NCBI GenBank assembly: GCA_015068455.1
Contig: SVKO01000002.1
Span: 186,001 to 250,000, forward strand
DNA length: 64,000 nucleotides
Origin: Oscillospiraceae bacterium
Lineage (GTDB): Bacteria; Bacillota; Clostridia; Oscillospirales; Oscillospiraceae
Reading direction: 5' to 3'
Shown here: positions 1 to 64,000 of the stretch, in pieces
Numbering within the stretch: the first letter of the stretch is position 1
How the letters are laid out: every line of letters begins with the position of its first letter
Notes under the pieces: generated by a model
Database searches by the model: none
What the model was told of the DNA's origin: nothing
What the model saw: the letters and a program-made list of their open reading frames with translations, nothing else
Program-made: the position numbers and the translations under genes

Positions 1-639
1 ATCATCATTGATCTGATGCTCCCGCCGTCCTATTCACAGGAGGGAATTGAGATCCTGCGTTTTGTCAGACAGAACCAGCCCGACAGCGAGGTTCTGATGA
101 TCTCTTCCCGGACTGCCGGCATGACGATGCTGGTTGATCAGGCATACCAGAACGGCGCAAGAAGATTTCTTGATAAATCTGATCCTGAGTATTTCGCAAA
201 AATGATTATGATTGTTGAGGAGGTTAAAAAGGAGATGTGCAATTCAATTTTTATCAGCCACGGTCACGCTGACCTTTTGAAGTATCAGCTGAAGGATTTT
301 ATCAAGAGCCGGTTGGGCAGGGAAGCGCTGATTCTTTCAGAGCAGCCCAACAACGGGATGACCATTGTTGAGAAACTCGAAGCCGCGAGCGAGAAGTGCA
401 ATAAGGCGATCATTCTTCTCACCAAAGATGACGAAATGGCGGACGGCAACAAGAGGGGCCGCCAGAATGTCATCCATGAGATCGGTTTTTTCCAGGGGAA
501 ATACGGCCGGAAGAATGTTATCTTGCTTTGTGAAGAAGGCGTCGAACTGTTTACCAACATTTCAGGCATCGTGTATATTCAGTTTAACAGAGATCACTTT
601 CCGGAAGTCTTTGAGCAGCTTCGGGAAGAGCTGGCATAG
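1..639 (+). CDS. Receiver domain-TIR (PF10137-type) fusion protein, 5' partial
   Basis: The frame is open from the first base, so the N-terminus lies outside the window; 212 residues are visible. The first ~75 are the second half of a response-regulator receiver domain: IIDLMLP with the phospho-acceptor Asp, the MISS switch, and FLDKSD with the conserved Lys. From about residue 80 a TIR-like domain of the predicted nucleotide-binding family (PF10137, the CAP12/Pycsar-effector TIR type) follows: SIFISHGH at its start, AIILLTKDDE, then NVIHEIGFF, whose Glu (codon 478-480) matches the usual catalytic NADase Glu. Members of this family act as NAD-cleaving effectors in anti-phage signalling; that this one does so is inference. 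The receiver suggests control by phosphorylation or a pseudo-receiver interaction. The next gene follows within 34 bases. Confidence 0.8.
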   Translation: MIIDLMLPPSYSQEGIEILRFVRQNQPDSEVLMISSRTAGMTMLVDQAYQNGARRFLDKSDPEYFAKMIMIVEEVKKEMCNSIFISHGHADLLKYQLKDFIKSRLGREALILSEQPNNGMTIVEKLEAASEKCNKAIILLTKDDEMADGNKRGRQNVIHEIGFFQGKYGRKNVILLCEEGVELFTNISGIVYIQFNRDHFPEVFEQLREELA

Positions 640-672
640 TTGATAATTGTCATGGAAGGTGAACGCGGCATT

Positions 673-1842
673 ATGAACTTATTACAACTTGACTCGTACG
701 GTGGCGGAGAAATGATAAGACCGCTGCCGAAGCCTTCAATCACTCATGCAAAAGGGGAAAAAGACTTTACTGTCGATACGAATTACCTTCCATTACTCTA
801 CCTGCTTGCTTTGATTTGTATTGCTTCTTTTTTGTTGTTTTTCCTGGAGTTGATTACACCATGGACATTTGTTCTCGCTAACATCGGATTGCTCGTTGTT
901 TTAATAACCTTTGGGTTGGGATATCGCTACGAATTCAAAACAGACGGTATCACCTGCAGTCGGTTGAAACCGGAATTCCGTCCTGCCATGAAGAATAACT
1001 ACAAAGGCCGAAGATGGGCTCAACTGAAGCGCTTTGACGGGAGAACTGTTTCTCAGGCGGAAGTGCTTCAGTGTAAGCATACGGTGTATATCCGGGTCGC
1101 ATTCGCTGGATGCGAGCCGTTTACGGAGCCTTGGATCTGGCTGCATCTCGTACATAATATGGGGAATGTTCTCATTTTACGGATTCGGAAAGAAGAAAAG
1201 GACAGAGCGTATGCGCTGCTGCGGAACTATTTTTATGGAGAGAATCTTCCGGTCTGTGACGTGAACGTCGAAAAGAAAAAAACCATAACGAAAGCGATTT
1301 CACAGGAAAAGATACGCGCAGCCAATAACAGGTGGATTTGGTTTTCTCTTATTTGTTTGCTACTTCCACTTGCTGCGATTCCGGTTTTCGGACTTTCTGC
1401 AAATCGGGAAAAGCAAATCTTCAATATTTTTTTGGATGTTATTGCTTTTGCCCCCTTTGTTATCTCTTTCCTGTCGCCGTATCGCCGTCAAATCATGATA
1501 GAGGCTGTCAAGAGAATGATTTCGCGAAATACGTATCGGGAAATGAGCACAAAACGAAAATGGGTTTTCGGGCTCCTTTGTCTGTTAAATGTAGTCGTTT
1601 TCGGTATCAGCGAATACTGCATGCATCAACTCGATGTTGCAGGCGGCGTCCCATGGATATATCAGGGTGTCTATTGTATTTGGAATCATCGTTTTATTCG
1701 TGAAATCACAGTAGAGGAATATAGATTTCTGTGCATGATAGAGAACTTGGATCACGCATTTGTACGTGTAGCATTTCCAACTATGCCATTAATCATTGCG
1801 TGTTTTACAAGCCATAACACAGGGGAGGCTTCTCCGCCCTGA
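673..1842 (+). CDS. Multi-pass membrane protein with PH-like signature
   Basis: The protein has 389 residues from the ATG at 673, chosen because GGAAGGTGA lies about ten bases upstream; a TTG at 640 also opens the frame but lacks a ribosome binding site. Two hydrophobic helices near residues 35-80 are followed by a cytosolic segment with the pattern YEFKTDGITC...RRWAQLKRFDG. This resembles the beta-strand/turn signature seen in the neighbouring small membrane proteins and in bacterial PH-like domains. A second pair of helices lies near residues 225-265 and another hydrophobic stretch further on. No function is recognised. The last residues (HNTGEASPP) are encoded by the dispersed repeat that starts near 1816, so the native C-terminus has probably been replaced. 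Base use is AT-richer than the core genes. Confidence 0.6.
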   Translation: MNLLQLDSYGGGEMIRPLPKPSITHAKGEKDFTVDTNYLPLLYLLALICIASFLLFFLELITPWTFVLANIGLLVVLITFGLGYRYEFKTDGITCSRLKPEFRPAMKNNYKGRRWAQLKRFDGRTVSQAEVLQCKHTVYIRVAFAGCEPFTEPWIWLHLVHNMGNVLILRIRKEEKDRAYALLRNYFYGENLPVCDVNVEKKKTITKAISQEKIRAANNRWIWFSLICLLLPLAAIPVFGLSANREKQIFNIFLDVIAFAPFVISFLSPYRRQIMIEAVKRMISRNTYREMSTKRKWVFGLLCLLNVVVFGISEYCMHQLDVAGGVPWIYQGVYCIWNHRFIREITVEEYRFLCMIENLDHAFVRVAFPTMPLIIACFTSHNTGEASPP

Positions 1843-1935
1843 CGGGAAAGCCATCGTTTGACTCTTTTATTCCACACAGGACAGGGGACGGTTCTCTGTC
1901 TTGATGGATAAAGACACAGAACCGTCCCCCGTCTT
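1816..1935. repeat. Composite repeat copy 1 with inverted GGGGACGGTTC pair
   Basis: At 1828-1873 lies the longer unit (CTTCTCCGCCCTGACGG, then AAGCCATCGTTTGAC, then ATTCCA), which recurs near 2622 and 4337. It is followed by a short repeat at 1881-1902 and its inverted partner at 1910-1935. The two form a ~22-base stem with few mismatches around a seven-base loop. The unit encodes the last residues of the upstream gene. It could double as a transcription terminator. Confidence 0.75.
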
Positions 1936-1969
1936 CCTCCTATGCGTGCGTGAAAGAAGATGAAAGATA

Positions 1970-2533
1970 ATGATAAAAACGACAACAATGTTTAGTTTAT
2001 TTGGCCTGTATCTTTTATTTGGTATAATATCATTAATTGTGGTTCTTGTGCTTGTTTTCGGAATCTTTACAGGATTAGTTGTAAATAACGCCGCTTGGCT
2101 TATTCTATTATTCTCTGGTTTCGTATTATGCTCATGTGGATATTCGCTTTTGGTTTACGGCAGAAAGTATGTTTTAGATCAAAACGGAATCACCGTGATT
2201 TGGCCATGTGGAATAAAAAAAGAGCATCCTTGGTCAAATGATTCTATTATCTATATTTGCGATTTGGAAATGCAACGTAATCATCATTTTTCGCTAAGTT
2301 GTTTTGTGTTATTTTATGATTCAACGATGCAGCTTACAAAGGAAAGAAGCACAGAATCATGGCACCATCATCATCCTAGGAAAAGTGCATATTTCTATTA
2401 CGATCGCTTATTAGAATCTCAAATCAGGGAGCGGTTACCACAAATTAATATCAATAGAATCATTTCGGACAGTTCGTTAAGGCACGATTTAAACCCGATC
2501 TCAAGTAATACGGGGGACAATTCTGTGTGTTGA
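1970..2533 (+). CDS. Small membrane protein with PH-like signature
   Basis: The protein has 187 residues from an ATG preceded by GAAAGA about eight bases upstream. Two transmembrane helices (about residues 8-33 and 41-63) are followed by a cytosolic domain beginning YVLDQNGITVIW...EHPWSNDSIIYI. This is the same strand-turn-strand then PW(S/K) pattern found in the proteins at 3036, 4677 and 47983, and resembles the layout of bacterial PH-like/YdbS-type membrane proteins. Function is unknown. The C-terminal residues SNTGDNSVC come from a degenerate copy of the GGGGACGGTTC repeat (2506-2534), so the reading frame ends inside a repeat. It stands alone between two repeat blocks, like a cassette. 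Confidence 0.6.
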   Translation: MIKTTTMFSLFGLYLLFGIISLIVVLVLVFGIFTGLVVNNAAWLILLFSGFVLCSCGYSLLVYGRKYVLDQNGITVIWPCGIKKEHPWSNDSIIYICDLEMQRNHHFSLSCFVLFYDSTMQLTKERSTESWHHHHPRKSAYFYYDRLLESQIRERLPQININRIISDSSLRHDLNPISSNTGDNSVC

Positions 2534-2534
2534 C
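2506..2534 (+). repeat. Degenerate short palindromic repeat
   Basis: It reads TAATACGGGGGACAATTC then TGTGTGTTGAC, a decayed copy of the AACACAGGGGACGGTTC...TGTGTT unit. It supplies the end of the upstream reading frame. Confidence 0.55.
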
Positions 2535-2579
2535 CCGGAAGGCCGGAAGCCGCTTCCCCGTCCTGACAAAACGCCATAG

Positions 2580-2602
2580 CACAGGGGACGGTTCTATGTG
2601 TT
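2580..2602 (+). repeat. Short palindromic repeat (GGGGACGGTTC family)
   Basis: CACAGGGGACGGTTC is followed by TATGTGTT. The outer CACA/TGTG ends are complementary, giving an imperfect palindrome. It is embedded in the composite repeat block 2540-2710. Confidence 0.8.
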
Positions 2603-2621
2603 GCCCCTGGGGGAGAGATAG

Positions 2622-2707
2622 TAATTCTCCGTCTTGGCAAAACGCCATCGTTTGACCATTTCATTCCACCGGGATTCGGCGGGCGGGGATATCCCCCGCC
2701 CGCCGAA
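2622..2707. repeat. Composite repeat copy 2 with GC-rich palindrome
   Basis: TTCTCCGTCTTGG, AAAACGCCATCGTTTGACC and TTTCATTCCACC match the unit at 1828 and 4337. It ends in a near-perfect palindrome at 2675-2707: TTCGGCGGGCGGGG, AT centre, then the complementary CCCCCGCCCGCCGAA. No T-run follows, so it is not a standard terminator. The whole interval 2534-2919 carries only repeats and remnants; no intact gene is seen. Confidence 0.7.
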
Positions 2708-2733
2708 AAAATGCTTATGCGTCAATCCAAAGA

Positions 2734-2758
2734 AACACAGAGAACCGTCCCCTGTGTT
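2734..2758 (-). repeat. Short palindromic repeat, inverted orientation
   Basis: This is a 25-base copy beginning AACACAGAGAACCGTCCCC and ending TGTGTT. It is identical to the copy at 2896-2920, 137 bases further on. Confidence 0.85.
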
Positions 2759-2895
2759 ATGTTTAAAAACAAAGGCGCCGTTTTCGTTTGACAACGGAAC
2801 GATATGAACATATAATCATTCATAGACATCGCCCGATCAAAAGGCTGACCGGAGTCAGCTTGATGATCATACGCAGGATCGTGGAAAAGTAAAAC

Positions 2896-2920
2896 AACAC
2901 AGAGAACCGTCCCCTGTGTT
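2896..2920 (-). repeat. Short palindromic repeat abutting a gene remnant
   Basis: It is an exact 25-base duplicate of 2734-2758. Its last base is the first base of the readable part of the remnant at 2920-3036, so the repeat marks the truncation point. Confidence 0.85.
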
Positions 2921-3036
2921 ACGGCCTTACGCCGGTGCTTTTTGAGATGCATGGCGATGTCAGTAATACCCGTGTAACACGTTTGGGAAATGTTTTTGAT
3001 TGGTACTACCAGCTGAATGACTATATTATGGAGTAA
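2920..3036 (+). pseudogene. 3' remnant of a lost gene
   Basis: The plus-strand frame from 2920 reads YGLTPVLFEMHGDVSN then TRVTRLGNVFDWYYQLNDY and stops with TAA at 3034-3036. Composition is that of an ordinary globular protein end, but there is no start codon or ribosome binding site because the short repeat at 2896-2920 interrupts the frame. The stop overlaps the next start as TAATG, the mark of a former translationally coupled gene pair. A second possible gene tail ends near 2892, before the repeat. Family unknown. Confidence 0.55.
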
Positions 3037-4223
3037 TGAAAATGAAAAAACCGCGAATCCTTTATGTCACGGTGATTCTGCTGCTTGTATTATTGTTGAC
3101 AGGCATTACAATTTGTTGGTCGGGCGCATATATTCATCATTTTGGCTTTGCCTTGGATAATGAAGGAAACTTCTACCTTGCCTGTGAGAAAAGCGTTCGG
3201 GTTTTCGCGCCAGACGGATCATATCTATGTCAGTTTAATCCGATGACCACGCGTGGATACCTAATCACAATTAAAGACGAGAAGGTCATATTGCTGTGCC
3301 TTCCATATGAATATACGTTAGATCTTTATGGGAACGTACTGAATGAAAAGGAGTACAGCAATCCTGCGGACTATCCAAACCTGCCATCCTGGAAATTCAC
3401 CGACGCACATGGAAATCAGTATTTTGAAAACCCTTTAAATCCACGTACAATCATCTATAAAAAGACAGATGATGGAAATGTCCGCGTATTTGAAAGACCT
3501 TTGTATTATCCACAAGCCACTCCCTTTTTTGTTCTGTTTTTGGTTTTTGCTTGCATTCTGATTCCTATCACTATTTATAAATGCAGACAATTAGCGAAAA
3601 CAGCCACCGACAGGCAGATACGCTCAAAAAAGCATGACCGAATGAAAGCATTAAATGCAAATGTACCACACGCTGATATCAATACGCTGAAATCCAGTCC
3701 ATGTCTTTTCCCAGCGGTAGGAGCCATAGGAGCAGTAATTGTCCCGATCCTGTTCTTCGGCATTCTCTCTGTGCAGGATACCGGTAGTCCTGCGTTTATA
3801 TCGTTTGGCGTTTTCGTTGCACTGATCTGTCTGGCATCGGCGATCATCGGACCGCATCGGTTTATTCTCGACCACAACGGGATCATCGCAAGGCATCTGG
3901 CCTACAGACGTACCATAGCATGGAGCGATCTTAAGGAAATAGTTGTTACAACTCGGAGGATCCGGGGGCGCATGGTACAAACGGTCCTGTTCAGCAGAGA
4001 AATCTGTCGCCCCCTTCCCAGGCCTGTGCTGGAGATCTACGGTGTCAGAAGAAAAGCAAAAAATATATGGATTGATCTCGACAGCCCGCAGCACCCTGCG
4101 AGCAGGATTTATGCATATATTGACCGAGAGACATTCTTTCGATATGCGCAAGGTCGTGGATTGTCGTTGCAGTATGACAAGACGGCTCTGTACGCGCTGA
4201 ATGGAAGGCAACCCAGCAATTAA
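3036..4223 (+). CDS. Membrane protein with extracytoplasmic sensor-like and PH-like parts
   Basis: The protein has 395 residues; the ATG overlaps the stop of the upstream remnant (TAATG). An N-terminal helix (about residues 7-30) leads into an external segment of about 130 residues with short beta-rich repeats (FALDNEGNFYLACEKSVRVF, then FAPDGSYLCQF), reminiscent of a propeller-like or NHL-type blade. Helices follow near 165-185, 225-250 and 255-275. The C-terminal cytosolic part starts HRFILDHNGIIARHL and contains TIAWSDLKEIVV, the same PH-like signature as the neighbouring cassettes. Function is unknown. The combination suggests signal transfer across the membrane, but that is inference. 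It is flanked by repeat blocks on both sides. Confidence 0.6.
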   Translation: MKMKKPRILYVTVILLLVLLLTGITICWSGAYIHHFGFALDNEGNFYLACEKSVRVFAPDGSYLCQFNPMTTRGYLITIKDEKVILLCLPYEYTLDLYGNVLNEKEYSNPADYPNLPSWKFTDAHGNQYFENPLNPRTIIYKKTDDGNVRVFERPLYYPQATPFFVLFLVFACILIPITIYKCRQLAKTATDRQIRSKKHDRMKALNANVPHADINTLKSSPCLFPAVGAIGAVIVPILFFGILSVQDTGSPAFISFGVFVALICLASAIIGPHRFILDHNGIIARHLAYRRTIAWSDLKEIVVTTRRIRGRMVQTVLFSREICRPLPRPVLEIYGVRRKAKNIWIDLDSPQHPASRIYAYIDRETFFRYAQGRGLSLQYDKTALYALNGRQPSN

Positions 4224-4676
4224 CGGACTGTTGTAGAACTGTGGACGTTTCTCAGTCTTGGCAGACAAGGAACGATAATGTACACTTGATTGCAGGGAAG
4301 CACAGGGAACGACTCTATGTGTTGCCCCGGGAGGTCGGAAGACGCTTCTTCGCCCTGACGGAAAAGCCATCGTTTGACTGTTTCATTCCACCGAGATTCG
4401 GCGGGCGGGGGACAACCCCGCCCGCCGATGAGAACCGTCCCCTGCGCTACATCAACATTGCAGGAAATGCGGTTGTAAGTGGCACCGTTGGAGTATACAC
4501 AGGGACAATTGGCACATGTGCAAAGACAATTCATTATAATAGTACCAGAAGAGCATCAATGAGTACAAACAACTTTAAGAACTATAGATTAAGTTATAGG
4601 CGAGCATATTATCAACGTCGATCAACATATCGACGGTCGTCACGCAGATAATGTGAACTTTGGGGATGATAATACT
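4224..4676. repeat. Repeat block with composite repeat copy 3
   Basis: No intact gene is seen here. It contains a decayed short repeat (4301-4323), the composite unit (4337-4429: CTTCTTCGCCCTGACGG, AAAGCCATCGTTTGACTG, TTCATTCCACC) ending in the palindrome ATTCGGCGGGCGGGG with complementary CCCCGCCCGCCGAT (4396-4429), and an inverted short repeat at 4430-4449. From 4450 the sequence is AT-rich. In the frame of the next gene it reads VIGEHIINVDQHIDG after a TAA near 4602, which may be decayed coding sequence upstream of the present start. Confidence 0.65.
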
Positions 4677-5201
4677 ATGGTCAAAATCGAACGGAATAAA
4701 CCTATGCTTATATTCATGTTTGTTCTTTTGGCAGTGGTTCTTGTTGCCTTTATACCCATTATGATCGATATTTTTCGACCTGACCCAAAGATCGACGTGA
4801 TCATATGGACGGTAATCGGTGTACTTGTATTTTCATTAGTCATTCATTATATCGTAGTTAGTTATCGAGAATATGAATTGAATGCTTCCGGAATTACGAT
4901 CTATGGGATTCTGCACTGGACGAAGCACTTTTCATGGAAAGATTTTCCTTATTGTTATATCATGTGGGTCAGAGGCACCGGCGCCAAAATATACTCGCTT
5001 ATCGTTTTATCTAAAACAGAGATAGACGCCAAACAAGCAAAGAAGATAGGCAACAGGGGCCAGTTCTTTTCAAAACCGTATTCAGTCATTACTTTTCTGA
5101 ACACACGGGAGCTTGAAAAAGAGATCAGAAGTGCTTTTCCAGAATTGAAGATAGAATACCGGAATACATCTCTGGCAAAAAGGGAACGCGAAGGATGGTG
5201 A
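4677..5201 (+). CDS. Small membrane protein with PH-like signature
   Basis: The protein has 174 residues from the ATG at 4677, preceded by GGGGATGAT; a GTG at 4653 would add eight residues. Two transmembrane helices (about residues 8-30 and 40-62) are followed by YELNASGITIYGIL...HFSWKDFPYCYI, the strand-turn-strand plus (S/P)W(K/S)D pattern shared with the proteins at 1970, 3036 and 47983. The C-terminal half has an alternating strand-helix look, ending in a helix (TRELEKEIRSAFPEL), which fits a PH-like fold. Its partner or ligand is unknown. It stands alone, with no operon neighbour within 60 bases on the same transcript other than the lipoprotein that follows. Confidence 0.6.
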   Translation: MVKIERNKPMLIFMFVLLAVVLVAFIPIMIDIFRPDPKIDVIIWTVIGVLVFSLVIHYIVVSYREYELNASGITIYGILHWTKHFSWKDFPYCYIMWVRGTGAKIYSLIVLSKTEIDAKQAKKIGNRGQFFSKPYSVITFLNTRELEKEIRSAFPELKIEYRNTSLAKREREGW

Positions 5202-5228
5202 GTAACGAAGGAACCGTTTCTTCGCCCT

Positions 5229-5250
5229 TAACACAGGGGACGGTTCAGAT
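5229..5250 (+). repeat. Short palindromic repeat, 3' end decayed
   Basis: It reads TAACACAGGGGACGGTTC then AGATT. It is preceded by TTTCTTCGCCCTT, a scrap of the composite unit. It lies 15 bases upstream of the lipoprotein start, so it forms part of that gene's leader. Confidence 0.75.
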
Positions 5251-5264
5251 TAAGGAGTCGTAAG

Positions 5265-5816
5265 ATGAAAAAAAGATGGCTTTTATGTTTAGTAGTGTTT
5301 GTTATCTTAAATGCCATGTTTATCTCAGGTTGTTCAGCAAAACATATTCATGATGAAGAAGCCAGAATTGTTGGACAAGACGTCATTTTGTACAAAGAGG
5401 CATCAATCATTAATGACGAGCAGGCGAATACAGTATTATCCCAAGAGCCAACTACACTGCAATTGCAACAAAACTTGGGCGAAATATCCTTCAAGCAGTT
5501 GGGAGTTCTTATTTACACGGTAGTAAGAACTCCAAAACATCTGTATCTGGTTTGGTTTGATGAAGCAGGAAAATACTCCTTCAATCGAGAAATAGTATTT
5601 TCAGATATTGAATCAAAAACCAAGATAGAAAGTATAAAAAAAGGGGATGATCTGGATTCGGTAATGCAAGCAGATAAGTGCGGTGAATATGATTTTCTCT
5701 TTGCGAGTTGGTCTGGTTTCCCTCAGATCTCATATCATTTTTTTGAAGATGGAAGCGCGTATGAGATTCACTATAAGGATAGCGTCGTAAGTGAAGTATA
5801 TGTTTTTACCATTTAG
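5265..5816 (+). CDS. Predicted lipoprotein of unknown function
   Basis: The protein has 183 residues. AAGGAG precedes the ATG by about eight bases. The N-terminus is a lipoprotein signal: MKKRWLL, a hydrophobic core, and the lipobox ISGC with Cys23 as the modified residue, so the mature protein should be anchored on the outer face of the membrane. The mature part is soluble and rich in beta-prone segments (GVLIYTVVRTPKHLYLVWF) with no recognised domain. It sits in the repeat-rich island, with the short repeat directly in its 5' leader, and is followed by another repeat. An immunity or sensor role is possible but not shown. Confidence 0.65.
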   Translation: MKKRWLLCLVVFVILNAMFISGCSAKHIHDEEARIVGQDVILYKEASIINDEQANTVLSQEPTTLQLQQNLGEISFKQLGVLIYTVVRTPKHLYLVWFDEAGKYSFNREIVFSDIESKTKIESIKKGDDLDSVMQADKCGEYDFLFASWSGFPQISYHFFEDGSAYEIHYKDSVVSEVYVFTI

Positions 5817-5884
5817 TTTTTGGCTTGCTCCAGCACACCTTTCCCCCGGAAACGGGGGACGGAGATATGTCTTGACGAAAATGT

Positions 5885-5910
5885 AACACAGGGGACGGTT
5901 CTCCGTGTTT
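5885..5910 (+). repeat. Short palindromic repeat (GGGGACGGTTC family)
   Basis: AACACAGGGGACGGTTC is followed by TCCGTGTTT. A more decayed relative lies just upstream (about 5855-5880, GGGGGACGG). These are the last members of the left-hand repeat cluster before core genes begin. Confidence 0.75.
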
Positions 5911-5948
5911 CATCCCTTGTGTTCTGCAAAAGATCGGGTAAAACAGAG

Positions 5949-5972
5949 GCGGCGCCGGGAGACCGGCGCCGC
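5949..5972. terminator. Perfect GC hairpin with GAGA tetraloop
   Basis: GCGGCGCCGG, GAGA loop, CCGGCGCCGC. No T-run follows directly, so it may be a structured end or a processing site for the lipoprotein transcript rather than a classic intrinsic terminator. Confidence 0.45.
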
Positions 5973-6037
5973 TGACCCTTTTCGTGGAGAGAGAAACGGA
6001 AGTATAACAAATAAAGAACGCTCAAATTTTTGAACAT

Positions 6038-6077
6038 AAAAAAACACCCGGTTTCGTGATGAAACCGGGTGTTTTTT
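6038..6077 (-). terminator. Intrinsic terminator after tRNA-Thr
   Basis: ACACCCGGTTTC and GAAACCGGGTGT pair around a five-base loop, with A-runs and T-runs on both sides. It lies three bases beyond the tRNA on the minus strand and could also stop plus-strand transcription. Confidence 0.85.
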
Positions 6078-6079
6078 GG

Positions 6080-6152
<73 letters not shown>

Positions 6153-6170
6153 ATTTTGGACAGCCCTTGT

Positions 6171-6198
6171 ATTATATCAAAAATCCGGGGATTGTCAA
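6171..6198 (-). promoter_or_regulatory. Sigma-A promoter for tRNA-Thr
   Basis: TTGACA (6198-6193), 16-base spacer, TATAAT (6176-6171) on the minus strand: both hexamers are consensus. Transcription should begin right before the tRNA 5' end. Confidence 0.8.
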
Positions 6199-6225
6199 CT
6201 GTTTTCTTCGCTTTTTTTCAAAAAT

Positions 6226-6256
6226 GCCGCCCCGTATGGCAGGGATACGGGGCGGC
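6226..6256 (-). terminator. Terminator of the TPR/LRR gene
   Basis: GCCGCCCCGTAT pairs with ATACGGGGCGGC. On the minus strand it is followed by TTTTTG. It separates the upstream gene from the tRNA-Thr promoter. Confidence 0.75.
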
Positions 6257-6278
6257 GTTTATACGGGATAAGACAGGA

Positions 6279-8009
6279 TCAATAATCCGGGGTATAGTTG
6301 ACAATGATACTGCGATCCGTCAGGGCTGACACAGCCTCGGCAGAGGTGATGTTGGTATGGAAGACGTTAACCTGTACCAGGTTTTCGCAGTCGGCCAAGG
6401 CGTCGATGTTATCGATATTGTTGTAGTCCAGCGTGACATAGTTGAGATAGGGAAGGGCGGTCAGGCCGGACAGATCCTCCAGGAAGTTGTGGTCGGCGTA
6501 GAATTTTTGCAGGCTGCAGCTGGAGGAGAATGCCGGAACATTCTTCACGTCGTTTTCGTTGATGTTGAGCAGCAAAAGCGTATTGATTCCGGCAAGCTCG
6601 TCGATGGAGGCGAGCTTATTGTAGCTCAGATCCACTTCCTCCAGAGCCGTGCATGCCTCCAGGCCGGCGATGCCGGTCAGATCATTGTGGGCTGCGGTCA
6701 AATGGGTGAGCTTCGTGCAGAGCTTCAGGGCGGAAATGTCGATCAGAGCGCAGTTGGACAAGTCGAGCTTGCGCAGCTCTGTGCACTGCGCCAGAGGCGC
6801 CAGGGTGGTGGGTGCGTTATAGCTCAGATCCAGGGCCTGGAGCTGCTTGAGAGCGGCGAGCGGCGAGATGTCGGAGATCCCGTTGCCGCTGAGATTGAGG
6901 GTCTGCAGGCCCGTACAGCGGGCCAGGGGCGCGACGTCGGCAACGCTGTTGCTGCCCAGATCCAACGATTGCAGACCGGACAGGGATTTGAGATTGCTCA
7001 CGTCGGAGATACCGCAGGCGTTGAGGTTCAGGGTACGCAGCGCCGGCATCGCGTCAATGGCCTCCAGGGCGATGGTGGAGACGCTCGACTGGCTCAGATC
7101 CAGACTTTCCAGCAGGGGCATGGAAGCCAGGAAGCTGTAATCGCCGCCGTGATAGTTCTGCAGGGTCAGATTTTTCAGGCCCGTGAAATACTGCAGATCG
7201 CTTATCTCGGTGACTGTGTCGGGAATGGTCAGCTCCTCGACGTCCCACAGGTTGTCGGTCATGATCGGCGCAGACGGGTCCAGGGACAGAGTCTCGCGCA
7301 CGAAGGATTCAAAGGCGCTGGAGGCGAAGGTGACCTCCTCGACGATGTTGCCTATGGTGTAGCCGTTGACTGCAACGGGGGAGACCAGGCCGTTCTCGCC
7401 CACGACGATGGCCGAAACGGAGGATTCGCCGCCGGGCAGTTCCACGGGGGCGCTGTAGGGGGCGTCGGAGGTGGAGGGAAATTCCCCATCGACACGCAGG
7501 TAAGGCGTCCCGGACCGATAGGTCAGAGAGACGCTGATATAGTCGGAATAATAGCCGCTCTCCGGACTGAGGACGGGCGCCTCCGGCCGCATTTGTTCCA
7601 GCTGGGTGCGGACGGCCTCATTTTCTATATGGTCAAGCATCTGCTGAGCGTCCAGCAGCTTGTCCTGGGCTACATAAATACGCGAGAGGGCGAGATAGGG
7701 CGCGACGGCGTCCGGATGGTCGGAGATGGTGTGGACAAGGGTGTACTCAGCCTTGGTATAGTTGCCCGCGGCCACATAGGTGTCTGCCAGGGCCAGGGCC
7801 AGGTCATAATTCTCCGGATCCAGCTCATAGGCTGTGGTGTAAAGGCGGATCGCCCGGTTGTACCTGCCCGCGGCAGCGGCGTCGCCGGCGAGCTCTGCGC
7901 AGCGTTCGGCGGTCATATCCCGCTGGTAGATCAGAAAATACCATGCCGCGCCGCCGATCAGAGCGAGGACGAGCACGAGGCACAGGATCTTGATGAGTGT
8001 TTTTTTCAT
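6279..8009 (-). CDS. Membrane-anchored TPR and leucine-rich-repeat protein
   Basis: The protein has 576 residues from the ATG at 8009, preceded by GGAGCTG seven bases away; the open frame continues upstream without a plausible start. One N-terminal helix (about residues 5-25) anchors it. Residues 30-130 form TPR-like helix pairs (AGRYNRAIRLYTTAYELDPE, then AGNYTKAEYTL). A segment of about 120 residues follows, including a chitobiase-like beta part (YYSDYISVSLTYRSG). From about 270 to the end run some 12 leucine-rich repeats of the form LxxLxLSxNxIxDISPLA, similar to internalin-type repeats. A role in outer-surface protein binding or envelope signalling is inferred. It has a consensus promoter and its own terminator. 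Confidence 0.8.
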   Translation of the reverse strand: MKKTLIKILCLVLVLALIGGAAWYFLIYQRDMTAERCAELAGDAAAAGRYNRAIRLYTTAYELDPENYDLALALADTYVAAGNYTKAEYTLVHTISDHPDAVAPYLALSRIYVAQDKLLDAQQMLDHIENEAVRTQLEQMRPEAPVLSPESGYYSDYISVSLTYRSGTPYLRVDGEFPSTSDAPYSAPVELPGGESSVSAIVVGENGLVSPVAVNGYTIGNIVEEVTFASSAFESFVRETLSLDPSAPIMTDNLWDVEELTIPDTVTEISDLQYFTGLKNLTLQNYHGGDYSFLASMPLLESLDLSQSSVSTIALEAIDAMPALRTLNLNACGISDVSNLKSLSGLQSLDLGSNSVADVAPLARCTGLQTLNLSGNGISDISPLAALKQLQALDLSYNAPTTLAPLAQCTELRKLDLSNCALIDISALKLCTKLTHLTAAHNDLTGIAGLEACTALEEVDLSYNKLASIDELAGINTLLLLNINENDVKNVPAFSSSCSLQKFYADHNFLEDLSGLTALPYLNYVTLDYNNIDNIDALADCENLVQVNVFHTNITSAEAVSALTDRSIIVNYTPDY

Positions 8010-8075
8010 AAAACAGCTCCATTTCGTGGAAAATCGGCGCGGGATCGCGCATAAATTTTGATGATCAATGCAATT

Positions 8076-8104
8076 ATTATACTTCGCAGGCCAGATTCTG
8101 TCAA
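8076..8104 (-). promoter_or_regulatory. Sigma-A promoter for the TPR/LRR gene
   Basis: TTGACA (8104-8099), 17-base spacer, TATAAT (8081-8076) on the minus strand. It lies about 65 bases upstream of the start codon and directly beside the 5' end of the divergent spoIID. Confidence 0.85.
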
Positions 8105-8142
8105 GAATGGCCGCAATCTGCTGATTTGAAGAAAGGACGGCT

Positions 8143-9120
8143 ATGCGTAAATACGAACCGGAAATCCTGATGGGACTGATTATGAGCCTTGCGCTTTTGC
8201 TGGCGTTTCCGCCGCGGGGCGCTGCCGCGCCGGAGCGGCCGTCCGCGAGCCATGCCGCCGTGCAGATCGATCTGGAGGCGCAGAAAGCTTCCTTTGACCG
8301 CACGCATTCCGTCCGACTCCTGCAAGGCGATGCGGTCGGCACGATTTCCATGCGGGAGTACCTGATCGGCGTGGTTCTGTCGGAGATGCCCATGTCCTTC
8401 GAGCCGGAGGCCCTGCGCGCCCAGGCCATCGCCTCCCGCACCTACGTTCTGCACAGCAGCAGGCATTCCGATGCGGACGTCTGTGACGACGGCGCCTGCT
8501 GCCAGTGCAGAGAGGATGAAGAATCGCTGCGGCGGCGTTTCGGGGCGGATTACGAGGCTGTGCGGGAAAAGGCGCAGCAGGCAGTGGACAGCACCGACGG
8601 AATCGTGCTGACCTACGGCGGCGCACTGATCGACGCCACCTATTTTTCCTGCTCCGGCGGCATGACAGAGGATGCCCGGGAGGTCTGGGGATCGGATGCG
8701 CCCTATCTGCGCGCCGTGGCGAGCCCGGGGGAGGAGAATGCCGGGAATTACTACAGCCGGGCGGAGTTCAGTCCGGAGGAATTCGCAGACGTCATTGCCG
8801 TACTGGAGCCGCGGGCCATCCCCGCGGGCGACCCGGCGGAATGGGTGGGGAAGCCGGTGCGCACCGACGGCGACGGCGTGCGGACCCTCGAGATCGGCGG
8901 AACGGTTTTGAGCGGCGCGCAGCTCCGCGAGGCTTTTGGACTCCGCTCCACGAATTTCAATCTGCATTGGGACGGCGAACGCTTCTGCTTCGACGTCTAC
9001 GGAGCGGGGCATCGGGTGGGGCTGAGTCAGTGCGGGGCCCAGGCAATGGCTCTGGCGGGGGCCACGGCGGAGCAGATTTTGACAACATATTACACCGGGG
9101 TGGAAATCTCGCACATATAA
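8143..9120 (+). CDS. spoIID: Stage II sporulation protein D (peptidoglycan lytic transglycosylase)
   Basis: The protein has 325 residues; GAAAGGA precedes the ATG. SpoIID trims glycan strands as part of the SpoIID-SpoIIM-SpoIIP machine that drives forespore engulfment. Visible hallmarks are an N-terminal membrane helix (about 8-25), MREYLIGVVLSEMP with the catalytic Glu81, FEPEALRAQAIASRTY, a Cys-rich insert (about 113-122, CDDGACCQC) comparable with the metal-binding loop of clostridial SpoIID, FSCSGGMTEDA, and HRVGLSQCGAQAMA near the end. Length and order match the family. It has no linked spoIIM/spoIIP here. Sporulation-specific control is expected, but a clear sigma-E promoter was not identified. 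Confidence 0.95.
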   Translation: MRKYEPEILMGLIMSLALLLAFPPRGAAAPERPSASHAAVQIDLEAQKASFDRTHSVRLLQGDAVGTISMREYLIGVVLSEMPMSFEPEALRAQAIASRTYVLHSSRHSDADVCDDGACCQCREDEESLRRRFGADYEAVREKAQQAVDSTDGIVLTYGGALIDATYFSCSGGMTEDAREVWGSDAPYLRAVASPGEENAGNYYSRAEFSPEEFADVIAVLEPRAIPAGDPAEWVGKPVRTDGDGVRTLEIGGTVLSGAQLREAFGLRSTNFNLHWDGERFCFDVYGAGHRVGLSQCGAQAMALAGATAEQILTTYYTGVEISHI

Positions 9121-9158
9121 ACGCCGTTTCCGGGCAGTATTTTTATTCGACACGCTAC

Positions 9159-9187
9159 TTGACATTTCGCCCATGAACGAGTATCAT
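9159..9187 (+). promoter_or_regulatory. Sigma-A promoter for the sodium:solute symporter
   Basis: TTGACA, 17-base spacer, TATCAT. The leader of about 70 bases contains a short GC hairpin (CCCGGC...GCCGGG near 9221-9240) and no recognised riboswitch. Confidence 0.65.
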
Positions 9188-9263
9188 TCTATTTAGCGGT
9201 TTAAAGTGATAAACTTTCCGCCCCGGCAAAGCGCCGGGAACCCATCGCAAAGGATGATACATT

Positions 9264-10817
9264 ATGAATGTCGTACTGACCTCCGTATTCTTAGTCATTT
9301 TCTTCGCCGTGATGCTGGGCATCGGCTTCTATTGCCGCCGGCATTCCACCTCCGTGGAAGGCTTCGTTCTCGGCGGACGCGGCGTGGGCCCCTGGCTCAG
9401 CGCTTTTGCCTTCGGCACCTCCTATTTCTCCGCCGTCATTTTTGTCGGCTACGCCGGTCAGTTCGGCTGGAATTTCGGCCTGGCCTCCACATGGATCGGC
9501 CTGGGCAACGCATTCATCGGCTCGCTGCTTGCCTGGACGATCCTGGGCCGCCGCACCCGCATCATGACCCAGCATCTGGGCTCGAGCACGATGCCTGATT
9601 TCTTCGGCATGCGCTACAACAGCCCCGGCCTCAAGATCGCGGCTTCGGTCATCACCTTCGTTTTCCTGATCCCCTATACCGCTTCGCTTTATAACGGCCT
9701 GTCCCGCCTGTTCTCCATGGCTTACAACGGCGTGGACTACTCTCTGTGCGTCATCATCATGGCCGTGCTGACGGGCATCTACGTCCTCTACGGCGGCTAC
9801 ATGGCCACCGCCATCAACGATTTTATCCAGGGCATCGTGATGCTCGTAGGCATCGTGGCGGTCATCGGTGCGGTCCTTGCCTCCAACGGCGGATTCAACG
9901 CGGCCATCGAGCAGCTGGCCACCGGCCCCAACGGCGGCTGGCAGTATGCCTCTTTCTTCGGCGCAAATCCGGGCTTTTTGTTCTTCGTCGTCATGCTGAC
10001 GAGCCTGGGTACCTGGGGCCTGCCCCAGATGGTGGGCAAGTTCTACGCCATCAAGAATGAGGACTCCATCAAGAAGGGCACCGTGATCTCCACCCTCTTT
10101 GCCATCGTTGTGGCGGGCGGCTGCTACTTCCTGGGCGGCTTCGGCCGGCTCTATGATGTGGATGTGGCCGGACAGGGCTTCGACGCCGTCATCCCCACCA
10201 TGCTCTCCACGCTGCCGTCGATCATCATCGGCATCGTGATCGTGCTGGTGCTCTCGGCCTCCATGTCCACCCTGTCGTCCCTGGTGCTGACCAGCGGCTC
10301 CACCATTACCCTGGACTTCATCGCGCCCCTGCGCCGCAACGGTCTGACGGAGAAGGGCAAGATGCTGCTGATCCGTGCGTTCATCGTGTTCTTCATCGTG
10401 GTTTCCGCCGTCATCGCCATTTTCCAGTATCGTTCCAAGAGCTTCCTGATCGCCCAGATGATGGGCGTATCCTGGGGCGCTTTGGCCGGCGCATTCCTGG
10501 CGCCCTTCTTCTACGGCCTGTACTGGAAGGGCGTGACCCGCGGCGGCGTCATCGCCTGCTTCATCTATGGCGTCGGCCTGGAGATCTTCCAGCTGCTCGT
10601 TTCGCTGAAGCTGATCAGCGTGGAGAACGTCCCGGTGCTGGGCTTCGTATTCAAGAACTCCCTGTATTCCGGCGTGTTCGCCATGGTGGGCGGCCTGGTG
10701 CTGGTGCCCATCGTCAGCCTGCTGACCCGGAAGGGAAAGCCTGCAGACGTGGAGCAGAAGTTCGAGTGCTACAGCCAGACCAAGACCGTCGGCATCACCG
10801 ATTCCCTCGGCAAGTAA
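9264..10817 (+). CDS. Sodium:solute symporter (SSS family)
   Basis: The protein has 517 residues with about thirteen hydrophobic helices and no signal peptide; AAAGGATG precedes the ATG. The SSS (PutP/PanF/SglT) family couples sodium entry to uptake of sugars, amino acids or vitamins. The family features are visible: SVEGFVLGGRGVGPW early in the chain, FGTSYFSAVIFVGYAGQ in helix 2, the long LYGGYMATAINDFIQGIVML stretch, and SASMSTLSSLVLTSGS near helix 8, where the sodium-site Ser/Thr residues lie. The substrate cannot be read from sequence. It is monocistronic, with a strong promoter and a perfect terminator. Confidence 0.9.
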   Translation: MNVVLTSVFLVIFFAVMLGIGFYCRRHSTSVEGFVLGGRGVGPWLSAFAFGTSYFSAVIFVGYAGQFGWNFGLASTWIGLGNAFIGSLLAWTILGRRTRIMTQHLGSSTMPDFFGMRYNSPGLKIAASVITFVFLIPYTASLYNGLSRLFSMAYNGVDYSLCVIIMAVLTGIYVLYGGYMATAINDFIQGIVMLVGIVAVIGAVLASNGGFNAAIEQLATGPNGGWQYASFFGANPGFLFFVVMLTSLGTWGLPQMVGKFYAIKNEDSIKKGTVISTLFAIVVAGGCYFLGGFGRLYDVDVAGQGFDAVIPTMLSTLPSIIIGIVIVLVLSASMSTLSSLVLTSGSTITLDFIAPLRRNGLTEKGKMLLIRAFIVFFIVVSAVIAIFQYRSKSFLIAQMMGVSWGALAGAFLAPFFYGLYWKGVTRGGVIACFIYGVGLEIFQLLVSLKLISVENVPVLGFVFKNSLYSGVFAMVGGLVLVPIVSLLTRKGKPADVEQKFECYSQTKTVGITDSLGK

Positions 10818-10847
10818 AACGATTGATTTTCCTTTTTTCCATATCCG

Positions 10848-10891
10848 ACGCGGCCGCCGGGCATTGCCCGGCGGCCGCGTTGTCGTTTTTT
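10848..10891 (+). terminator. Intrinsic terminator of the symporter gene
   Basis: ACGCGGCCGCCGGGC, ATT loop, the exact complement, then TGTCG and a T-run: a 15-base-pair perfect stem. Confidence 0.9.
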
Positions 10892-10943
10892 GGCTTGATG
10901 TTTTTATAAAAAACCGGGCAAACTTTCTGCGGGGGTGATTATT

Positions 10944-11111
10944 GTGGAGCTCAAGACATTTGCCGCCTCCGTCGGCGCCGGCATGGTGCTGGGCGCGGCG
11001 GCGATCCTGATGATGCCGAAACAGAACAAGGTACGGCGCGCCATGCAGAAGACGGCCGATACCATTGAGGACAGCATTGAGGATTCCGTGCACCGCATGA
11101 AGCACTGCTGA
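10944..11111 (+). CDS. Small YtxH-like membrane-associated protein
   Basis: The protein has 55 residues, MELKTFAASVGAGM at the start and DSVHRMKHC at the end. It begins at GTG 10944 with the ribosome binding site GGGGGTGA six bases upstream; a GTG at 10935 would overlap that site. A hydrophobic Gly/Ala/Met helix (about 5-25, ASVGAGMVLGAAAILMM) is followed by a basic then amphipathic helix (RRAMQKTADTIEDSIEDSV). This matches the layout of small YtxH/gas-vesicle-like envelope proteins common in Firmicutes; the function is unknown. It lies between the symporter terminator and its own terminator. Confidence 0.75.
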   Translation: MELKTFAASVGAGMVLGAAAILMMPKQNKVRRAMQKTADTIEDSIEDSVHRMKHC

Positions 11112-11142
11112 CCCGGCCCGCATTGTTGGCGGGCGAAAAAAA

Positions 11143-11166
11143 GGGAACCGCTGCGGTTCCCTTTTT
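11143..11166. terminator. Bidirectional intrinsic terminator
   Basis: An A-run, GGGAACCGC, one base, GCGGTTCCC, then a T-run. It serves the small plus-strand gene and the convergent nuclease gene. Confidence 0.9.
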
Positions 11167-11181
11167 GTATACATGGAAGCA

Positions 11182-12666
11182 TCAGCCCAGCCAGCGCTGC
11201 AGGATGACGCAGAATTGTGCCCGGGTGGTGCCGCTCTTTGGGGAGAGCATGTCGCCCCGGGCAGTTTTGACGCCGTTGATCAAGCCTTCGTCCACTGCCC
11301 AGCGCATGGCCTCCAGAGCAAAATCAGATACTTCGCCCCGATCCGGGAAGGGGAAAAGGACGCTGGCGGGGCCTGGCCTGGCGCCGGTGTAGCGATACAG
11401 CACGGTCACAAGCTGTTCCCGGGTGATGGACTCGTCCGGACGGAAGCGTCCGTCGGGATAGCCGAGCATGATGCCCTGCCGGTTCGCCCAGGTGACGGCT
11501 TTGGCATACCAGGCGCCGGACGGCACGTCGGAAAACGGATTTCTCGCGCTGCCGAGATAGGGCGATCCGGCCTGACGATACAGCACCGTGGCAAGCTGGG
11601 CCCGGGTGAGGGTCTGTTCCGGCGCGAAGCGGCTGTGGCCGATGCCGTTCATCAGCTTTTCCGACACGGCAAAATCCAGCCCGGCGCGGTACCAGATGCT
11701 CTTGGGTACGTCCACAAAGTTGCTGCCCTGGTTCTGTTTTGCATAGCCGGAGGGTGTGGTCATGTTGGGAAGCGGCCGGTCGAAGAGCAGCCAGGCAAAC
11801 TCCGGATAGTCGATGAACACGTTTCGGTTTCCCTGGAGCTCCTGCACGATGTCGTTGCGGCGCATTTCCCAGGCATCCACCGGGTCCCGGCGGCACCAGT
11901 CGAGAAGGGTGTCCAGGTTTTCGATGACCTTCCTGCCGTCGGAGCGCTCGTCTCCCTGACCGACGGCGGAGGTATTGGCGGTCAGATTCGGCTGCTCGTA
12001 GGTCACATAGACGTAGAGCAGGATCCGGGCCACGTCGCCCTTGACGTTGTCCGCCGTCTCCACGAGGCCCCGGCTGCCGCCGGCGGAATAGTCCCCGTTA
12101 TACCACAGCACGGTGCGCCCGTTGTAGCTCTGTGTGTCCCAGGTGCTGCAGCGGCTCCGGACGTTGCCGAACGTGTAATTGCTGCGGGCGGAATTGACGT
12201 GGTAGTCCTCCGGCCGCAGGTGGTGCAGGTCGGAGCCCGCGCCGGTCTCATAGAAGGTGCCGTGGCTCTTGGGCCAGACGTGCTCCCGGGTGAGGGAGCC
12301 GCCCTTTGGCAGGAAGACGTCGGAATAAAACAGCATCGTTCCGGACCCGCCGGTGGTATCGGAGGAATACCAATATTTCGGAAGATCCGCGTAGGCGTAT
12401 CTCGTTGTCAGGGTATGGGACATGAGATCGTGCAGGGTGCTGTACAGATCCGTGCGCATGGCGCTGTCGGAGGCGGAGGTATACTTTCCCGGCAGGGAGC
12501 AGATGCGCTTGAACGCGAAGGCCCCGGTGTAATAGGCCTGGGCCTTGTCGCTCAGAGATGCTGTGGTGTGCCGCTGCTGCGTATTGACGCTGACAGCACA
12601 GACGGAGCCTGCGAGTATGGCGCAGATGAGCAGCGCGGCGAGCATTCGTCTGCCGGTCCGGATCAT
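11182..12666 (-). CDS. Secreted endonuclease I-family nuclease with three SLH repeats
   Basis: The protein has 494 residues; AAAGGAGGAAGC precedes the ATG. The signal peptide covers about 1-24. The catalytic region (about 40-300) is of the endonuclease I/NucM type with a beta-beta-alpha-metal active site: REHVWPKSHG (residues 127-136, catalytic His129), SDLHHLRP (145-152) and NSARSNYTFGN. Residues 320-494 hold three SLH repeats (FVDVPKSIWYRAGL, FSDVPSGAWYAKAV, FPDRGEVSDFALEAM), which bind secondary cell-wall polymer. The enzyme should therefore degrade DNA at the cell surface, for nutrient recovery or protection. Attachment is inferred from family knowledge. The SLH tail on this nuclease type is uncommon. 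Confidence 0.9.
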   Translation of the reverse strand: MIRTGRRMLAALLICAILAGSVCAVSVNTQQRHTTASLSDKAQAYYTGAFAFKRICSLPGKYTSASDSAMRTDLYSTLHDLMSHTLTTRYAYADLPKYWYSSDTTGGSGTMLFYSDVFLPKGGSLTREHVWPKSHGTFYETGAGSDLHHLRPEDYHVNSARSNYTFGNVRSRCSTWDTQSYNGRTVLWYNGDYSAGGSRGLVETADNVKGDVARILLYVYVTYEQPNLTANTSAVGQGDERSDGRKVIENLDTLLDWCRRDPVDAWEMRRNDIVQELQGNRNVFIDYPEFAWLLFDRPLPNMTTPSGYAKQNQGSNFVDVPKSIWYRAGLDFAVSEKLMNGIGHSRFAPEQTLTRAQLATVLYRQAGSPYLGSARNPFSDVPSGAWYAKAVTWANRQGIMLGYPDGRFRPDESITREQLVTVLYRYTGARPGPASVLFPFPDRGEVSDFALEAMRWAVDEGLINGVKTARGDMLSPKSGTTRAQFCVILQRWLG

Positions 12667-12805
12667 TTTGCTTCCTCCTTTGCGTGAAAAACCGGAAAAC
12701 CATGGAAAAGTTCACAGTCTGTTCTTTTATTTCAGTATGCGGCATGATATAATCATTCATGCCTGTGCCGCTGGCCGGGAACCATTTCGGAAAAGAGGTC
12801 GTATC

Positions 12806-13687
12806 ATGCAGCGTTTGCTTCTGATCGTCAATCCCTGCGCGGGGACGAAGCGTATTCCCCGTTTTTTCCCGCAGATTATCGAGCTGTTCCGTGCCCGGGG
12901 CTTTGAAAGCACCGTCTATATGACCAATGGCCGGGGCGACGCCACGGATATCGTCCGTGAACGCGGCGGCGACTTTGACCGCATCGTGTGCGCCGGCGGC
13001 GACGGCACCTTCAACGAGGTGATCACCGGCCTGCTGTCTGCCGGCCTCACCACGCCCCTGGGCTACATCCCCTGCGGGAGCACCAACGATTTCGCCACGA
13101 CGCTCCGGCTGCCCAAGACCATCATGGAAGCGGCGGCAAGCGCTGCCGGCGAAACGTCCTGCGCCCTGGATGTGGGACAGTTCGGCGACCGGTATTTTTC
13201 CTATGTGGCCTCCTTCGGCGCCTTCGCCCGGACCTCCTATGCCACGCCCCAGAGCGTCAAGAATGCCCTGGGTCACCTGGCCTATGTGCTGCAGGGGATC
13301 TCGGACATCCCGTCCATCCGCCCGCTGCATATGCGCCTGGAGCTCGACGACCTTGTCTTCGAGGACGATTATATCTTCGGCGCCGTCAGCAACTCCACCT
13401 CCGTGGGAGGCGTGCTGACCCTGGATGAGAGCCGCGTGGATCTCAACGACGGCCTGTTTGAGCTGGTGCTGATCAAGTCGCCGAAGGATATTTTTGAGCT
13501 GAGCGAATGCATCCGCGCCCTCAGCGCACAGGACTATTCTTCCAAGATGATCACCTTTGTCAGCGCGCCGGAGGTGCGGGCTTTTTCCGGCGAGACGCTG
13601 GACTGGACGCTGGACGGAGAATGCATGCCCGACGTCAACGAGACGACGATCCGCAATCTGCGCAGCGCCATCACCCTGTACTGCTGA
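12806..13687 (+). CDS. Diacylglycerol kinase-family lipid kinase (YegS/BmrU type)
   Basis: The protein has 293 residues from the ATG at 12806, preceded by AAGAGG; the frame is open further upstream, antisense to the nuclease gene. DAGK-catalytic-domain signatures are clear: LIVNPCAGTKR at the start, then CAGGDGTFNEVITGL with the nucleotide-binding GGDGT, then GYIPCGSTNDFATTL. The C-terminal half (LDVGQFGDRYFSYVASFGAF; GAVSNSTSVGG; LDGE) is the second lobe. The family phosphorylates diacylglycerol or related lipids in the cytoplasm and recycles lipid precursors. The stop overlaps the next start (TGATG), so it is coupled to the NUDIX gene. A TATAAT lies near 12749, with only a weak -35. Confidence 0.9.
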   Translation: MQRLLLIVNPCAGTKRIPRFFPQIIELFRARGFESTVYMTNGRGDATDIVRERGGDFDRIVCAGGDGTFNEVITGLLSAGLTTPLGYIPCGSTNDFATTLRLPKTIMEAAASAAGETSCALDVGQFGDRYFSYVASFGAFARTSYATPQSVKNALGHLAYVLQGISDIPSIRPLHMRLELDDLVFEDDYIFGAVSNSTSVGGVLTLDESRVDLNDGLFELVLIKSPKDIFELSECIRALSAQDYSSKMITFVSAPEVRAFSGETLDWTLDGECMPDVNETTIRNLRSAITLYC

Positions 13688-14157
13688 TGAAAAATACGAC
13701 GCTATGCTATATCCTCCGCGGGGATGAGGTGCTGATGCTGCACCGGACCGCGAAGCAAAACGACGAGAATGAGGGCAAATGGATCGGCGTCGGCGGCAAG
13801 ATGGAGGCGAACGAGAGTCCGGATGACTGCCTTCTGCGCGAGGTGCGCGAGGAGACCGGGCTGCGCCTGACGCGCTGGCGCTATCGCGGGATCGTCACCT
13901 TCGTGTCGGATCGGTGGGAAGGGGAGTACATGCACCTGTTCACCGCCGACGGTTTTGAAGGCGAGCTCATGCCCTGCTCCGAGGGCGAACTGGCGTGGAT
14001 CTCCCGCAGCCGGATTGCCGATCTGCCGCAGTGGGAAGGGGACCGGATCTTCCTGTCGCTGCTGGAGCAGAACGCGCCGTTTTTCTCCCTCAAGCTGTGC
14101 TATGAGGGCGACCGGCTGGCACGCGCTGTGCTGGACGGAAAGGAATTATCCCTTTGA
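13687..14157 (+). CDS. NUDIX hydrolase (MutT/8-oxo-dGTPase-like)
   Basis: The protein has 156 residues; the ATG overlaps the stop of the lipid-kinase gene by one base, so translation is coupled. The NUDIX box is complete: G37, E43, then REVREETGL at 51-59. Flanking sequence (MKNTTLCYILRGDEVLML, KWIGVGGKME, VTFVSDRWEGEYMHLF) resembles the MutT/YtkD and 8-oxo-dGTP diphosphatase group, which cleanses oxidised nucleotides; the substrate is not proven by sequence. Length is normal for the group. It ends ahead of an intrinsic terminator. Confidence 0.88.
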   Translation: MKNTTLCYILRGDEVLMLHRTAKQNDENEGKWIGVGGKMEANESPDDCLLREVREETGLRLTRWRYRGIVTFVSDRWEGEYMHLFTADGFEGELMPCSEGELAWISRSRIADLPQWEGDRIFLSLLEQNAPFFSLKLCYEGDRLARAVLDGKELSL

Positions 14158-14168
14158 AAATGAAATGT

Positions 14169-14204
14169 GCCCGCTCTCCGGCTGGGGAGCGGGCTTGATT
14201 TTTT
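14169..14204 (+). terminator. Terminator of the lipid kinase-NUDIX operon
   Basis: GCCCGCTC pairs with GAGCGGGC, followed by TTGATTTTTT. Its end touches the stop codon of the convergent gene. Confidence 0.8.
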
Positions 14205-14496
14205 AATCTACGTCGGCGTAGTCAGCGTACTCGGCTTCGATCTCGGCCTTGCGGAAGGGGTTCAGACGGATCATATCCGCCTTGGTGGGGAGCTTGTCGA
14301 AGATGGCCTTCTTGGTGGGAAGCTTGGCGCGGATCTGCTCCTTGGTGGGCAGCTTTTCCTTGGCCTTCTCCGTGAACTCGCCGCGGCGCTCATAAAGGGC
14401 GGTGAGCTTGTCCCAGAAGGCGGCGATCACGAACAGTACGCCCGCCAGGACGGCAAAGGCCGCTGCGATTTTAAGGATGATCTTGACTGATTTCAT
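14203..14496 (-). CDS. Small membrane protein with repeated KLPTK motifs
   Basis: The protein has 97 residues from the ATG at 14496, preceded by AGGAGGTT; upstream in-frame sequence lacks a start signal. One transmembrane helix (about residues 6-28, KIAAAFAVLAGVLFVIAAFW) is followed by a charged cytosolic or external tail. The tail contains the pentamer KLPTK three times at roughly 13-residue spacing (EKLPTKEQIR, AKLPTKKAIF, DKLPTKADMI), then an acidic Tyr/Asp-rich end (AEYADYADVD). No family is recognised. The regular spacing suggests a repeated helical turn or a docking element. It has its own promoter and so is not merely an extension of the birA operon. Confidence 0.75.
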   Translation of the reverse strand: MKSVKIILKIAAAFAVLAGVLFVIAAFWDKLTALYERRGEFTEKAKEKLPTKEQIRAKLPTKKAIFDKLPTKADMIRLNPFRKAEIEAEYADYADVD

Positions 14497-14526
14497 AGCG
14501 AACCTCCTGTTGTTTTTATTTTGAAC

Positions 14527-14555
14527 AGTATACCACAAAACATGCGCTTTGGCAA
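14527..14555 (-). promoter_or_regulatory. Sigma-A promoter for the KLPTK-repeat gene
   Basis: TTGCCA (14555-14550), 17-base spacer, TATACT (14532-14527) on the minus strand, 31 bases upstream of the start codon. Confidence 0.7.
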
Positions 14556-14582
14556 TGGTTTTTCGCGAAAACGCGCATTTTT

Positions 14583-15572
14583 TCAAAGATATCCGTACAT
14601 TCCGCGCACGCTGACCTCGCCGGAGGAGACGAGCGCGCGGCTCCCGTCGGGATATTCCACCTCCAGGGCGGCATAGTCGTTCAGTCCGATGGCTCTGGCC
14701 TCACGCTTGCCGTCCGGCCAGAGCACCTGGACCTGCTTTCCCAGGGTGACGCATCGGGCGCGGTAGCGCTCCATCCATGCCGCGCGTTCGGTCAGCAGTT
14801 CCCTGCTGAGCCGGGAGATGGCGCGGATCAATTCCGCCGCCAGGGCATTGCGGTCCGGGTCTTTGCCGGTCTGCATGGCGATGGAAGTGGCGATGTCGGC
14901 GAGTTCCGGCGGGAAATCCGACGGGCGCTGGCAGCAGTTGACGCCGATGCCCACAACGGCATATTGCACTCTGCCGCTCTCCAGCTCCACGGACAGCTCC
15001 GTGAGGATGCCGGAGAGCTTTTTGCCGCCGGCCACCAGGTCGTTGACCCATTTGATGCCGGCCTGAAGCCCGGTCTGCGTTTCCACGGCCTCGGCGCCCG
15101 CTTCAGCCGCGCAGGCGCTCAGGTGCATCAGCGCGTCGGGCCTGGCGTCGGGGCGGAGGATGACGCTCAGATATATGCCCATACCGCCGGGGGAGGCAAA
15201 GCTGCGGCCCCGCCGGCCGCGGCCGCCGGTCTGGCGCTCGGCCAGCACGCAGGTGCCCTCCGGCGCACCGGCCCCGGCGAGCTGTTTTGCCAGGTTGTTG
15301 GTGGAGTCCACGCTGTCCACCACCGTGACGGAGCCCGCCCAGGGATGACCGCCGAGATGATTTTTGATCTCCACAGCGCTGAGGGCCTGCGTGGTCTGCA
15401 CCAGGACATAGCCCCTGCGGGGGACGGAGTCGATGCGGTAGCCCTCTTTTTGCAGGGCGCCCACGGCCTTCCATACCGCGGTGCGGGAGATCCCCAGCAC
15501 TTCGGCGATGGCCTGGCCGGACAGGGGAGACGTTTGCTGCCGCAGCAGCGCCAATACTTCATGTTTTGTCAT
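14583..15572 (-). CDS. birA: Bifunctional biotin-protein ligase and biotin repressor
   Basis: The protein has 329 residues. Residues 1-60 form a winged helix-turn-helix (LSGQAIAEVLGISRTAVWKAVGAL), so this is the regulatory form that can bind a bio operator. The catalytic domain has the biotinoyl-AMP loop GRGRRGR (117-123), STNN at the start of the domain, KWVNDL (about 174) and GILTEL. A C-terminal SH3-like domain (LGKQVQVLWPDGKREARAIGL) completes the family order. It attaches biotin to carboxylase carrier proteins. It lies seven bases downstream of the zinc-ribbon gene, apparently in one transcript. No biotin-synthesis genes or bio operator were seen in the window. Confidence 0.95.
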   Translation of the reverse strand: MTKHEVLALLRQQTSPLSGQAIAEVLGISRTAVWKAVGALQKEGYRIDSVPRRGYVLVQTTQALSAVEIKNHLGGHPWAGSVTVVDSVDSTNNLAKQLAGAGAPEGTCVLAERQTGGRGRRGRSFASPGGMGIYLSVILRPDARPDALMHLSACAAEAGAEAVETQTGLQAGIKWVNDLVAGGKKLSGILTELSVELESGRVQYAVVGIGVNCCQRPSDFPPELADIATSIAMQTGKDPDRNALAAELIRAISRLSRELLTERAAWMERYRARCVTLGKQVQVLWPDGKREARAIGLNDYAALEVEYPDGSRALVSSGEVSVRGMYGYL

Positions 15573-15579
15573 AAATGCC

Positions 15580-16053
15580 TCACCGAAAAATGATCAGGTA
15601 CAGAAACCAGGCGGCCACCACAATTGCCATAACCAGGAAAAGCTTCCAGGCCGCGTCGCCGGTGGTTTCGCTTTCCGATTGCGGACCCTCGGACATGTAT
15701 GTGTCATAGGCTTCCATCAGCTCGTCTTCGTCCACGGGGACGGGCGGGCCGGACAGCAGATTGAGGCACTGCCTGGCCCGGGGCAGATCCCGGCTGTCCA
15801 CATACAGCTGACCGGGTACGGTCTGCTCCTCCTCCATGCGGATGAACATGCCGTTCCCGCCGTAGAGATAGCAGGCTATGCCCGCGCGGCGCAGCAGGGC
15901 CGGAAGCTCCCAGGCGCAGTCGCCTTCGGTCTCAAAGAAGAACACCGGGTCGAATTCCGGCGATGCGGGCAGCGTTTCCACCAGAGGCACGCCGCAGTCG
16001 GCGCAGACGGTAAAGCCTTCGCGGTATTCGGCTCTGCATTTGGGACAGAACAT
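15580..16053 (-). CDS. Zinc-ribbon plus DUF2007-like membrane protein
   Basis: The protein has 157 residues. The N-terminus is a zinc ribbon (CPKCRAEYREGFTVCADCG, four Cys). A DUF2007-like region follows (FETEGDCAWELPALLRRAGI, then PGQLYVDSRDLPRARQCL), a fold proposed to bind small molecules or peptides. One C-terminal helix (about 135-155) would anchor the domain with the ribbon in the cytoplasm. Function is unknown. AAAGGGGGCGAGGC precedes the ATG. It is first in the transcript with birA; conserved linkage of this kind is seen in Clostridia but gives no clear role. Confidence 0.7.
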   Translation of the reverse strand: MFCPKCRAEYREGFTVCADCGVPLVETLPASPEFDPVFFFETEGDCAWELPALLRRAGIACYLYGGNGMFIRMEEEQTVPGQLYVDSRDLPRARQCLNLLSGPPVPVDEDELMEAYDTYMSEGPQSESETTGDAAWKLFLVMAIVVAAWFLYLIIFR

Positions 16054-16129
16054 GCGCCTCGCCCCCTTTCTGCGTCTACTTTGCCATAAAGAGGAGAAAA
16101 TGTCAAACTTTTTTCCCGCGTTGTGTCAA

Positions 16130-16158
16130 TTGCTTTTCCGTGCGGCGTATGTTATGAT
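16130..16158 (+). promoter_or_regulatory. Sigma-A promoter for the ACT/UPF0210 operon
   Basis: TTGCTT, 17-base spacer, TATGAT, ending 39 bases before the start codon. Confidence 0.7.
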
Positions 16159-16197
16159 ATGGCAAACGCAGTTTTTTGCACAGAAGGAGGCAACGCA

Positions 16198-16467
16198 ATG
16201 CGTGTGATCGTGACTGTTTACGGCCTGGACCGGGTCGGTATCATCTATGGCGTATGCAAGCTGCTGGCGGAGGCCAATGTCAACATCCTTGACATCAGCC
16301 AGACCGTCATGCAGGAGTTTTTCACCATGACCATGCTGGCGGATATGTCCGGCGCCACCAAGGAGCTCGTGAAGCTCCGCGAGCAGCTCAATGAGCTGGG
16401 CAAAGAAATCGGCGTGACCATCCGTATCCAGAGCGAGGATATCTTCACCGCCATGCACACGGTGTAA
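16198..16467 (+). CDS. ACT-domain protein, UPF0237 family
   Basis: The protein has 89 residues from an ATG with AAGGAGG upstream; the frame extends upstream without a better start. The whole protein is one ACT domain: [20 protein letters not shown] (strand-helix), [18 protein letters not shown], then a helix and [14 protein letters not shown] domains bind amino acids or similar ligands and dimerise. The UPF0237 family is almost always next to the UPF0210 gene, as here (11-base gap), and the two are thought to act together; the ligand is unknown. Confidence 0.9.
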
Positions 16468-16477
16468 GGAGGATCTC

Positions 16478-17836
16478 ATGCTTACCAATGCCGAAATCAT
16501 GCAGACGGTCGATATGCTCGACCATCAGAAGCTCGATATCCGAACCATCACCATGGGCGTGTCTCTGCGGGACTGCGCCGATCCCAACCCCACCCGCTGC
16601 GCCCAGAAGATCTATGACAAGATCTGCCGCTGCGCCGAGCGCCTGGTGCCCGTGGGCTGCGCCATCGAGGCGGAGCTGGGCATCCCCATCGTCAACAAGC
16701 GCATCTCCGTCACGCCCATCGCCCTGGTGGCAGAGAGCTGCCGTACAGACAGCTATGTGCCCTTCGCCCAGGCAATGGATCAGGCGGCCCGCGTCTGCGG
16801 CGTCAATTTTATCGGCGGTTTTTCCGCCCTGGTCCACAAGGGCATGACCCACGGCGATGAGACCCTGATCGAATCCATCCCCGAAGCTCTGGCTGTGACC
16901 AATGCGGTCTGCTCGTCCGTCAACGTGGCCACAACCCGCGCGGGCATCAACATGGACGCCGTGCAGCGCATGGGCCAGATCATCAAGCGCACCGCCGAGC
17001 TTACCGCCGATGCTGACGGCATCGGATGCGCCAAGCTGGTGGTCTTTGCCAATGCCGTGGAGGACAATCCCTTCATGGCAGGCGCCTTCCACGGCGTGGG
17101 CGAGCCGGAGAGCGTCATCAATGTGGGCGTCTCCGGTCCGGGCGTGGTACGCCATGCCCTGGAGGCCGTGCGCGGCCGGCCCTTTGACGAGGTGGCCGAG
17201 ACCATCAAGCGCACCGCCTTCCGCATCACCCGCATCGGCCAGCTGGTGGCCCAGGAGGCCGCCAGCCGTCTTGGCGTGCCCTACGGCATCGTGGATCTGT
17301 CTCTGGCGCCGACGCCCGCCGTGGGCGACAGCGTGGCCCGCATCCTGGAGGAGATGGGTCTGGAGACCTGCGGCACCCACGGCACCACCGCTGCCCTTGC
17401 CCTGCTCAACGACGCCGTCAAGAAGGGCGGCGTGATGGCCTCGGGCCATGTGGGCGGCCTTTCCGGCGCCTTCATCCCCGTATCCGAGGACGAGGGCATG
17501 ATCGCCGCGGCACGCTGCGGCACCCTGACCCTCCAGAAGCTGGAGGCCATGACATGCGTCTGCTCCGTGGGCCTGGATATGATCGCCGTTCCCGGCGATA
17601 CCTCAGCCGAGACCATCTCCGCCATCATCGCAGACGAGGCCGCCATCGGCGTGGTCAACAACAAGACTACCGCCGTCCGCCTGATCCCCGCCCCGGGCAA
17701 AAAAACCGGCGACGAGGTCTCCTTCGGCGGCCTGCTGGGCACAGCGCCGGTCATGCCGGTGCTTACACCCTCCGCTGCGGATTTCATCGCCCGCGGCGGC
17801 CGTATCCCCGCGCCCCTGCACAGCCTTCGCAACTAA
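16478..17836 (+). CDS. UPF0210 family protein (PFL-like/DUF711)
   Basis: The protein has 452 residues with GGAGGAT upstream. Sequence is highly typical of the family: [17 protein letters not shown] near the start, [49 protein letters not shown] and the Gly-rich [20 protein letters not shown]. The fold is related to the pyruvate formate-lyase/glycyl-radical barrel, but no glycyl-radical motif is evident, and the reaction remains unassigned. It is co-transcribed with the ACT protein, which may sense its effector. The following antiporter gene is 15 bases away and probably in the same transcript. Confidence 0.92.
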
Positions 17837-17851
17837 AATTGAAGAAAGAGA

Positions 17852-19177
17852 ATGGAAGAAGCTATGAACAAGAAACCAGCGCCCAAGGCGGCGGCATTGA
17901 TCCCCATCGGCGTATTTCTGGTCCTGTATCTGGGCCTCGGCATCCTGTTTGAGTACATTCTGAAGATCCCCATGGGTTTCTATCAGATCCCCATCGTGGT
18001 CGCCTTCCTCGCCGCCATCCTGGTGGCCTGCCTGCAGAACCGCGCGGTCAGCTTCGACGACAAGCTGGAGCTGATGGCCCGAGGCGTGGGCGACAAGAAC
18101 ATCATGACCATGATCCTCATCTTCCTGGCCGCCGGCATTTTTGTCGGCGTCACGGGGCGCTCCAGCGCCGAAGCGGCGGCCTACTTCCTGCTGAGCGTCG
18201 CGCCGCCGAAGCTGGCGGTGGCGGTGCTGTTCGTGGTGTCCTGCTTCGTATCCGTGGCCATGGGCACCTCCGTGGGCACCATCACCCTGATCGCGCCCAT
18301 CGCCGTGGCGGTCAGCGCGGGCTCCGGCTTCTCGCTGCCGCTGTGCATCGCCTCGGTCATCGGCGGCGCCATGTTCGGCGATAACCTCTCGTTCATCTCC
18401 GACACCACCATCGCCGCCTGCTCCACCCAGGGGGTGGGCATGCGGGAAAAATTCCGCGCCAACTTCAAGATCGCCCTTCCGGCAGCGCTGCTGACCCTGG
18501 CGCTGATCCTGCTGATTTCCATGCGCGCGGAGATCAATTCCATTCCCACCGGCGACCACAACCTTCTCCTGCTGATCCCCTATATCCTGGTGCTGATCGG
18601 TGGGATCGCCGGGCTGAACGTGTTCGTGGTGCTGCTCATCGGTATCGTCACCGGCGCGGTCATTTCCCTGGCCACCGGCCAGATGTCCGCGCTGGAGATT
18701 CTCGGCGGCATGGGCGCCGGCGTCAGCGGCATGTTTGAGACCATCCTCGTCACGATCCTCGTCTCCGCCCTGTGCGGCCTCATCCGGGCCTACGGCGGCT
18801 TTGAGAGCCTGCTGGGCTTCATCCGCCGCACCTTCAAGGGAATCCGCGGCGGCCAGCTGGGCATCGGACTGCTGGTGGGCCTCATGGACATTGCCACGGC
18901 CAACAATACCGTCGCCATCGTCATGGCCGGCCCCATCGCCAGGGAGGTCAGCGAGGATTACGGCATCGCGGGCAGAAAGTCTGCGTCCCTGCTGGACACC
19001 TTCTCCTGCATTTTCCAGGGCGTCATTCCCTACGGCGCGCAGATGCTGGTGGCCATCTCCGCATGTGCGACCCTGGGCTACACGGTATCTGCCTTTGAGA
19101 TCATCCCGCTGCTGTTCTATCCGTTCCTGCTGCTTGTATCGAGCCTGGTATTTATCGGTCTGGAAAAGAACAGGTAA
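17852..19177 (+). CDS. NhaC-family Na+/H+ antiporter or related transporter
   Basis: The protein has 441 residues if the ATG at 17852 is used; the ATG at 17864, after GGAAGAAGCT, is equally possible. Eleven or so hydrophobic helices are visible. NhaC-type signatures include VAMGTSVGTITLIAPIAVAVS, SVIGGAMFGDNLSFISDTTIAA, GLMDIATANNTVAIVMAGP and the C-terminal FQGVIPYGAQMLV. Members exchange sodium for protons, or malate with lactate in MleN-like proteins. Co-transcription with the ACT/UPF0210 pair suggests it moves a metabolite handled by them, but that is inference. The gene ends before a bidirectional terminator. Confidence 0.88.
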   Translation: MEEAMNKKPAPKAAALIPIGVFLVLYLGLGILFEYILKIPMGFYQIPIVVAFLAAILVACLQNRAVSFDDKLELMARGVGDKNIMTMILIFLAAGIFVGVTGRSSAEAAAYFLLSVAPPKLAVAVLFVVSCFVSVAMGTSVGTITLIAPIAVAVSAGSGFSLPLCIASVIGGAMFGDNLSFISDTTIAACSTQGVGMREKFRANFKIALPAALLTLALILLISMRAEINSIPTGDHNLLLLIPYILVLIGGIAGLNVFVVLLIGIVTGAVISLATGQMSALEILGGMGAGVSGMFETILVTILVSALCGLIRAYGGFESLLGFIRRTFKGIRGGQLGIGLLVGLMDIATANNTVAIVMAGPIAREVSEDYGIAGRKSASLLDTFSCIFQGVIPYGAQMLVAISACATLGYTVSAFEIIPLLFYPFLLLVSSLVFIGLEKNR

Positions 19178-19192
19178 TATGATGAATACGAT

Positions 19193-19226
19193 AAAAAACC
19201 GTCCGGCCTATGCCGGACGGTTTTTT
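19193..19226. terminator. Bidirectional terminator between the antiporter and spoVT
   Basis: AAAAAA, CCGTCCGGC, CTAT loop, GCCGGACGG, TTTTTT. The spoVT stop codon overlaps its right edge. Confidence 0.92.
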
Positions 19227-19767
19227 AATTCTCCATCTGTCTGCCCAGGAAGGAGGCTACGGTTTGCACCAGCTTCTGATCCGCCTCCTGGGGCGCTTTA
19301 TCCGATTCATCCATTAAAAGCATGACGCAGCCCATGAGATCGCCGCTGGAAATGATGGGCGCGGCCACGCCCAGGTGGTAGCGGTCCACATCCTCGGCGG
19401 CCTGCACCTTGGCGCTGCCGGGAGTATAGCGATAGCTCTTCCGCTCCTCCATGAGATGCGCCAGCTCCTGCGAATTGGATTTGGACAGCAGCTCCCGCTT
19501 CGGGATGCCGGACAGGGCGATGATGCTGTCCCGGTCCGATACCGCGGCGATGGCGCCGGTATTCTTGCCGATGGAGTCGCAGATCTGATCGGCGAAATCC
19601 TGCAGATCCCCCATGGGGGAGTACTTCTTGAAAATCACCTCGCCGTCGCGCTCGGTATAGATCTCCAGCGGATCGCCTTCGCGGATCCGCAGGGTGCGGC
19701 GGATCTCCTTGGGGATGACCACGCGGCCGAGGTCGTCGATCCTCCGGACAATGCCTGTTGCTTTCAT
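19225..19767 (-). CDS. spoVT: Stage V sporulation protein T (AbrB-type regulator)
   Basis: The protein has 180 residues. Residues 1-50 are the AbrB swapped-hairpin DNA-binding domain (MKATGIVRRIDDLGRVVIPK, then EIRRTLRIREGDPLEIY), and residues 60-178 form a GAF domain (GAIAAVSDRDSIIALSGIP; HLGVAAPIISSGDLMGCVML). This is the full SpoVT order and length. In Bacillus it modulates sigma-G genes in the forespore. The ribosome binding site AGGAGGA is seven to eight bases upstream of the ATG and is also one arm of a long hairpin. A sigma-G-like promoter lies just upstream. Confidence 0.95.
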   Translation of the reverse strand: MKATGIVRRIDDLGRVVIPKEIRRTLRIREGDPLEIYTERDGEVIFKKYSPMGDLQDFADQICDSIGKNTGAIAAVSDRDSIIALSGIPKRELLSKSNSQELAHLMEERKSYRYTPGSAKVQAAEDVDRYHLGVAAPIISSGDLMGCVMLLMDESDKAPQEADQKLVQTVASFLGRQMEN

Positions 19768-19769
19768 AT

Positions 19770-19826
19770 AAAAATCCTCCTGTATTTCTATCTGTTGTCA
19801 CGGATAGTATTTACGGGAGGATTTTT
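19770..19826 (-). terminator. Long-arm hairpin containing the spoVT ribosome binding site
   Basis: AAAAATCCTCC (19826-19816 on the minus strand) pairs perfectly with GGAGGATTTTT (19780-19770), and an inner stem CTATC/GATAG adds five pairs. The 3' arm carries the spoVT Shine-Dalgarno sequence and ends in a T-run. It can act as terminator for the upstream ABC operon or hide the ribosome binding site in read-through RNA. Confidence 0.65.
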
Positions 19827-19834
19827 GTTATTCA
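19805..19834 (-). promoter_or_regulatory. Candidate sigma-G/sigma-F promoter for spoVT
   Basis: TGAATA (19834-19829), 17-base spacer, AATACTA (19811-19805) on the minus strand. This is one mismatch from the CATnnTA -10 of forespore sigma factors. Known spoVT genes are sigma-G dependent. The start point near 19798 would exclude the 5' arm of the hairpin. Confidence 0.6.
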
Positions 19835-19864
19835 CTTTGATTGCGTGACGGCGCCGATGATCGG

Positions 19865-20698
19865 TTATCCCTTGATCGCACCGGCGATGAAGCTGTCCTG
19901 GATCTTCTTGCTGAGGAAGATATAGATGAACAGCGTCGGGAAGGTGGCAAGGACCAGGGCGGCGCCGATGGGACCCCAAGCCGTCGTGTACTGACCGGAC
20001 AGGGCCTGGACGCCCACGGGCAGCGTTTTCAGCTCGGTTTTGCTGATGAAAATGTTGGCGAACATCAGCTCGTTCCAGCACTGCAGGAAGGTGTAGATGC
20101 CGACGGTGGCCACGGCGGGCTTCATCAGCGGAACAATGATCCTGAAGAAGATGCCCCACACGCCGCAGCCGTCGATGCAGGCCGATTCGTCCAGCTCCCG
20201 CGGGAGCTCATTCATGAAGCCCGTACAGACCAGGATCGCCATGGACAGCGAGAAGGCCGCGTAGGGGATGATGAGGGCCCAGTAGGTGTTGAGCATATGC
20301 AGCCGCGAAAGCGTCACATAGATCGGCACGATGGAGGCGTGGATGGGGATGGTGAGACCCAACATGAAGAACTTGTTGAGGGTCTTGCGCTGCCGCCAGA
20401 TCAGCCGGGTCAGCGCGAAGGTGGCCATCAGAGCCACGGCCAGGGTGATGAGGATCGTGGCCACCGCCACGATGGTGCTGTTGAGGAAGTATTTTCCCAT
20501 CCGACCCGTGTTCAGAGCGCTGGTATAGTTCGACCAGAGCCACTGCTTGGGAAGACCCACGACGTTGTCGCCGAAAATCTCCGCGTTTGACTTCAGGGAG
20601 AAGGTGAACATCCAGTAGACAGGGAACAGGTTGATCAGCATCCAAAGGATCAAGCCGATATAGATGGCGACCCGTCTGCCTTTGCTAATATTTCTCAT
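19865..20698 (-). CDS. ABC sugar transporter permease (MalG type)
   Basis: The protein has 277 residues with six hydrophobic helices. The signature loop that contacts the ATPase is present (ELPRELDESACIDGCGVWGI, then FFRIIVPLMKPA: the EAA motif). The N-terminus (RRVAIYIGLILWMLINLFPVY) is typical of the CUT1 family MalG/LacG-like subunits. It imports oligosaccharides together with the permease encoded four bases upstream and the binding protein further upstream. No ATPase gene accompanies the locus, so a shared MsiK/UgpC-type ATPase elsewhere is implied. Confidence 0.92.
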   Translation of the reverse strand: MRNISKGRRVAIYIGLILWMLINLFPVYWMFTFSLKSNAEIFGDNVVGLPKQWLWSNYTSALNTGRMGKYFLNSTIVAVATILITLAVALMATFALTRLIWRQRKTLNKFFMLGLTIPIHASIVPIYVTLSRLHMLNTYWALIIPYAAFSLSMAILVCTGFMNELPRELDESACIDGCGVWGIFFRIIVPLMKPAVATVGIYTFLQCWNELMFANIFISKTELKTLPVGVQALSGQYTTAWGPIGAALVLATFPTLFIYIFLSKKIQDSFIAGAIKG

Positions 20699-20702
20699 AC
20701 GT

Positions 20703-21581
20703 TCAGTCCTCCTCTTTGAAGATCGCGTTGATCAGCAGGGCGAAGCCGAAGCAGAGAATGATCAGCATCACGGCGATGGTGCTGCCCATGCCGTAGCGGT
20801 TGCGCAGGAAGAGCATATTGATCATCAGAGTGCTGGGCACCTCCGTGGAATGCAGAGGCCCGCCGTTCGTCAGAACGTAGATCAGGTCGAAGGATTTCAG
20901 GGAGCCCGTGATGGCAAAGATCACGCTGATGCGGATGATGGGCTTGATATAGGGCAGTACGACAAACCGGTTGATCTGCCCGTCCGTCGCACCGTCGAGC
21001 ATGGCGGCTTCGCGTAGCTCCGGCGGGACGCTCTTTACACCGGCATACAAAAGCAGCATGTGGTAGCCGACGTACTGCCAAAGGGTCGGGACGAACACCG
21101 CACCCAGGGCGGTTTCCTTCGTTCCGAGCCAGACCTTGGTCCACTTTTCAAGACCGATGGATCTCAGCAGCACGTTCAGAACGCCGTAGTCGGGGTTGTA
21201 GATCTTCAGCCAGAGCTGGCCGATGACCACCGTGGAAATCAGAACGGGCATGAAGTAAACCGACAGGAACGTGCGTTCGCCCTTGATCTTTTTGCCCAGG
21301 GTCAGCGCCAGGGCGAGGGCCAGCGGCAGCTGCAGGAACACCGAAAGCGCCGCCAGCAGCAGAGAGTTGCGCAGCGCCCGCAGGAAACCGATGGAGTTGC
21401 TTGTGAACAGCTCCTTATAGTTTGCCAGGCCGATGAATGCCTTCGCTCCGATGCCGTTCCAGTTGAAGAAGCTGTAATAAAGGCTCGTTATGATCGGCGC
21501 GATCAGGACCCCGCAGAACAGGAGCAATGCCGGCAGCAAAAAAACCAGGATATAGAATTTATTGCTGTATAGTCTTTTCAT
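20703..21581 (-). CDS. ABC sugar transporter permease (MalF type)
   Basis: The protein has 292 residues from the ATG at 21581, which follows AGGAAGGA; the open frame upstream has no better start. Six helices, an N-terminal LVFLLPALLLFCGVLIAPI, and the EAA loop VPPELREAAMLDGATDGQI identify the MalF/LacF partner of the CUT1 family. It pairs with the next gene four bases downstream. The binding-protein gene lies 150 bases upstream, separated by a stable hairpin that could limit permease expression relative to the binding protein. Confidence 0.92.
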   Translation of the reverse strand: MKRLYSNKFYILVFLLPALLLFCGVLIAPIITSLYYSFFNWNGIGAKAFIGLANYKELFTSNSIGFLRALRNSLLLAALSVFLQLPLALALALTLGKKIKGERTFLSVYFMPVLISTVVIGQLWLKIYNPDYGVLNVLLRSIGLEKWTKVWLGTKETALGAVFVPTLWQYVGYHMLLLYAGVKSVPPELREAAMLDGATDGQINRFVVLPYIKPIIRISVIFAITGSLKSFDLIYVLTNGGPLHSTEVPSTLMINMLFLRNRYGMGSTIAVMLIILCFGFALLINAIFKEED

Positions 21582-21665
21582 TGTCAGTATCCTTCCTCGC
21601 TGAGTAATCGCTGATGCATCCGGCGCGGAAAGACGCACCCGGGAAATGGATCAGAGGTTACCCAA

Positions 21666-21713
21666 GGAGGCGGCCCTCCCAGAGCTCTGGACCGTCTGAG
21701 AAAAGCCGCCTCC
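21666..21713 (-). other. Intergenic stem between binding-protein and permease genes
   Basis: GGAGGCGGC and GCCGCCTCC pair around a ~30-base loop; no T-run follows. In ABC operons such stems often protect the 3' end of the binding-protein mRNA, giving it higher yield. That role is inferred. Confidence 0.5.
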
Positions 21714-21731
21714 GGTTTCAGTGATAGGGGA

Positions 21732-22991
21732 TCAGCCGATGTCTTTCTTCAGGCCATCCACGAAGGCCTTGCCGTCGATCTCGCAGCCGTAGACGCGGGA
21801 GACATAGTCCAGGTAGGTGTTGGCGGGGTCGCCGCTCATGGCGGTGTCGCCGAACAGAACCATGCCGTCGGACTCGGCAACGATCTTGGCAACGTCAGAG
21901 ACGAGCTTCTTGACTTCGCTGGTGTCGTAGTCGGGAGTCCAGGCGGGCAGACCGGAGCCGGCCAGATAGCCGTAGTGGCAGATGGTGCGGCCAAGCTCGA
22001 AAGCGGCGGTGGCAGCAAAGGCGGGATCGGAAGCGGTCGCGGCAACAGCGAGGGTGTCGGACGGGCCGCCGATGACCTGGCTGTAGGTAGCCTTGTCGGC
22101 GTTCATGACGGGGAAGAGAGCGACCTGGAAGTTGCCGGCGGCATCGTTGACTTCGCCGCAGTTCCAGGAGCCGTTCTGATAGAAGGCATACTGGCCGTTG
22201 ATGAAGTTGGCCTTGACCTCGTCGTTGCCCAGACCGGCGCCGGCGGGATCGAAGTAACCCTTGTTGATCATATCCTGGAAGGTGGAAACGGCGGTGGCAA
22301 TGTCGGGATCGTTCCAGGAAGCTTCACCGGCGAAGATCTTGTTCAGGGACTCGTAGCCGATGGTCTTCTCGATGATGGGCTCCAGGTACTCGGTGACGCA
22401 CCAGGTCTCCTTGCCGGCGCAGCCGAAGGGGATGATGCCCTTGGCGACCAGAGCGTCGCAGCAGGCGGTCAGATCTTCATAGGTCTCGGGAACATGATCC
22501 CAGCCGGCCTCGGCCAGCAGGTCCATGTTGGCGAACAGGGTAACGATGTTCATGGTCAGAGGCACGCCGTAGTGCTTGCCGCCGTAGGAGGCGTTCTGCA
22601 GCATGACCTCGGGAAGCTCCTTGGAGAAGCCCTTGTAGGCCTCGTCCAGGCAGTAGACGTTGCCGGCAGCGACGAAGTCGCCCAGGAAAGCGCCGGCCCA
22701 GGTGAAGAAAATGTCGGGCAGGGACTCGGGATCGCTCATGGCAGCCTTGATCTTGGTCTTGTAGGATTCGTTCTCAAAGGCTTCCCACTGGAAGTCGACG
22801 TCGGGATGGTTGGCCTTGAATTCTTCAGCGGCCTTTTCGTAAGCGGGACGGTTGGCGTCGCTCTCAGTGGCGATGCACCACATGGTCAGGGTCTTCTTTC
22901 CGTCCTTGTTGCCGGAGCCGGACTGCTTGGCGCAGGCACACAGCGAAAGGACCAGGCACAGAGCAAGGATGAGTGCAAGAATCTTTTTCAT
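21732..22991 (-). CDS. ABC transporter solute-binding lipoprotein (sugar type)
   Basis: The protein has 419 residues; AGGAGG precedes the ATG. The signal peptide ends in LCAC with Cys20 as the likely lipid-anchored residue. The body matches family 1 extracellular solute-binding proteins: LTMWCIATESDANRP, AAEEFKANHPDVDFQWEAF, PDIFFTWAGAFLGDFVAAGN, the YGVPLTMNIVTLFANMDLL strand-helix, FYQNGSWNCGEV and VIGGPSDTLAVAA. It captures oligosaccharides outside the cell and delivers them to the two downstream permeases. Its position after a GH3 enzyme and near a cellobiose phosphorylase suggests cello- or xylo-oligosaccharides. Confidence 0.93.
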   Translation of the reverse strand: MKKILALILALCLVLSLCACAKQSGSGNKDGKKTLTMWCIATESDANRPAYEKAAEEFKANHPDVDFQWEAFENESYKTKIKAAMSDPESLPDIFFTWAGAFLGDFVAAGNVYCLDEAYKGFSKELPEVMLQNASYGGKHYGVPLTMNIVTLFANMDLLAEAGWDHVPETYEDLTACCDALVAKGIIPFGCAGKETWCVTEYLEPIIEKTIGYESLNKIFAGEASWNDPDIATAVSTFQDMINKGYFDPAGAGLGNDEVKANFINGQYAFYQNGSWNCGEVNDAAGNFQVALFPVMNADKATYSQVIGGPSDTLAVAATASDPAFAATAAFELGRTICHYGYLAGSGLPAWTPDYDTSEVKKLVSDVAKIVAESDGMVLFGDTAMSGDPANTYLDYVSRVYGCEIDGKAFVDGLKKDIG

Positions 22992-23048
22992 TTTGAACCT
23001 CCTAATGATTCATGTTGTCTGTGTGAGATGGTGTGTATTTATAGCTTT

Positions 23049-23096
23049 GGGCCCGGTGCGCTGCCCCGCGTCCAGACAGGGCGGCCGCCACCGGCC
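23049..23096 (-). other. GC-rich intergenic hairpin upstream of the binding-protein gene
   Basis: GGCCGGTG and CACCGGGCC pair with one bulge, with a further GCCC/GGGC inner stem. It separates the small lipoprotein gene from the binding-protein gene. No clear promoter was found in the remaining leader, so read-through or processing is likely. Confidence 0.4.
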
Positions 23097-23120
23097 AAAA
23101 TCTATACGGGATTAGCAGGG

Positions 23121-23684
23121 TCACTTCATTCTGACCATGCGCCAGGGGTATTCGACGGTCAGTCTGTCGCCGTCCAGGGTGAAATAACAAAGAGTGTCGG
23201 CGAACTGGCCGTCGGCGTACTGCAGGGTGAAGGTGCCGGCGGACTCGTCGAGGGCATAGGTGCCGGAGAACGTTCCGTCCTCCAGGAAGGCGCCTTCTGC
23301 GTTGAACTCATAGGACCAGCCGCCTTCGTCGCTGCGCCAGGCGCCGGCCAGGCCGTCATGGGCGCCGTCGCTGTGGTAGTCGGTGCGCTTGTAAACGATC
23401 AGACCTTTGTCGTCGGAGCTGCAGCGGATTTGCGCGGCGGGGCCGTCGGTGCAGGAGAGCTCCAGCGTTGTGCCGTCGAAGGTGAAGCGGTCGTAGCGCC
23501 TGCCCTCATATTCGGCGGCGCCGTCGGCCTTGAGGGTCAGGGCCGCGGATTCGGGCTCATAGTCATAGGCCCATTTTCCCACGATCGCCTGGGCCTGGGG
23601 GGAGAGGTCAGCCTTTTTTCCGCAGCCTGCCAGCGCGAGTGCGGCAAGCAGCAGGAAAAGAACGGCGGTCAGTTGTTTTTTCAT
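23121..23684 (-). CDS. Small lipoprotein of unknown function, coupled to GH3
   Basis: The protein has 187 residues. The ATG overlaps the GH3 stop (ATGA), so translation is coupled. The signal peptide ends in LAGC (Cys21). The mature part reads like two similar beta-rich halves, each beginning with a G-W/A motif (VGKWAYDYEPESAALTLKAD; AGAWRSDEGGWSYEFNAEG) and followed by a turn-strand run such as FTLQYADGQF. This resembles short lipocalin-like or DUF5640-type modules. It is predicted to sit on the outer membrane face beside the binding protein. A direct role in sugar capture is not shown. Confidence 0.7.
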   Translation of the reverse strand: MKKQLTAVLFLLLAALALAGCGKKADLSPQAQAIVGKWAYDYEPESAALTLKADGAAEYEGRRYDRFTFDGTTLELSCTDGPAAQIRCSSDDKGLIVYKRTDYHSDGAHDGLAGAWRSDEGGWSYEFNAEGAFLEDGTFSGTYALDESAGTFTLQYADGQFADTLCYFTLDGDRLTVEYPWRMVRMK

Positions 23685-25798
23685 AGATTTTCATCCTTCC
23701 GCACGCAGTCGGAGAGCTCTGCGCTGACGGGCGCACGGCCGGTCAGCGCTTCGGTACGCCGGTCCGGCGCGCCGAAGCCCGCGTAGAGGATCCAGCGCCC
23801 GCTGCCCGGAATGCGCTCGCCGCAATCATTGACAACGGTGAAAGCCCGCGGATCGATGGCGACGGAGAATTCCGCTTCCGCCCCCGCCGCCAGATGGATC
23901 CGGCGGAAGCCGCACAGCACGGGATTGGGCGGGGCGTCGGGGGAGCCTTCATCGCGGATGTACAGCTCAATGACCTCGTCCGTATCGCGCTTGCCCTCGT
24001 TTCTGACCCGGACCGCTGCCTGCGTCCGGTCTGCGTGCAGATCGGTGACGGCACATTTTGCATAGGTCAGGCCGTAGCCAAAGGGATACAGCGGCGTCCC
24101 ACGGTAATAGCGATAGGTGCGGCCGCGCATGGAATAATCGGTGAACTCCGGCATTTCCGCCAGAGCGCCGTTGTAGTAGAAGGTGACGGGCAGCTTTCCG
24201 GAAGGGGAGCGATCTCCGAACAGGAGCTGTGCCACGGCTTTTCCGCCAAGGGCGCCGGGATACCAGCTCATGAGTACGGCGGAGGCATCCTCCTGGGCGA
24301 CGCTCAGATCGATCGCGCTGCCCGCCATCAGGATCACGACGGTGGGCTTGCCCACAGCCAGTATACGCTCAAGCAGGATCTGCTGGGGCTCCGGGAGACA
24401 CAGGTCGGGCTTATCGCCGGAATAGTAGCTGTTGCCGGTGTCGCCTTCTTCGCCCTCCAGGGTTTCGTCCAGTCCGAGGACGAGGATCACCTTGTCGCTG
24501 TGCTCGGCGACCGCCACCGCCTCTGCGATGCGGTCGTGGGGCTTGGCAAGGGGCTCTGTCCGGTCGCCCGACAGGGCGCAGCCGGCGGAGTAGAGGATCC
24601 GGCAGCGGCCCGCGGTCCGGTCCTGGATGCCCTCCAGAACCGTGGTATACCGTGAGGCGGTGCCGTGATAATTTCCGATCAGTGCGCTGCGGCTGTTGGC
24701 GTTGGGGCCGATGACGCCCAGGGTGCCGCAGGTTTCGGCGTCCAGGGGAAGCAGGCCGTCGTTCTTCAGCAGAACGCAGGATTCCGCGGCCGCCTTCAGG
24801 GACAGCGAAAGATGGGAATCGCATTCGATCACGTCGTAGCCGATTTCGTCGAATTCGCTGCCCTCGTCGCCCAGGATGCCGAGCATATAGCGGACGGTAA
24901 AGAGCCGAACGGCGCAGCGGGTGATATCTTCCTCTGTGACGAGCCCTTCTTTGTATGCCTGCAGGATGTTCTGGTAGGCACAGCCGCAGTTGAGGTCGCA
25001 GCCGGCCTTCAGAGCCATGGCGGCGGAGTGGGCGGCGTCGGGAGTCACCTTGTGGTTTTCGTGGAAATCGCGGATCGCCCAGCAGTCGGAGACAAAATGG
25101 CCTTCGAAGCCCCAATCATCGCGAAGCTTTGTCATAAGGTAATTGCTGGCGCAGCAGGGCTCGCCATTGGTGCGGTTGTAGGCACCCATGACCGATTCCA
25201 CGCCGGCATCGCACACCAGAGCGCGGAAGGCGGGGAGATAGGTCTCCTCCAGGTCCTTCGGCGAGGCAACGGCGTTGAAGCTGTGGCGCAGGGCTTCGGG
25301 GCCGCTGTGCACGGCAAAATGCTTGGCGCAGCCGGAGGTGCGCATGGTCTCTCCGTCGCCCTGCAGGCCCCGTACAAATGCCGTGCCCAGACGGGAGGTG
25401 AGGTAGGGGTCTTCTCCATAGGTTTCATGCCCGCGGCCCCAGCGGGGATCGCGGAAGATGTTGACATTGGGCGACCACATGGTCAGTCCGTGGTAGATGT
25501 CCCGGTCCCCGAGGACGGACAGCGCGTTGTACTTGGCTCTGGCTTCGACGGAAGCGGCTTCGGCGATCTTTTCCAGCAGCTCGTCGTCAAACATGGCGGC
25601 CAGGCCGATGGCCTGGGGGAAGATCGTGGCGGTGCCGCCGCGGGCGACGCCGTGCAGGGCTTCGTTCCACCAGTTGTATTCCGGAATGCCCAGCCGCTCG
25701 ATGGCGGGAGCGTCAAAACGGAGCTGAGACGCTTTTTCCTCCAGGGTCATGCGGTCCACCAGCGCCTGGGCCAGAAGCCTTGCCTGTTCACGCTTCAT
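23681..25798 (-). CDS. Glycoside hydrolase family 3 (beta-glucosidase/beta-xylosidase)
   Basis: The protein has 705 residues and no signal peptide, so it should act on imported sugars. The domain order is the GH3 barrel (1-310), alpha/beta sandwich (about 340-560) and a fibronectin III-like C-terminus (about 590-680). Diagnostic segments include EYNWWNEALHGVARGG, SPNVNIFRDPRWGRGHETY, KHFAVHSGPE and FEGHFVSDCWAIRDF, in which Asp238 is the expected nucleophile. The first two are especially like beta-xylosidases, while the neighbourhood favours cello-oligosaccharides, so the substrate remains open. It lies 33 bases after the LacI gene and overlaps the lipoprotein gene. Confidence 0.93.
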   Translation of the reverse strand: MKREQARLLAQALVDRMTLEEKASQLRFDAPAIERLGIPEYNWWNEALHGVARGGTATIFPQAIGLAAMFDDELLEKIAEAASVEARAKYNALSVLGDRDIYHGLTMWSPNVNIFRDPRWGRGHETYGEDPYLTSRLGTAFVRGLQGDGETMRTSGCAKHFAVHSGPEALRHSFNAVASPKDLEETYLPAFRALVCDAGVESVMGAYNRTNGEPCCASNYLMTKLRDDWGFEGHFVSDCWAIRDFHENHKVTPDAAHSAAMALKAGCDLNCGCAYQNILQAYKEGLVTEEDITRCAVRLFTVRYMLGILGDEGSEFDEIGYDVIECDSHLSLSLKAAAESCVLLKNDGLLPLDAETCGTLGVIGPNANSRSALIGNYHGTASRYTTVLEGIQDRTAGRCRILYSAGCALSGDRTEPLAKPHDRIAEAVAVAEHSDKVILVLGLDETLEGEEGDTGNSYYSGDKPDLCLPEPQQILLERILAVGKPTVVILMAGSAIDLSVAQEDASAVLMSWYPGALGGKAVAQLLFGDRSPSGKLPVTFYYNGALAEMPEFTDYSMRGRTYRYYRGTPLYPFGYGLTYAKCAVTDLHADRTQAAVRVRNEGKRDTDEVIELYIRDEGSPDAPPNPVLCGFRRIHLAAGAEAEFSVAIDPRAFTVVNDCGERIPGSGRWILYAGFGAPDRRTEALTGRAPVSAELSDCVRKDENL

Positions 25799-25831
25799 TC
25801 ACGGTTCCTCGTCTTTCCGGCCTCCGGGCCT

Positions 25832-26845
25832 TCATTCAGTCAGGTCTGCGACAGTCTCGCCTTCCAGCAGATTGCCTTCGATCACAATGTGTTCCGGCGG
25901 TGTGGTGCGCGGATGCTCAATCTTTTCAATCAGCTTGGACGCGGCCGTTTTTCCCAGCGCAGCGCAGTTCTGACGCCAGGTCGTGAGTTTGGGACTGACC
26001 ATCCGGGCCATGTGTATGCCGTCGTAAGCGGCGACGGAAATATCTTCGGGTACACGCAGGCCATGCTCATAAATGGCGTTGATGCCGCCGATATAGGCAT
26101 AGTCGTCGGGGAAGAGAATACAGGTGGGTCTGGGCTGCAGGGCGAGCAGCCGATTGGTTGCTTCATGGCAGCTGACAGGCTCATGGTATTCGCAGGCTTC
26201 CATGTACTCGTCGGGGATTTCAAGGTCAAGCGCTTCGCAGGCCCGGTAGAAACCGGTGAGGCGGCACTCCGTAACGGCGGTGGGATTGCCGTGGATATAG
26301 GCGATGGCGCGGTGGCCCTTTTCGTAGACGTGGCGGACCAGGCACTCCATGCCGTGCATATTGTCGGACATTACGGCGGTGCGGTTATTAAAATTGTGGT
26401 CGAGGGTGACCACGGGGATCTCGGAGAAAACCAGCTCCTGAACCAGGGGATCGTGGAAATCCGCGCAGATGATGGCGATGCCGTCCACACCGCGGTAGAG
26501 CGCATGCTGCAGATAGCTGGTGCTCTGCTGGCCGACGTTGGAGCTGATAAAGGTGATGTCATAGCCGCAGCGCTCGGCTTCGGCGCGGAAGCTGTTCAGG
26601 GTCGCTGCGAAGTACTCGTGCATAAAGCCGCTGTTCTGCAGATCGGAGAACAGGATGCCGAGATTAAAGGTGCGGTTGGTTTTGAGGGCGCGGGCTGCGG
26701 CATTGGCTGTGTAGCCCAGTTCCTGCGCGGCAGCAATCACGCGCTGACGTGTCGCTTCGCCGATGTCCGGCGCGCCGTTGAGCGCTTTGCTGACCGTCGC
26801 TGCAGAGACGCCGCATTGAAGCGCGACGTCCTTAACGGAAACCAC
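25832..26845 (-). CDS. LacI-family transcriptional regulator of the sugar locus
   Basis: The protein has 337 residues from the GTG at 26845, with AAGGGGG eight bases upstream. The longer open frame contains a promoter and operator and is not used. The helix-turn-helix is at the N-terminus (VKDVALQCGVSAATVSKALN) with the hinge TANAAARALKT, followed by a periplasmic-binding-protein-like effector domain (NLGILFSDLQNSGFM; VDGIAIICADFHDP; RPTCILFPDDYAYIGG). It probably represses its own operon and the divergent GH94 gene through the two matching sites at 26862 and 27111, released by an oligosaccharide. Its gene is first in the minus-strand operon. Confidence 0.92.
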   Translation of the reverse strand: MVSVKDVALQCGVSAATVSKALNGAPDIGEATRQRVIAAAQELGYTANAAARALKTNRTFNLGILFSDLQNSGFMHEYFAATLNSFRAEAERCGYDITFISSNVGQQSTSYLQHALYRGVDGIAIICADFHDPLVQELVFSEIPVVTLDHNFNNRTAVMSDNMHGMECLVRHVYEKGHRAIAYIHGNPTAVTECRLTGFYRACEALDLEIPDEYMEACEYHEPVSCHEATNRLLALQPRPTCILFPDDYAYIGGINAIYEHGLRVPEDISVAAYDGIHMARMVSPKLTTWRQNCAALGKTAASKLIEKIEHPRTTPPEHIVIEGNLLEGETVADLTE

Positions 26846-26861
26846 AACGAATGCCCCCTTA

Positions 26862-26875
26862 CTTAATCGTTTTCG
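26862..26875 (-). promoter_or_regulatory. Candidate LacI-type operator, left copy
   Basis: CTTAATCGTTTTCG on the plus strand, 11 of 14 positions matching the site at 27111 and semi-palindromic about the central CG. It lies directly downstream of the regulator's own -10, fitting autorepression. Confidence 0.6.
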
Positions 26876-26882
26876 TACCCTT

Positions 26883-26911
26883 ACCATACATCGGTTTTCA
26901 TCAGAGTGCAA
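26883..26911 (-). promoter_or_regulatory. Candidate promoter of the LacI-GH3-ABC operon
   Basis: TTGCAC (26911-26906), 17-base spacer, TATGGT (26888-26883) on the minus strand. Confidence 0.55.
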
Positions 26912-27065
26912 GCAAAATATGATCAAAAATACATTTTTATCAGTAATATACAATTTCCATCCATTTGATTTAGTAAAAAAGCACATATACAATTTGTACA
27001 TTTTTGAATAGATGTCCAAGGAAAAAATGAGATTTCAAAAAACAGACGTTTTCAGAAAAAATTCC

Positions 27066-27094
27066 TTGCTTTTTTGCGAAGATTGGGATAATCT
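27066..27094 (+). promoter_or_regulatory. Candidate promoter of the GH94 gene
   Basis: TTGCTT, 17-base spacer, TAATCT; an overlapping GATAAT is also available. The interval 26846-27142 is AT-rich and contains only this regulatory region. Confidence 0.55.
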
Positions 27095-27110
27095 TTAAAA
27101 GAAAGGACAA

Positions 27111-27124
27111 CTTAAACGATTTCA
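27111..27124 (+). promoter_or_regulatory. Candidate LacI-type operator, right copy
   Basis: CTTAAACGATTTCA lies about 17 bases after the -10, where a bound repressor would block initiation or elongation. Confidence 0.6.
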
Positions 27125-27142
27125 TAACAGGGGGATATGGTC

Positions 27143-29578
27143 ATGCGATTCGGCTGTTTTGACGATGTGCGCAGGGAATACGTGATCTCCACGCCGCGCA
27201 CGCCGCTGCCCTGGATCAACTATCTGGGCTGCGAAGACTTCTTTACGCTGCTTTCCAATACCGCCGGCGGCTACAGCTTTTATCGGGATGCCCGCCTGCG
27301 CCGGCTGACCCGCTACCGCTACAACAACTGTCCCTTGGATTCCGAGGGGTTCCGTGTCTATGTCCGCGACGGGCAGACCGTGTGGAATCCCGGCTGGCAG
27401 CCGGTGCAGACGGAGCTGGATTCCTACCGCTGCCGCCATGGCCTGGGCTACAGTGTGATTGAGGGCGAAAAGAACGGCATAAAGGTCAGCCAGGAGCTTA
27501 TGGTTCCCATCGGGGACAACTGCCTGCTCATGCGCGTGCGCGTAAATAATGTAAGCGGGACCGGAAAGAAGATATCCCTGTTCCCTTATATTGAATTCTG
27601 CCTCTGGGACGCCATGGACGACGGCTCCAACTTCCAGCGCAACTACTCCACCGGCGAGGTGGAGGCCTCGGACCGGGCCATTTTCCACAAGACCGAGTAC
27701 CGCGAGCGCCGGGATCACTACTGTGTGTTCTGGGCCAACCGTGACGCCGACGCCTTCGATACCCGCCGCGACGCCTTCATCGGCGTCTACGGCAGTCCCG
27801 CCAGGCCCGAGGCCGTCTTCGGCGGCGGCTGCAGCGGCAGCATCTGCCACGGCTGGCAGCCCATTGCGGCCCAGCAGTTCGACCTGGAGCTGCACGCGGA
27901 CGAAGAGGTCAGTCTGATTTTCGGCCTGGGCTATGTTGAGAACCCCCGGGCGGAAAAATGGAGCGCCGAGGGGCGGATCAACCGGTCCCGGGCCGAGGAA
28001 ATGATGGCCCGCTACGCCGACGACGCTGCCTTTGACGGCGCCATGGCCGCGATCCGCGCCCACTGGTCGGCTCTGCTGGACCGCTATCAGGTCGAGTCCG
28101 GCGAGGAGAAGCTCGACCGGATGGTGAATATCTGGAACCAGTACCAGTGCATGGTCACCTTCAATCTCAGCCGCTCGGCCAGCTATTTTGAATCCGGCAT
28201 GGGCCGGGGCATGGGCTTCCGGGATTCCTGCCAGGATCTGCTGGGCTTTGTTCACATGATCCCGGAGCGGGCCAGGGAGCGCATCCTGGACATCGCCGCC
28301 ACCCAGTTCCCCGACGGCAGCGCCTATCACCAGTATCAGCCTCTGACGAAAAAGGGCAACACCGCCCTGGGCAGCGGCTTCAACGACGATCCCCTGTGGC
28401 TGATCGCGGGGGTGGACGCCTATCTGCGGGAGACAGGGGACTGGAGCATCCTTGACGAGAGGGTGGATTTCGACAACGACCCCAGCCTGGCCGAGACCCT
28501 GCTGGAGCATCTGCGCCGCAGCTTCCGCTTTACCCGTACCCATCTCGGCCCCCACGGGCTGCCGCTGATCGGACGGGCGGACTGGAACGACTGCCTGAAC
28601 CTCAACTGCTTCTCCGAGCATCCCGGCGAGAGCTTTCAGATTACCGGCCCCAGCGACGGCCCCGTGGCGGAGAGCGTGTTCATTGCGGGTATGTTTGTAA
28701 AATACGGCGGCGCCTGGGCGGAGATCCTCCGCCATCTGGGCCATACGGAGGAGGCCATGCAGGCCGAATCCGCCGTCAATGCCATGGAAGCCGCCGCGCT
28801 GGATGCGGGCTGGGACGGGGAATGGTTCCGGCGCGCCTACGACGCCTTCGGCAACGTGGTGGGCGGCAGAGAATGCGCCGAGGGGCAGATCTTCATCGAA
28901 CCCCAGGGCATGTGCGTCATGGCCGGCATCGGCGTGCAGACGGGACAGGCGGAGCGGGCGCTGCGGAGCGTGCGCGAACGCCTGGATACGAAATACGGGA
29001 TCGTGCTGCAGCAGCCGGCCTACACCGGTTATCATGCGGAGCTGGGCGAGATCACCAGCTATCCCCCCGGCTATAAGGAAAACGCCGGCATCTTCTGCCA
29101 CAATAATCCCTGGATCGTCTGCGCCGAAGCCGAGCTGGGCCACGGCGATCGTGCCTTTGAGGTGTATTGCCGCACCTCGCCCGCCTATATCGAGGAGATC
29201 AGCGAGATCCACCGCACCGAGCCATATGTCTACAGTCAGATGATCGCGGGAACCGACGCCCCCGATTTCGGCGAGGCGAAAAACAGCTGGCTCACCGGCA
29301 CCGCCGCGTGGACCTTCCTGAGCGTGTCCCAGGCGATCCTCGGCGTCAAGCCCACGCTGGACGGCCTGAAGATCGATCCCTGCGTGCCCTCGTCTGTGCG
29401 GCACTACCGGGTCCGCCGTGTGTATCGGGGCGCGACGTATGAGATCGAGGTGGAGAATCCCCTCGGCATGGAGTGCGGCGTCAAGGCCATGTTTATTGAC
29501 GGCGTCGCCCACCCCGGCTGCGTCATCCCCGTGCAGAAACCCGGCAGTACGGTCAGCGTCCGTGTGATGCTGGGCTGA
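27143..29578 (+). CDS. Cellobiose phosphorylase (GH94)
   Basis: The protein has 811 residues, the usual length for cellobiose phosphorylase. The ATG at 27143 is chosen over 27137 because AGGGGG then has normal spacing and the protein begins MRFGCFDD, as family members do. It splits cellobiose with phosphate into glucose 1-phosphate and glucose in the cytoplasm. Signatures are [74 protein letters not shown] (containing the expected catalytic Asp) and [20 protein letters not shown]. It is divergent from the LacI operon, sharing a ~300-base control region. No signal peptide is present. Confidence 0.95.
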
Positions 29579-29595
29579 GCTTCATCCAACCAAAA

Positions 29596-29630
29596 GCAGG
29601 CCGTTTTTGAAAAACGGCCTGCTTTCCTTT
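29596..29630 (+). terminator. Terminator of the GH94 gene
   Basis: GCAGGCCGTTTTT, one base, AAAAACGGCCTGC, then TTTCCTTTT. Confidence 0.88.
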
Positions 29631-29639
29631 TCTGTCCGG

Positions 29640-29668
29640 TTGCAATCGGGAATGGGCTATGCTATGAT
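29640..29668 (+). promoter_or_regulatory. Sigma-A promoter for the sugar transferase
   Basis: TTGCAA, 17-base spacer, TATGAT, ending 58 bases before the start codon. Confidence 0.7.
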
Positions 29669-29726
29669 GAATAAAACGATTGCAGGGATTGAGCCGGCAC
29701 TTCATCGGACGGCCCGGGAATAAGTT

Positions 29727-30353
29727 ATGTATAAAGTTTTTTTCAAGCGATTTTTTGATATTCTGCTCTCCGCTGCGGCGCTGCTGGCGCTGTGGTGGCT
29801 CATGGCCATCGTCGCAGTGCTGATCCGGCTCGAGAGCAGGGGACCGGCCATCTTCCGGCAGCAGCGCCTGGGCCAGGGCGGGAGGGAATTCACCTTCTAC
29901 AAATTCCGCTCCATGTCCGTCGGCGCGGAGCGCACGGGCAGCGGCGTCTATTCCGGCAAAAACGACAGCCGCGTGACGAGGATCGGAAAGATCCTGCGTG
30001 CCACCAGCATCGACGAGCTGCCGCAGCTTTGGAACATATTAAAGGGCGATATGTCCCTGATCGGCCCCAGGCCGCCGCTGACATATCATCCCTGGCCCAT
30101 AGATCAGTACACAGAGTTCCAGCGCCGGATGTTTGAGGTCCGGCCCGGCATCACCGGCTGGGCCCAGGTCCACGGCCGCAAGGACGTGGAGTGGCATCGC
30201 CGCATCGAACTGAACGTCTGGTATGTGGATCACCTTTCCTTCGCGTTGGACGTGAAAATCTTCTTTCTCACCATCTGGAAGGTGCTGTCCAACGCGGACA
30301 ACGAAAACGTCGGTGCAACCGTCGTCAAGGACGAGGATACGACCCGGGTATAG
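29727..30353 (+). CDS. Undecaprenyl-phosphate sugar phosphotransferase (bacterial sugar transferase family)
   Basis: The protein has 208 residues. This is the short, PglC-like monotopic form: one N-terminal membrane hairpin helix (about 12-33) and a catalytic domain. Motifs in order are KRFFDI, RLESRGPAIFRQQRLGQ, FYKFRSM, TRIGKILRATSIDELPQLWN (containing the key Asp-Glu pair), GDMSLIGPRPP and RPGITGWAQVHGRKD. It transfers a phosphosugar from a UDP-sugar to undecaprenyl phosphate, starting synthesis of a surface glycan. No other glycan genes are next to it; wecA/wecB lie 30 kb away. It is monocistronic with its own promoter and terminator. Confidence 0.93.
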   Translation: MYKVFFKRFFDILLSAAALLALWWLMAIVAVLIRLESRGPAIFRQQRLGQGGREFTFYKFRSMSVGAERTGSGVYSGKNDSRVTRIGKILRATSIDELPQLWNILKGDMSLIGPRPPLTYHPWPIDQYTEFQRRMFEVRPGITGWAQVHGRKDVEWHRRIELNVWYVDHLSFALDVKIFFLTIWKVLSNADNENVGATVVKDEDTTRV

Positions 30354-30396
30354 ACGGCCCGGCCGCAGAACGGTCACAGCTGCCGCGAAACAGGAA

Positions 30397-30426
30397 AAGC
30401 GCCCCCAATCCCGGGGGCGCTTTTTT
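30397..30426. terminator. Terminator between the sugar transferase and CotH/SLH genes
   Basis: GCGCCCCC, AATCCC loop, GGGGGCGC, T6; A-run on the other side lets it serve the convergent gene. Confidence 0.88.
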
Positions 30427-30437
30427 ATTGCTGTTTC

Positions 30438-33400
30438 CTATTCTTCGCCCGCGGCGCGGCAGAGGAAGGTCACGACCTGACCTCTGGTGCAGGTGGCGTC
30501 CGGACCGAAGGCGGTGTCGCTCAGGCCCTTGGTGATCTCATTTTCCACGGCCCAGGCAACGGCGTTCATGTAGTAAGCGTCGGAGTTCACATCCTTGAAC
30601 GGCGTCTGCGTGCTCTTGGGCGCGGGTTCGCCCTTGAAGCGCCACAGGAAGGTGACGATCTGGCCTCTGGTGCAGGTGGCGTCCGGGCCGAAGGTCGTGT
30701 CGCTCAAGCCCTTGGTGATGCCTTCCTCCACCGCCCAGGCCACGGCCTTTTCGTAGAAGGCGTCCTTCTTCAGATCCGAGAACGGCGTCTTTGTGCTCTT
30801 TGGCGCCGGGCAGCCGGCGGCACGCCACAGGAACGTGACCACATGCCCGCGTGTGCAGGGATTATCCGGGCCGAAGTGGGTGTCGTCGGTGCCCTTTGTG
30901 ATCTGCGGATCGGCGTAGTAGGCCCAGTAGACCGCATCATAATAGAACTTGTTGGGATCCTTCACATCCTCGAACAGGAAGTCGCCGGACTTTTCCTCCA
31001 GTGCTTCGATGGCGGCCCTCAAATCTTCGGCAGCCTTGCGGACCTCGTCCTGGGTGACGTCTTCCCTGGTCTGCGCGTCCCTGGCGGCCTTGAGGGCCTC
31101 TTCAAACGCCTTGACGGAATCTTCGGTGTACTTGGTCTTGTCGATCTCATCGGCGGCGGCAACGGCCTCGTTCAGCGCCGTCTTGTCGACCTGGGGCGGC
31201 GGAACGGTTTCCTTTTCGCCGCAGCGGGTGCACACGCCGTTTTTGAAATCATGGCCCAGCGCGGCGGCTGCGTCGCTGGTGTAGCTGTCGCCGCATCTGG
31301 CGCAGGTGTGGGTCGTGAAGCCGTCTTCCGTGCAGGTGGGCTCGGTGACGACGGCCTGATAGTCATGGCCCAGGGCGGCCACCTCGTCGCCGATGTGGGC
31401 GTCGCCGCAGGAACAGGTATAGGTGGTGTAGCCCTTTTCCGTGCATGTGGGCGCCGTTATCACGGCCTTGTACTCGTGCACATGGCCGGGGTCGCCGGGA
31501 TTGATGACCTTGACAAAGATGGTAAAGTCACCCTTGACCTTGGTGATGCGGTAGCCGTTTTCAATGCCGGTATCTTCGGGGCCTTTCAGATTTTTGTATG
31601 CTTCGGCCGGCTCCGCCGTGACGCTGTCGAGCTCATAGCCCTCTGCCACGCTAACCACAAAGTTGACCTGGCCCTCGCCGGAGCAGTCGATTTGTCCGGT
31701 ATCTCCGTTGCGGGGATTGGCGGCGACTGCGTTCTCTATCCTGGGGCCGCTTTCTTTTTGCGTTTCGAGCACGGTGACCGAGGCGCCCTCGCCGCAGAAA
31801 ATGGCCACATTCAGCAGCTTTTCGCCGCAGACGGTGCAGACGCCGTTGACATACTCGTGGTCGATTTTCGCCGTATAATCGCTCACATAGCTGTCGCCGC
31901 ATTTGGAACAGGTATAAGTGGTGAAGCCCTGGGCGGTGCAGGTCGCGGGCGTCTTGACCGCGTTGTAATCGTGTTCGCAGCCGCCGTCATCCGCCGTCTT
32001 GACGGTGACGGTTACGCTGCCGGTCATTTTTGTGATGCGATAGCCGTTGGGAATCAGGGTCTCGTCGGGCAGCTTGAAGTTTTTATAATTCGAGGCGGGC
32101 TCGGCGGTGATGCTCTCCAGCCTGTAGCCCTCGGCCACGTTCACCACGAAGTTGACCTGACCCTCGCCGGAGATGTCGATTTCGCCGGTGGCGCTGCTGC
32201 GGGGGAAGGCGGAGGCGGCGTTTTCAAAGATTTCTCCATCAAGATTCGGCATCTTGAGCACGTCGACGGTCGCGCCCTCGTCGCACACAAAGCTGGCCTG
32301 CATGGCCGCCGCGCCGCAGTGAATGCAGACGCCGTCCACAAATTCATGTTCGCAGACGATCTCCTCTGTCTCGATCCGGACGGTCAGCGGCCCGGTGATC
32401 TTGGTGATGCGGTAGGCGTTGTCCGCACCGGTATCCGCGGGGCCCTTGAGATTCTTGAAATTCTCCGCGGGCTCCACGGTGACGGATTTGATCCGCCAGC
32501 CGGGATTCAAATCGACCTTGAAATTGATCTGGCCCTCGCCGCTGACGTCGATCTCGCCGGTTTCGCTGCTGCGGGCGTAGGTGACCTCGGGATCCCGCGT
32601 GCCCTCGCCGGACAGGTCCTGGGTGTCGTAGACCGTGACGGAACAGTTGGCGGGCGTCTGGAACAGGGCGGGGAAGCCCTCCTCGGAGCCGTCGGCCAGA
32701 TTGTCGCGGAAGAAGGCGGAGCGGGCGGTGACATAGGTCTGGACATTGTCCACATAGTCGCGCCAGGTGTTGGTCGCCTTGTAGACCTGCTCGTATTCCG
32801 TTCCGCTCTGCTTTACGGCCTGCGCGCGCATGTACAGGGTGGACTGCTGCTCGTTGGCGGTGACGACTTTGTTCATTTCCGCCGAGGCCCGGATGTTCTG
32901 CGCCAGCTCTTCCAGATGGGCCGGGGCGTTGTCAAAGACCGGACGGTAGAGATTGTAGACGCGGCTGACCTCCTCCATAAAATCTTCATGCCGGCCGACG
33001 ACCTTGAAGATGGAGTTTTTGGGAGAATCGGCGACATTGCGCACGAACCAGCCCGTGCCGTCCTGAAGGTCCAGCTGGCTTCCCAGAGTGTTGTTTTTCT
33101 GCGGGCAGCCGAAGCCGAGATCCAGGTCCCACAGGGGGCCGGCATAGAGCTTGTCGGCCTCGGTCTGGCCGTCGCGGTGGAAGAAGATGCTGCCGCCGCA
33201 GAAGTCGTAATTCTTGATATAATCCTGCAGCAGATACATCTTGGCAAAGGACTCCATGTCGATATAGTCGGCATAATAATTCCCCTGGCTGTTGTAGCCG
33301 TCGGCGGAGCGGATGGCGTCCCAGACCTCCTGGGTGTAGATCCTGATCCGCTCGCCCGCGGCCTTGAGGGTCTCCACATTCTCCACGCCGCCGTCGAGCA

Positions 33401-34418
33401 GGTTGTCGCCGATTTTCTTGACGGTGATTCGGTTATAGTCGTACTCTGCGGGGTGGCTGGAATAGATCAGGCCCTCCAGATCGAAGCTGGGGTCGCCGCC
33501 GTTCTCGACGGGGTCTTCCTTATAGTTGTCGTTCTCGATCAGAAAGCCGTTCTTGGGCACGAAGGAGTCATACTTGGGCGTGATCAGATAAATGCCCAGG
33601 TATTTGCCGTTCATCCAGACGTCGGCCTGGGCGCTGTCCAGTCCCACGCCCATGGCATGGGCCATGTCGTAGCCGAGCTGGTCGCGCAGAAGGCTGGGCT
33701 CGTCGCAGTTGGCCAGGAAGGACCATTTTTTCGTCTTTTCCGAATCGATGCCGAGCAGGTTGACCTTGCTGCCCAGGGTGACGTTGTAGGGCTTCTTTGT
33801 CCGGGCCATCATCCAGGAGGAGTTGCCGCGGCCCTTCATCTGAGGCATAGCATACATCACACCGTCAATGTAGATTTCGCCGGTGCAGGTGGTTTCGTGA
33901 TCCTGATCGTTGTTCATGGCGGCAATGGTGCCCTGGCTTTCGTCGATCTGGATGAACACCGGCGGCACCTCTGCGGCGCCCTGATATACGGTCACGTCAA
34001 AATGGGTGCTCGAGCCTGCTTCATTGGTGAAAGTAAAGGTCTTGGTTTCTCCGGGCGCGGGAATGGGCAGGCTGCCGCTTTCATAGGTGCTTTCGCCGTC
34101 GGAAGCCTCCAGGCCGTCGTCCCAGGAGAAAAAGCATTCTGAGGGCACGGCGTCGCCCGGCAGAAACAGGTTATACGCGGTGGACGACGTGCCTGCGCCG
34201 CCTCCGCCGCCGGGATTACAGCCGCCGGGGTAACCGCCGGTGGAGCTGACGTCCTGGTTGAGCTCGATGCGCACGGGGATGCCGTTGGTATCCGTAGGGG
34301 AGACCCACATGGTGGACGGCAGATCGCCCGCCGCGGCCAGCGCCGGCGCGCTGATTGCAGCGAGCATGGAGATCGTCATGCATGCCACGAGCAGCATACT
34401 GATGGTTCTACGTTTCAT
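30438..34418 (-). CDS. Giant surface protein: CotH kinase domain, repeats, FIVAR and three SLH domains
   Basis: The protein has 1326 residues with a signal peptide (about 1-30). After a Gly-rich linker (59-80), residues 150-590 form a CotH-family region: RGNSSW (197-202), KKPYNVTL, LLRDQLGYDMA and the metal-site WDLDLGFG. Spore-coat CotH is a protein kinase; here it is secreted. Three beta-rich modules follow (each with SGEGQ-N-F and a YRITK-turn), alternating with Cys/His-rich segments of the HEY...PTCT...TYTC...CG type. A helical FIVAR module (about 1075-1140) and three SLH repeats (1143-1326, each ending TRGxVVTFLWR-like) complete it. It is probably attached to the cell wall and may phosphorylate or cross-link envelope proteins. 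Confidence 0.88.
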   Translation of the reverse strand: MKRRTISMLLVACMTISMLAAISAPALAAAGDLPSTMWVSPTDTNGIPVRIELNQDVSSTGGYPGGCNPGGGGGAGTSSTAYNLFLPGDAVPSECFFSWDDGLEASDGESTYESGSLPIPAPGETKTFTFTNEAGSSTHFDVTVYQGAAEVPPVFIQIDESQGTIAAMNNDQDHETTCTGEIYIDGVMYAMPQMKGRGNSSWMMARTKKPYNVTLGSKVNLLGIDSEKTKKWSFLANCDEPSLLRDQLGYDMAHAMGVGLDSAQADVWMNGKYLGIYLITPKYDSFVPKNGFLIENDNYKEDPVENGGDPSFDLEGLIYSSHPAEYDYNRITVKKIGDNLLDGGVENVETLKAAGERIRIYTQEVWDAIRSADGYNSQGNYYADYIDMESFAKMYLLQDYIKNYDFCGGSIFFHRDGQTEADKLYAGPLWDLDLGFGCPQKNNTLGSQLDLQDGTGWFVRNVADSPKNSIFKVVGRHEDFMEEVSRVYNLYRPVFDNAPAHLEELAQNIRASAEMNKVVTANEQQSTLYMRAQAVKQSGTEYEQVYKATNTWRDYVDNVQTYVTARSAFFRDNLADGSEEGFPALFQTPANCSVTVYDTQDLSGEGTRDPEVTYARSSETGEIDVSGEGQINFKVDLNPGWRIKSVTVEPAENFKNLKGPADTGADNAYRITKITGPLTVRIETEEIVCEHEFVDGVCIHCGAAAMQASFVCDEGATVDVLKMPNLDGEIFENAASAFPRSSATGEIDISGEGQVNFVVNVAEGYRLESITAEPASNYKNFKLPDETLIPNGYRITKMTGSVTVTVKTADDGGCEHDYNAVKTPATCTAQGFTTYTCSKCGDSYVSDYTAKIDHEYVNGVCTVCGEKLLNVAIFCGEGASVTVLETQKESGPRIENAVAANPRNGDTGQIDCSGEGQVNFVVSVAEGYELDSVTAEPAEAYKNLKGPEDTGIENGYRITKVKGDFTIFVKVINPGDPGHVHEYKAVITAPTCTEKGYTTYTCSCGDAHIGDEVAALGHDYQAVVTEPTCTEDGFTTHTCARCGDSYTSDAAAALGHDFKNGVCTRCGEKETVPPPQVDKTALNEAVAAADEIDKTKYTEDSVKAFEEALKAARDAQTREDVTQDEVRKAAEDLRAAIEALEEKSGDFLFEDVKDPNKFYYDAVYWAYYADPQITKGTDDTHFGPDNPCTRGHVVTFLWRAAGCPAPKSTKTPFSDLKKDAFYEKAVAWAVEEGITKGLSDTTFGPDATCTRGQIVTFLWRFKGEPAPKSTQTPFKDVNSDAYYMNAVAWAVENEITKGLSDTAFGPDATCTRGQVVTFLCRAAGEE

Positions 34419-34537
34419 ATTGCAGCCTCCTTCGAATCAAGACGCCTGCTTTGTGCGGGCTGCGCCCAAATTCTGTCAGTTTGACCTTAGCACATCAAAA
34501 TGCACATTTCAATAGGAAACCCGGAATAAAATACAAA

Positions 34538-34569
34538 ACCGCCGCAAAACGATACCGTTTTGCGGCGGT
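34538..34569 (-). terminator. Terminator of secG
   Basis: ACCGCCGCAAAACG pairs with CGTTTTGCGGCGGT around a four-base loop; on the minus strand TTTTG follows. Confidence 0.8.
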
Positions 34570-34582
34570 CGGATCGATCGAC

Positions 34583-34819
34583 TTACAGCAGGGAAAGGGC
34601 CAGGGTGGTCAGCAGCCAGACGGCGGCGACCCACTTGGTGCTGTTGGCAAGAATAGCGTCCCGGGAGCGGTTCTTATTCTTGCTCATGAAGGAGTCGGAG
34701 TTGCCGGCGATGGCGCCGGACAGGCCCGCGGATTTGCCGGACTGGAACAGAACGATGACGATCAGGGCCAGCGCGGAAAGCAGCATGGCAACGGTGCAGA
34801 TGATTCTTAAAACTTCCAT
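34583..34819 (-). CDS. secG: Preprotein translocase subunit SecG
   Basis: The protein has 78 residues with two transmembrane helices (about 5-25 and 57-77) joined by a Gly/Ser-rich cytosolic loop (FQSGKSAGLSGAIAG), the hallmark of SecG. It stabilises the SecYEG channel and aids SecA cycling. GGAGGTT precedes the ATG. It has a near-consensus promoter and its own terminator. rnr and smpB, which often follow secG in Firmicutes, are absent here. Confidence 0.93.
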   Translation of the reverse strand: MEVLRIICTVAMLLSALALIVIVLFQSGKSAGLSGAIAGNSDSFMSKNKNRSRDAILANSTKWVAAVWLLTTLALSLL

Positions 34820-34892
34820 GGTTAACCTCCAAATTGTACCGCAGTCCGGCGCCCGGCGCTCGGAATCGGAATGAATTCAAAATAGCTTGTCT

Positions 34893-34921
34893 ATTATAGC
34901 AAAGCAATTTCCGATTTGCAA
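34893..34921 (-). promoter_or_regulatory. Sigma-A promoter for secG
   Basis: TTGCAA (34921-34916), 17-base spacer, TATAAT (34898-34893) on the minus strand. Confidence 0.8.
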
Positions 34922-34944
34922 GGACTTTTTCAGCGATTTTTCAA

Positions 34945-36069
34945 TTATTTTGTCACCCAGGTGCCGGTGGCGGCGCAGGTGAGATAGGCGTTGATGAAGC
35001 CGTCGAGATCGCCGTCCATAACGGCGTTGATATTCGTCATTTCATAGCCCGTGCGGGTATCCTTCGCGAGGGTATAGGGCATGAAGACATAGTTGCGGAT
35101 CTGGCTGCCCCATTCGATCTTCTGCTGGGTGCCCTTGATGTCGGAGATTTTCTCCAGATGCTCGCGCTCCTTGATCTCCACCAGCTTCGAGCGAAGCATC
35201 CGCATACAGGTTTCCTTGTTCTGGAATTGGTCGCGCTGGGTCTGGCAGGAGACCACGATGCCCGTGGGCTTGTGGATCAGACGGACGGCGGAGGAGGTCT
35301 TGTTGATGTGCTGGCCGCCGGCGCCGGAGGAGCGGTAGACCTGCATCTCGATGTCCTCGGGGCGGATCTCCACGTCATTGGCGTCGTCGTCGATTTCGGG
35401 AATGACCTCCACCGCGGCGAAGGAGGTCTGGCGGCGGGCATTGGCGTCGAAGGGGGAGACGCGCACCAGCCGGTGGACGCCGTTTTCACTCTTGAGGAAG
35501 CCGTAGGCGTTCTCGCCTTCAACGAGAATGCTGGCGGATTTGATGCCGGCCTCGTCGCCGTCGAGATAGTCGAGGATCTTATAGGTAAAGTTGTGGGCCT
35601 CGACCCAGCGGGTGTACATGCGGTAGAGCATCTGGGCCCAGTCCTGGGCCTCGGTGCCGCCGGCGCCGGCCTGGAAGGAGACGATGGCGTTGTTGGCGTC
35701 GTAATCGCCGGTGAGCAGGGTCTCCAGGCGGGAGACCTCCATCTCGTGCTCCAGCTGCGCATAACCCTCGGTCAGCTCGTCGAGAAGGCTGTCGTCGTTT
35801 TCCTCCAGCGCCATCTCCACGATGGTCATGAGATCGTCCCACTGGGCGCACATTTTCTCATACTTCTCCACCTTGGTTTCCAGCGCCCGGGTCTTGACGA
35901 CGATCTTCTGGGACTTTGCAGGATCATCCCAAAAGCCGGGGCTCTCCTGCATGGCGTGCAGGCGCTCAAGCTCATCGCGCGCGCCGTCGATGTTCAGCGA
36001 TTCGTGCAGATCGGTCAGCGCGGGCTTGAGATTATTCAGCTTGCCCTTGTATTCTTCAAATCGGATCAT
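34945..36069 (-). CDS. prfB: Peptide chain release factor 2
   Basis: The protein has 374 residues, full length in a single frame. RF2 recognises UGA and UAA stop codons; the SPF tripeptide (205-207) marks RF2 specificity, and GGQ (251-253, in SSGAGGQHINK) is the peptidyl-tRNA hydrolysis motif. In many bacteria prfB has an in-frame UGA with a programmed +1 frameshift near codon 25; here HESLNIDGARDEL reads straight through, so that autoregulation is absent. The ribosome binding site CAGGAATG is modest. Transcription is from the promoter at 36106-36134. Confidence 0.96.
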   Translation of the reverse strand: MIRFEEYKGKLNNLKPALTDLHESLNIDGARDELERLHAMQESPGFWDDPAKSQKIVVKTRALETKVEKYEKMCAQWDDLMTIVEMALEENDDSLLDELTEGYAQLEHEMEVSRLETLLTGDYDANNAIVSFQAGAGGTEAQDWAQMLYRMYTRWVEAHNFTYKILDYLDGDEAGIKSASILVEGENAYGFLKSENGVHRLVRVSPFDANARRQTSFAAVEVIPEIDDDANDVEIRPEDIEMQVYRSSGAGGQHINKTSSAVRLIHKPTGIVVSCQTQRDQFQNKETCMRMLRSKLVEIKEREHLEKISDIKGTQQKIEWGSQIRNYVFMPYTLAKDTRTGYEMTNINAVMDGDLDGFINAYLTCAATGTWVTK

Positions 36070-36105
36070 AATGCAATCATTCCTGTTTTCTGATTTTTCT
36101 ATGAT

Positions 36106-36134
36106 AGTATATATAAAAATCCTGCCCGTGTAAA
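36106..36134 (-). promoter_or_regulatory. Sigma-A promoter for prfB
   Basis: TTTACA (36134-36129), 17-base spacer, TATACT (36111-36106) on the minus strand. Confidence 0.7.
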
Positions 36135-36158
36135 GTGTAAAAACACCATAACACGCAA

Positions 36159-36185
36159 AAGGATGGCGGTAAACCCGCCATCCTT
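36159..36185 (-). terminator. Hairpin terminator overlapping the stop of the mini-gene
   Basis: AAGGATGGCGG pairs perfectly with CCGCCATCCTT around a five-base loop; TTTTG follows on the minus strand. The stem begins at the stop codon of the 29-residue gene. Confidence 0.75.
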
Positions 36186-36273
36186 ATCTGGTGCTGACGT
36201 AGATGTCCTCGTCGGCGTAGATCAGATCGTCAATGTCCTCCTGTGGGGCTTGCGTGATCCATGCGATGTTCAT
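36184..36273 (-). CDS. Mini-gene for a 29-residue acidic peptide
   Basis: It encodes MNIAWITQAPQEDIDDLIYA, then DEDIYVSTR. The ATG is preceded by AGAAAGGAGGCGCGAC, a near-perfect Shine-Dalgarno at normal spacing, and the stop is followed at once by a strong hairpin, so the unit has the full layout of a gene. The peptide is acidic, with no hydrophobic helix and no Cys. It resembles no family that I recognise. It lies between prfB and the divergent tRNA-Arg. It could be a small protein or a leader peptide, although no regulated gene lies directly downstream before the terminator. Confidence 0.6.
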   Translation of the reverse strand: MNIAWITQAPQEDIDDLIYADEDIYVSTR

Positions 36274-36346
36274 GTCGCGCCTCCTTTCTCAATGCTCCTA
36301 TTCTATGCACAGGGCCCGGCAAAGATGCCAATTCGTTTTCGCGCGG

Positions 36347-36375
36347 TTGACAAACCAGCGCGTGTCGGATAAAAT
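36347..36375 (+). promoter_or_regulatory. Sigma-A promoter for tRNA-Arg
   Basis: TTGACA, 17-base spacer, TAAAAT, ending 21 bases before the tRNA. Confidence 0.8.
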
Positions 36376-36396
36376 GAATGGGTCATAACAGAATAT

Positions 36397-36473
36397 GCCC
36401 ACATAGCTCAGTTGGATAGAGCGGCCGCCTCCTAAGCGGCAGGTCAGAGGTTCGAGTCCTCCTGTGGGTGCCA
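36397..36473 (+). tRNA. tRNA-Arg (anticodon CCT), CCA encoded
   Basis: GCCCACA and TGTGGGT form the acceptor stem. The anticodon loop CTCCTAA is closed by GCCGC/GCGGC, and the T-loop is TTCGAGT. The encoded 3' end is GCCA. It reads the AGG codon. Confidence 0.95.
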
Positions 36474-36621
36474 GCGCCGGAAGCCATTTGCAGAATGTGC
36501 TTTCGGCGTTTTTACTGGATTTTATAATTATACCGGAATCAAATTTAAAAATGTTGAACAAATTGTAAATTATTTCAAACGGACCCGGGGTCCGGCGCCC
36601 GGCGGCGGGGAAAGAAAACGC

Positions 36622-36650
36622 TTGTATCCATAAGCGTTCTGTAGTATAAT
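36622..36650 (+). promoter_or_regulatory. Sigma-A promoter for the nucleotidyltransferase gene
   Basis: TTGTAT, 17-base spacer, TATAAT, 47 bases before the start codon. Confidence 0.75.
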
Positions 36651-36697
36651 CAAAAATACAACACGTTCGGATCGCCGACGCCGGAAAGGAGAGCGCG

Positions 36698-37435
36698 ATG
36701 AAATGTCTGATGCTGGTTGCAGGTTATGCGACCCGGATGTACGCACTGACAAGAGAGTATCCGAAGCCGCTGCTGAAGGTTCGGGGCAAGGCCATTTTGG
36801 ATTGGCTGCTGGAGGATCTGCGGAGCTCTGATCAGATCGAGGAGTTCATCCTGATCACCAACCACAAGTTTTTTGATGAGTTCCGGCGTTGGACGCAGAA
36901 GCAGCCGATCCCCATCCGGATTATTGATAACGGCACGTGCTGCAACGAAGAGCGGCTGGGCGCGGTGCGGGATATCCAGTTTGCCGTGGACGCCGCGGGG
37001 ATCGACGATGATCTGCTGGTGGTCGCGGGAGATTATCTGACGGATTTCAGCATCACGCATTTTATCGATTATGCGCTGGAGAAGCAGACGTCCTGCATCA
37101 TGCACTGCTATGAGCCGGAGTTGAAAAGCCTTCGCCGCAGCGGCGTGTGCGAGCTGGGGGAGGACGGGCGGCTGCTCAATCTGGAGGAAAAGCCGGCCGA
37201 GCCCAAGACCCACCTATGTGCGCTGCCGTATTATTACTATACTGCCGAAGATGTAAAGAAAATTCCCGGCGCCATTGCCGAGGGCTGCGGGACCGACGCG
37301 CCGGGCAGCCTGGTGAGCTGGATGTGCCAGAACAGCGTGGTGTACAGCATGGAAATGCCGGGGCTGCACTTTGACGTGGGCGACCTGGAGAGCTACGAGA
37401 AAGCCCAGGTAAATTTCCCCGGCATCCTGAAATGA
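36698..37435 (+). CDS. Sugar-1-phosphate nucleotidyltransferase (GT-A fold)
   Basis: The protein has 245 residues with GGAAAGGAG upstream. The nucleotide-binding N-terminus MLVAGYATRMYALTREYPKP is a variant of the usual GGxGTRLxPxT...PK, followed by ILDWLLEDL, and LLVVAGDYLTDF supplies the metal-binding Asp. VCELGEDGRLLNLEEKP and HFDVGDLESYEKA complete the family pattern. Such enzymes make NDP-sugars from sugar 1-phosphates. GH94 in this window makes glucose 1-phosphate, but no direct link is shown. The gene has its own promoter and is followed by a terminator, so it is monocistronic. Confidence 0.88.
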   Translation: MKCLMLVAGYATRMYALTREYPKPLLKVRGKAILDWLLEDLRSSDQIEEFILITNHKFFDEFRRWTQKQPIPIRIIDNGTCCNEERLGAVRDIQFAVDAAGIDDDLLVVAGDYLTDFSITHFIDYALEKQTSCIMHCYEPELKSLRRSGVCELGEDGRLLNLEEKPAEPKTHLCALPYYYYTAEDVKKIPGAIAEGCGTDAPGSLVSWMCQNSVVYSMEMPGLHFDVGDLESYEKAQVNFPGILK

Positions 37436-37443
37436 GAATACAG

Positions 37444-37480
37444 AACCGGGATCGGATTTGTTTCCGATCCCGGTTTTTTA
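37444..37480 (+). terminator. Terminator with duplicated tail
   Basis: AACCGGGATCGGA pairs with TCCGATCCCGGTT, followed by T-run. The 19-base tail GATCCCGGTTTTTTATGAT occurs twice in tandem (starting at 37467 and 37486); the second copy runs into the stop codon of the convergent gene. Confidence 0.88.
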
Positions 37481-37496
37481 TGATGATCCCGGTTTT

Positions 37497-39152
37497 TTAT
37501 GATAATCCTTCCTGCCAGGCGTCGATGGCCGTGATCAGGGGGCCCATCATCTGCTTTTTCCGGCTGACGACGCCGGGGAGCACGGCGCTGTTCGGTCCGG
37601 CCTCGACGCCGAAGGCATCCTCCACCACCTGTTTGGCGCCATGGCCCACAAACAGCAGCTCCGTGGACTCGTCGATGATGTTCGTGAGCATCAAAAACAG
37701 CATGTCCATGCCCGAGCTGGGCAGCAGACTCTGCATGTAGGGCAGCATCTGCTCCCGGAGCCGGGCGAGCTCCCGGCGGCTGACGCTGGTGACCTGGGCC
37801 ACCGCCAGGGATTTCATTTCCGCTTTGAACCGCTTGCAGTCGATATGGAAGATCTCATCCGGCGTCTTGTCGCCGAGCTTGGAGCCGGCGTTGAACATGG
37901 CCGTGGCGTGGGCCTCCACGTCGATGCCCGCAATGGCCGCCAGCATCCGGGCGATGCGCTCGTCCGTGGGGGTGCAGGTGGGGGAGCGGAACATCAGCGT
38001 GTCAGAAAGGATCGCCGAGCACAGCAGGCCCGCGATCTGGGGTTCGATGGCGACGCCGTTCTCCTGGTACATGAGGGCGATGATGGTGGCGGTGCAGCCC
38101 AGGGGCTGGTTGCGGAAATAGATGGGATTCATGGTCTCCACAGAGTCGATCCGATGGTGGTCGATGACCTCGATCACTTCCGCGGCGCGGATGCCGTCCA
38201 CCGCCTGATCCTTCTCGTTGTGATCCACCAGGATGACCTGCTGACGATCGATGTCCAGAAGATTTCGCTGGGAGATCATGCCGATGTAATAACCGTCGTT
38301 ATCCAGAATGGGGAAGTAGCGTACCCGCAGCTTCGATACGTTGGCCTTTACTTCGGAAACCAGATCGTCGTCGCGGAAGGTAATGACGCCCTGGGTGCGC
38401 ATGACGTGACGCACGGGCACCGCCTGGTTGATGAGCTTGGAGCAGGCATAGGTATCCAGGGGAGAGCTCACCACGCTGCAGCCCGCCTCCTGGGCCAGCT
38501 TCTGGATGGTCCGCGTGACCTTGGAGCCCAGGCAGACGATGATGCAGCCGGCTTTCATCTCGATGCACGACAGCTGGGACTCATAGCGGTTGCCCAGAAG
38601 GACCATGTCATGCTCGGAAATGTATTCCTCCATCACGTCGGGGTTGGCGGCGGCCACGACGACCTTGCCTTTGGTAAAGTGGTCTTCGGGATCGCCGACC
38701 ACCATTTCTCCCTGGAGGGTATCGACGATGTTGCGGTAGCGGGTGCCGGCCTCGGCCAGGGCGTTGGCGTCCTGATCCTCCATATAGAACCGGGCAATGT
38801 CGCCCAGGGTCAGGATGCCCTTGAGCTGTCCCTGGGGCGTCACCACGGGGACGGTCGGGATATCGTTGTCGCGCATGTATTCCCATGCCCGGCGCAGGGA
38901 GAGGTGGGAGCTGATTCCCTCGATCCGGCGGTACTGTACGTCGGCCAGGGTGGGCTCCAGCGTCTCCACCAGCTGGGGCGCCTCGGCGCGGAAGGTCTCG
39001 AGAATAAATTTGGTTTCGTTATTGATCTCGCCTGCCCGGCAGGCGATATAGTCCCGCCCCGTGAGCTTGCGTTTGAGATTGGCATAGCAGATGGCGGAAC
39101 AGATGGAGTCTGAGTCGGGGTTCTTATGCCCGATGACAATGACAGGCTTCAT
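37497..39152 (-). CDS. Family II inorganic pyrophosphatase with CBS and DRTGG domains
   Basis: The protein has 551 residues. The DHH catalytic half starts VIGHKNPDSDSICSAI, carrying the His and Asp metal ligands. A large insert (about 65-300) contains two CBS motifs (MRDNDIPTVPVV...LGDIARFY and VSKLRVRYFPILD...GMISQRNLL) separated by a DRTGG-like domain. Catalysis resumes at VDHNEKDQAV and VIDHHRIDS, ending with the DHHA2 region (LPGVVSRKKQMMGP, with SRKKQ binding pyrophosphate). Such CBS-PPases hydrolyse pyrophosphate with manganese or cobalt and are controlled by adenine nucleotides. It lies 21 bases after rsmE, in the same transcript. Confidence 0.95.
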   Translation of the reverse strand: MKPVIVIGHKNPDSDSICSAICYANLKRKLTGRDYIACRAGEINNETKFILETFRAEAPQLVETLEPTLADVQYRRIEGISSHLSLRRAWEYMRDNDIPTVPVVTPQGQLKGILTLGDIARFYMEDQDANALAEAGTRYRNIVDTLQGEMVVGDPEDHFTKGKVVVAAANPDVMEEYISEHDMVLLGNRYESQLSCIEMKAGCIIVCLGSKVTRTIQKLAQEAGCSVVSSPLDTYACSKLINQAVPVRHVMRTQGVITFRDDDLVSEVKANVSKLRVRYFPILDNDGYYIGMISQRNLLDIDRQQVILVDHNEKDQAVDGIRAAEVIEVIDHHRIDSVETMNPIYFRNQPLGCTATIIALMYQENGVAIEPQIAGLLCSAILSDTLMFRSPTCTPTDERIARMLAAIAGIDVEAHATAMFNAGSKLGDKTPDEIFHIDCKRFKAEMKSLAVAQVTSVSRRELARLREQMLPYMQSLLPSSGMDMLFLMLTNIIDESTELLFVGHGAKQVVEDAFGVEAGPNSAVLPGVVSRKKQMMGPLITAIDAWQEGLS

Positions 39153-39173
39153 ATTGTACCTCCTTGCGTTGGT

Positions 39174-39905
39174 TTAGAATTCACCGCAGGCGAACATCAG
39201 CGCGGAAAGAGCGCACAGCGGCGCCGTCTCACAGCGCAGGATCCGCCTGCCGAGGGTGCAGATCTTCATGCCGCCGGCCCGGGCCTCGGCCACCTCCGCG
39301 GCGCTGAAGCCGCCCTCAGGCCCCGTCATCAGGGCACAGGTGCGGAAATCGCCGGAAGCGATGGCGTCGTGGAAGGTGAAGGCATCCTCGTTTTCGTAGA
39401 AAAATACCGGCAGGTCGGCCTGGGCAGCCCGGGCGACCGCCTCACGAAAGCCCGGCAGGATCCGTATTTGCGGGATCGTGCCGCGGCCGGACTGCTCGGC
39501 TGCAGAGGCGGCGATTTTTTGCCAGCGCTCGAGCTTCCTGCCCTGGGATTTTTCATCCGGGCGGGAGACACAGCGCTCCGAGGGGAAGGCGACGATCTCC
39601 GCCGCGCCCAGCTCCGTGGCCTTCTGGATCACGTGCTCCAGCTTGTCCGATTTGGCGAAGGCCATATAGACCGAGGCGGAAACGCAGGGCTCCGCCTGCG
39701 AAGCCTGCTCGCCGTGCACCACCAGGCAGTACTGTCCCGCGGAAACATCGGACACCGTGCACGCAAATTCCCGACCGGTTTCGTCGCAGACGGTGACCGC
39801 TTCCCCCTGGCGCAGCCGAAGGACCCTGGCATGCTGGGCATGTTCGCCGGACAGGGTGAAAAAGCGTTCGCCGGTCAGGGAACCGGGAAGGAAAAACCGG
39901 GGCAT
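39174..39905 (-). CDS. rsmE: 16S rRNA (uracil-1498-N3)-methyltransferase
   Basis: The protein has 243 residues. An N-terminal PUA-like domain (SGEHAQHARVLRLRQGEAVT) is followed by the SPOUT methyltransferase domain with MAFAKSDKLEHVIQKATELG and the trefoil-knot segment MTGPEGGFSAAEVAEA, then LGRRILRCETAPL, all RsmE hallmarks. It methylates U1498 of 16S rRNA in the decoding centre using S-adenosylmethionine. prmA, a common partner, is absent. It is the first gene in the transcript with the pyrophosphatase. Confidence 0.95.
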   Translation of the reverse strand: MPRFFLPGSLTGERFFTLSGEHAQHARVLRLRQGEAVTVCDETGREFACTVSDVSAGQYCLVVHGEQASQAEPCVSASVYMAFAKSDKLEHVIQKATELGAAEIVAFPSERCVSRPDEKSQGRKLERWQKIAASAAEQSGRGTIPQIRILPGFREAVARAAQADLPVFFYENEDAFTFHDAIASGDFRTCALMTGPEGGFSAAEVAEARAGGMKICTLGRRILRCETAPLCALSALMFACGEF

Positions 39906-39937
39906 AACGTTCGCCTCCTTGGGTATTTTTCCTCTCT

Positions 39938-39965
39938 ATTTTATCATAAATCGGTGGAAATGCAA
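39938..39965 (-). promoter_or_regulatory. Sigma-A promoter for rsmE-pyrophosphatase
   Basis: TTGCAT (39965-39960), 16-base spacer, TAAAAT (39943-39938) on the minus strand. Confidence 0.7.
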
Positions 39966-39973
39966 CGATTATC

Positions 39974-40002
39974 TTGATTTCCCCCTGGGCGTGCGGTATG
40001 AT
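39974..40002 (+). promoter_or_regulatory. Sigma-A promoter for recG
   Basis: TTGATT, 17-base spacer, TATGAT, back to back with the rsmE promoter. Confidence 0.65.
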
Positions 40003-40037
40003 GAACCCAGACAAACCATGTGCTGGAGGTGAGGAAT

Positions 40038-48600: not shown

Positions 48601-49392
48601 ATGAGACTGAAAACACAGATCCGCCGGATCGAAGGGCCCGGGGGCAGACTCAAGTTGCGCATCCTGCGGCCCAAAGAACAGGCGGGGAAGCTGCCCGGCA
48701 TCCTGTGGATCCACGGCGGCGGCTATATGACGGGCATGAGCTCCATGGTCTACGGCTCCTGCGGAGCCATGCTGGCGCGCAAATACGGGGCGGTGGTGAT
48801 TTCGCCCGCCTACCGGCTGGCCTGGCAGGCGCCCTATCCCGCGGCCCTGGAGGACTGCTACGCGGCTCTTTTGTACCTGCACGTTCACAGGGAGGAGCTG
48901 GGCGTCGACCGGATCATCGTCGGCGGCGAGAGCGCCGGCGGCGGCCTGGCGGCGGCGGTGTGCATCTGCGCCCGGGACAGGGGAGAGGTGCCCGTGGATT
49001 TCCAGTTCCCCCTGTACCCCATGCTGGACTGCGAGGATACGCCCTCATCCCGGGACAACCACGGCCACGGCTGGGATACCCGGCGCAACCACTGGGGCTG
49101 GCGGCACTATCTGGGCGCGCTCTACCGCAGGGACGATGTGCCCCCCTACGCCTCCGCGTCCCGGGAGACCGACTACCGCGGTCTGCCGCCCTGCTACACC
49201 TTCGTGTGTGACGGCGAGCCCTTCTACGACGAGACCCTGGCCTTTGTCCGCGAACTGAACGCCGCCGGCGTCAGCGCGAAGGCGGACGTCTATCGCGGCA
49301 ATATCCACGGCTTCGACGCTATGTTCTGGACGAAGCAGGCCAGGGAAGCAAGAAGAAAGCTATGCGAACACTATGAGGCGTTTTTTAAGTAA
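48601..49392 (+). CDS. Alpha/beta hydrolase, hormone-sensitive-lipase type esterase
   Basis: The protein has 263 residues from the ATG at 48601 (GGGGAGAAG upstream). The oxyanion-hole motif HGGGY, the nucleophile elbow GESAGG, an Asp in FVCDGEPFYDE and a His in NIHGFD provide the full catalytic triad. No signal peptide is present, so it acts in the cytoplasm on small acyl or acetyl esters, perhaps acetylated sugars. It carries its own promoter and is followed by a perfect hairpin at 49421-49447 (AAGCCTTCCCC/GGGGAAGGCTT) that lacks a T-run. Confidence 0.9.
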   Translation: MRLKTQIRRIEGPGGRLKLRILRPKEQAGKLPGILWIHGGGYMTGMSSMVYGSCGAMLARKYGAVVISPAYRLAWQAPYPAALEDCYAALLYLHVHREELGVDRIIVGGESAGGGLAAAVCICARDRGEVPVDFQFPLYPMLDCEDTPSSRDNHGHGWDTRRNHWGWRHYLGALYRRDDVPPYASASRETDYRGLPPCYTFVCDGEPFYDETLAFVRELNAAGVSAKADVYRGNIHGFDAMFWTKQAREARRKLCEHYEAFFK

Positions 49393-49420
49393 CGGGCATG
49401 CCGATTCATTCGGAACGTCA

Positions 49421-49447
49421 AAGCCTTCCCCTCCGAGGGGAAGGCTT
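49421..49447 (+). other. Perfect 11-base-pair hairpin without a T-tract
   Basis: AAGCCTTCCCC, TCCGA loop, GGGGAAGGCTT, then A-rich sequence. It may be an imperfect terminator or an mRNA 3' stabiliser. Confidence 0.5.
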
Positions 49448-49486
49448 AAAAACAGCAAATAATTATTGAAAATCAATAAAAACTTG

Positions 49487-49515
49487 TTGACAAACACAAA
49501 AAGAAGTGCTATACT
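49487..49515 (+). promoter_or_regulatory. Sigma-A promoter for the DUF2975-HTH operon
   Basis: TTGACA, 17-base spacer, TATACT, 28 bases before the start codon. Confidence 0.8.
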
Positions 49516-49543
49516 GCCTCCAGAAACCCAATGGAGGTGCAAT

Positions 49544-50023
49544 ATGAAACAGAAAGCTTTGGCCCGCTGGCTGAAAGCGGCGGTCATCGGCGTCGCGCTT
49601 TGCCTTGCGGTGGTTTACCTTTTGATCATTCCCGACTTCGGGAAGTCCATCGCTGCGCAGAACCCGGAATTTGCATTTTGCTACTGGCCCTGGCTGATCT
49701 TCCTGTGGTGTACGGCCCTGCCCTGCATCGCGGCGCTGATCCTCGGCTGGGGCGTTGCCGGCCGGATCGGGAAGGATCGATCGTTCTGCATGGAAAACGC
49801 CCGGGCGCTGCGTGCGATCGCGTTTCTGGCGGCAGGGGACGCCGCGTTCTTCTTCCTCGGCAACGTCGTGTTCCTGTTCTTAAACATGAGCCATCCCGGC
49901 GTGGTGCTGGCGTCCCTGCTGGGAGTGTTCGCGGGCGTTGCGGTGGCGATCGCCGCTGCGGCGCTGTCCCATCTGGTGCGCAAGGCCGCGGAGCTCCAGG
50001 AACAGAGCGACTATACCATTTAG
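49544..50023 (+). CDS. DUF2975 membrane protein
   Basis: The protein has 159 residues from the ATG at 49544 (ATGGAGGTGC upstream). Four hydrophobic helices (about 12-30, 45-68, 88-112 and 120-145) give the standard DUF2975 topology. Members nearly always precede a small Cro/CI-type regulator, as here with a nine-base gap, and the pair is thought to form a membrane-linked switch; the signal is unknown. Driven by a strong promoter. Confidence 0.85.
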   Translation: MKQKALARWLKAAVIGVALCLAVVYLLIIPDFGKSIAAQNPEFAFCYWPWLIFLWCTALPCIAALILGWGVAGRIGKDRSFCMENARALRAIAFLAAGDAAFFFLGNVVFLFLNMSHPGVVLASLLGVFAGVAVAIAAAALSHLVRKAAELQEQSDYTI

Positions 50024-50032
50024 GAGGCTGCC

Positions 50033-50245
50033 ATGGAAGGGGAGATCATTTTCAACATCGACGTCATGCTGGCCAGGCGCAAGATGAGCGTGACCCAGCT
50101 GGCCGAGAAGGTGGGCATCACCCTGGCCAACATGTCGATCCTCAAGACCGGCAAGGCCAAGGCCGTGAAGGTTACGACCCTGGCCAAGCTCTGCGAAGCC
50201 CTTGACTGCCAGCCGGGCGATATTCTGGAATACAGGAAGCTGTAA
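50033..50245 (+). CDS. Small Cro/CI-type (YozG-like) transcriptional regulator
   Basis: The protein has 70 residues with TAGGAGGCTG upstream. The entire protein is an XRE helix-turn-helix (IDVMLARRKMSVTQLAEKVG; ITLANMSILKTGKAKAVKVT; LAKLCEALDCQPGDILEY). It is co-transcribed with the DUF2975 gene and probably regulates that operon or responds to the membrane partner. Confidence 0.9.
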   Translation: MEGEIIFNIDVMLARRKMSVTQLAEKVGITLANMSILKTGKAKAVKVTTLAKLCEALDCQPGDILEYRKL

Positions 50246-50267
50246 TTATGTTATGAACCGGACGTAG

Positions 50268-50289
50268 GGCGGCCAGACCTCTGGCCGCC
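50268..50289 (+). terminator. Hairpin after the DUF2975-HTH operon
   Basis: GGCGGCCAG, four-base loop, CTGGCCGCC, then ATTATTA. Confidence 0.65.
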
Positions 50290-50332
50290 ATTATTACACA
50301 TATATCACAATATGATCCGAGGAGAGCAGCCT

Positions 50333-50806
50333 ATGGAAAAAAGAAAGAGGACAATTGTTGTCGTACTTTGGATTGTCATTATTGTATGCCCGTTCCTTCT
50401 TCTGAGGGGATGTATGGACGCTGTCTTGGAGCTTTTCCCGGATAGTGTATCAAGAGATTGGCGTTATCCCATAAGTCACGGTTATCAGATAGATGAGTTT
50501 TATTATGGGAATTATCAGTTAACAAGCACTTCGGGCGGAGATTATCATGCGGAAATCAACGCGAATGTAATTTCATTTTGCTATAACGAATCGTATATCG
50601 GATTGCAATGCACACGGGAAGAGGATATTGCGCAAAACGAGATACCGGAGGATGTGATTTATTATTTTGTCGATATGGAATCCGGGCAAAAGCGCGGCCC
50701 GTTTACGGAAGAAGGATTTTATCAGTTTTGTAATTCGAACGGAATAGGAACGATCGGCGAGTGGATCCATACGATCCCGCGTCCTGAAGGCGCAATATAT
50801 GAATAG
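50333..50806 (+). CDS. Membrane-anchored protein of unknown function
   Basis: The protein has 157 residues from the ATG at 50333, with CGAGGAG upstream; an ATG at 50312 is less well placed. One N-terminal helix (about 6-26, TIVVVLWIVIIVCPFLLL, then a Cys that does not form a good lipobox) anchors an external domain of about 125 residues rich in Tyr and Glu (YHAEINANVISFCYNESYI; EDVIYYFVDMESGQKRGPF; GFYQFC). No family is recognised. It is AT-richer than its neighbours, like the genes of the left island. Confidence 0.6.
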   Translation: MEKRKRTIVVVLWIVIIVCPFLLLRGCMDAVLELFPDSVSRDWRYPISHGYQIDEFYYGNYQLTSTSGGDYHAEINANVISFCYNESYIGLQCTREEDIAQNEIPEDVIYYFVDMESGQKRGPFTEEGFYQFCNSNGIGTIGEWIHTIPRPEGAIYE

Positions 50807-50809
50807 AAA

Positions 50810-50850
50810 ACGCCCCTGTGCCGCGTGAAAAGCGACACAGGGGCGTCTTT
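50810..50850. terminator. Bidirectional terminator
   Basis: ACGCCCCTGTG and CACAGGGGCGT form an 11-base-pair stem with a 15-base loop; CTTTC follows on the plus strand, TTTTC on the minus strand. Confidence 0.8.
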
Positions 50851-51419
50851 CATTGATAGATTTCCGGGCAGAGCTCGCGGACTTTTTCGCGGATGGAGAG
50901 CAGATCCGAGAAGGTCTCGGGGCGCTTGCTCACATCTCTGAGCAGGGCGGAGGGATGGTAGATGGCGGTGAACTGGATCCCGCCTTTTTCCTCCCATTGG
51001 CCGTGATCCCGGGTGATGCGGTAATCCTCCCGGATGAGCTTCATGGCGGCGATCCTGCCCAGGCAGATGATGATCCGCGGACGGATCAGCTTCACCTGCT
51101 GCCGCAGCCAGCCGATGCAGGCGTCCTGCTCGGTCTGCAGGGGATCGCGGTTGTGGGGCGGCCGGCACTTGACGATGTTGGCAATGTAGCAGTTGTGCCG
51201 GCCCAGGTCGATGATGCTGAGCATTTCATCCAGGAGCCGGCCCGCCGGACCCACGAAGGGCTCGCCCCGCAGGTCCTCCTGCTCGCCGGGGCCCTCGCCG
51301 ATGAACATGACGGGGGTCGTCTCCGGCCCCACGCCGAAGACCACCTGGGTGCGGGTCTCGCACAGGCCGCAGCGGTTGCAGCCGAGGCAGCTTCTTTTCA
51401 GCTCGTCCAACTGTGCCAT
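50850..51419 (-). CDS. Type 4 uracil-DNA glycosylase with Fe-S cluster
   Basis: The protein has 189 residues. Four Cys near the N-terminus (C11, C14, C17, C20) belong to the family-4 region, in which two such Cys plus two more distal ones ligate a 4Fe-4S cluster. GEGPGEQEDLRGEPFVGPAG is the active-site motif of family 4, and YHPSALLR is the DNA-intercalation loop. It removes uracil from DNA. Its start lies one base after the dacF stop, so the two are co-transcribed. Confidence 0.93.
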   Translation of the reverse strand: MAQLDELKRSCLGCNRCGLCETRTQVVFGVGPETTPVMFIGEGPGEQEDLRGEPFVGPAGRLLDEMLSIIDLGRHNCYIANIVKCRPPHNRDPLQTEQDACIGWLRQQVKLIRPRIIICLGRIAAMKLIREDYRITRDHGQWEEKGGIQFTAIYHPSALLRDVSKRPETFSDLLSIREKVRELCPEIYQ

Positions 51420-51420
51420 C

Positions 51421-52869
51421 TCAATGTCTCCTTCTGCGCTTGCGGCCCGCCCGACGGTTGAGCCAGGAGATGAGCAGCAAAATGGCAGCGATCACGATGA
51501 TGACCAACGGCACCAGCCGCAGGAAGGCGGGGTCGTCCTTGGTGGGCACGGCCATGATCTTGTTGCGCTCCACCGCGGCGATGGTGCGCACGCCGGTCTT
51601 GCCCACCACCTTGCCCTCGTAGGTGACGGTGGCGGTGCCCACGACCTGATCGGCCGTCAGGGGCGCGGCGAGGGATTCGCCGGAATCCAGGGTGTAGTCG
51701 ACCTGGATCTTTTTCGGATCATAGTTCAGCGGCAGCAGGGCGTTGACGTCGGACTGGGGCGCGATGACCACGGAGTCCACGGCGCCGGAGCTGACGCTCA
51801 CCTGGGCGATGGGGCTGAGATGGGAAAGAACGGCGGCAAAGGTGAAGTTGTCCAGGCCGTATTCCAGCAGCTTGCGCGATTCGGTGAAGCTGCCGTAGAT
51901 GGGGTAACCGTCTTCGTTATAAAGGGTCTCGGCGCCCATGACCACGGATAGATAGCGGTATTCGCCCTCGTCCACCAGAGAGACGAGGCAGCGCCCCGCG
52001 GGGGTGGTGAAGCCGGTCTTGACGCCGCTGACCTTCTCCCAGTAGTAGTCCGGGGTGAGGATGGTGCTGAGGAAATAGTTGGTGGTATAGAGCATTTGCT
52101 TCGGAGAGGTGTTGGTCTCCGGCAGCTCGTGCACGGAGGTCCCGCAGATGGTGCGGAAGGTCTCGCTCTCCAGGGCGGCTTTGGTGATGATCGACATGTC
52201 CCGGGGCGTGGTATAGTGGTTGTCGTCGTGCATGCCGTCGGGATTGACAAAATGGGTGCCCGTGCAGCCCAGCTCGGCGGCCTTCTGATTCATCATCTCG
52301 ACGAATTTATCCACGCTGCCGCCGATGTGATCCGCCACCACGAGGCAGGCGTCGTTGGCCGACGGCACCATCACGCAGTACAGCAGTTCCTCCAGCGTCA
52401 GCAGTTCTCCGTCCAGCAGACCCACGGCGCTGGAGTCCTCGTCCATCTCCTCGAGCAGGGCGCCGTCGACGGTGATGACGTCGGAGAGGTTGCCGTGCTC
52501 CAGGGCCAGCATGCAGGTCATGATCTTGGTCAGACTGGCGGGGTAGAGGCGCTCGTCTGCGTTCATCTCGAAGACCGTGGAGTCGGAATTGAGCTCCACG
52601 AGGATCGCACCCTTGCAGTTCAGTTCCGGAGGCAGGAGGACGCCGTCCGCTTCCGGGGCTTTCCCGGACGGGGAGGCTGCATTCTCCGCGGCGTCTGCCT
52701 CTTCCGGGGCCGCAGCGTCCTCCGTGTCTTCGACGTCCTCCGCGTCTTCGACGTCTTCCGTTTCCTCGCTGTCCGACAATTCCTCACCTTCGGCCAGGGC
52801 AGGCAGGGTGAAGAGCTGCAGGACGAGCAAAAAACAAAGCAGCAGGGCAAAAATTTTTCTGTTTTTCAT
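51421..52869 (-). CDS. dacF: D-alanyl-D-alanine carboxypeptidase (DacF/PBP5 type)
   Basis: The protein has 482 residues from the ATG at 52869 (TGGAGT upstream). The signal peptide is about 1-26, followed by a low-complexity acidic linker (EDVEDAEDVEDTEDAAAPEE). The catalytic triad of motifs is complete: SLTK (S112-K115), SAN (170-172) and KTG (about 268). A C-terminal beta domain and a membrane helix near the end (LVPLVIIVIAAILLLISW) with basic RRAGRKRRRR anchor it. It trims the terminal D-Ala of peptidoglycan stem peptides. The symbol follows the closest named sporulating-Firmicute member; DacA or DacB cannot be excluded. Confidence 0.9.
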   Translation of the reverse strand: MKNRKIFALLLCFLLVLQLFTLPALAEGEELSDSEETEDVEDAEDVEDTEDAAAPEEADAAENAASPSGKAPEADGVLLPPELNCKGAILVELNSDSTVFEMNADERLYPASLTKIMTCMLALEHGNLSDVITVDGALLEEMDEDSSAVGLLDGELLTLEELLYCVMVPSANDACLVVADHIGGSVDKFVEMMNQKAAELGCTGTHFVNPDGMHDDNHYTTPRDMSIITKAALESETFRTICGTSVHELPETNTSPKQMLYTTNYFLSTILTPDYYWEKVSGVKTGFTTPAGRCLVSLVDEGEYRYLSVVMGAETLYNEDGYPIYGSFTESRKLLEYGLDNFTFAAVLSHLSPIAQVSVSSGAVDSVVIAPQSDVNALLPLNYDPKKIQVDYTLDSGESLAAPLTADQVVGTATVTYEGKVVGKTGVRTIAAVERNKIMAVPTKDDPAFLRLVPLVIIVIAAILLLISWLNRRAGRKRRRRH

Positions 52870-52944
52870 AAGAAACTCCAATAATATGAAAATCGGCCAT
52901 TGCCGATCCCGTGTCATATGTGGTATATTGATTGTACTGGATAA

Positions 52945-52972
52945 ATTATATCAGATTTGCGCGCAATGTCAA
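52945..52972 (-). promoter_or_regulatory. Sigma-A promoter for dacF-udg
   Basis: TTGACA (52972-52967), 16-base spacer, TATAAT (52950-52945) on the minus strand. Confidence 0.8.
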
Positions 52973-52989
52973 TGATCGGGGGGAGTTCG

Positions 52990-53391
52990 GTGAAGCTGGG
53001 AAAGGCGCAGAAGGCACTGCTTCTGGTGACGGCCCTGTTTGTCACCTTTACGCTGGCGTTCTTCCTGGGACGCCGGTCGGTCCATGCCCAGATCACCACC
53101 GAGCGCGCCCCGGAGGAGCTGGTGCGCGAACTGCCGGAGCCGGAACCCGGGCCTGCGCCCGAAACCGTGCCTGCGCCGACGGCGAAGGAGCGGGTGGAGC
53201 TCAATACGGCCGGCCTCTCGGAACTGGAGGCGCTGCCCGGGATCGGATCGGTGCTGGCCGGACGGATCGTCGCCTGGCGGGAGGAATACGGCGCCTTCGT
53301 CAGCGCCGAGCAGATCATGGACGTGGAGGGCATCGGCGAAGGGAAATATGCCAAGATCAAGGATCTGATATATGTGGAGGGTGAACAATGA
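52990..53391 (+). CDS. ComEA-like helix-hairpin-helix protein
   Basis: The protein has 133 residues from the GTG at 52990, preceded by GGGGGGAG; ATGs upstream lack such a site. One N-terminal helix (about 10-30) is followed by a Pro/Glu-rich linker (EPEPGPAPETVPAP). Two helix-hairpin-helix motifs follow (LNTAGLSELEALPGIGSVLA; EQIMDVEGIGEGKYAKI), as in ComEA, the membrane DNA receptor of competence. comEB and comEC are absent from the window. Its stop overlaps the response-regulator start (ATGA), so it is coupled to a two-component system, which is unusual. Confidence 0.85.
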   Translation: MKLGKAQKALLLVTALFVTFTLAFFLGRRSVHAQITTERAPEELVRELPEPEPGPAPETVPAPTAKERVELNTAGLSELEALPGIGSVLAGRIVAWREEYGAFVSAEQIMDVEGIGEGKYAKIKDLIYVEGEQ

Positions 53392-54062
53392 AAATTCTTG
53401 TGGTTGACGATGAGGCCGTACTGGTCAAGGGTATTAGCTATAATCTCCGCAACGACGGCTACGAGGTGCTGACCGGCTCCAACGGCATGGACGCGGTGCG
53501 CACGGTGCGAGAGACGCCGGTGGATCTGGTGATCCTGGACGTGATGATGCCGGAGATGGACGGGCTGGAGGCCTGCCGTCAGATCCGGGATTTTTCCGAC
53601 GTGCCCATCATCCTGCTGACTGCCAAGGCCGACGATATGGACAAGCTCATGGGCTTTGAGCACGGCGCCGACGACTATCTGACCAAGCCCTTCAACATCC
53701 TGGAGCTCAAGGCCAGAGTCCGGGCGCTGCTGCGCCGGGCCGGCCTCCGGGAGGCCAAGCCGGAGCAGATCGAAGCCGGCGCCATCCGGCTGGATCTTGT
53801 CAGCCGCAACGCCTACCGCGACGGGGTCCTGGCGGATCTGACGGCCAAGGAATTCGATCTCGTCGACCTTCTCATCCGCAACCCGAACCGGGTCTATTCC
53901 CGGGAAAACCTGCTCGATCTCATCTGGGGCTACGACTACCAGGGCGATATCCGCACGGTGGACGTGCATATCCGCCGCATCCGCGAGAAGCTGGAGCGCA
54001 ATCCCGCCGAGCCCGAGCACATCATGACAAAGTGGGGAGTTGGCTACTATTTCAAGGCGTAA
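53388..54062 (+). CDS. OmpR/PhoB-type response regulator
   Basis: The protein has 224 residues. The receiver domain has the acidic pair DDE (7-9), phospho-acceptor Asp51 in LDVMMPEMDG and Lys in YLTKPF. The C-terminal winged helix is complete (DLTAKEFDLVDLLIRNPNRV; TVDVHIRRIREKLE; TKWGVGYYF). It closely resembles WalR/PhoP-type regulators of envelope homeostasis. The start overlaps the stop of the ComEA-like gene, and the sensor kinase begins 19 bases after its stop. Confidence 0.95.
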   Translation: MKILVVDDEAVLVKGISYNLRNDGYEVLTGSNGMDAVRTVRETPVDLVILDVMMPEMDGLEACRQIRDFSDVPIILLTAKADDMDKLMGFEHGADDYLTKPFNILELKARVRALLRRAGLREAKPEQIEAGAIRLDLVSRNAYRDGVLADLTAKEFDLVDLLIRNPNRVYSRENLLDLIWGYDYQGDIRTVDVHIRRIREKLERNPAEPEHIMTKWGVGYYFKA

Positions 54063-54081
54063 CGGAACGGGGCGCTTCGCG

Positions 54082-55488
54082 GTGCGAAATTCGCAGCTGC
54101 GATACGCGATCATTTACGTGATCATCACAGCCCTGGCGCTGTGCTTTCTGAATATTTACGCCGCCCGTTCCAGCCGCAATCTGGTCTTCCGGGCCAATGA
54201 ATCGGCTGTGATGGAGCGCGCCCGCGTGATCGCCGCGTCCTTCCAGGACCTGGACTCGGTCACCGAAGAGGCTGCGCAGCAGGCGGTGCTGGTGCTGGGG
54301 CCCCAGAGCTATGACCGCATCGTCATCACCGACGAGGCGGGCTTTGCCGTGTTCGATTCTTTGAGCGTCGGCAACGAGACGGGGGCCCAGTTTCTGCTGC
54401 CGTCGGTGGTGCAGGCGCTGGAGGGCAGCGACGTGTTCTACAGCCGCTTCCGCAGCGGGCTCATCGAATGCTATGCCAGCGTGCCCATCATGTACTTTGA
54501 CGTGCCCATCGGCGCGGTATATCTCATGGTATGCGACAGCGCCCAGGGGGCGCTGCTCAAGGGCCTGGAGGCGACGGTCCTGCGGCTTTCGCTGATCCTG
54601 GCGCTGGCGGTGATTGCCTTCTCCGTGTTTTTCTCCGCCATTTATTCCCGGCGCATGCGCCGGGTCATGGACTCGGTGCGCAATCTGCGCGAGGGCGACT
54701 ACACCGAGGAAAACAAGATCCGCATCCACAGCCACGATGAGCTGGAGCAGCTGGCCACGGAATTCAACCTCCTGACCGACCGCCTGCATGAGTCCGAGCA
54801 GCGGCGGCGTCAGTTCGTATCCGACGCCTCCCATGAGCTCAAGACGCCCCTGGCCTCCATCAAGCTTCTGTCGGATTCCATATTGCAGAATGACATGGAC
54901 CCGGGCACGGTACGCGAATTTGTCGGCGATATCGGAGACGAGGCCGACCGGCTCACCCGGCTTTCCCAGAAGCTGCTGGAGCTCACGAAGCTCGACGCCA
55001 TGGCGGAGGAGGAGCGCCGGATCGTGGATATTCAGGCGGTGGCCCGCAAGGTGTTCCGCATGCTCCAGCCCCAGATCGCGGCGCGCGGTCTCCGCCTGGA
55101 GGACGCCACGATCCCCGGCTGCACCATCAAGATCCAGGAGGACGACCTGTATCAGATCATCTTCAACCTGGTGGAGAACGGCATCAAATACAACAACGAC
55201 GGCGGCCTTTTGCGGCTGAGCCTGGAGAAAAACGAAAACAACGTCACCATCCGTGTCATGGACGGCGGCGTGGGCATCCCGGAGGAAGCCATCGGCCTGA
55301 TTTTCGAGCGGTTCTACCGGGTGGACAAGGCCCGGTCCCGCCAGGCCGGCGGCAGCGGCCTCGGACTGTCCATCGTGCATGATATGGTGGTGCGGAATTT
55401 CGGCACCGTGCGCGCGGAAAACCTGCCCGGGGGCGGCGCCTGCTTCACCGTGGTGTTCCCCTACGCGGAAAAGGAGGAGACGAAATGA
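54082..55488 (+). CDS. Membrane sensor histidine kinase
   Basis: The protein has 468 residues from the GTG at 54082 (CGGGGC upstream); a TTG at 54040 would overlap the regulator gene and has poor spacing. Helices at about 8-28 and 165-187 enclose an external sensory domain of about 135 residues. A HAMP domain (RRVMDSVRNLREGDY), the H-box SDASHELKTPLAS with the phospho-accepting His, and the ATPase domain (NLVENGIKYNNDGG; GGVGIPEEAIGLIFERFYRV; GGSGLGLSIVHDMV) follow. It is the cognate partner of the preceding regulator. The external signal is not evident. Confidence 0.93.
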   Translation: MRNSQLRYAIIYVIITALALCFLNIYAARSSRNLVFRANESAVMERARVIAASFQDLDSVTEEAAQQAVLVLGPQSYDRIVITDEAGFAVFDSLSVGNETGAQFLLPSVVQALEGSDVFYSRFRSGLIECYASVPIMYFDVPIGAVYLMVCDSAQGALLKGLEATVLRLSLILALAVIAFSVFFSAIYSRRMRRVMDSVRNLREGDYTEENKIRIHSHDELEQLATEFNLLTDRLHESEQRRRQFVSDASHELKTPLASIKLLSDSILQNDMDPGTVREFVGDIGDEADRLTRLSQKLLELTKLDAMAEEERRIVDIQAVARKVFRMLQPQIAARGLRLEDATIPGCTIKIQEDDLYQIIFNLVENGIKYNNDGGLLRLSLEKNENNVTIRVMDGGVGIPEEAIGLIFERFYRVDKARSRQAGGSGLGLSIVHDMVVRNFGTVRAENLPGGGACFTVVFPYAEKEETK

Positions 55489-56804
55489 AACGGATCGTTT
55501 GCCTTCTTCTGATGTTTGCTTTGCTGTGCGGCTGCGCCCGCCTCGGCCTGGGACGGCAGGACAAGGGCGTATCCTTCTATTACCGCAGCACTGACGCCGA
55601 TTATTTTTCACCCCTCGGCGCCATGGGGATCGAACACCGCACACTGCGCGACGACCAGACGGACATCAATGCCATGATGAAGCTGTATCTCGGCGGGCCG
55701 GTGGATCCGGAGCTGACAAGCCCCTTCCCCAAGGGGATGCAGCTGCTCCGCTCCGAGATGACCGCCAGGGAGATCACCCTCGTCTTTGACGACACGCTGG
55801 CGGCGCTGACGGGGGTGGGACTGCGCCTGGCATGCGCCTGTATCGCGCGCACCGTGGCGGAGTACGGCGGCTATGACACGGTGACCATCCGTGCCGAGCA
55901 TCTCAGCCTCGATGGGGAAGAGGCGGTCACGGTGCAGCCGGCGGAGCTTGTGCTGGAGGACCGCAGCGCCGGGCAGCCCAACGCGCTGGTGCAGCTGTTT
56001 TTTGCCGATGCCCAGGGCAGATTCCTGATCGAGGAGCAGCGCAGCGCTCCGGTGGAGGAGAAGCAGGAGCTTCCGGAGTTCATCCTCCGTTCTCTGATCG
56101 AGGGCCCTCAGACCGAGAGCCTGAACGCCACCATTCCCAAGGGCACGGTGCTGCTGAACGTCTCCGTTGTGGATCGGGTCTGCCTGGTGAATTTCTCGGC
56201 GGAATTTTTGCAGAACCGTCCGAGAAACGAGCTGGCAGAGCGCATGACCGTTTTCTCCGTGGTCAATTCTCTGACGCAGCTGGAGGACGTGGACAGCGTG
56301 GAGATCCTCGTGGAGGGCAGCAGCGTGGAGCGGTATTACGAGCTGAACCTCAACCGTGAGCTGGTGCGCGACGAGGATATGATCGGCCCGGTGCGCAGCG
56401 GCGTGGGGGAATTCGATGCCGCGCTCTTTCTGTGCCTGGAGGGCGACGAGCGCCTGACGGTCTATCCGATGCGGGTGCAGGAGACTGCGGAGCTGAGCCG
56501 CGCCGCCTCCGTGCTCGGCGCCCTGTGCGCATTTGCGCCGCGCAACGGCTATTACAGCCCCGGCCAGGGCCTCATAGAGCTGCGCGGCGTGCAGCAAAAC
56601 GGCGGCAGTCTGCGCATCGAGTATACCACCACCGAGCGGATCGAGGATGCGCAGCGCACGCTTTTGCTGCGGAGCCTTCTCGCCACCGCCTGTGCGCTTC
56701 CGGAGGTCAACCGCGTTGAACTGATCGAAAACGGCGCAGTTCTGGATTTGAGCGGCGAGGCGTGGACGCCCGCCGATGACTGGTACCACGAACCGCAGCA
56801 ATAA
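55485..56804 (+). CDS. GerMN-domain lipoprotein, LpqB-like arrangement
   Basis: The protein has 439 residues; the ATG overlaps the kinase stop. The signal peptide ends in LCGC (Cys17). Two GerMN (sporulation/spore germination) modules are visible: MKLYLGGPVDPELTSPFPKG with VTVQPAELVL, and ILRSLIEGPQTESLNATIPK with VVNSLTQLEDVDSVEIL. The remaining C-terminal region of about 150 residues is not recognised. GerM and actinobacterial LpqB share this domain, and LpqB modulates the MtrAB two-component system from the same operon. The identical order regulator-kinase-GerMN lipoprotein suggests a comparable role here, inferred from layout. Confidence 0.85.
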   Translation: MKRIVCLLLMFALLCGCARLGLGRQDKGVSFYYRSTDADYFSPLGAMGIEHRTLRDDQTDINAMMKLYLGGPVDPELTSPFPKGMQLLRSEMTAREITLVFDDTLAALTGVGLRLACACIARTVAEYGGYDTVTIRAEHLSLDGEEAVTVQPAELVLEDRSAGQPNALVQLFFADAQGRFLIEEQRSAPVEEKQELPEFILRSLIEGPQTESLNATIPKGTVLLNVSVVDRVCLVNFSAEFLQNRPRNELAERMTVFSVVNSLTQLEDVDSVEILVEGSSVERYYELNLNRELVRDEDMIGPVRSGVGEFDAALFLCLEGDERLTVYPMRVQETAELSRAASVLGALCAFAPRNGYYSPGQGLIELRGVQQNGGSLRIEYTTTERIEDAQRTLLLRSLLATACALPEVNRVELIENGAVLDLSGEAWTPADDWYHEPQQ

Positions 56805-56817
56805 AAGAAATAAATGA

Positions 56818-56845
56818 AAAACCGGAGCATATGCTCCGGTTTTTG
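56818..56845. terminator. Bidirectional terminator
   Basis: AAAACCGGAGCAT and its exact complement, flanked by A-run and T-run. It serves the two-component operon and the convergent gltX-gntR pair. Confidence 0.9.
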
Positions 56846-56848
56846 CTG

Positions 56849-57529
56849 TTATTCTGTCGGTTTATCCAGATACGTCAGAAAATCGTAGTGCTCGTTTACA
56901 GCCTCGGCGGCCCGCGCCGCGTCCCTGGCGCAGACGGCCCGGTAGAGCTTCACGTGGATCTGCACCAGCTCATCCCAGTTCTCGAAATAGAAGGAATCAT
57001 CGGCCAGATTGCGGCTCGTGCCCAGGAATTGCGCCAGGGCGCGATTCAGGCTGATGACCAGCTGATCGCCGGAGGCGGTGAGCAGCAGATCGTGAAATTC
57101 CGCGTCCGCCCGGCGGTCGCCGTGCTCGGAAGCCATCATCCGTGCCAGGCAGAGATAGATCATCTGCCGTTCCCGCTCGGTGATGTTTTCAATGATCGCG
57201 GGGATCGACTGCAGCTCGATGCTGCGGCGCAGGCGGTGGACGTCGGAGTATTTGAGCTGATTGAGCAGCAGCATCAGCGAAAAAATGTCGGTGAAGCCGC
57301 GGCTGACGTCATGGCTCAGGCGGTAGCCGCCGTCCGCGTCCTGGGTCAGCAGGCCGAAGATCTCCAGAAGGTGCTGCGCTTCACGCAAAGATGGCACGCT
57401 GAAATTCAGCTCAGCGGCCAGCGTTTCCTCGGGGGGAAGGCGGCTGCCGTCGTGCAGGGCGCCGCTGCGCAGATTTGTTTTGAGATAGCCTAAAAGCGCC
57501 TGGTAATGTCGCTGGGTAAACTGATTCAT
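56849..57529 (-). CDS. GntR-family regulator with FCD-like domain
   Basis: The protein has 226 residues. The winged helix occupies residues 1-70 (RHYQALLGYLKTNLRSGALH, then LPPEETLAAELNFSVPSLRE). The C-terminal all-helical part (LRRSIELQSIPAIIENIT; DAEFHDLLLTASGD; HVKLYRAVCARD) matches the FCD ligand-binding domain of the FadR subfamily. Targets are unknown. It follows gltX by 13 bases, which would tie its expression to the synthetase transcript. Confidence 0.88.
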   Translation of the reverse strand: MNQFTQRHYQALLGYLKTNLRSGALHDGSRLPPEETLAAELNFSVPSLREAQHLLEIFGLLTQDADGGYRLSHDVSRGFTDIFSLMLLLNQLKYSDVHRLRRSIELQSIPAIIENITERERQMIYLCLARMMASEHGDRRADAEFHDLLLTASGDQLVISLNRALAQFLGTSRNLADDSFYFENWDELVQIHVKLYRAVCARDAARAAEAVNEHYDFLTYLDKPTE

Positions 57530-57542
57530 CGGGTACCTCAGA

Positions 57543-59027
57543 TCAAAGGGAACGCAGCAGTTCGATGCCGCTGCGAAGGCGGGAAAGGGCCTCCTCTTTG
57601 CCCAGCAGAGCGCACAGGTCGGTGGCGCCGCCGGGGGTGGACTGCCGGCCGGACACGGCCACGCGCACGGGCCACAGCACCACGGAGTTCTTCACGCCGA
57701 GATTCTGGGCCAGCTCGGAAAGCGCGGCATACAGGGCGTCGTTGGACCAGTCTTCCTGGGCTTCGAGCATCGGGACCGCGGCCTCGAGGGATGCCAGGCT
57801 GTTTTCCAGATTGGTCTTGGACTTTTTGTGCACATACATGGCGGGGTCGTATTCCGGCAGCGCCTGCAGGAAATCGACTTTTTCCGGGATCTCCGAGAGG
57901 ATCTCGCACCGCGGCTGGATCAGCGTGCTCACGGCCCGCAGATCGATGGCGGGATTGCTGATGGCCTGCCTGAGCCACGGCTCGGCCATGGCATAGAAGG
58001 CCTCGGGGTCGAGTTTTTTGATATATTCTGCGTTCATCCAGCGCAGCTTGACAATATCGAATACGGCGGGAGATTTGGAAATGCCGCCGATGTCGAAGAC
58101 CTCCGCCAGCTCATCGAGGGTGAAGAACTCCCGCTCGGACAGCTCGCCCCGGGGAGACCAGCCCAGCAGGGCCACATAATTGATTACCGCCTCGGTCAGG
58201 AATCCCTGGGCGATCAGATCTTCGAAGCTGGGGTCGCCGTGGCGCTTGGACATCTTATGCTGGGCGTCACGCATGACGGGGCTGCAGTGGACGTAGGTGG
58301 GGATATCCCAGCCAAAGGCCTCGTAGAGCAGATTGTACTTCGGCGCGGAGGAGAGGTATTCGCTGCCGCGGACCACGTGGGTGATGCCCATGAGATGATC
58401 GTCGATGACGTTGGCAAAGTTATAGGTGGGCAGACCGTCGGATTTCAGAAGGATCTGGTCTTCCAGCTCGCTGTTGTCCACGGTGATATCGCCGAAGGAG
58501 GCGTCGTGGAAGGTGGTGGAGCCCTCCTGGGGGATGCGCTGACGGATGACGTAGGGTTCGCCGGCGTCGATGCGTGCGCGGACCTCCGCCTCAGACAGGG
58601 AGGGGCAGGCGCACACATGCTTGACGATGGCCTTGCCTTCGGCCGGTTCTTCGTCCTGCTTCTGACAGAAGCAGTGATAGGCGCCGCCGCGGCGCACCAG
58701 CAGCTCGGCGTACTTGCCGTACAGATCGCGGCGCTCGGACTGGATATAGGGTCCCACCGGACCGCCGACGTCGGGGCCTTCGTCGTGGGTGAGGCCGCAG
58801 CGCGACATGGTATTGTAGATGACGTCCACCGCGCCTTCCACATAGCGGCCCTGATCCGTATCCTCAATGCGCAGGATGAAGGTGCCGCCGTTCGATCTGG
58901 CGATCAGCCAGGTGTACAGGGCGGTGCGCAGGTTGCCGATGTGCATGTAGCCCGTGGGACTCGGGGCGAAGCGGGTACGGACGCCTCCAACGGGGATCCG
59001 CGCTTCCATTTGTTCAAAAAAATCCAT
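57543..59027 (-). CDS. gltX: Glutamyl-tRNA synthetase
   Basis: The protein has 494 residues with AGGAGGC upstream. Class I signatures are FAPSPTGYMHIGNLRTA (HIGH motif as HIGN, about 24-34) and KMSKRHGD (KMSKS). EDTDQGRYVEGA and the anticodon-binding helical C-terminus complete the enzyme. It charges tRNA-Glu and, where GatCAB is used, tRNA-Gln; GltX also feeds tetrapyrrole synthesis. It has a promoter with an 18-base spacer and a short leader, so T-box control is not seen. Confidence 0.97.
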   Translation of the reverse strand: MDFFEQMEARIPVGGVRTRFAPSPTGYMHIGNLRTALYTWLIARSNGGTFILRIEDTDQGRYVEGAVDVIYNTMSRCGLTHDEGPDVGGPVGPYIQSERRDLYGKYAELLVRRGGAYHCFCQKQDEEPAEGKAIVKHVCACPSLSEAEVRARIDAGEPYVIRQRIPQEGSTTFHDASFGDITVDNSELEDQILLKSDGLPTYNFANVIDDHLMGITHVVRGSEYLSSAPKYNLLYEAFGWDIPTYVHCSPVMRDAQHKMSKRHGDPSFEDLIAQGFLTEAVINYVALLGWSPRGELSEREFFTLDELAEVFDIGGISKSPAVFDIVKLRWMNAEYIKKLDPEAFYAMAEPWLRQAISNPAIDLRAVSTLIQPRCEILSEIPEKVDFLQALPEYDPAMYVHKKSKTNLENSLASLEAAVPMLEAQEDWSNDALYAALSELAQNLGVKNSVVLWPVRVAVSGRQSTPGGATDLCALLGKEEALSRLRSGIELLRSL

Positions 59028-59056
59028 GGGATTGCCTCCTGATTTTGTTCCAGATT

Positions 59057-59086
59057 ATTTTACATTTCTTTGCCCCGGAATGTCAA
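59057..59086 (-). promoter_or_regulatory. Sigma-A promoter for gltX
   Basis: TTGACA (59086-59081), 18-base spacer, TAAAAT (59062-59057) on the minus strand. Confidence 0.65.
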
Positions 59087-59093
59087 TGATTAG

Positions 59094-59122
59094 TTGCCAT
59101 TTTTATTAAAATGTGATATGAT
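59094..59122 (+). promoter_or_regulatory. Sigma-A promoter for trpS
   Basis: TTGCCA, 17-base spacer, TATGAT. The start codon follows only 40 bases later. Confidence 0.75.
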
Positions 59123-59162
59123 ACATTGGATTGAGACCAAAAACCCGAGCGAGGTGCTTTCT

Positions 59163-60155
59163 ATGAACGAGAAAAAGAGGATATTGAGCGGAATTCAGCC
59201 CAGCGGCGATCTGACCCTGGGTTCGTATATGGGCGCGATCAAAAACTGGGTCGCCCTGCAGGACGACTATGACTGCCTGTACTGCATCGTGGATATGCAC
59301 GCCATCACCGTGCGCCAGGATCCCCCGACCCTGCGCCGCCGCACCCTGGAGCAGCTGTCGCAGTACATCGCCTGCGGCCTGGATCCCAAGAAAAACATCC
59401 TGTTCATCCAAAGTCATGTGCATCAGCATGCGGAACTGAGCTGGGTGCTGGGCTGCTTCACCCAGTTCGGAGAGCTCAGCCGTATGACCCAGTTCAAAGA
59501 TAAGTCCAAAAAGCATGCCGACAACATCACGGCAGGCCTGTTCACCTATCCGGTGCTCATGGCGGCGGACATCCTGCTCTACCAGGCGGATCTGGTGCCC
59601 GTGGGCCAGGATCAGAAGCAGCATGTGGAGCTGTGCCGCGATATCGCCAACCGCTTCAACGGCCTTTACTCCGACACCTTCACCCTGCCCGAGCCCTTTA
59701 TCCCCAAGATGGGCACCCGCATCATGAGCCTGGGCGATCCGATGAGCAAGATGTCCAAGTCCGACCCCGACGGCTGCGTGTTCCTCATGGATAAGCCGGA
59801 GGACATCATGCGCAAGTTCAAGCGCGCGGTCACCGACTGCGAAGCGGCCGTCCGCTATGACAAGGATGCCAAGCCGGGCATTTCCAACCTGCTTTCCATC
59901 TACTGCACCGCCACAGGCAAGACCTTTGAGGAAGCCGAGGCCGAATTCGAGGGCCAGGGCTACGGCGTGTTCAAGCCCGCCGTGGGAGAGGCTGTGGTGG
60001 AGCTGCTGCGGCCCATCCGCGAGCAGGCTGCGGAGCTCATGCGCGACAAGGCTTATCTCGAGGGCATTTATAAGGAAGGCGCCGAGCGGGCAAGCTATCT
60101 CGCGGAAAAGACACTGCGAAAGGTCTATAAAAAGGTGGGCTTCGTCGCCCGCTGA
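59163..60155 (+). CDS. trpS: Tryptophanyl-tRNA synthetase
   Basis: The protein has 330 residues from the ATG at 59163 (GAGGTG upstream). SGIQPSGDLTLGSYMGA carries the HIGH-equivalent motif, KMSKSDPDG is the KMSKS loop, and VLMAADILLYQADLVPVGQDQ binds tryptophanyl-adenylate. The order and length fit bacterial TrpS. It is divergent from gltX with the two promoters back to back. Many Firmicutes control trpS by a T-box leader; the 40-base leader here leaves no room for one. Confidence 0.97.
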   Translation: MNEKKRILSGIQPSGDLTLGSYMGAIKNWVALQDDYDCLYCIVDMHAITVRQDPPTLRRRTLEQLSQYIACGLDPKKNILFIQSHVHQHAELSWVLGCFTQFGELSRMTQFKDKSKKHADNITAGLFTYPVLMAADILLYQADLVPVGQDQKQHVELCRDIANRFNGLYSDTFTLPEPFIPKMGTRIMSLGDPMSKMSKSDPDGCVFLMDKPEDIMRKFKRAVTDCEAAVRYDKDAKPGISNLLSIYCTATGKTFEEAEAEFEGQGYGVFKPAVGEAVVELLRPIREQAAELMRDKAYLEGIYKEGAERASYLAEKTLRKVYKKVGFVAR

Positions 60156-60213
60156 GCAAGGCAGAGAATAAGAAGGCAGGCTTTGCCGCCTGCTGAGAAA
60201 GGTATGAGTCTGA

Positions 60214-61308
60214 ATGACGCCACAATTTCATTTTGCCCTGTGGATACTGCTGGCAGTTCTGGTGGCTTCGGTGCTGTCCTTTGCGGCGACGCCGCTGGTA
60301 AAAAAGCTGGCGGTCAGCGTCGGGGCAATGGACGTGCCCAAGGATAACCGGCGGATGCACAAGGTCCCGATCCCCCGACTGGGCGGACTGGCCATCTTCG
60401 TGGCTTTTGTCGTCACTGTGCTGATTTTTGCCGAGATCGACCGGGAGATGCGCGGCATCCTCATCGGGTCGCTTCTGATCGTCATGCTGGGTGTGCTGGA
60501 CGACATCTACAGCCTCCGCGCCCTGCCCAAGTTCCTGGTGCAGATCGCCGCGGCGGTCATAGTCGTGCTCTACGGCTGCCGGATCGAATTTATTTCGAAT
60601 CCCGTGCTTACCAGTACGGCTACATATCTGCGGCTGGGCAACATCGTTTCCGTCCTCATCACCATTGTCTGGATCGTTGCCATCACCAACGCCGTCAACT
60701 TTATCGACGGCCTGGACGGACTTGCCGTGGGCGTATCCGGCATCTCCGCGGCCACCATGCTGGTGGTATCCATCCTGGTGGCGGAGCAGAATGTGGCCAT
60801 TATCATGGCGGCCCTGTTCGGCGCCTGCCTGGGCTTCATTCCCTATAATTTCAACCCGGCAAAGATCTTCATGGGAGATACCGGCTCCACCTTCCTGGGC
60901 TTTATTTTGGCCACCATGTCCATTCAGGGCCTGTTCAAGCTCTACGCGATCATCTCCTTTGCCGTACCGTTCCTGATCCTGGGCATTCCCATTTTCGATA
61001 TCTGCTTTGCAGTGATCCGCCGCCTGGCCCGGGGCCAGAACCCCATGACCGCCGATCGGGAGCATGTGCACCATCGGCTGATCGACATGGGCTTCGACCA
61101 GAAGCAGTCGGTGATGATCACCTATATGCTGACGGCTCTGCTGGGACTGGCCGCTGTGGTGCTTACGGGCTCCGGCGAGGTCAAGGCCTTGCTGCTGCTG
61201 GGCTCCATCTTTGTAGTCTTCGTCATCGGCTTCTGCACCATTTTTGCCGGCAGACGCAAAAAAAACGAGCCCAAACCGGAGGAGACTTCTGCACATGAAG
61301 AAGATTAA
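60214..61308 (+). CDS. tagO: Undecaprenyl-phosphate N-acetylglucosaminyl-1-phosphate transferase (WecA/TagO)
   Basis: The protein has 364 residues with about ten helices. Family motifs are DNRRMHKVPIPRLGGLAIF, LGVLDDIYSLRALPKF (DD pair), NAVNFIDGLDGLAVGVSG, FMGDTGSTFLGF and EHVHHRLIDMG. It transfers GlcNAc 1-phosphate from UDP-GlcNAc to undecaprenyl phosphate, the first step of wall teichoic acid or related glycan synthesis. The downstream wecB homologue overlaps its end by 14 bases, so the two are coupled. Its C-terminus is an acidic/basic tail typical of TagO. Confidence 0.92.
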   Translation: MTPQFHFALWILLAVLVASVLSFAATPLVKKLAVSVGAMDVPKDNRRMHKVPIPRLGGLAIFVAFVVTVLIFAEIDREMRGILIGSLLIVMLGVLDDIYSLRALPKFLVQIAAAVIVVLYGCRIEFISNPVLTSTATYLRLGNIVSVLITIVWIVAITNAVNFIDGLDGLAVGVSGISAATMLVVSILVAEQNVAIIMAALFGACLGFIPYNFNPAKIFMGDTGSTFLGFILATMSIQGLFKLYAIISFAVPFLILGIPIFDICFAVIRRLARGQNPMTADREHVHHRLIDMGFDQKQSVMITYMLTALLGLAAVVLTGSGEVKALLLLGSIFVVFVIGFCTIFAGRRKKNEPKPEETSAHEED

Positions 61309-62455
61309 AGTCATGTCGGTCTTCGGCACCCGGCCGGAGGCGATCAAGATGGCCCCCCTCGTCATGGAGCTGGGCCGCCGGGAGGGCCTGGAGAGCATCT
61401 GCTGCCTCACCGGCCAGCACCGGGAGATGCTGGATTCCGTCATGCAGGCCTTCGGCCTGCAGGCGCAGTATGACCTGGACATTATGGAACGGCAGCAGAC
61501 CCTGTCCACCATCACCACGAAGACCATCCTGGGCATGGATCGGGTGATCGATCAGGCAAAGCCGGACCTCATCCTGGTGCACGGCGATACCTCCACGACC
61601 TTTGCAGGCGCATTGTCTGCCTTCTATCACAAGATCCCCGTGGGCCATGTGGAGGCGGGCCTTCGCACCTGGGACAAGTATTCTCCCTTCCCCGAGGAGA
61701 TGAACCGCACCCTGGTGGGCGACATCGCCGAGCTGCATTTCGCGCCCACCCGCGCCAATGCGGACAATCTGCGCGCCGAGGGAATCCGCGGCGAGATATT
61801 TATCACCGGCAACACCGCCATCGACGCCATGCAGACCACGGTGAAGGAGCGGTTCACCTTTGAAGATCCGCTGCTCAACACGCTGGATTTCGACGCGAAG
61901 CGCGTCATTGCCGTCACCTGTCACCGCCGGGAAAACTATGGCGAGCCCATGCGCAACATCATGCGTGCCATCCGCGAGGTGGTGGACCGTCATCCCGATA
62001 CCGAGGCGGTCTATCCCGTCCATCTGAGCCCCGCCGTGCGCGAATGTGCGCGGGAATACCTTTCCGGCCATCCCCGGATCCATCTGATCGACCCGGTGGA
62101 CGTGCTGCAGATGCACAACCTCATTGCCCGCTGCCACCTGGTCATGACCGATTCCGGCGGCCTGCAGGAGGAGGCGCCGGCCCTGGGCCGGCCCGTACTG
62201 GTCATGCGCCGGGAGACCGAGCGCCCCGAGGCCATCAGCGCCGGCACGGCAAAGCTGGCCGGCGTGGAATACGAGCCCATCGTTTCCATGGCCTGCGAGC
62301 TGCTGGATGATCCCGAGGCCTACCGGACCATGGCCCGCGCCGTCAATCCCTACGGCGACGGCAGCGCCTGCAAGCGCATCGCCCAGGCCATTGAGTGGTA
62401 CTTCGGCTTGAATGAGCAAAGACCCGCCGACTTTGTCCCGGGTGATCACAACTAA
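61295..62455 (+). CDS. wecB: UDP-N-acetylglucosamine 2-epimerase (non-hydrolysing)
   Basis: The protein has 386 residues from the ATG at 61295, preceded by GGAGGAGA within the tail of the upstream gene. It converts UDP-GlcNAc to UDP-ManNAc, the second sugar of the linkage unit started by the preceding enzyme. Motifs are VFGTRPEAIKMAPLV, TGQHREMLD, VHGDTSTTFAGALSAFY, GHVEAGLRTWDKYSPFPEE, TCHRRENYGEP and TDSGGLQEEAPALG. The alternative name is mnaA. A strong terminator follows. Confidence 0.95.
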   Translation: MKKIKVMSVFGTRPEAIKMAPLVMELGRREGLESICCLTGQHREMLDSVMQAFGLQAQYDLDIMERQQTLSTITTKTILGMDRVIDQAKPDLILVHGDTSTTFAGALSAFYHKIPVGHVEAGLRTWDKYSPFPEEMNRTLVGDIAELHFAPTRANADNLRAEGIRGEIFITGNTAIDAMQTTVKERFTFEDPLLNTLDFDAKRVIAVTCHRRENYGEPMRNIMRAIREVVDRHPDTEAVYPVHLSPAVRECAREYLSGHPRIHLIDPVDVLQMHNLIARCHLVMTDSGGLQEEAPALGRPVLVMRRETERPEAISAGTAKLAGVEYEPIVSMACELLDDPEAYRTMARAVNPYGDGSACKRIAQAIEWYFGLNEQRPADFVPGDHN

Positions 62456-62460
62456 AACCG

Positions 62461-62492
62461 CGGCGCCCCGAAAACGGGGCGCCGATTTTTTT
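62461..62492 (+). terminator. Terminator of the tagO-wecB operon
   Basis: CGGCGCCCCG, AAAA loop, CGGGGCGCCG, A, T7. Confidence 0.92.
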
Positions 62493-62550
62493 GCATAAGG
62501 GCTGTCCTGCTCCAATATGCTGTACAAAGCTACTGACAGGAGGAACCCGG

Positions 62551-64000
62551 ATGGAGAACACGAGCATATATCATGAGATTGCCCGGCGGACCGGAGGCAA
62601 TATCTATCTCGGTGTGGTCGGACCGGTGCGCACGGGAAAGTCGACCTTTGTGAAGCAGTTCATGGAGCAGATGGTGCTGCCCAACATCGCCGATCCCTAT
62701 CGGGCGGAGCGCGCGCGGGATGAGCTGCCCCAGAGCGCCAGCGGCAGGACCATCATGACGGCGGAGCCGAAATTTGTTCCGGAGGAGGCTGCGGCGCTGC
62801 GGCTGGATGACGGTGTACAGCTGCAGATCCGGCTGATCGACTCCGTGGGCTACCTGGTGGACGGGGCGGCGGGCGCCGAGGAGGACGGACAGCCCCGGAT
62901 GATCACGACGCCCTGGGCGGACGCCCAGATCCCCATGGCGGAGGCGGCGGAGCTGGGCACGAAAAAGGTCATGGAAGAGCATGCCACCGTGGGCGTCATC
63001 GTCACGACCGACGGCAGTATCACCGATATCCCCAGGGAAAACTATGTGCAGGCGGAGCAGCGCGCCATCCGGGACATGCGCGCCACTGGAAAACCCTTCG
63101 TCGTGGTGATCAACTCCGTTCAGCCGGAAGGGGAGCGGGCCGGGATGCTGGCCGAGGAGATCAGGCGCGAAGGCGCCGCATGCGTTTGCCTGGACTGCCT
63201 GCATGCCGGAGCTGCGGAATTGAGCGGCCTGCTGCAGGGACTTCTGATGGAATTCCCCATGGTGCAGGCGGCGTTTTATCTTCCCGGCTGGGTGCAGGCG
63301 CTTGATCCGGAGCAGCCCCTCAGAAAGACGCTGTATCGCGCCATGCGGGAGGCGGTTTCCGGCGTGGGCAGTCTGCGCGAAGCGGCCCGGGCAGTTCGGG
63401 AGCTCGAGTCGCTCGAGGAGATCACGGAGGTCCGTCTGCGGGGGATCGACCTGGGCACGGGAACGGTCAGCGCCCAGCTTGTGCTGCCCGATGCATTGTT
63501 TTATGAAAGCCTGTCCCGGGCGACCGGAGTGCAGGTGGAGACCGACGCCGATCTCATGGAGCTGCTGGCGCAGATGGCGGACATCAAGCGCGAGTACGAT
63601 CAGCTTGCCCCGGCGCTGGAATCGGTGCGCGCCACAGGCTACGGGATCGTCATGCCAAATCCGGCGCAGATGGAGCTGGAACGGCCGGAGCTCTGCAAGC
63701 GGGGCGGGAGTTACGGCGTGCGCCTGGCCGCCAGCGCGCCGACGATCCATCTGCTGCGGACGGATCTGAAAACGGAGATCAGTCCCACGGTTGGAAGTGA
63801 GACTCAGTCTCAAACTTTGGTAAAAGCAATGCAGGCGGATTTTGAGAATGATCCCCAGGCGCTCTGGAACAGCAATATTTTCGGCCGGTCCGTGCTGGAG
63901 CTCATCGGCGAGGGGTTCCAAACCAAACTGACCCATCTGCCGGAGGACGCCCGGCTGCGCCTGCGCGGCGCGCTGAGCCGGATCGTCAACGAGGGGGCAG
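62551..64000 (+). CDS. spoIVA: Stage IV sporulation protein A, 3' partial
   Basis: The visible part is 483 codons and runs off the right edge; full-length proteins are about 490 residues, so only the last few are missing. ACAGGAGG precedes the ATG. SpoIVA is the ATPase that polymerises on the mother-cell face of the forespore and anchors the coat. The Walker A motif GPVRTGKST is at residues 24-32, LIDSVGYLVDG is the switch/Walker B region, and TTDGSITDIPRENYV and FVVVINSVQPEGER follow. The middle and C-terminal regions match the family. A sigma-E promoter is expected; the leader near 62510-62540 shows only a partial TGTACAAA -10 likeness. Confidence 0.96.
   Translation, partial: MENTSIYHEIARRTGGNIYLGVVGPVRTGKSTFVKQFMEQMVLPNIADPYRAERARDELPQSASGRTIMTAEPKFVPEEAAALRLDDGVQLQIRLIDSVGYLVDGAAGAEEDGQPRMITTPWADAQIPMAEAAELGTKKVMEEHATVGVIVTTDGSITDIPRENYVQAEQRAIRDMRATGKPFVVVINSVQPEGERAGMLAEEIRREGAACVCLDCLHAGAAELSGLLQGLLMEFPMVQAAFYLPGWVQALDPEQPLRKTLYRAMREAVSGVGSLREAARAVRELESLEEITEVRLRGIDLGTGTVSAQLVLPDALFYESLSRATGVQVETDADLMELLAQMADIKREYDQLAPALESVRATGYGIVMPNPAQMELERPELCKRGGSYGVRLAASAPTIHLLRTDLKTEISPTVGSETQSQTLVKAMQADFENDPQALWNSNIFGRSVLELIGEGFQTKLTHLPEDARLRLRGALSRIVNEGA

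Follow-up and report, generated by a model that had tools for sequence, protein, structure and literature searches.

A hairpin between promoter and ribosome-binding site in the spoVT leader of an Oscillospiraceae bacterium as a probable start-site-dependent lock

In the window, the 64 kb stretch of Oscillospiraceae DNA analysed here, the leader of the forespore regulator gene spoVT probably acts as a lock on the ribosome site, one that depends on where the transcript begins and that is opened by the gene's own sigma-F/sigma-G promoter. We favour this reading, with some reserve, on the basis of the anatomy of the region, its conservation in one type of leader, its recurrence with unrelated sequences and a predicted switch in the accessibility of the Shine-Dalgarno sequence (SD). 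The spacer between the -35 and -10 boxes of the spoVT promoter would hold an anti-SD, and an RNA begun upstream would carry both halves of the dyad and fold into a hairpin hiding the spoVT ribosome site; together with its U run, this hairpin may additionally stop part of the upstream transcription. RNA from the sigma-F/G promoter would begin in the apical loop, contain the 3' half only and be translatable, with the outcome that SpoVT protein would be made solely from its own forespore promoter. What we infer here is where transcription starts, that read-through RNA exists, and that translation or transcription is blocked. Forespore genes need to be silent in growing cells, and a lock based on the choice of start site would achieve this silence without a protein regulator.

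The spoVT gene (19767-19225, minus strand, with its ATG start codon at 19767-19765) encodes an AbrB-type regulator of 180 aa that matches the TIGR02851 profile over residues 1-180 of 180 (217.5 bits, E 1e-64), a score below the curated cut-off of 235.9, which is likewise reached in 0 of 200 family genomes. The window's own genome, spore-forming and Oscillospiraceae-like, contains sigG, gpr and SASP genes. A sugar ABC operon precedes spoVT in the same direction, and its last gene, encoding a permease (19865-20698, minus strand), stops at 19865, 97 nt from spoVT; the minus-strand gap between the two reads GTGAATAACAAAAATCCTCCCGTAAATACTATCCGTGACAACAGATAGAAATACAGGAGGATTTTTATATG. At the other end of the gene, a perfect inverted repeat that includes A and T tracts (19192-19229, both strands) forms a predicted bidirectional terminator common to spoVT and a convergent gene for an NhaC-type antiporter.

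The gap holds a promoter, predicted from sequence, that fits the sigma-F/sigma-G pattern, with TGAATA as -35 box (19834-19829), a spacer of 17 nt (19828-19812) and AATACTA as -10 box (19811-19805), all on the minus strand. The pattern GNATA-17-[CAG]A[TCA]A[CA]TA has this single match over both strands of the window and 0 in shuffles, and a promoter of this type (score at least 13) is present in 94% of spoVT leaders compared with 3% of shuffled leaders. Promoter spacing places the predicted transcription start around the 7th base past the -10 box, at about 19798 (19798-19799, minus strand). At one locus of the collection (L044), two spoVT starts lie 0.9 kb apart (1612 and 2539), both preceded by a forespore-type promoter of their own, with leaders of different types.

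The 5' arm of the hairpin, AAAAATCCTCC (19826-19816, minus strand), lies within the promoter spacer, is conserved in related leaders and constitutes the anti-SD: it pairs perfectly over 11 bp with the 3' arm, GGAGGATTTTT (19780-19770, minus strand), which includes most of the SD AGGAGG (19781-19776, minus strand, 8 nt upstream of the ATG) and a U5 run. An inner stem of CTATC with GATAG, which begins with the CTA of the -10 box, extends the dyad across this box, so that the predicted start comes to lie in the apical loop; promoter makes up the 5' half of the dyad and spoVT leader the 3' half. The first-pass annotation had described a sigma-G-like promoter within a hairpin holding the SD, all elements of which are found at the positions given above on the minus strand, and its 11-bp stem with the SD in the 3' arm is borne out by sequence and folding; however, it understated the extent of the hairpin, since the inner stem was missed. 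On the sense strand the region reaches a folding energy of -36.0 kcal/mol (z -4.1), more stable than 200 of 200 shuffles, and the arm sequence has two copies in the 64 kb, both at spoVT, against 0.05 expected. About 20 other perfect inverted repeats of at least 11 bp, mostly terminator-like or tight palindromes, occur in the window (73 inverted-repeat seed hits versus a mean of 1.6 in shuffles), so that a long inverted repeat by itself is not rare here; the distinctive trait of the spoVT repeat is its overlap with promoter and SD.

In order to read off the probability that the SD is unpaired, spoVT transcripts were folded with successive 5' ends. For the window this probability is 0.17 for all 5' ends at -54 or farther upstream, where the transcript includes the 5' arm; with 5' ends from -50 to -30, which leave the arm out, it is 0.65-0.89. 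Folding therefore predicts, as had been proposed, that read-through RNA would hide the SD and that RNA from the gene's own promoter, which from the predicted start would lack the 5' arm, would leave it free. A similar switch at about the same position is seen in L055, a leader of the window hairpin type, and in L021, L157, L015 and L162 despite their differing sequences; it is weaker in the same-genus relative L003 (0.36 for long and about 0.6 for short transcripts) and in L065 and L054, and L107 shows no switch in this folding. Among 152 leaders, 18% fall within the lowest 4% of SD accessibility relative to swapped promoters and 24% relative to shuffled promoters. The mean accessibility of the SD in long RNA lies below that with shuffled promoters (p 2e-4), but over all 152 leaders it does not differ from that with swapped promoters (Wilcoxon p 0.39), which means that SD masking belongs to a subset and not to the whole spoVT family. 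The feature is clear in about one fifth of the 152 leaders and is thus recurrent, not general.

The conservation of the hairpin was followed in 186 spoVT leaders, the sources being 200 genomes of the family and 80 named genome contigs; eight of these leaders have the hairpin of the window. A covariance model built on these eight matched strongly in further genomes, in nearly every case immediately ahead of spoVT, and the alignment comprises 21 rows (20 spoVT leaders, the window included, and one orphan copy), some of them degenerate. The stem is kept in this set while the pairs adjoining the SD are exchanged (T-A 7, A-T 2, C-G 4), with C-G to T-A exchanges further into the stem and double changes in the inner stem as well. 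The eight rows have a covariation score of 0.133 versus 0.056 when shuffled, with 0 of 500 shuffles as high and slid partners reaching at most 0.067; pairs that fall in the SD core or the -10 box are not free to vary and are consequently uninformative. Another stem, TGCG/CGCA, appears to stand in for the inner stem in L207 and L213. Alignment of the leader in relatives hence finds the stem conserved, with compensatory changes, in 20 spoVT leaders, but this conservation is that of one leader type, whereas in the same-genus and in other relatives it is unrelated spacer sequences that pair with the SD. Such pairing occurs in L157, L015, L007, L021, L116 and L162 and more weakly in L003, and many of the strongly SD-masking leaders have no sequence relationship to the window type.

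Promoter-to-SD stems scoring at least 18 are found in 22% of spoVT leaders, in 3 of 15 gpr leaders and in 0 of 16 SASP leaders, and the SASP promoters rule out a universal feature of forespore promoters; for sigG, too few leaders had promoters above the score threshold for a count. In the sigG leader of one genome (G062, L297), ACCCCTTCGGA in the promoter spacer pairs with TCCGGAGGGGT, which lies at the SD, similar to what has been proposed for sigG of B. subtilis. A repeat family was likewise rejected, the inner core being single-copy in the window's own genome, and an orphan second copy exists in genome G085. This copy (L223, G085:C10:23912-23980) is a hairpin of the spoVT type with no spoVT behind it; it directly adjoins a CRISPR-like array with 36-nt repeats such as GTTTTACTACCGCTTGAAATTACACTACTCTCAAAC and lies 9.6 kb from a split spoVT start.

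Palindromes can become perfect through template switching, which we counted against the lock, and most spoVT leaders manage without a hairpin, so it could be asked whether the structure is a functionless product of chance or of mutational bias (quasi-palindrome correction). We consider this very improbable given the fold stability, the persistence of the hairpin across several genera with compensatory changes, the recurrence of SD pairing with other sequences and its absence from the SASP promoters.

In regards to what the lock would act against, the orientation of the upstream neighbour, called from ORF and codon composition, is co-directional in the window, L066, L148, L195, L206 and L213 and divergent in L054, L055, L065, L196, L200 and L202. 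Both groups retain the hairpin, and its persistence beside divergent genes argues against specific insulation from one operon; the target is either unspecific upstream RNA, or the hairpin is under another selection (operator, antisense). The proposal that the leader insulates spoVT from vegetative read-through therefore stands as far as the predicted masking of long RNA is concerned, but its specificity for the ABC operon does not, and the insulation reading is further limited by the many family spoVT leaders, the majority, that have no strong hairpin.

The hairpin could instead be mainly an intrinsic terminator for upstream transcription, here that of the ABC operon, with the overlap of promoter and SD reflecting compactness and SD masking being a by-product. 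A T4-T5 run stands immediately past GGAGG in 8 of 8 leaders of the window type compared with 6 of 89 others, and terminator scan and sequence gave no further terminator-like site on the minus strand between the permease stop and spoVT; similarly, a TrkH-like ORF in L195 stops shortly ahead of the promoter, and nothing else lies between the two. With this T run, a conserved U5, behind the hairpin, some termination may occur, as the lock itself would allow. However, the outer stem has only 11 pairs around a loop of 35 nt and was missed by the terminator scan, the hairpin is retained where the upstream gene diverges, a separate strong terminator already stands ahead of it in L148, and L107 and L157 keep the SD pairing with other sequences although the T run is absent. 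We consequently hold a primary role as terminator to be unlikely.

Two further readings place the function outside the sense transcript. The dyad might be a DNA operator, bound for instance by SpoVT or another AbrB-like dimer and serving autoregulation through its overlap with the promoter, as would suit a symmetry centre near the predicted start and a high sequence conservation that includes unpaired bases (loop GACA, AAA). An operator is improbable in our judgement, since unrelated sequences adopt the same SD-paired geometry elsewhere, which fits base pairing and not one operator, and since the inner core is single-copy in the genome and the arms extend into the SD and the U run. Alternatively, the functional fold could be antisense, a terminator or structure for RNA heading to the ABC operon. 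The antisense strand of the region is the more stable one (-45.7 kcal/mol, z -5.3; in a second folding, -29.8 versus -21.8 for the sense strand) because two A.C mispairs of the sense strand turn into G.U, and the mispair asymmetry over the 21-row alignment (A.C 35 versus G.U 13) does not favour the sense strand; both points count against the lock as well. Many of these A.C mispairs sit at stem ends, however, upstream neighbours and their strands differ among loci, and the convergent gene already has the terminator at 19192-19229, so that we give this antisense reading little credence.

The history of the lock candidate does not follow that of the protein. The hairpin type is scattered over the SpoVT protein tree with 7 changes, at least 5 of them forced by strongly supported branches, which rules out a single ancestry along this tree and calls for transfer, repeated gain or repeated loss. 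The window SpoVT groups with that of L003 (support 99), whose leader type differs; both have the NhaC-type antiporter gene downstream while the upstream gene is different, which puts a breakpoint close to the spoVT start and suggests that the stretch just before the ATG was exchanged in either the window genome or the L003 genome. It is conceivable, though we advance it only tentatively, that promoter and mirror-image leader make up an exchangeable cassette with the start in its loop, which at spoVT would have had several origins or exchanges and would represent a general masking of start sites in foreign RNA, a safeguard of forespore regulators (spoVT, sigG) and not an oddity of one operon.

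In many family genomes spoVT is split after codon 33-34 (L225-L231, L233-L240 and L253-L258, in genomes G085, G173, G005, G080, G054, G016, G053, G152, G079, G128, G378, G355 and G308; also L075 and L100). The first part keeps the start region, in several genomes with the window-type hairpin, and the remainder (about codons 27-180) forms an in-frame fusion with the end of a large serine recombinase, in an ORF of 719-818 aa with the Pfam domains Resolvase, Recombinase, Zn_ribbon_recom and SpoVT_C. Where both parts share a contig they lie on one strand, 12.2 kb (G152), 15.6 kb (G128) and 40 kb (G079) apart. This resembles intervening elements of the skin type, but sits in a forespore regulator gene, and it is puzzling that excision of spoVT in the forespore would be inherited, unlike that of skin in the mother cell. 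No report of a recombinase-split spoVT was found among titles and abstracts on spoVT, recombinase and excision, and spoVT is unmentioned in PMC5595907 on intervening elements. The sigG profile also matches in two separate pieces in G118 (G118:C12:256747-263931, profile 2-101 and 92-253, 6.4 kb apart), G004 (C13 and C29) and G131 (C69 and C53/C54), which suggests an intervening element in sigG as well. The split of spoVT by a serine-recombinase element may matter more than the hairpin.

Start-site-dependent masking of a ribosome site has precedents. The transposase leaders of Tn10/IS10 and the like mask the transposase start in RNA that reads in from outside, a case of a mobile element protecting itself, unlike spoVT. 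Long upstream transcripts of T4 gene e (lysozyme) hide the ribosome-binding site in a hairpin, as was shown experimentally with an effect of about 100-fold (PMC3014915). This masking hairpin of long upstream transcripts is common to both, but gene e is a phage lysis gene with T4 late promoters, whereas spoVT is a cellular forespore regulator gene with a sigma-F/G-type promoter known from sequence alone. For B. subtilis sigG (spoIIIG), PMC5942855 (with its references 9 and 52) describes a proposed block in which read-through RNA from spoIIGA-sigE would fold into a hairpin of 20+ bp that prevents translation and that cannot form in RNA from the sigG promoter. The leader of spoVT would share with it the logic of a read-through-specific hairpin before a forespore regulator, but B. 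subtilis sigG has a fixed operon neighbour while that of spoVT varies and may diverge, and the conserved U run sets the main spoVT hairpin type apart. At spoVT, folding likewise places the SD within the 3' arm of a stable long-transcript hairpin, and the transcript from the predicted start of its own promoter would be without the 5' arm, so that by its anatomy spoVT would join T4 gene e and sigG among start-site-dependent hairpins at ribosome-binding sites. The principle itself is not new: it is established for gene e of T4, has been put forward for B. subtilis sigG, and has a new example in spoVT, whose several sequence versions in gut Clostridia suggest that the arrangement put forward for sigG is wider than one gene.
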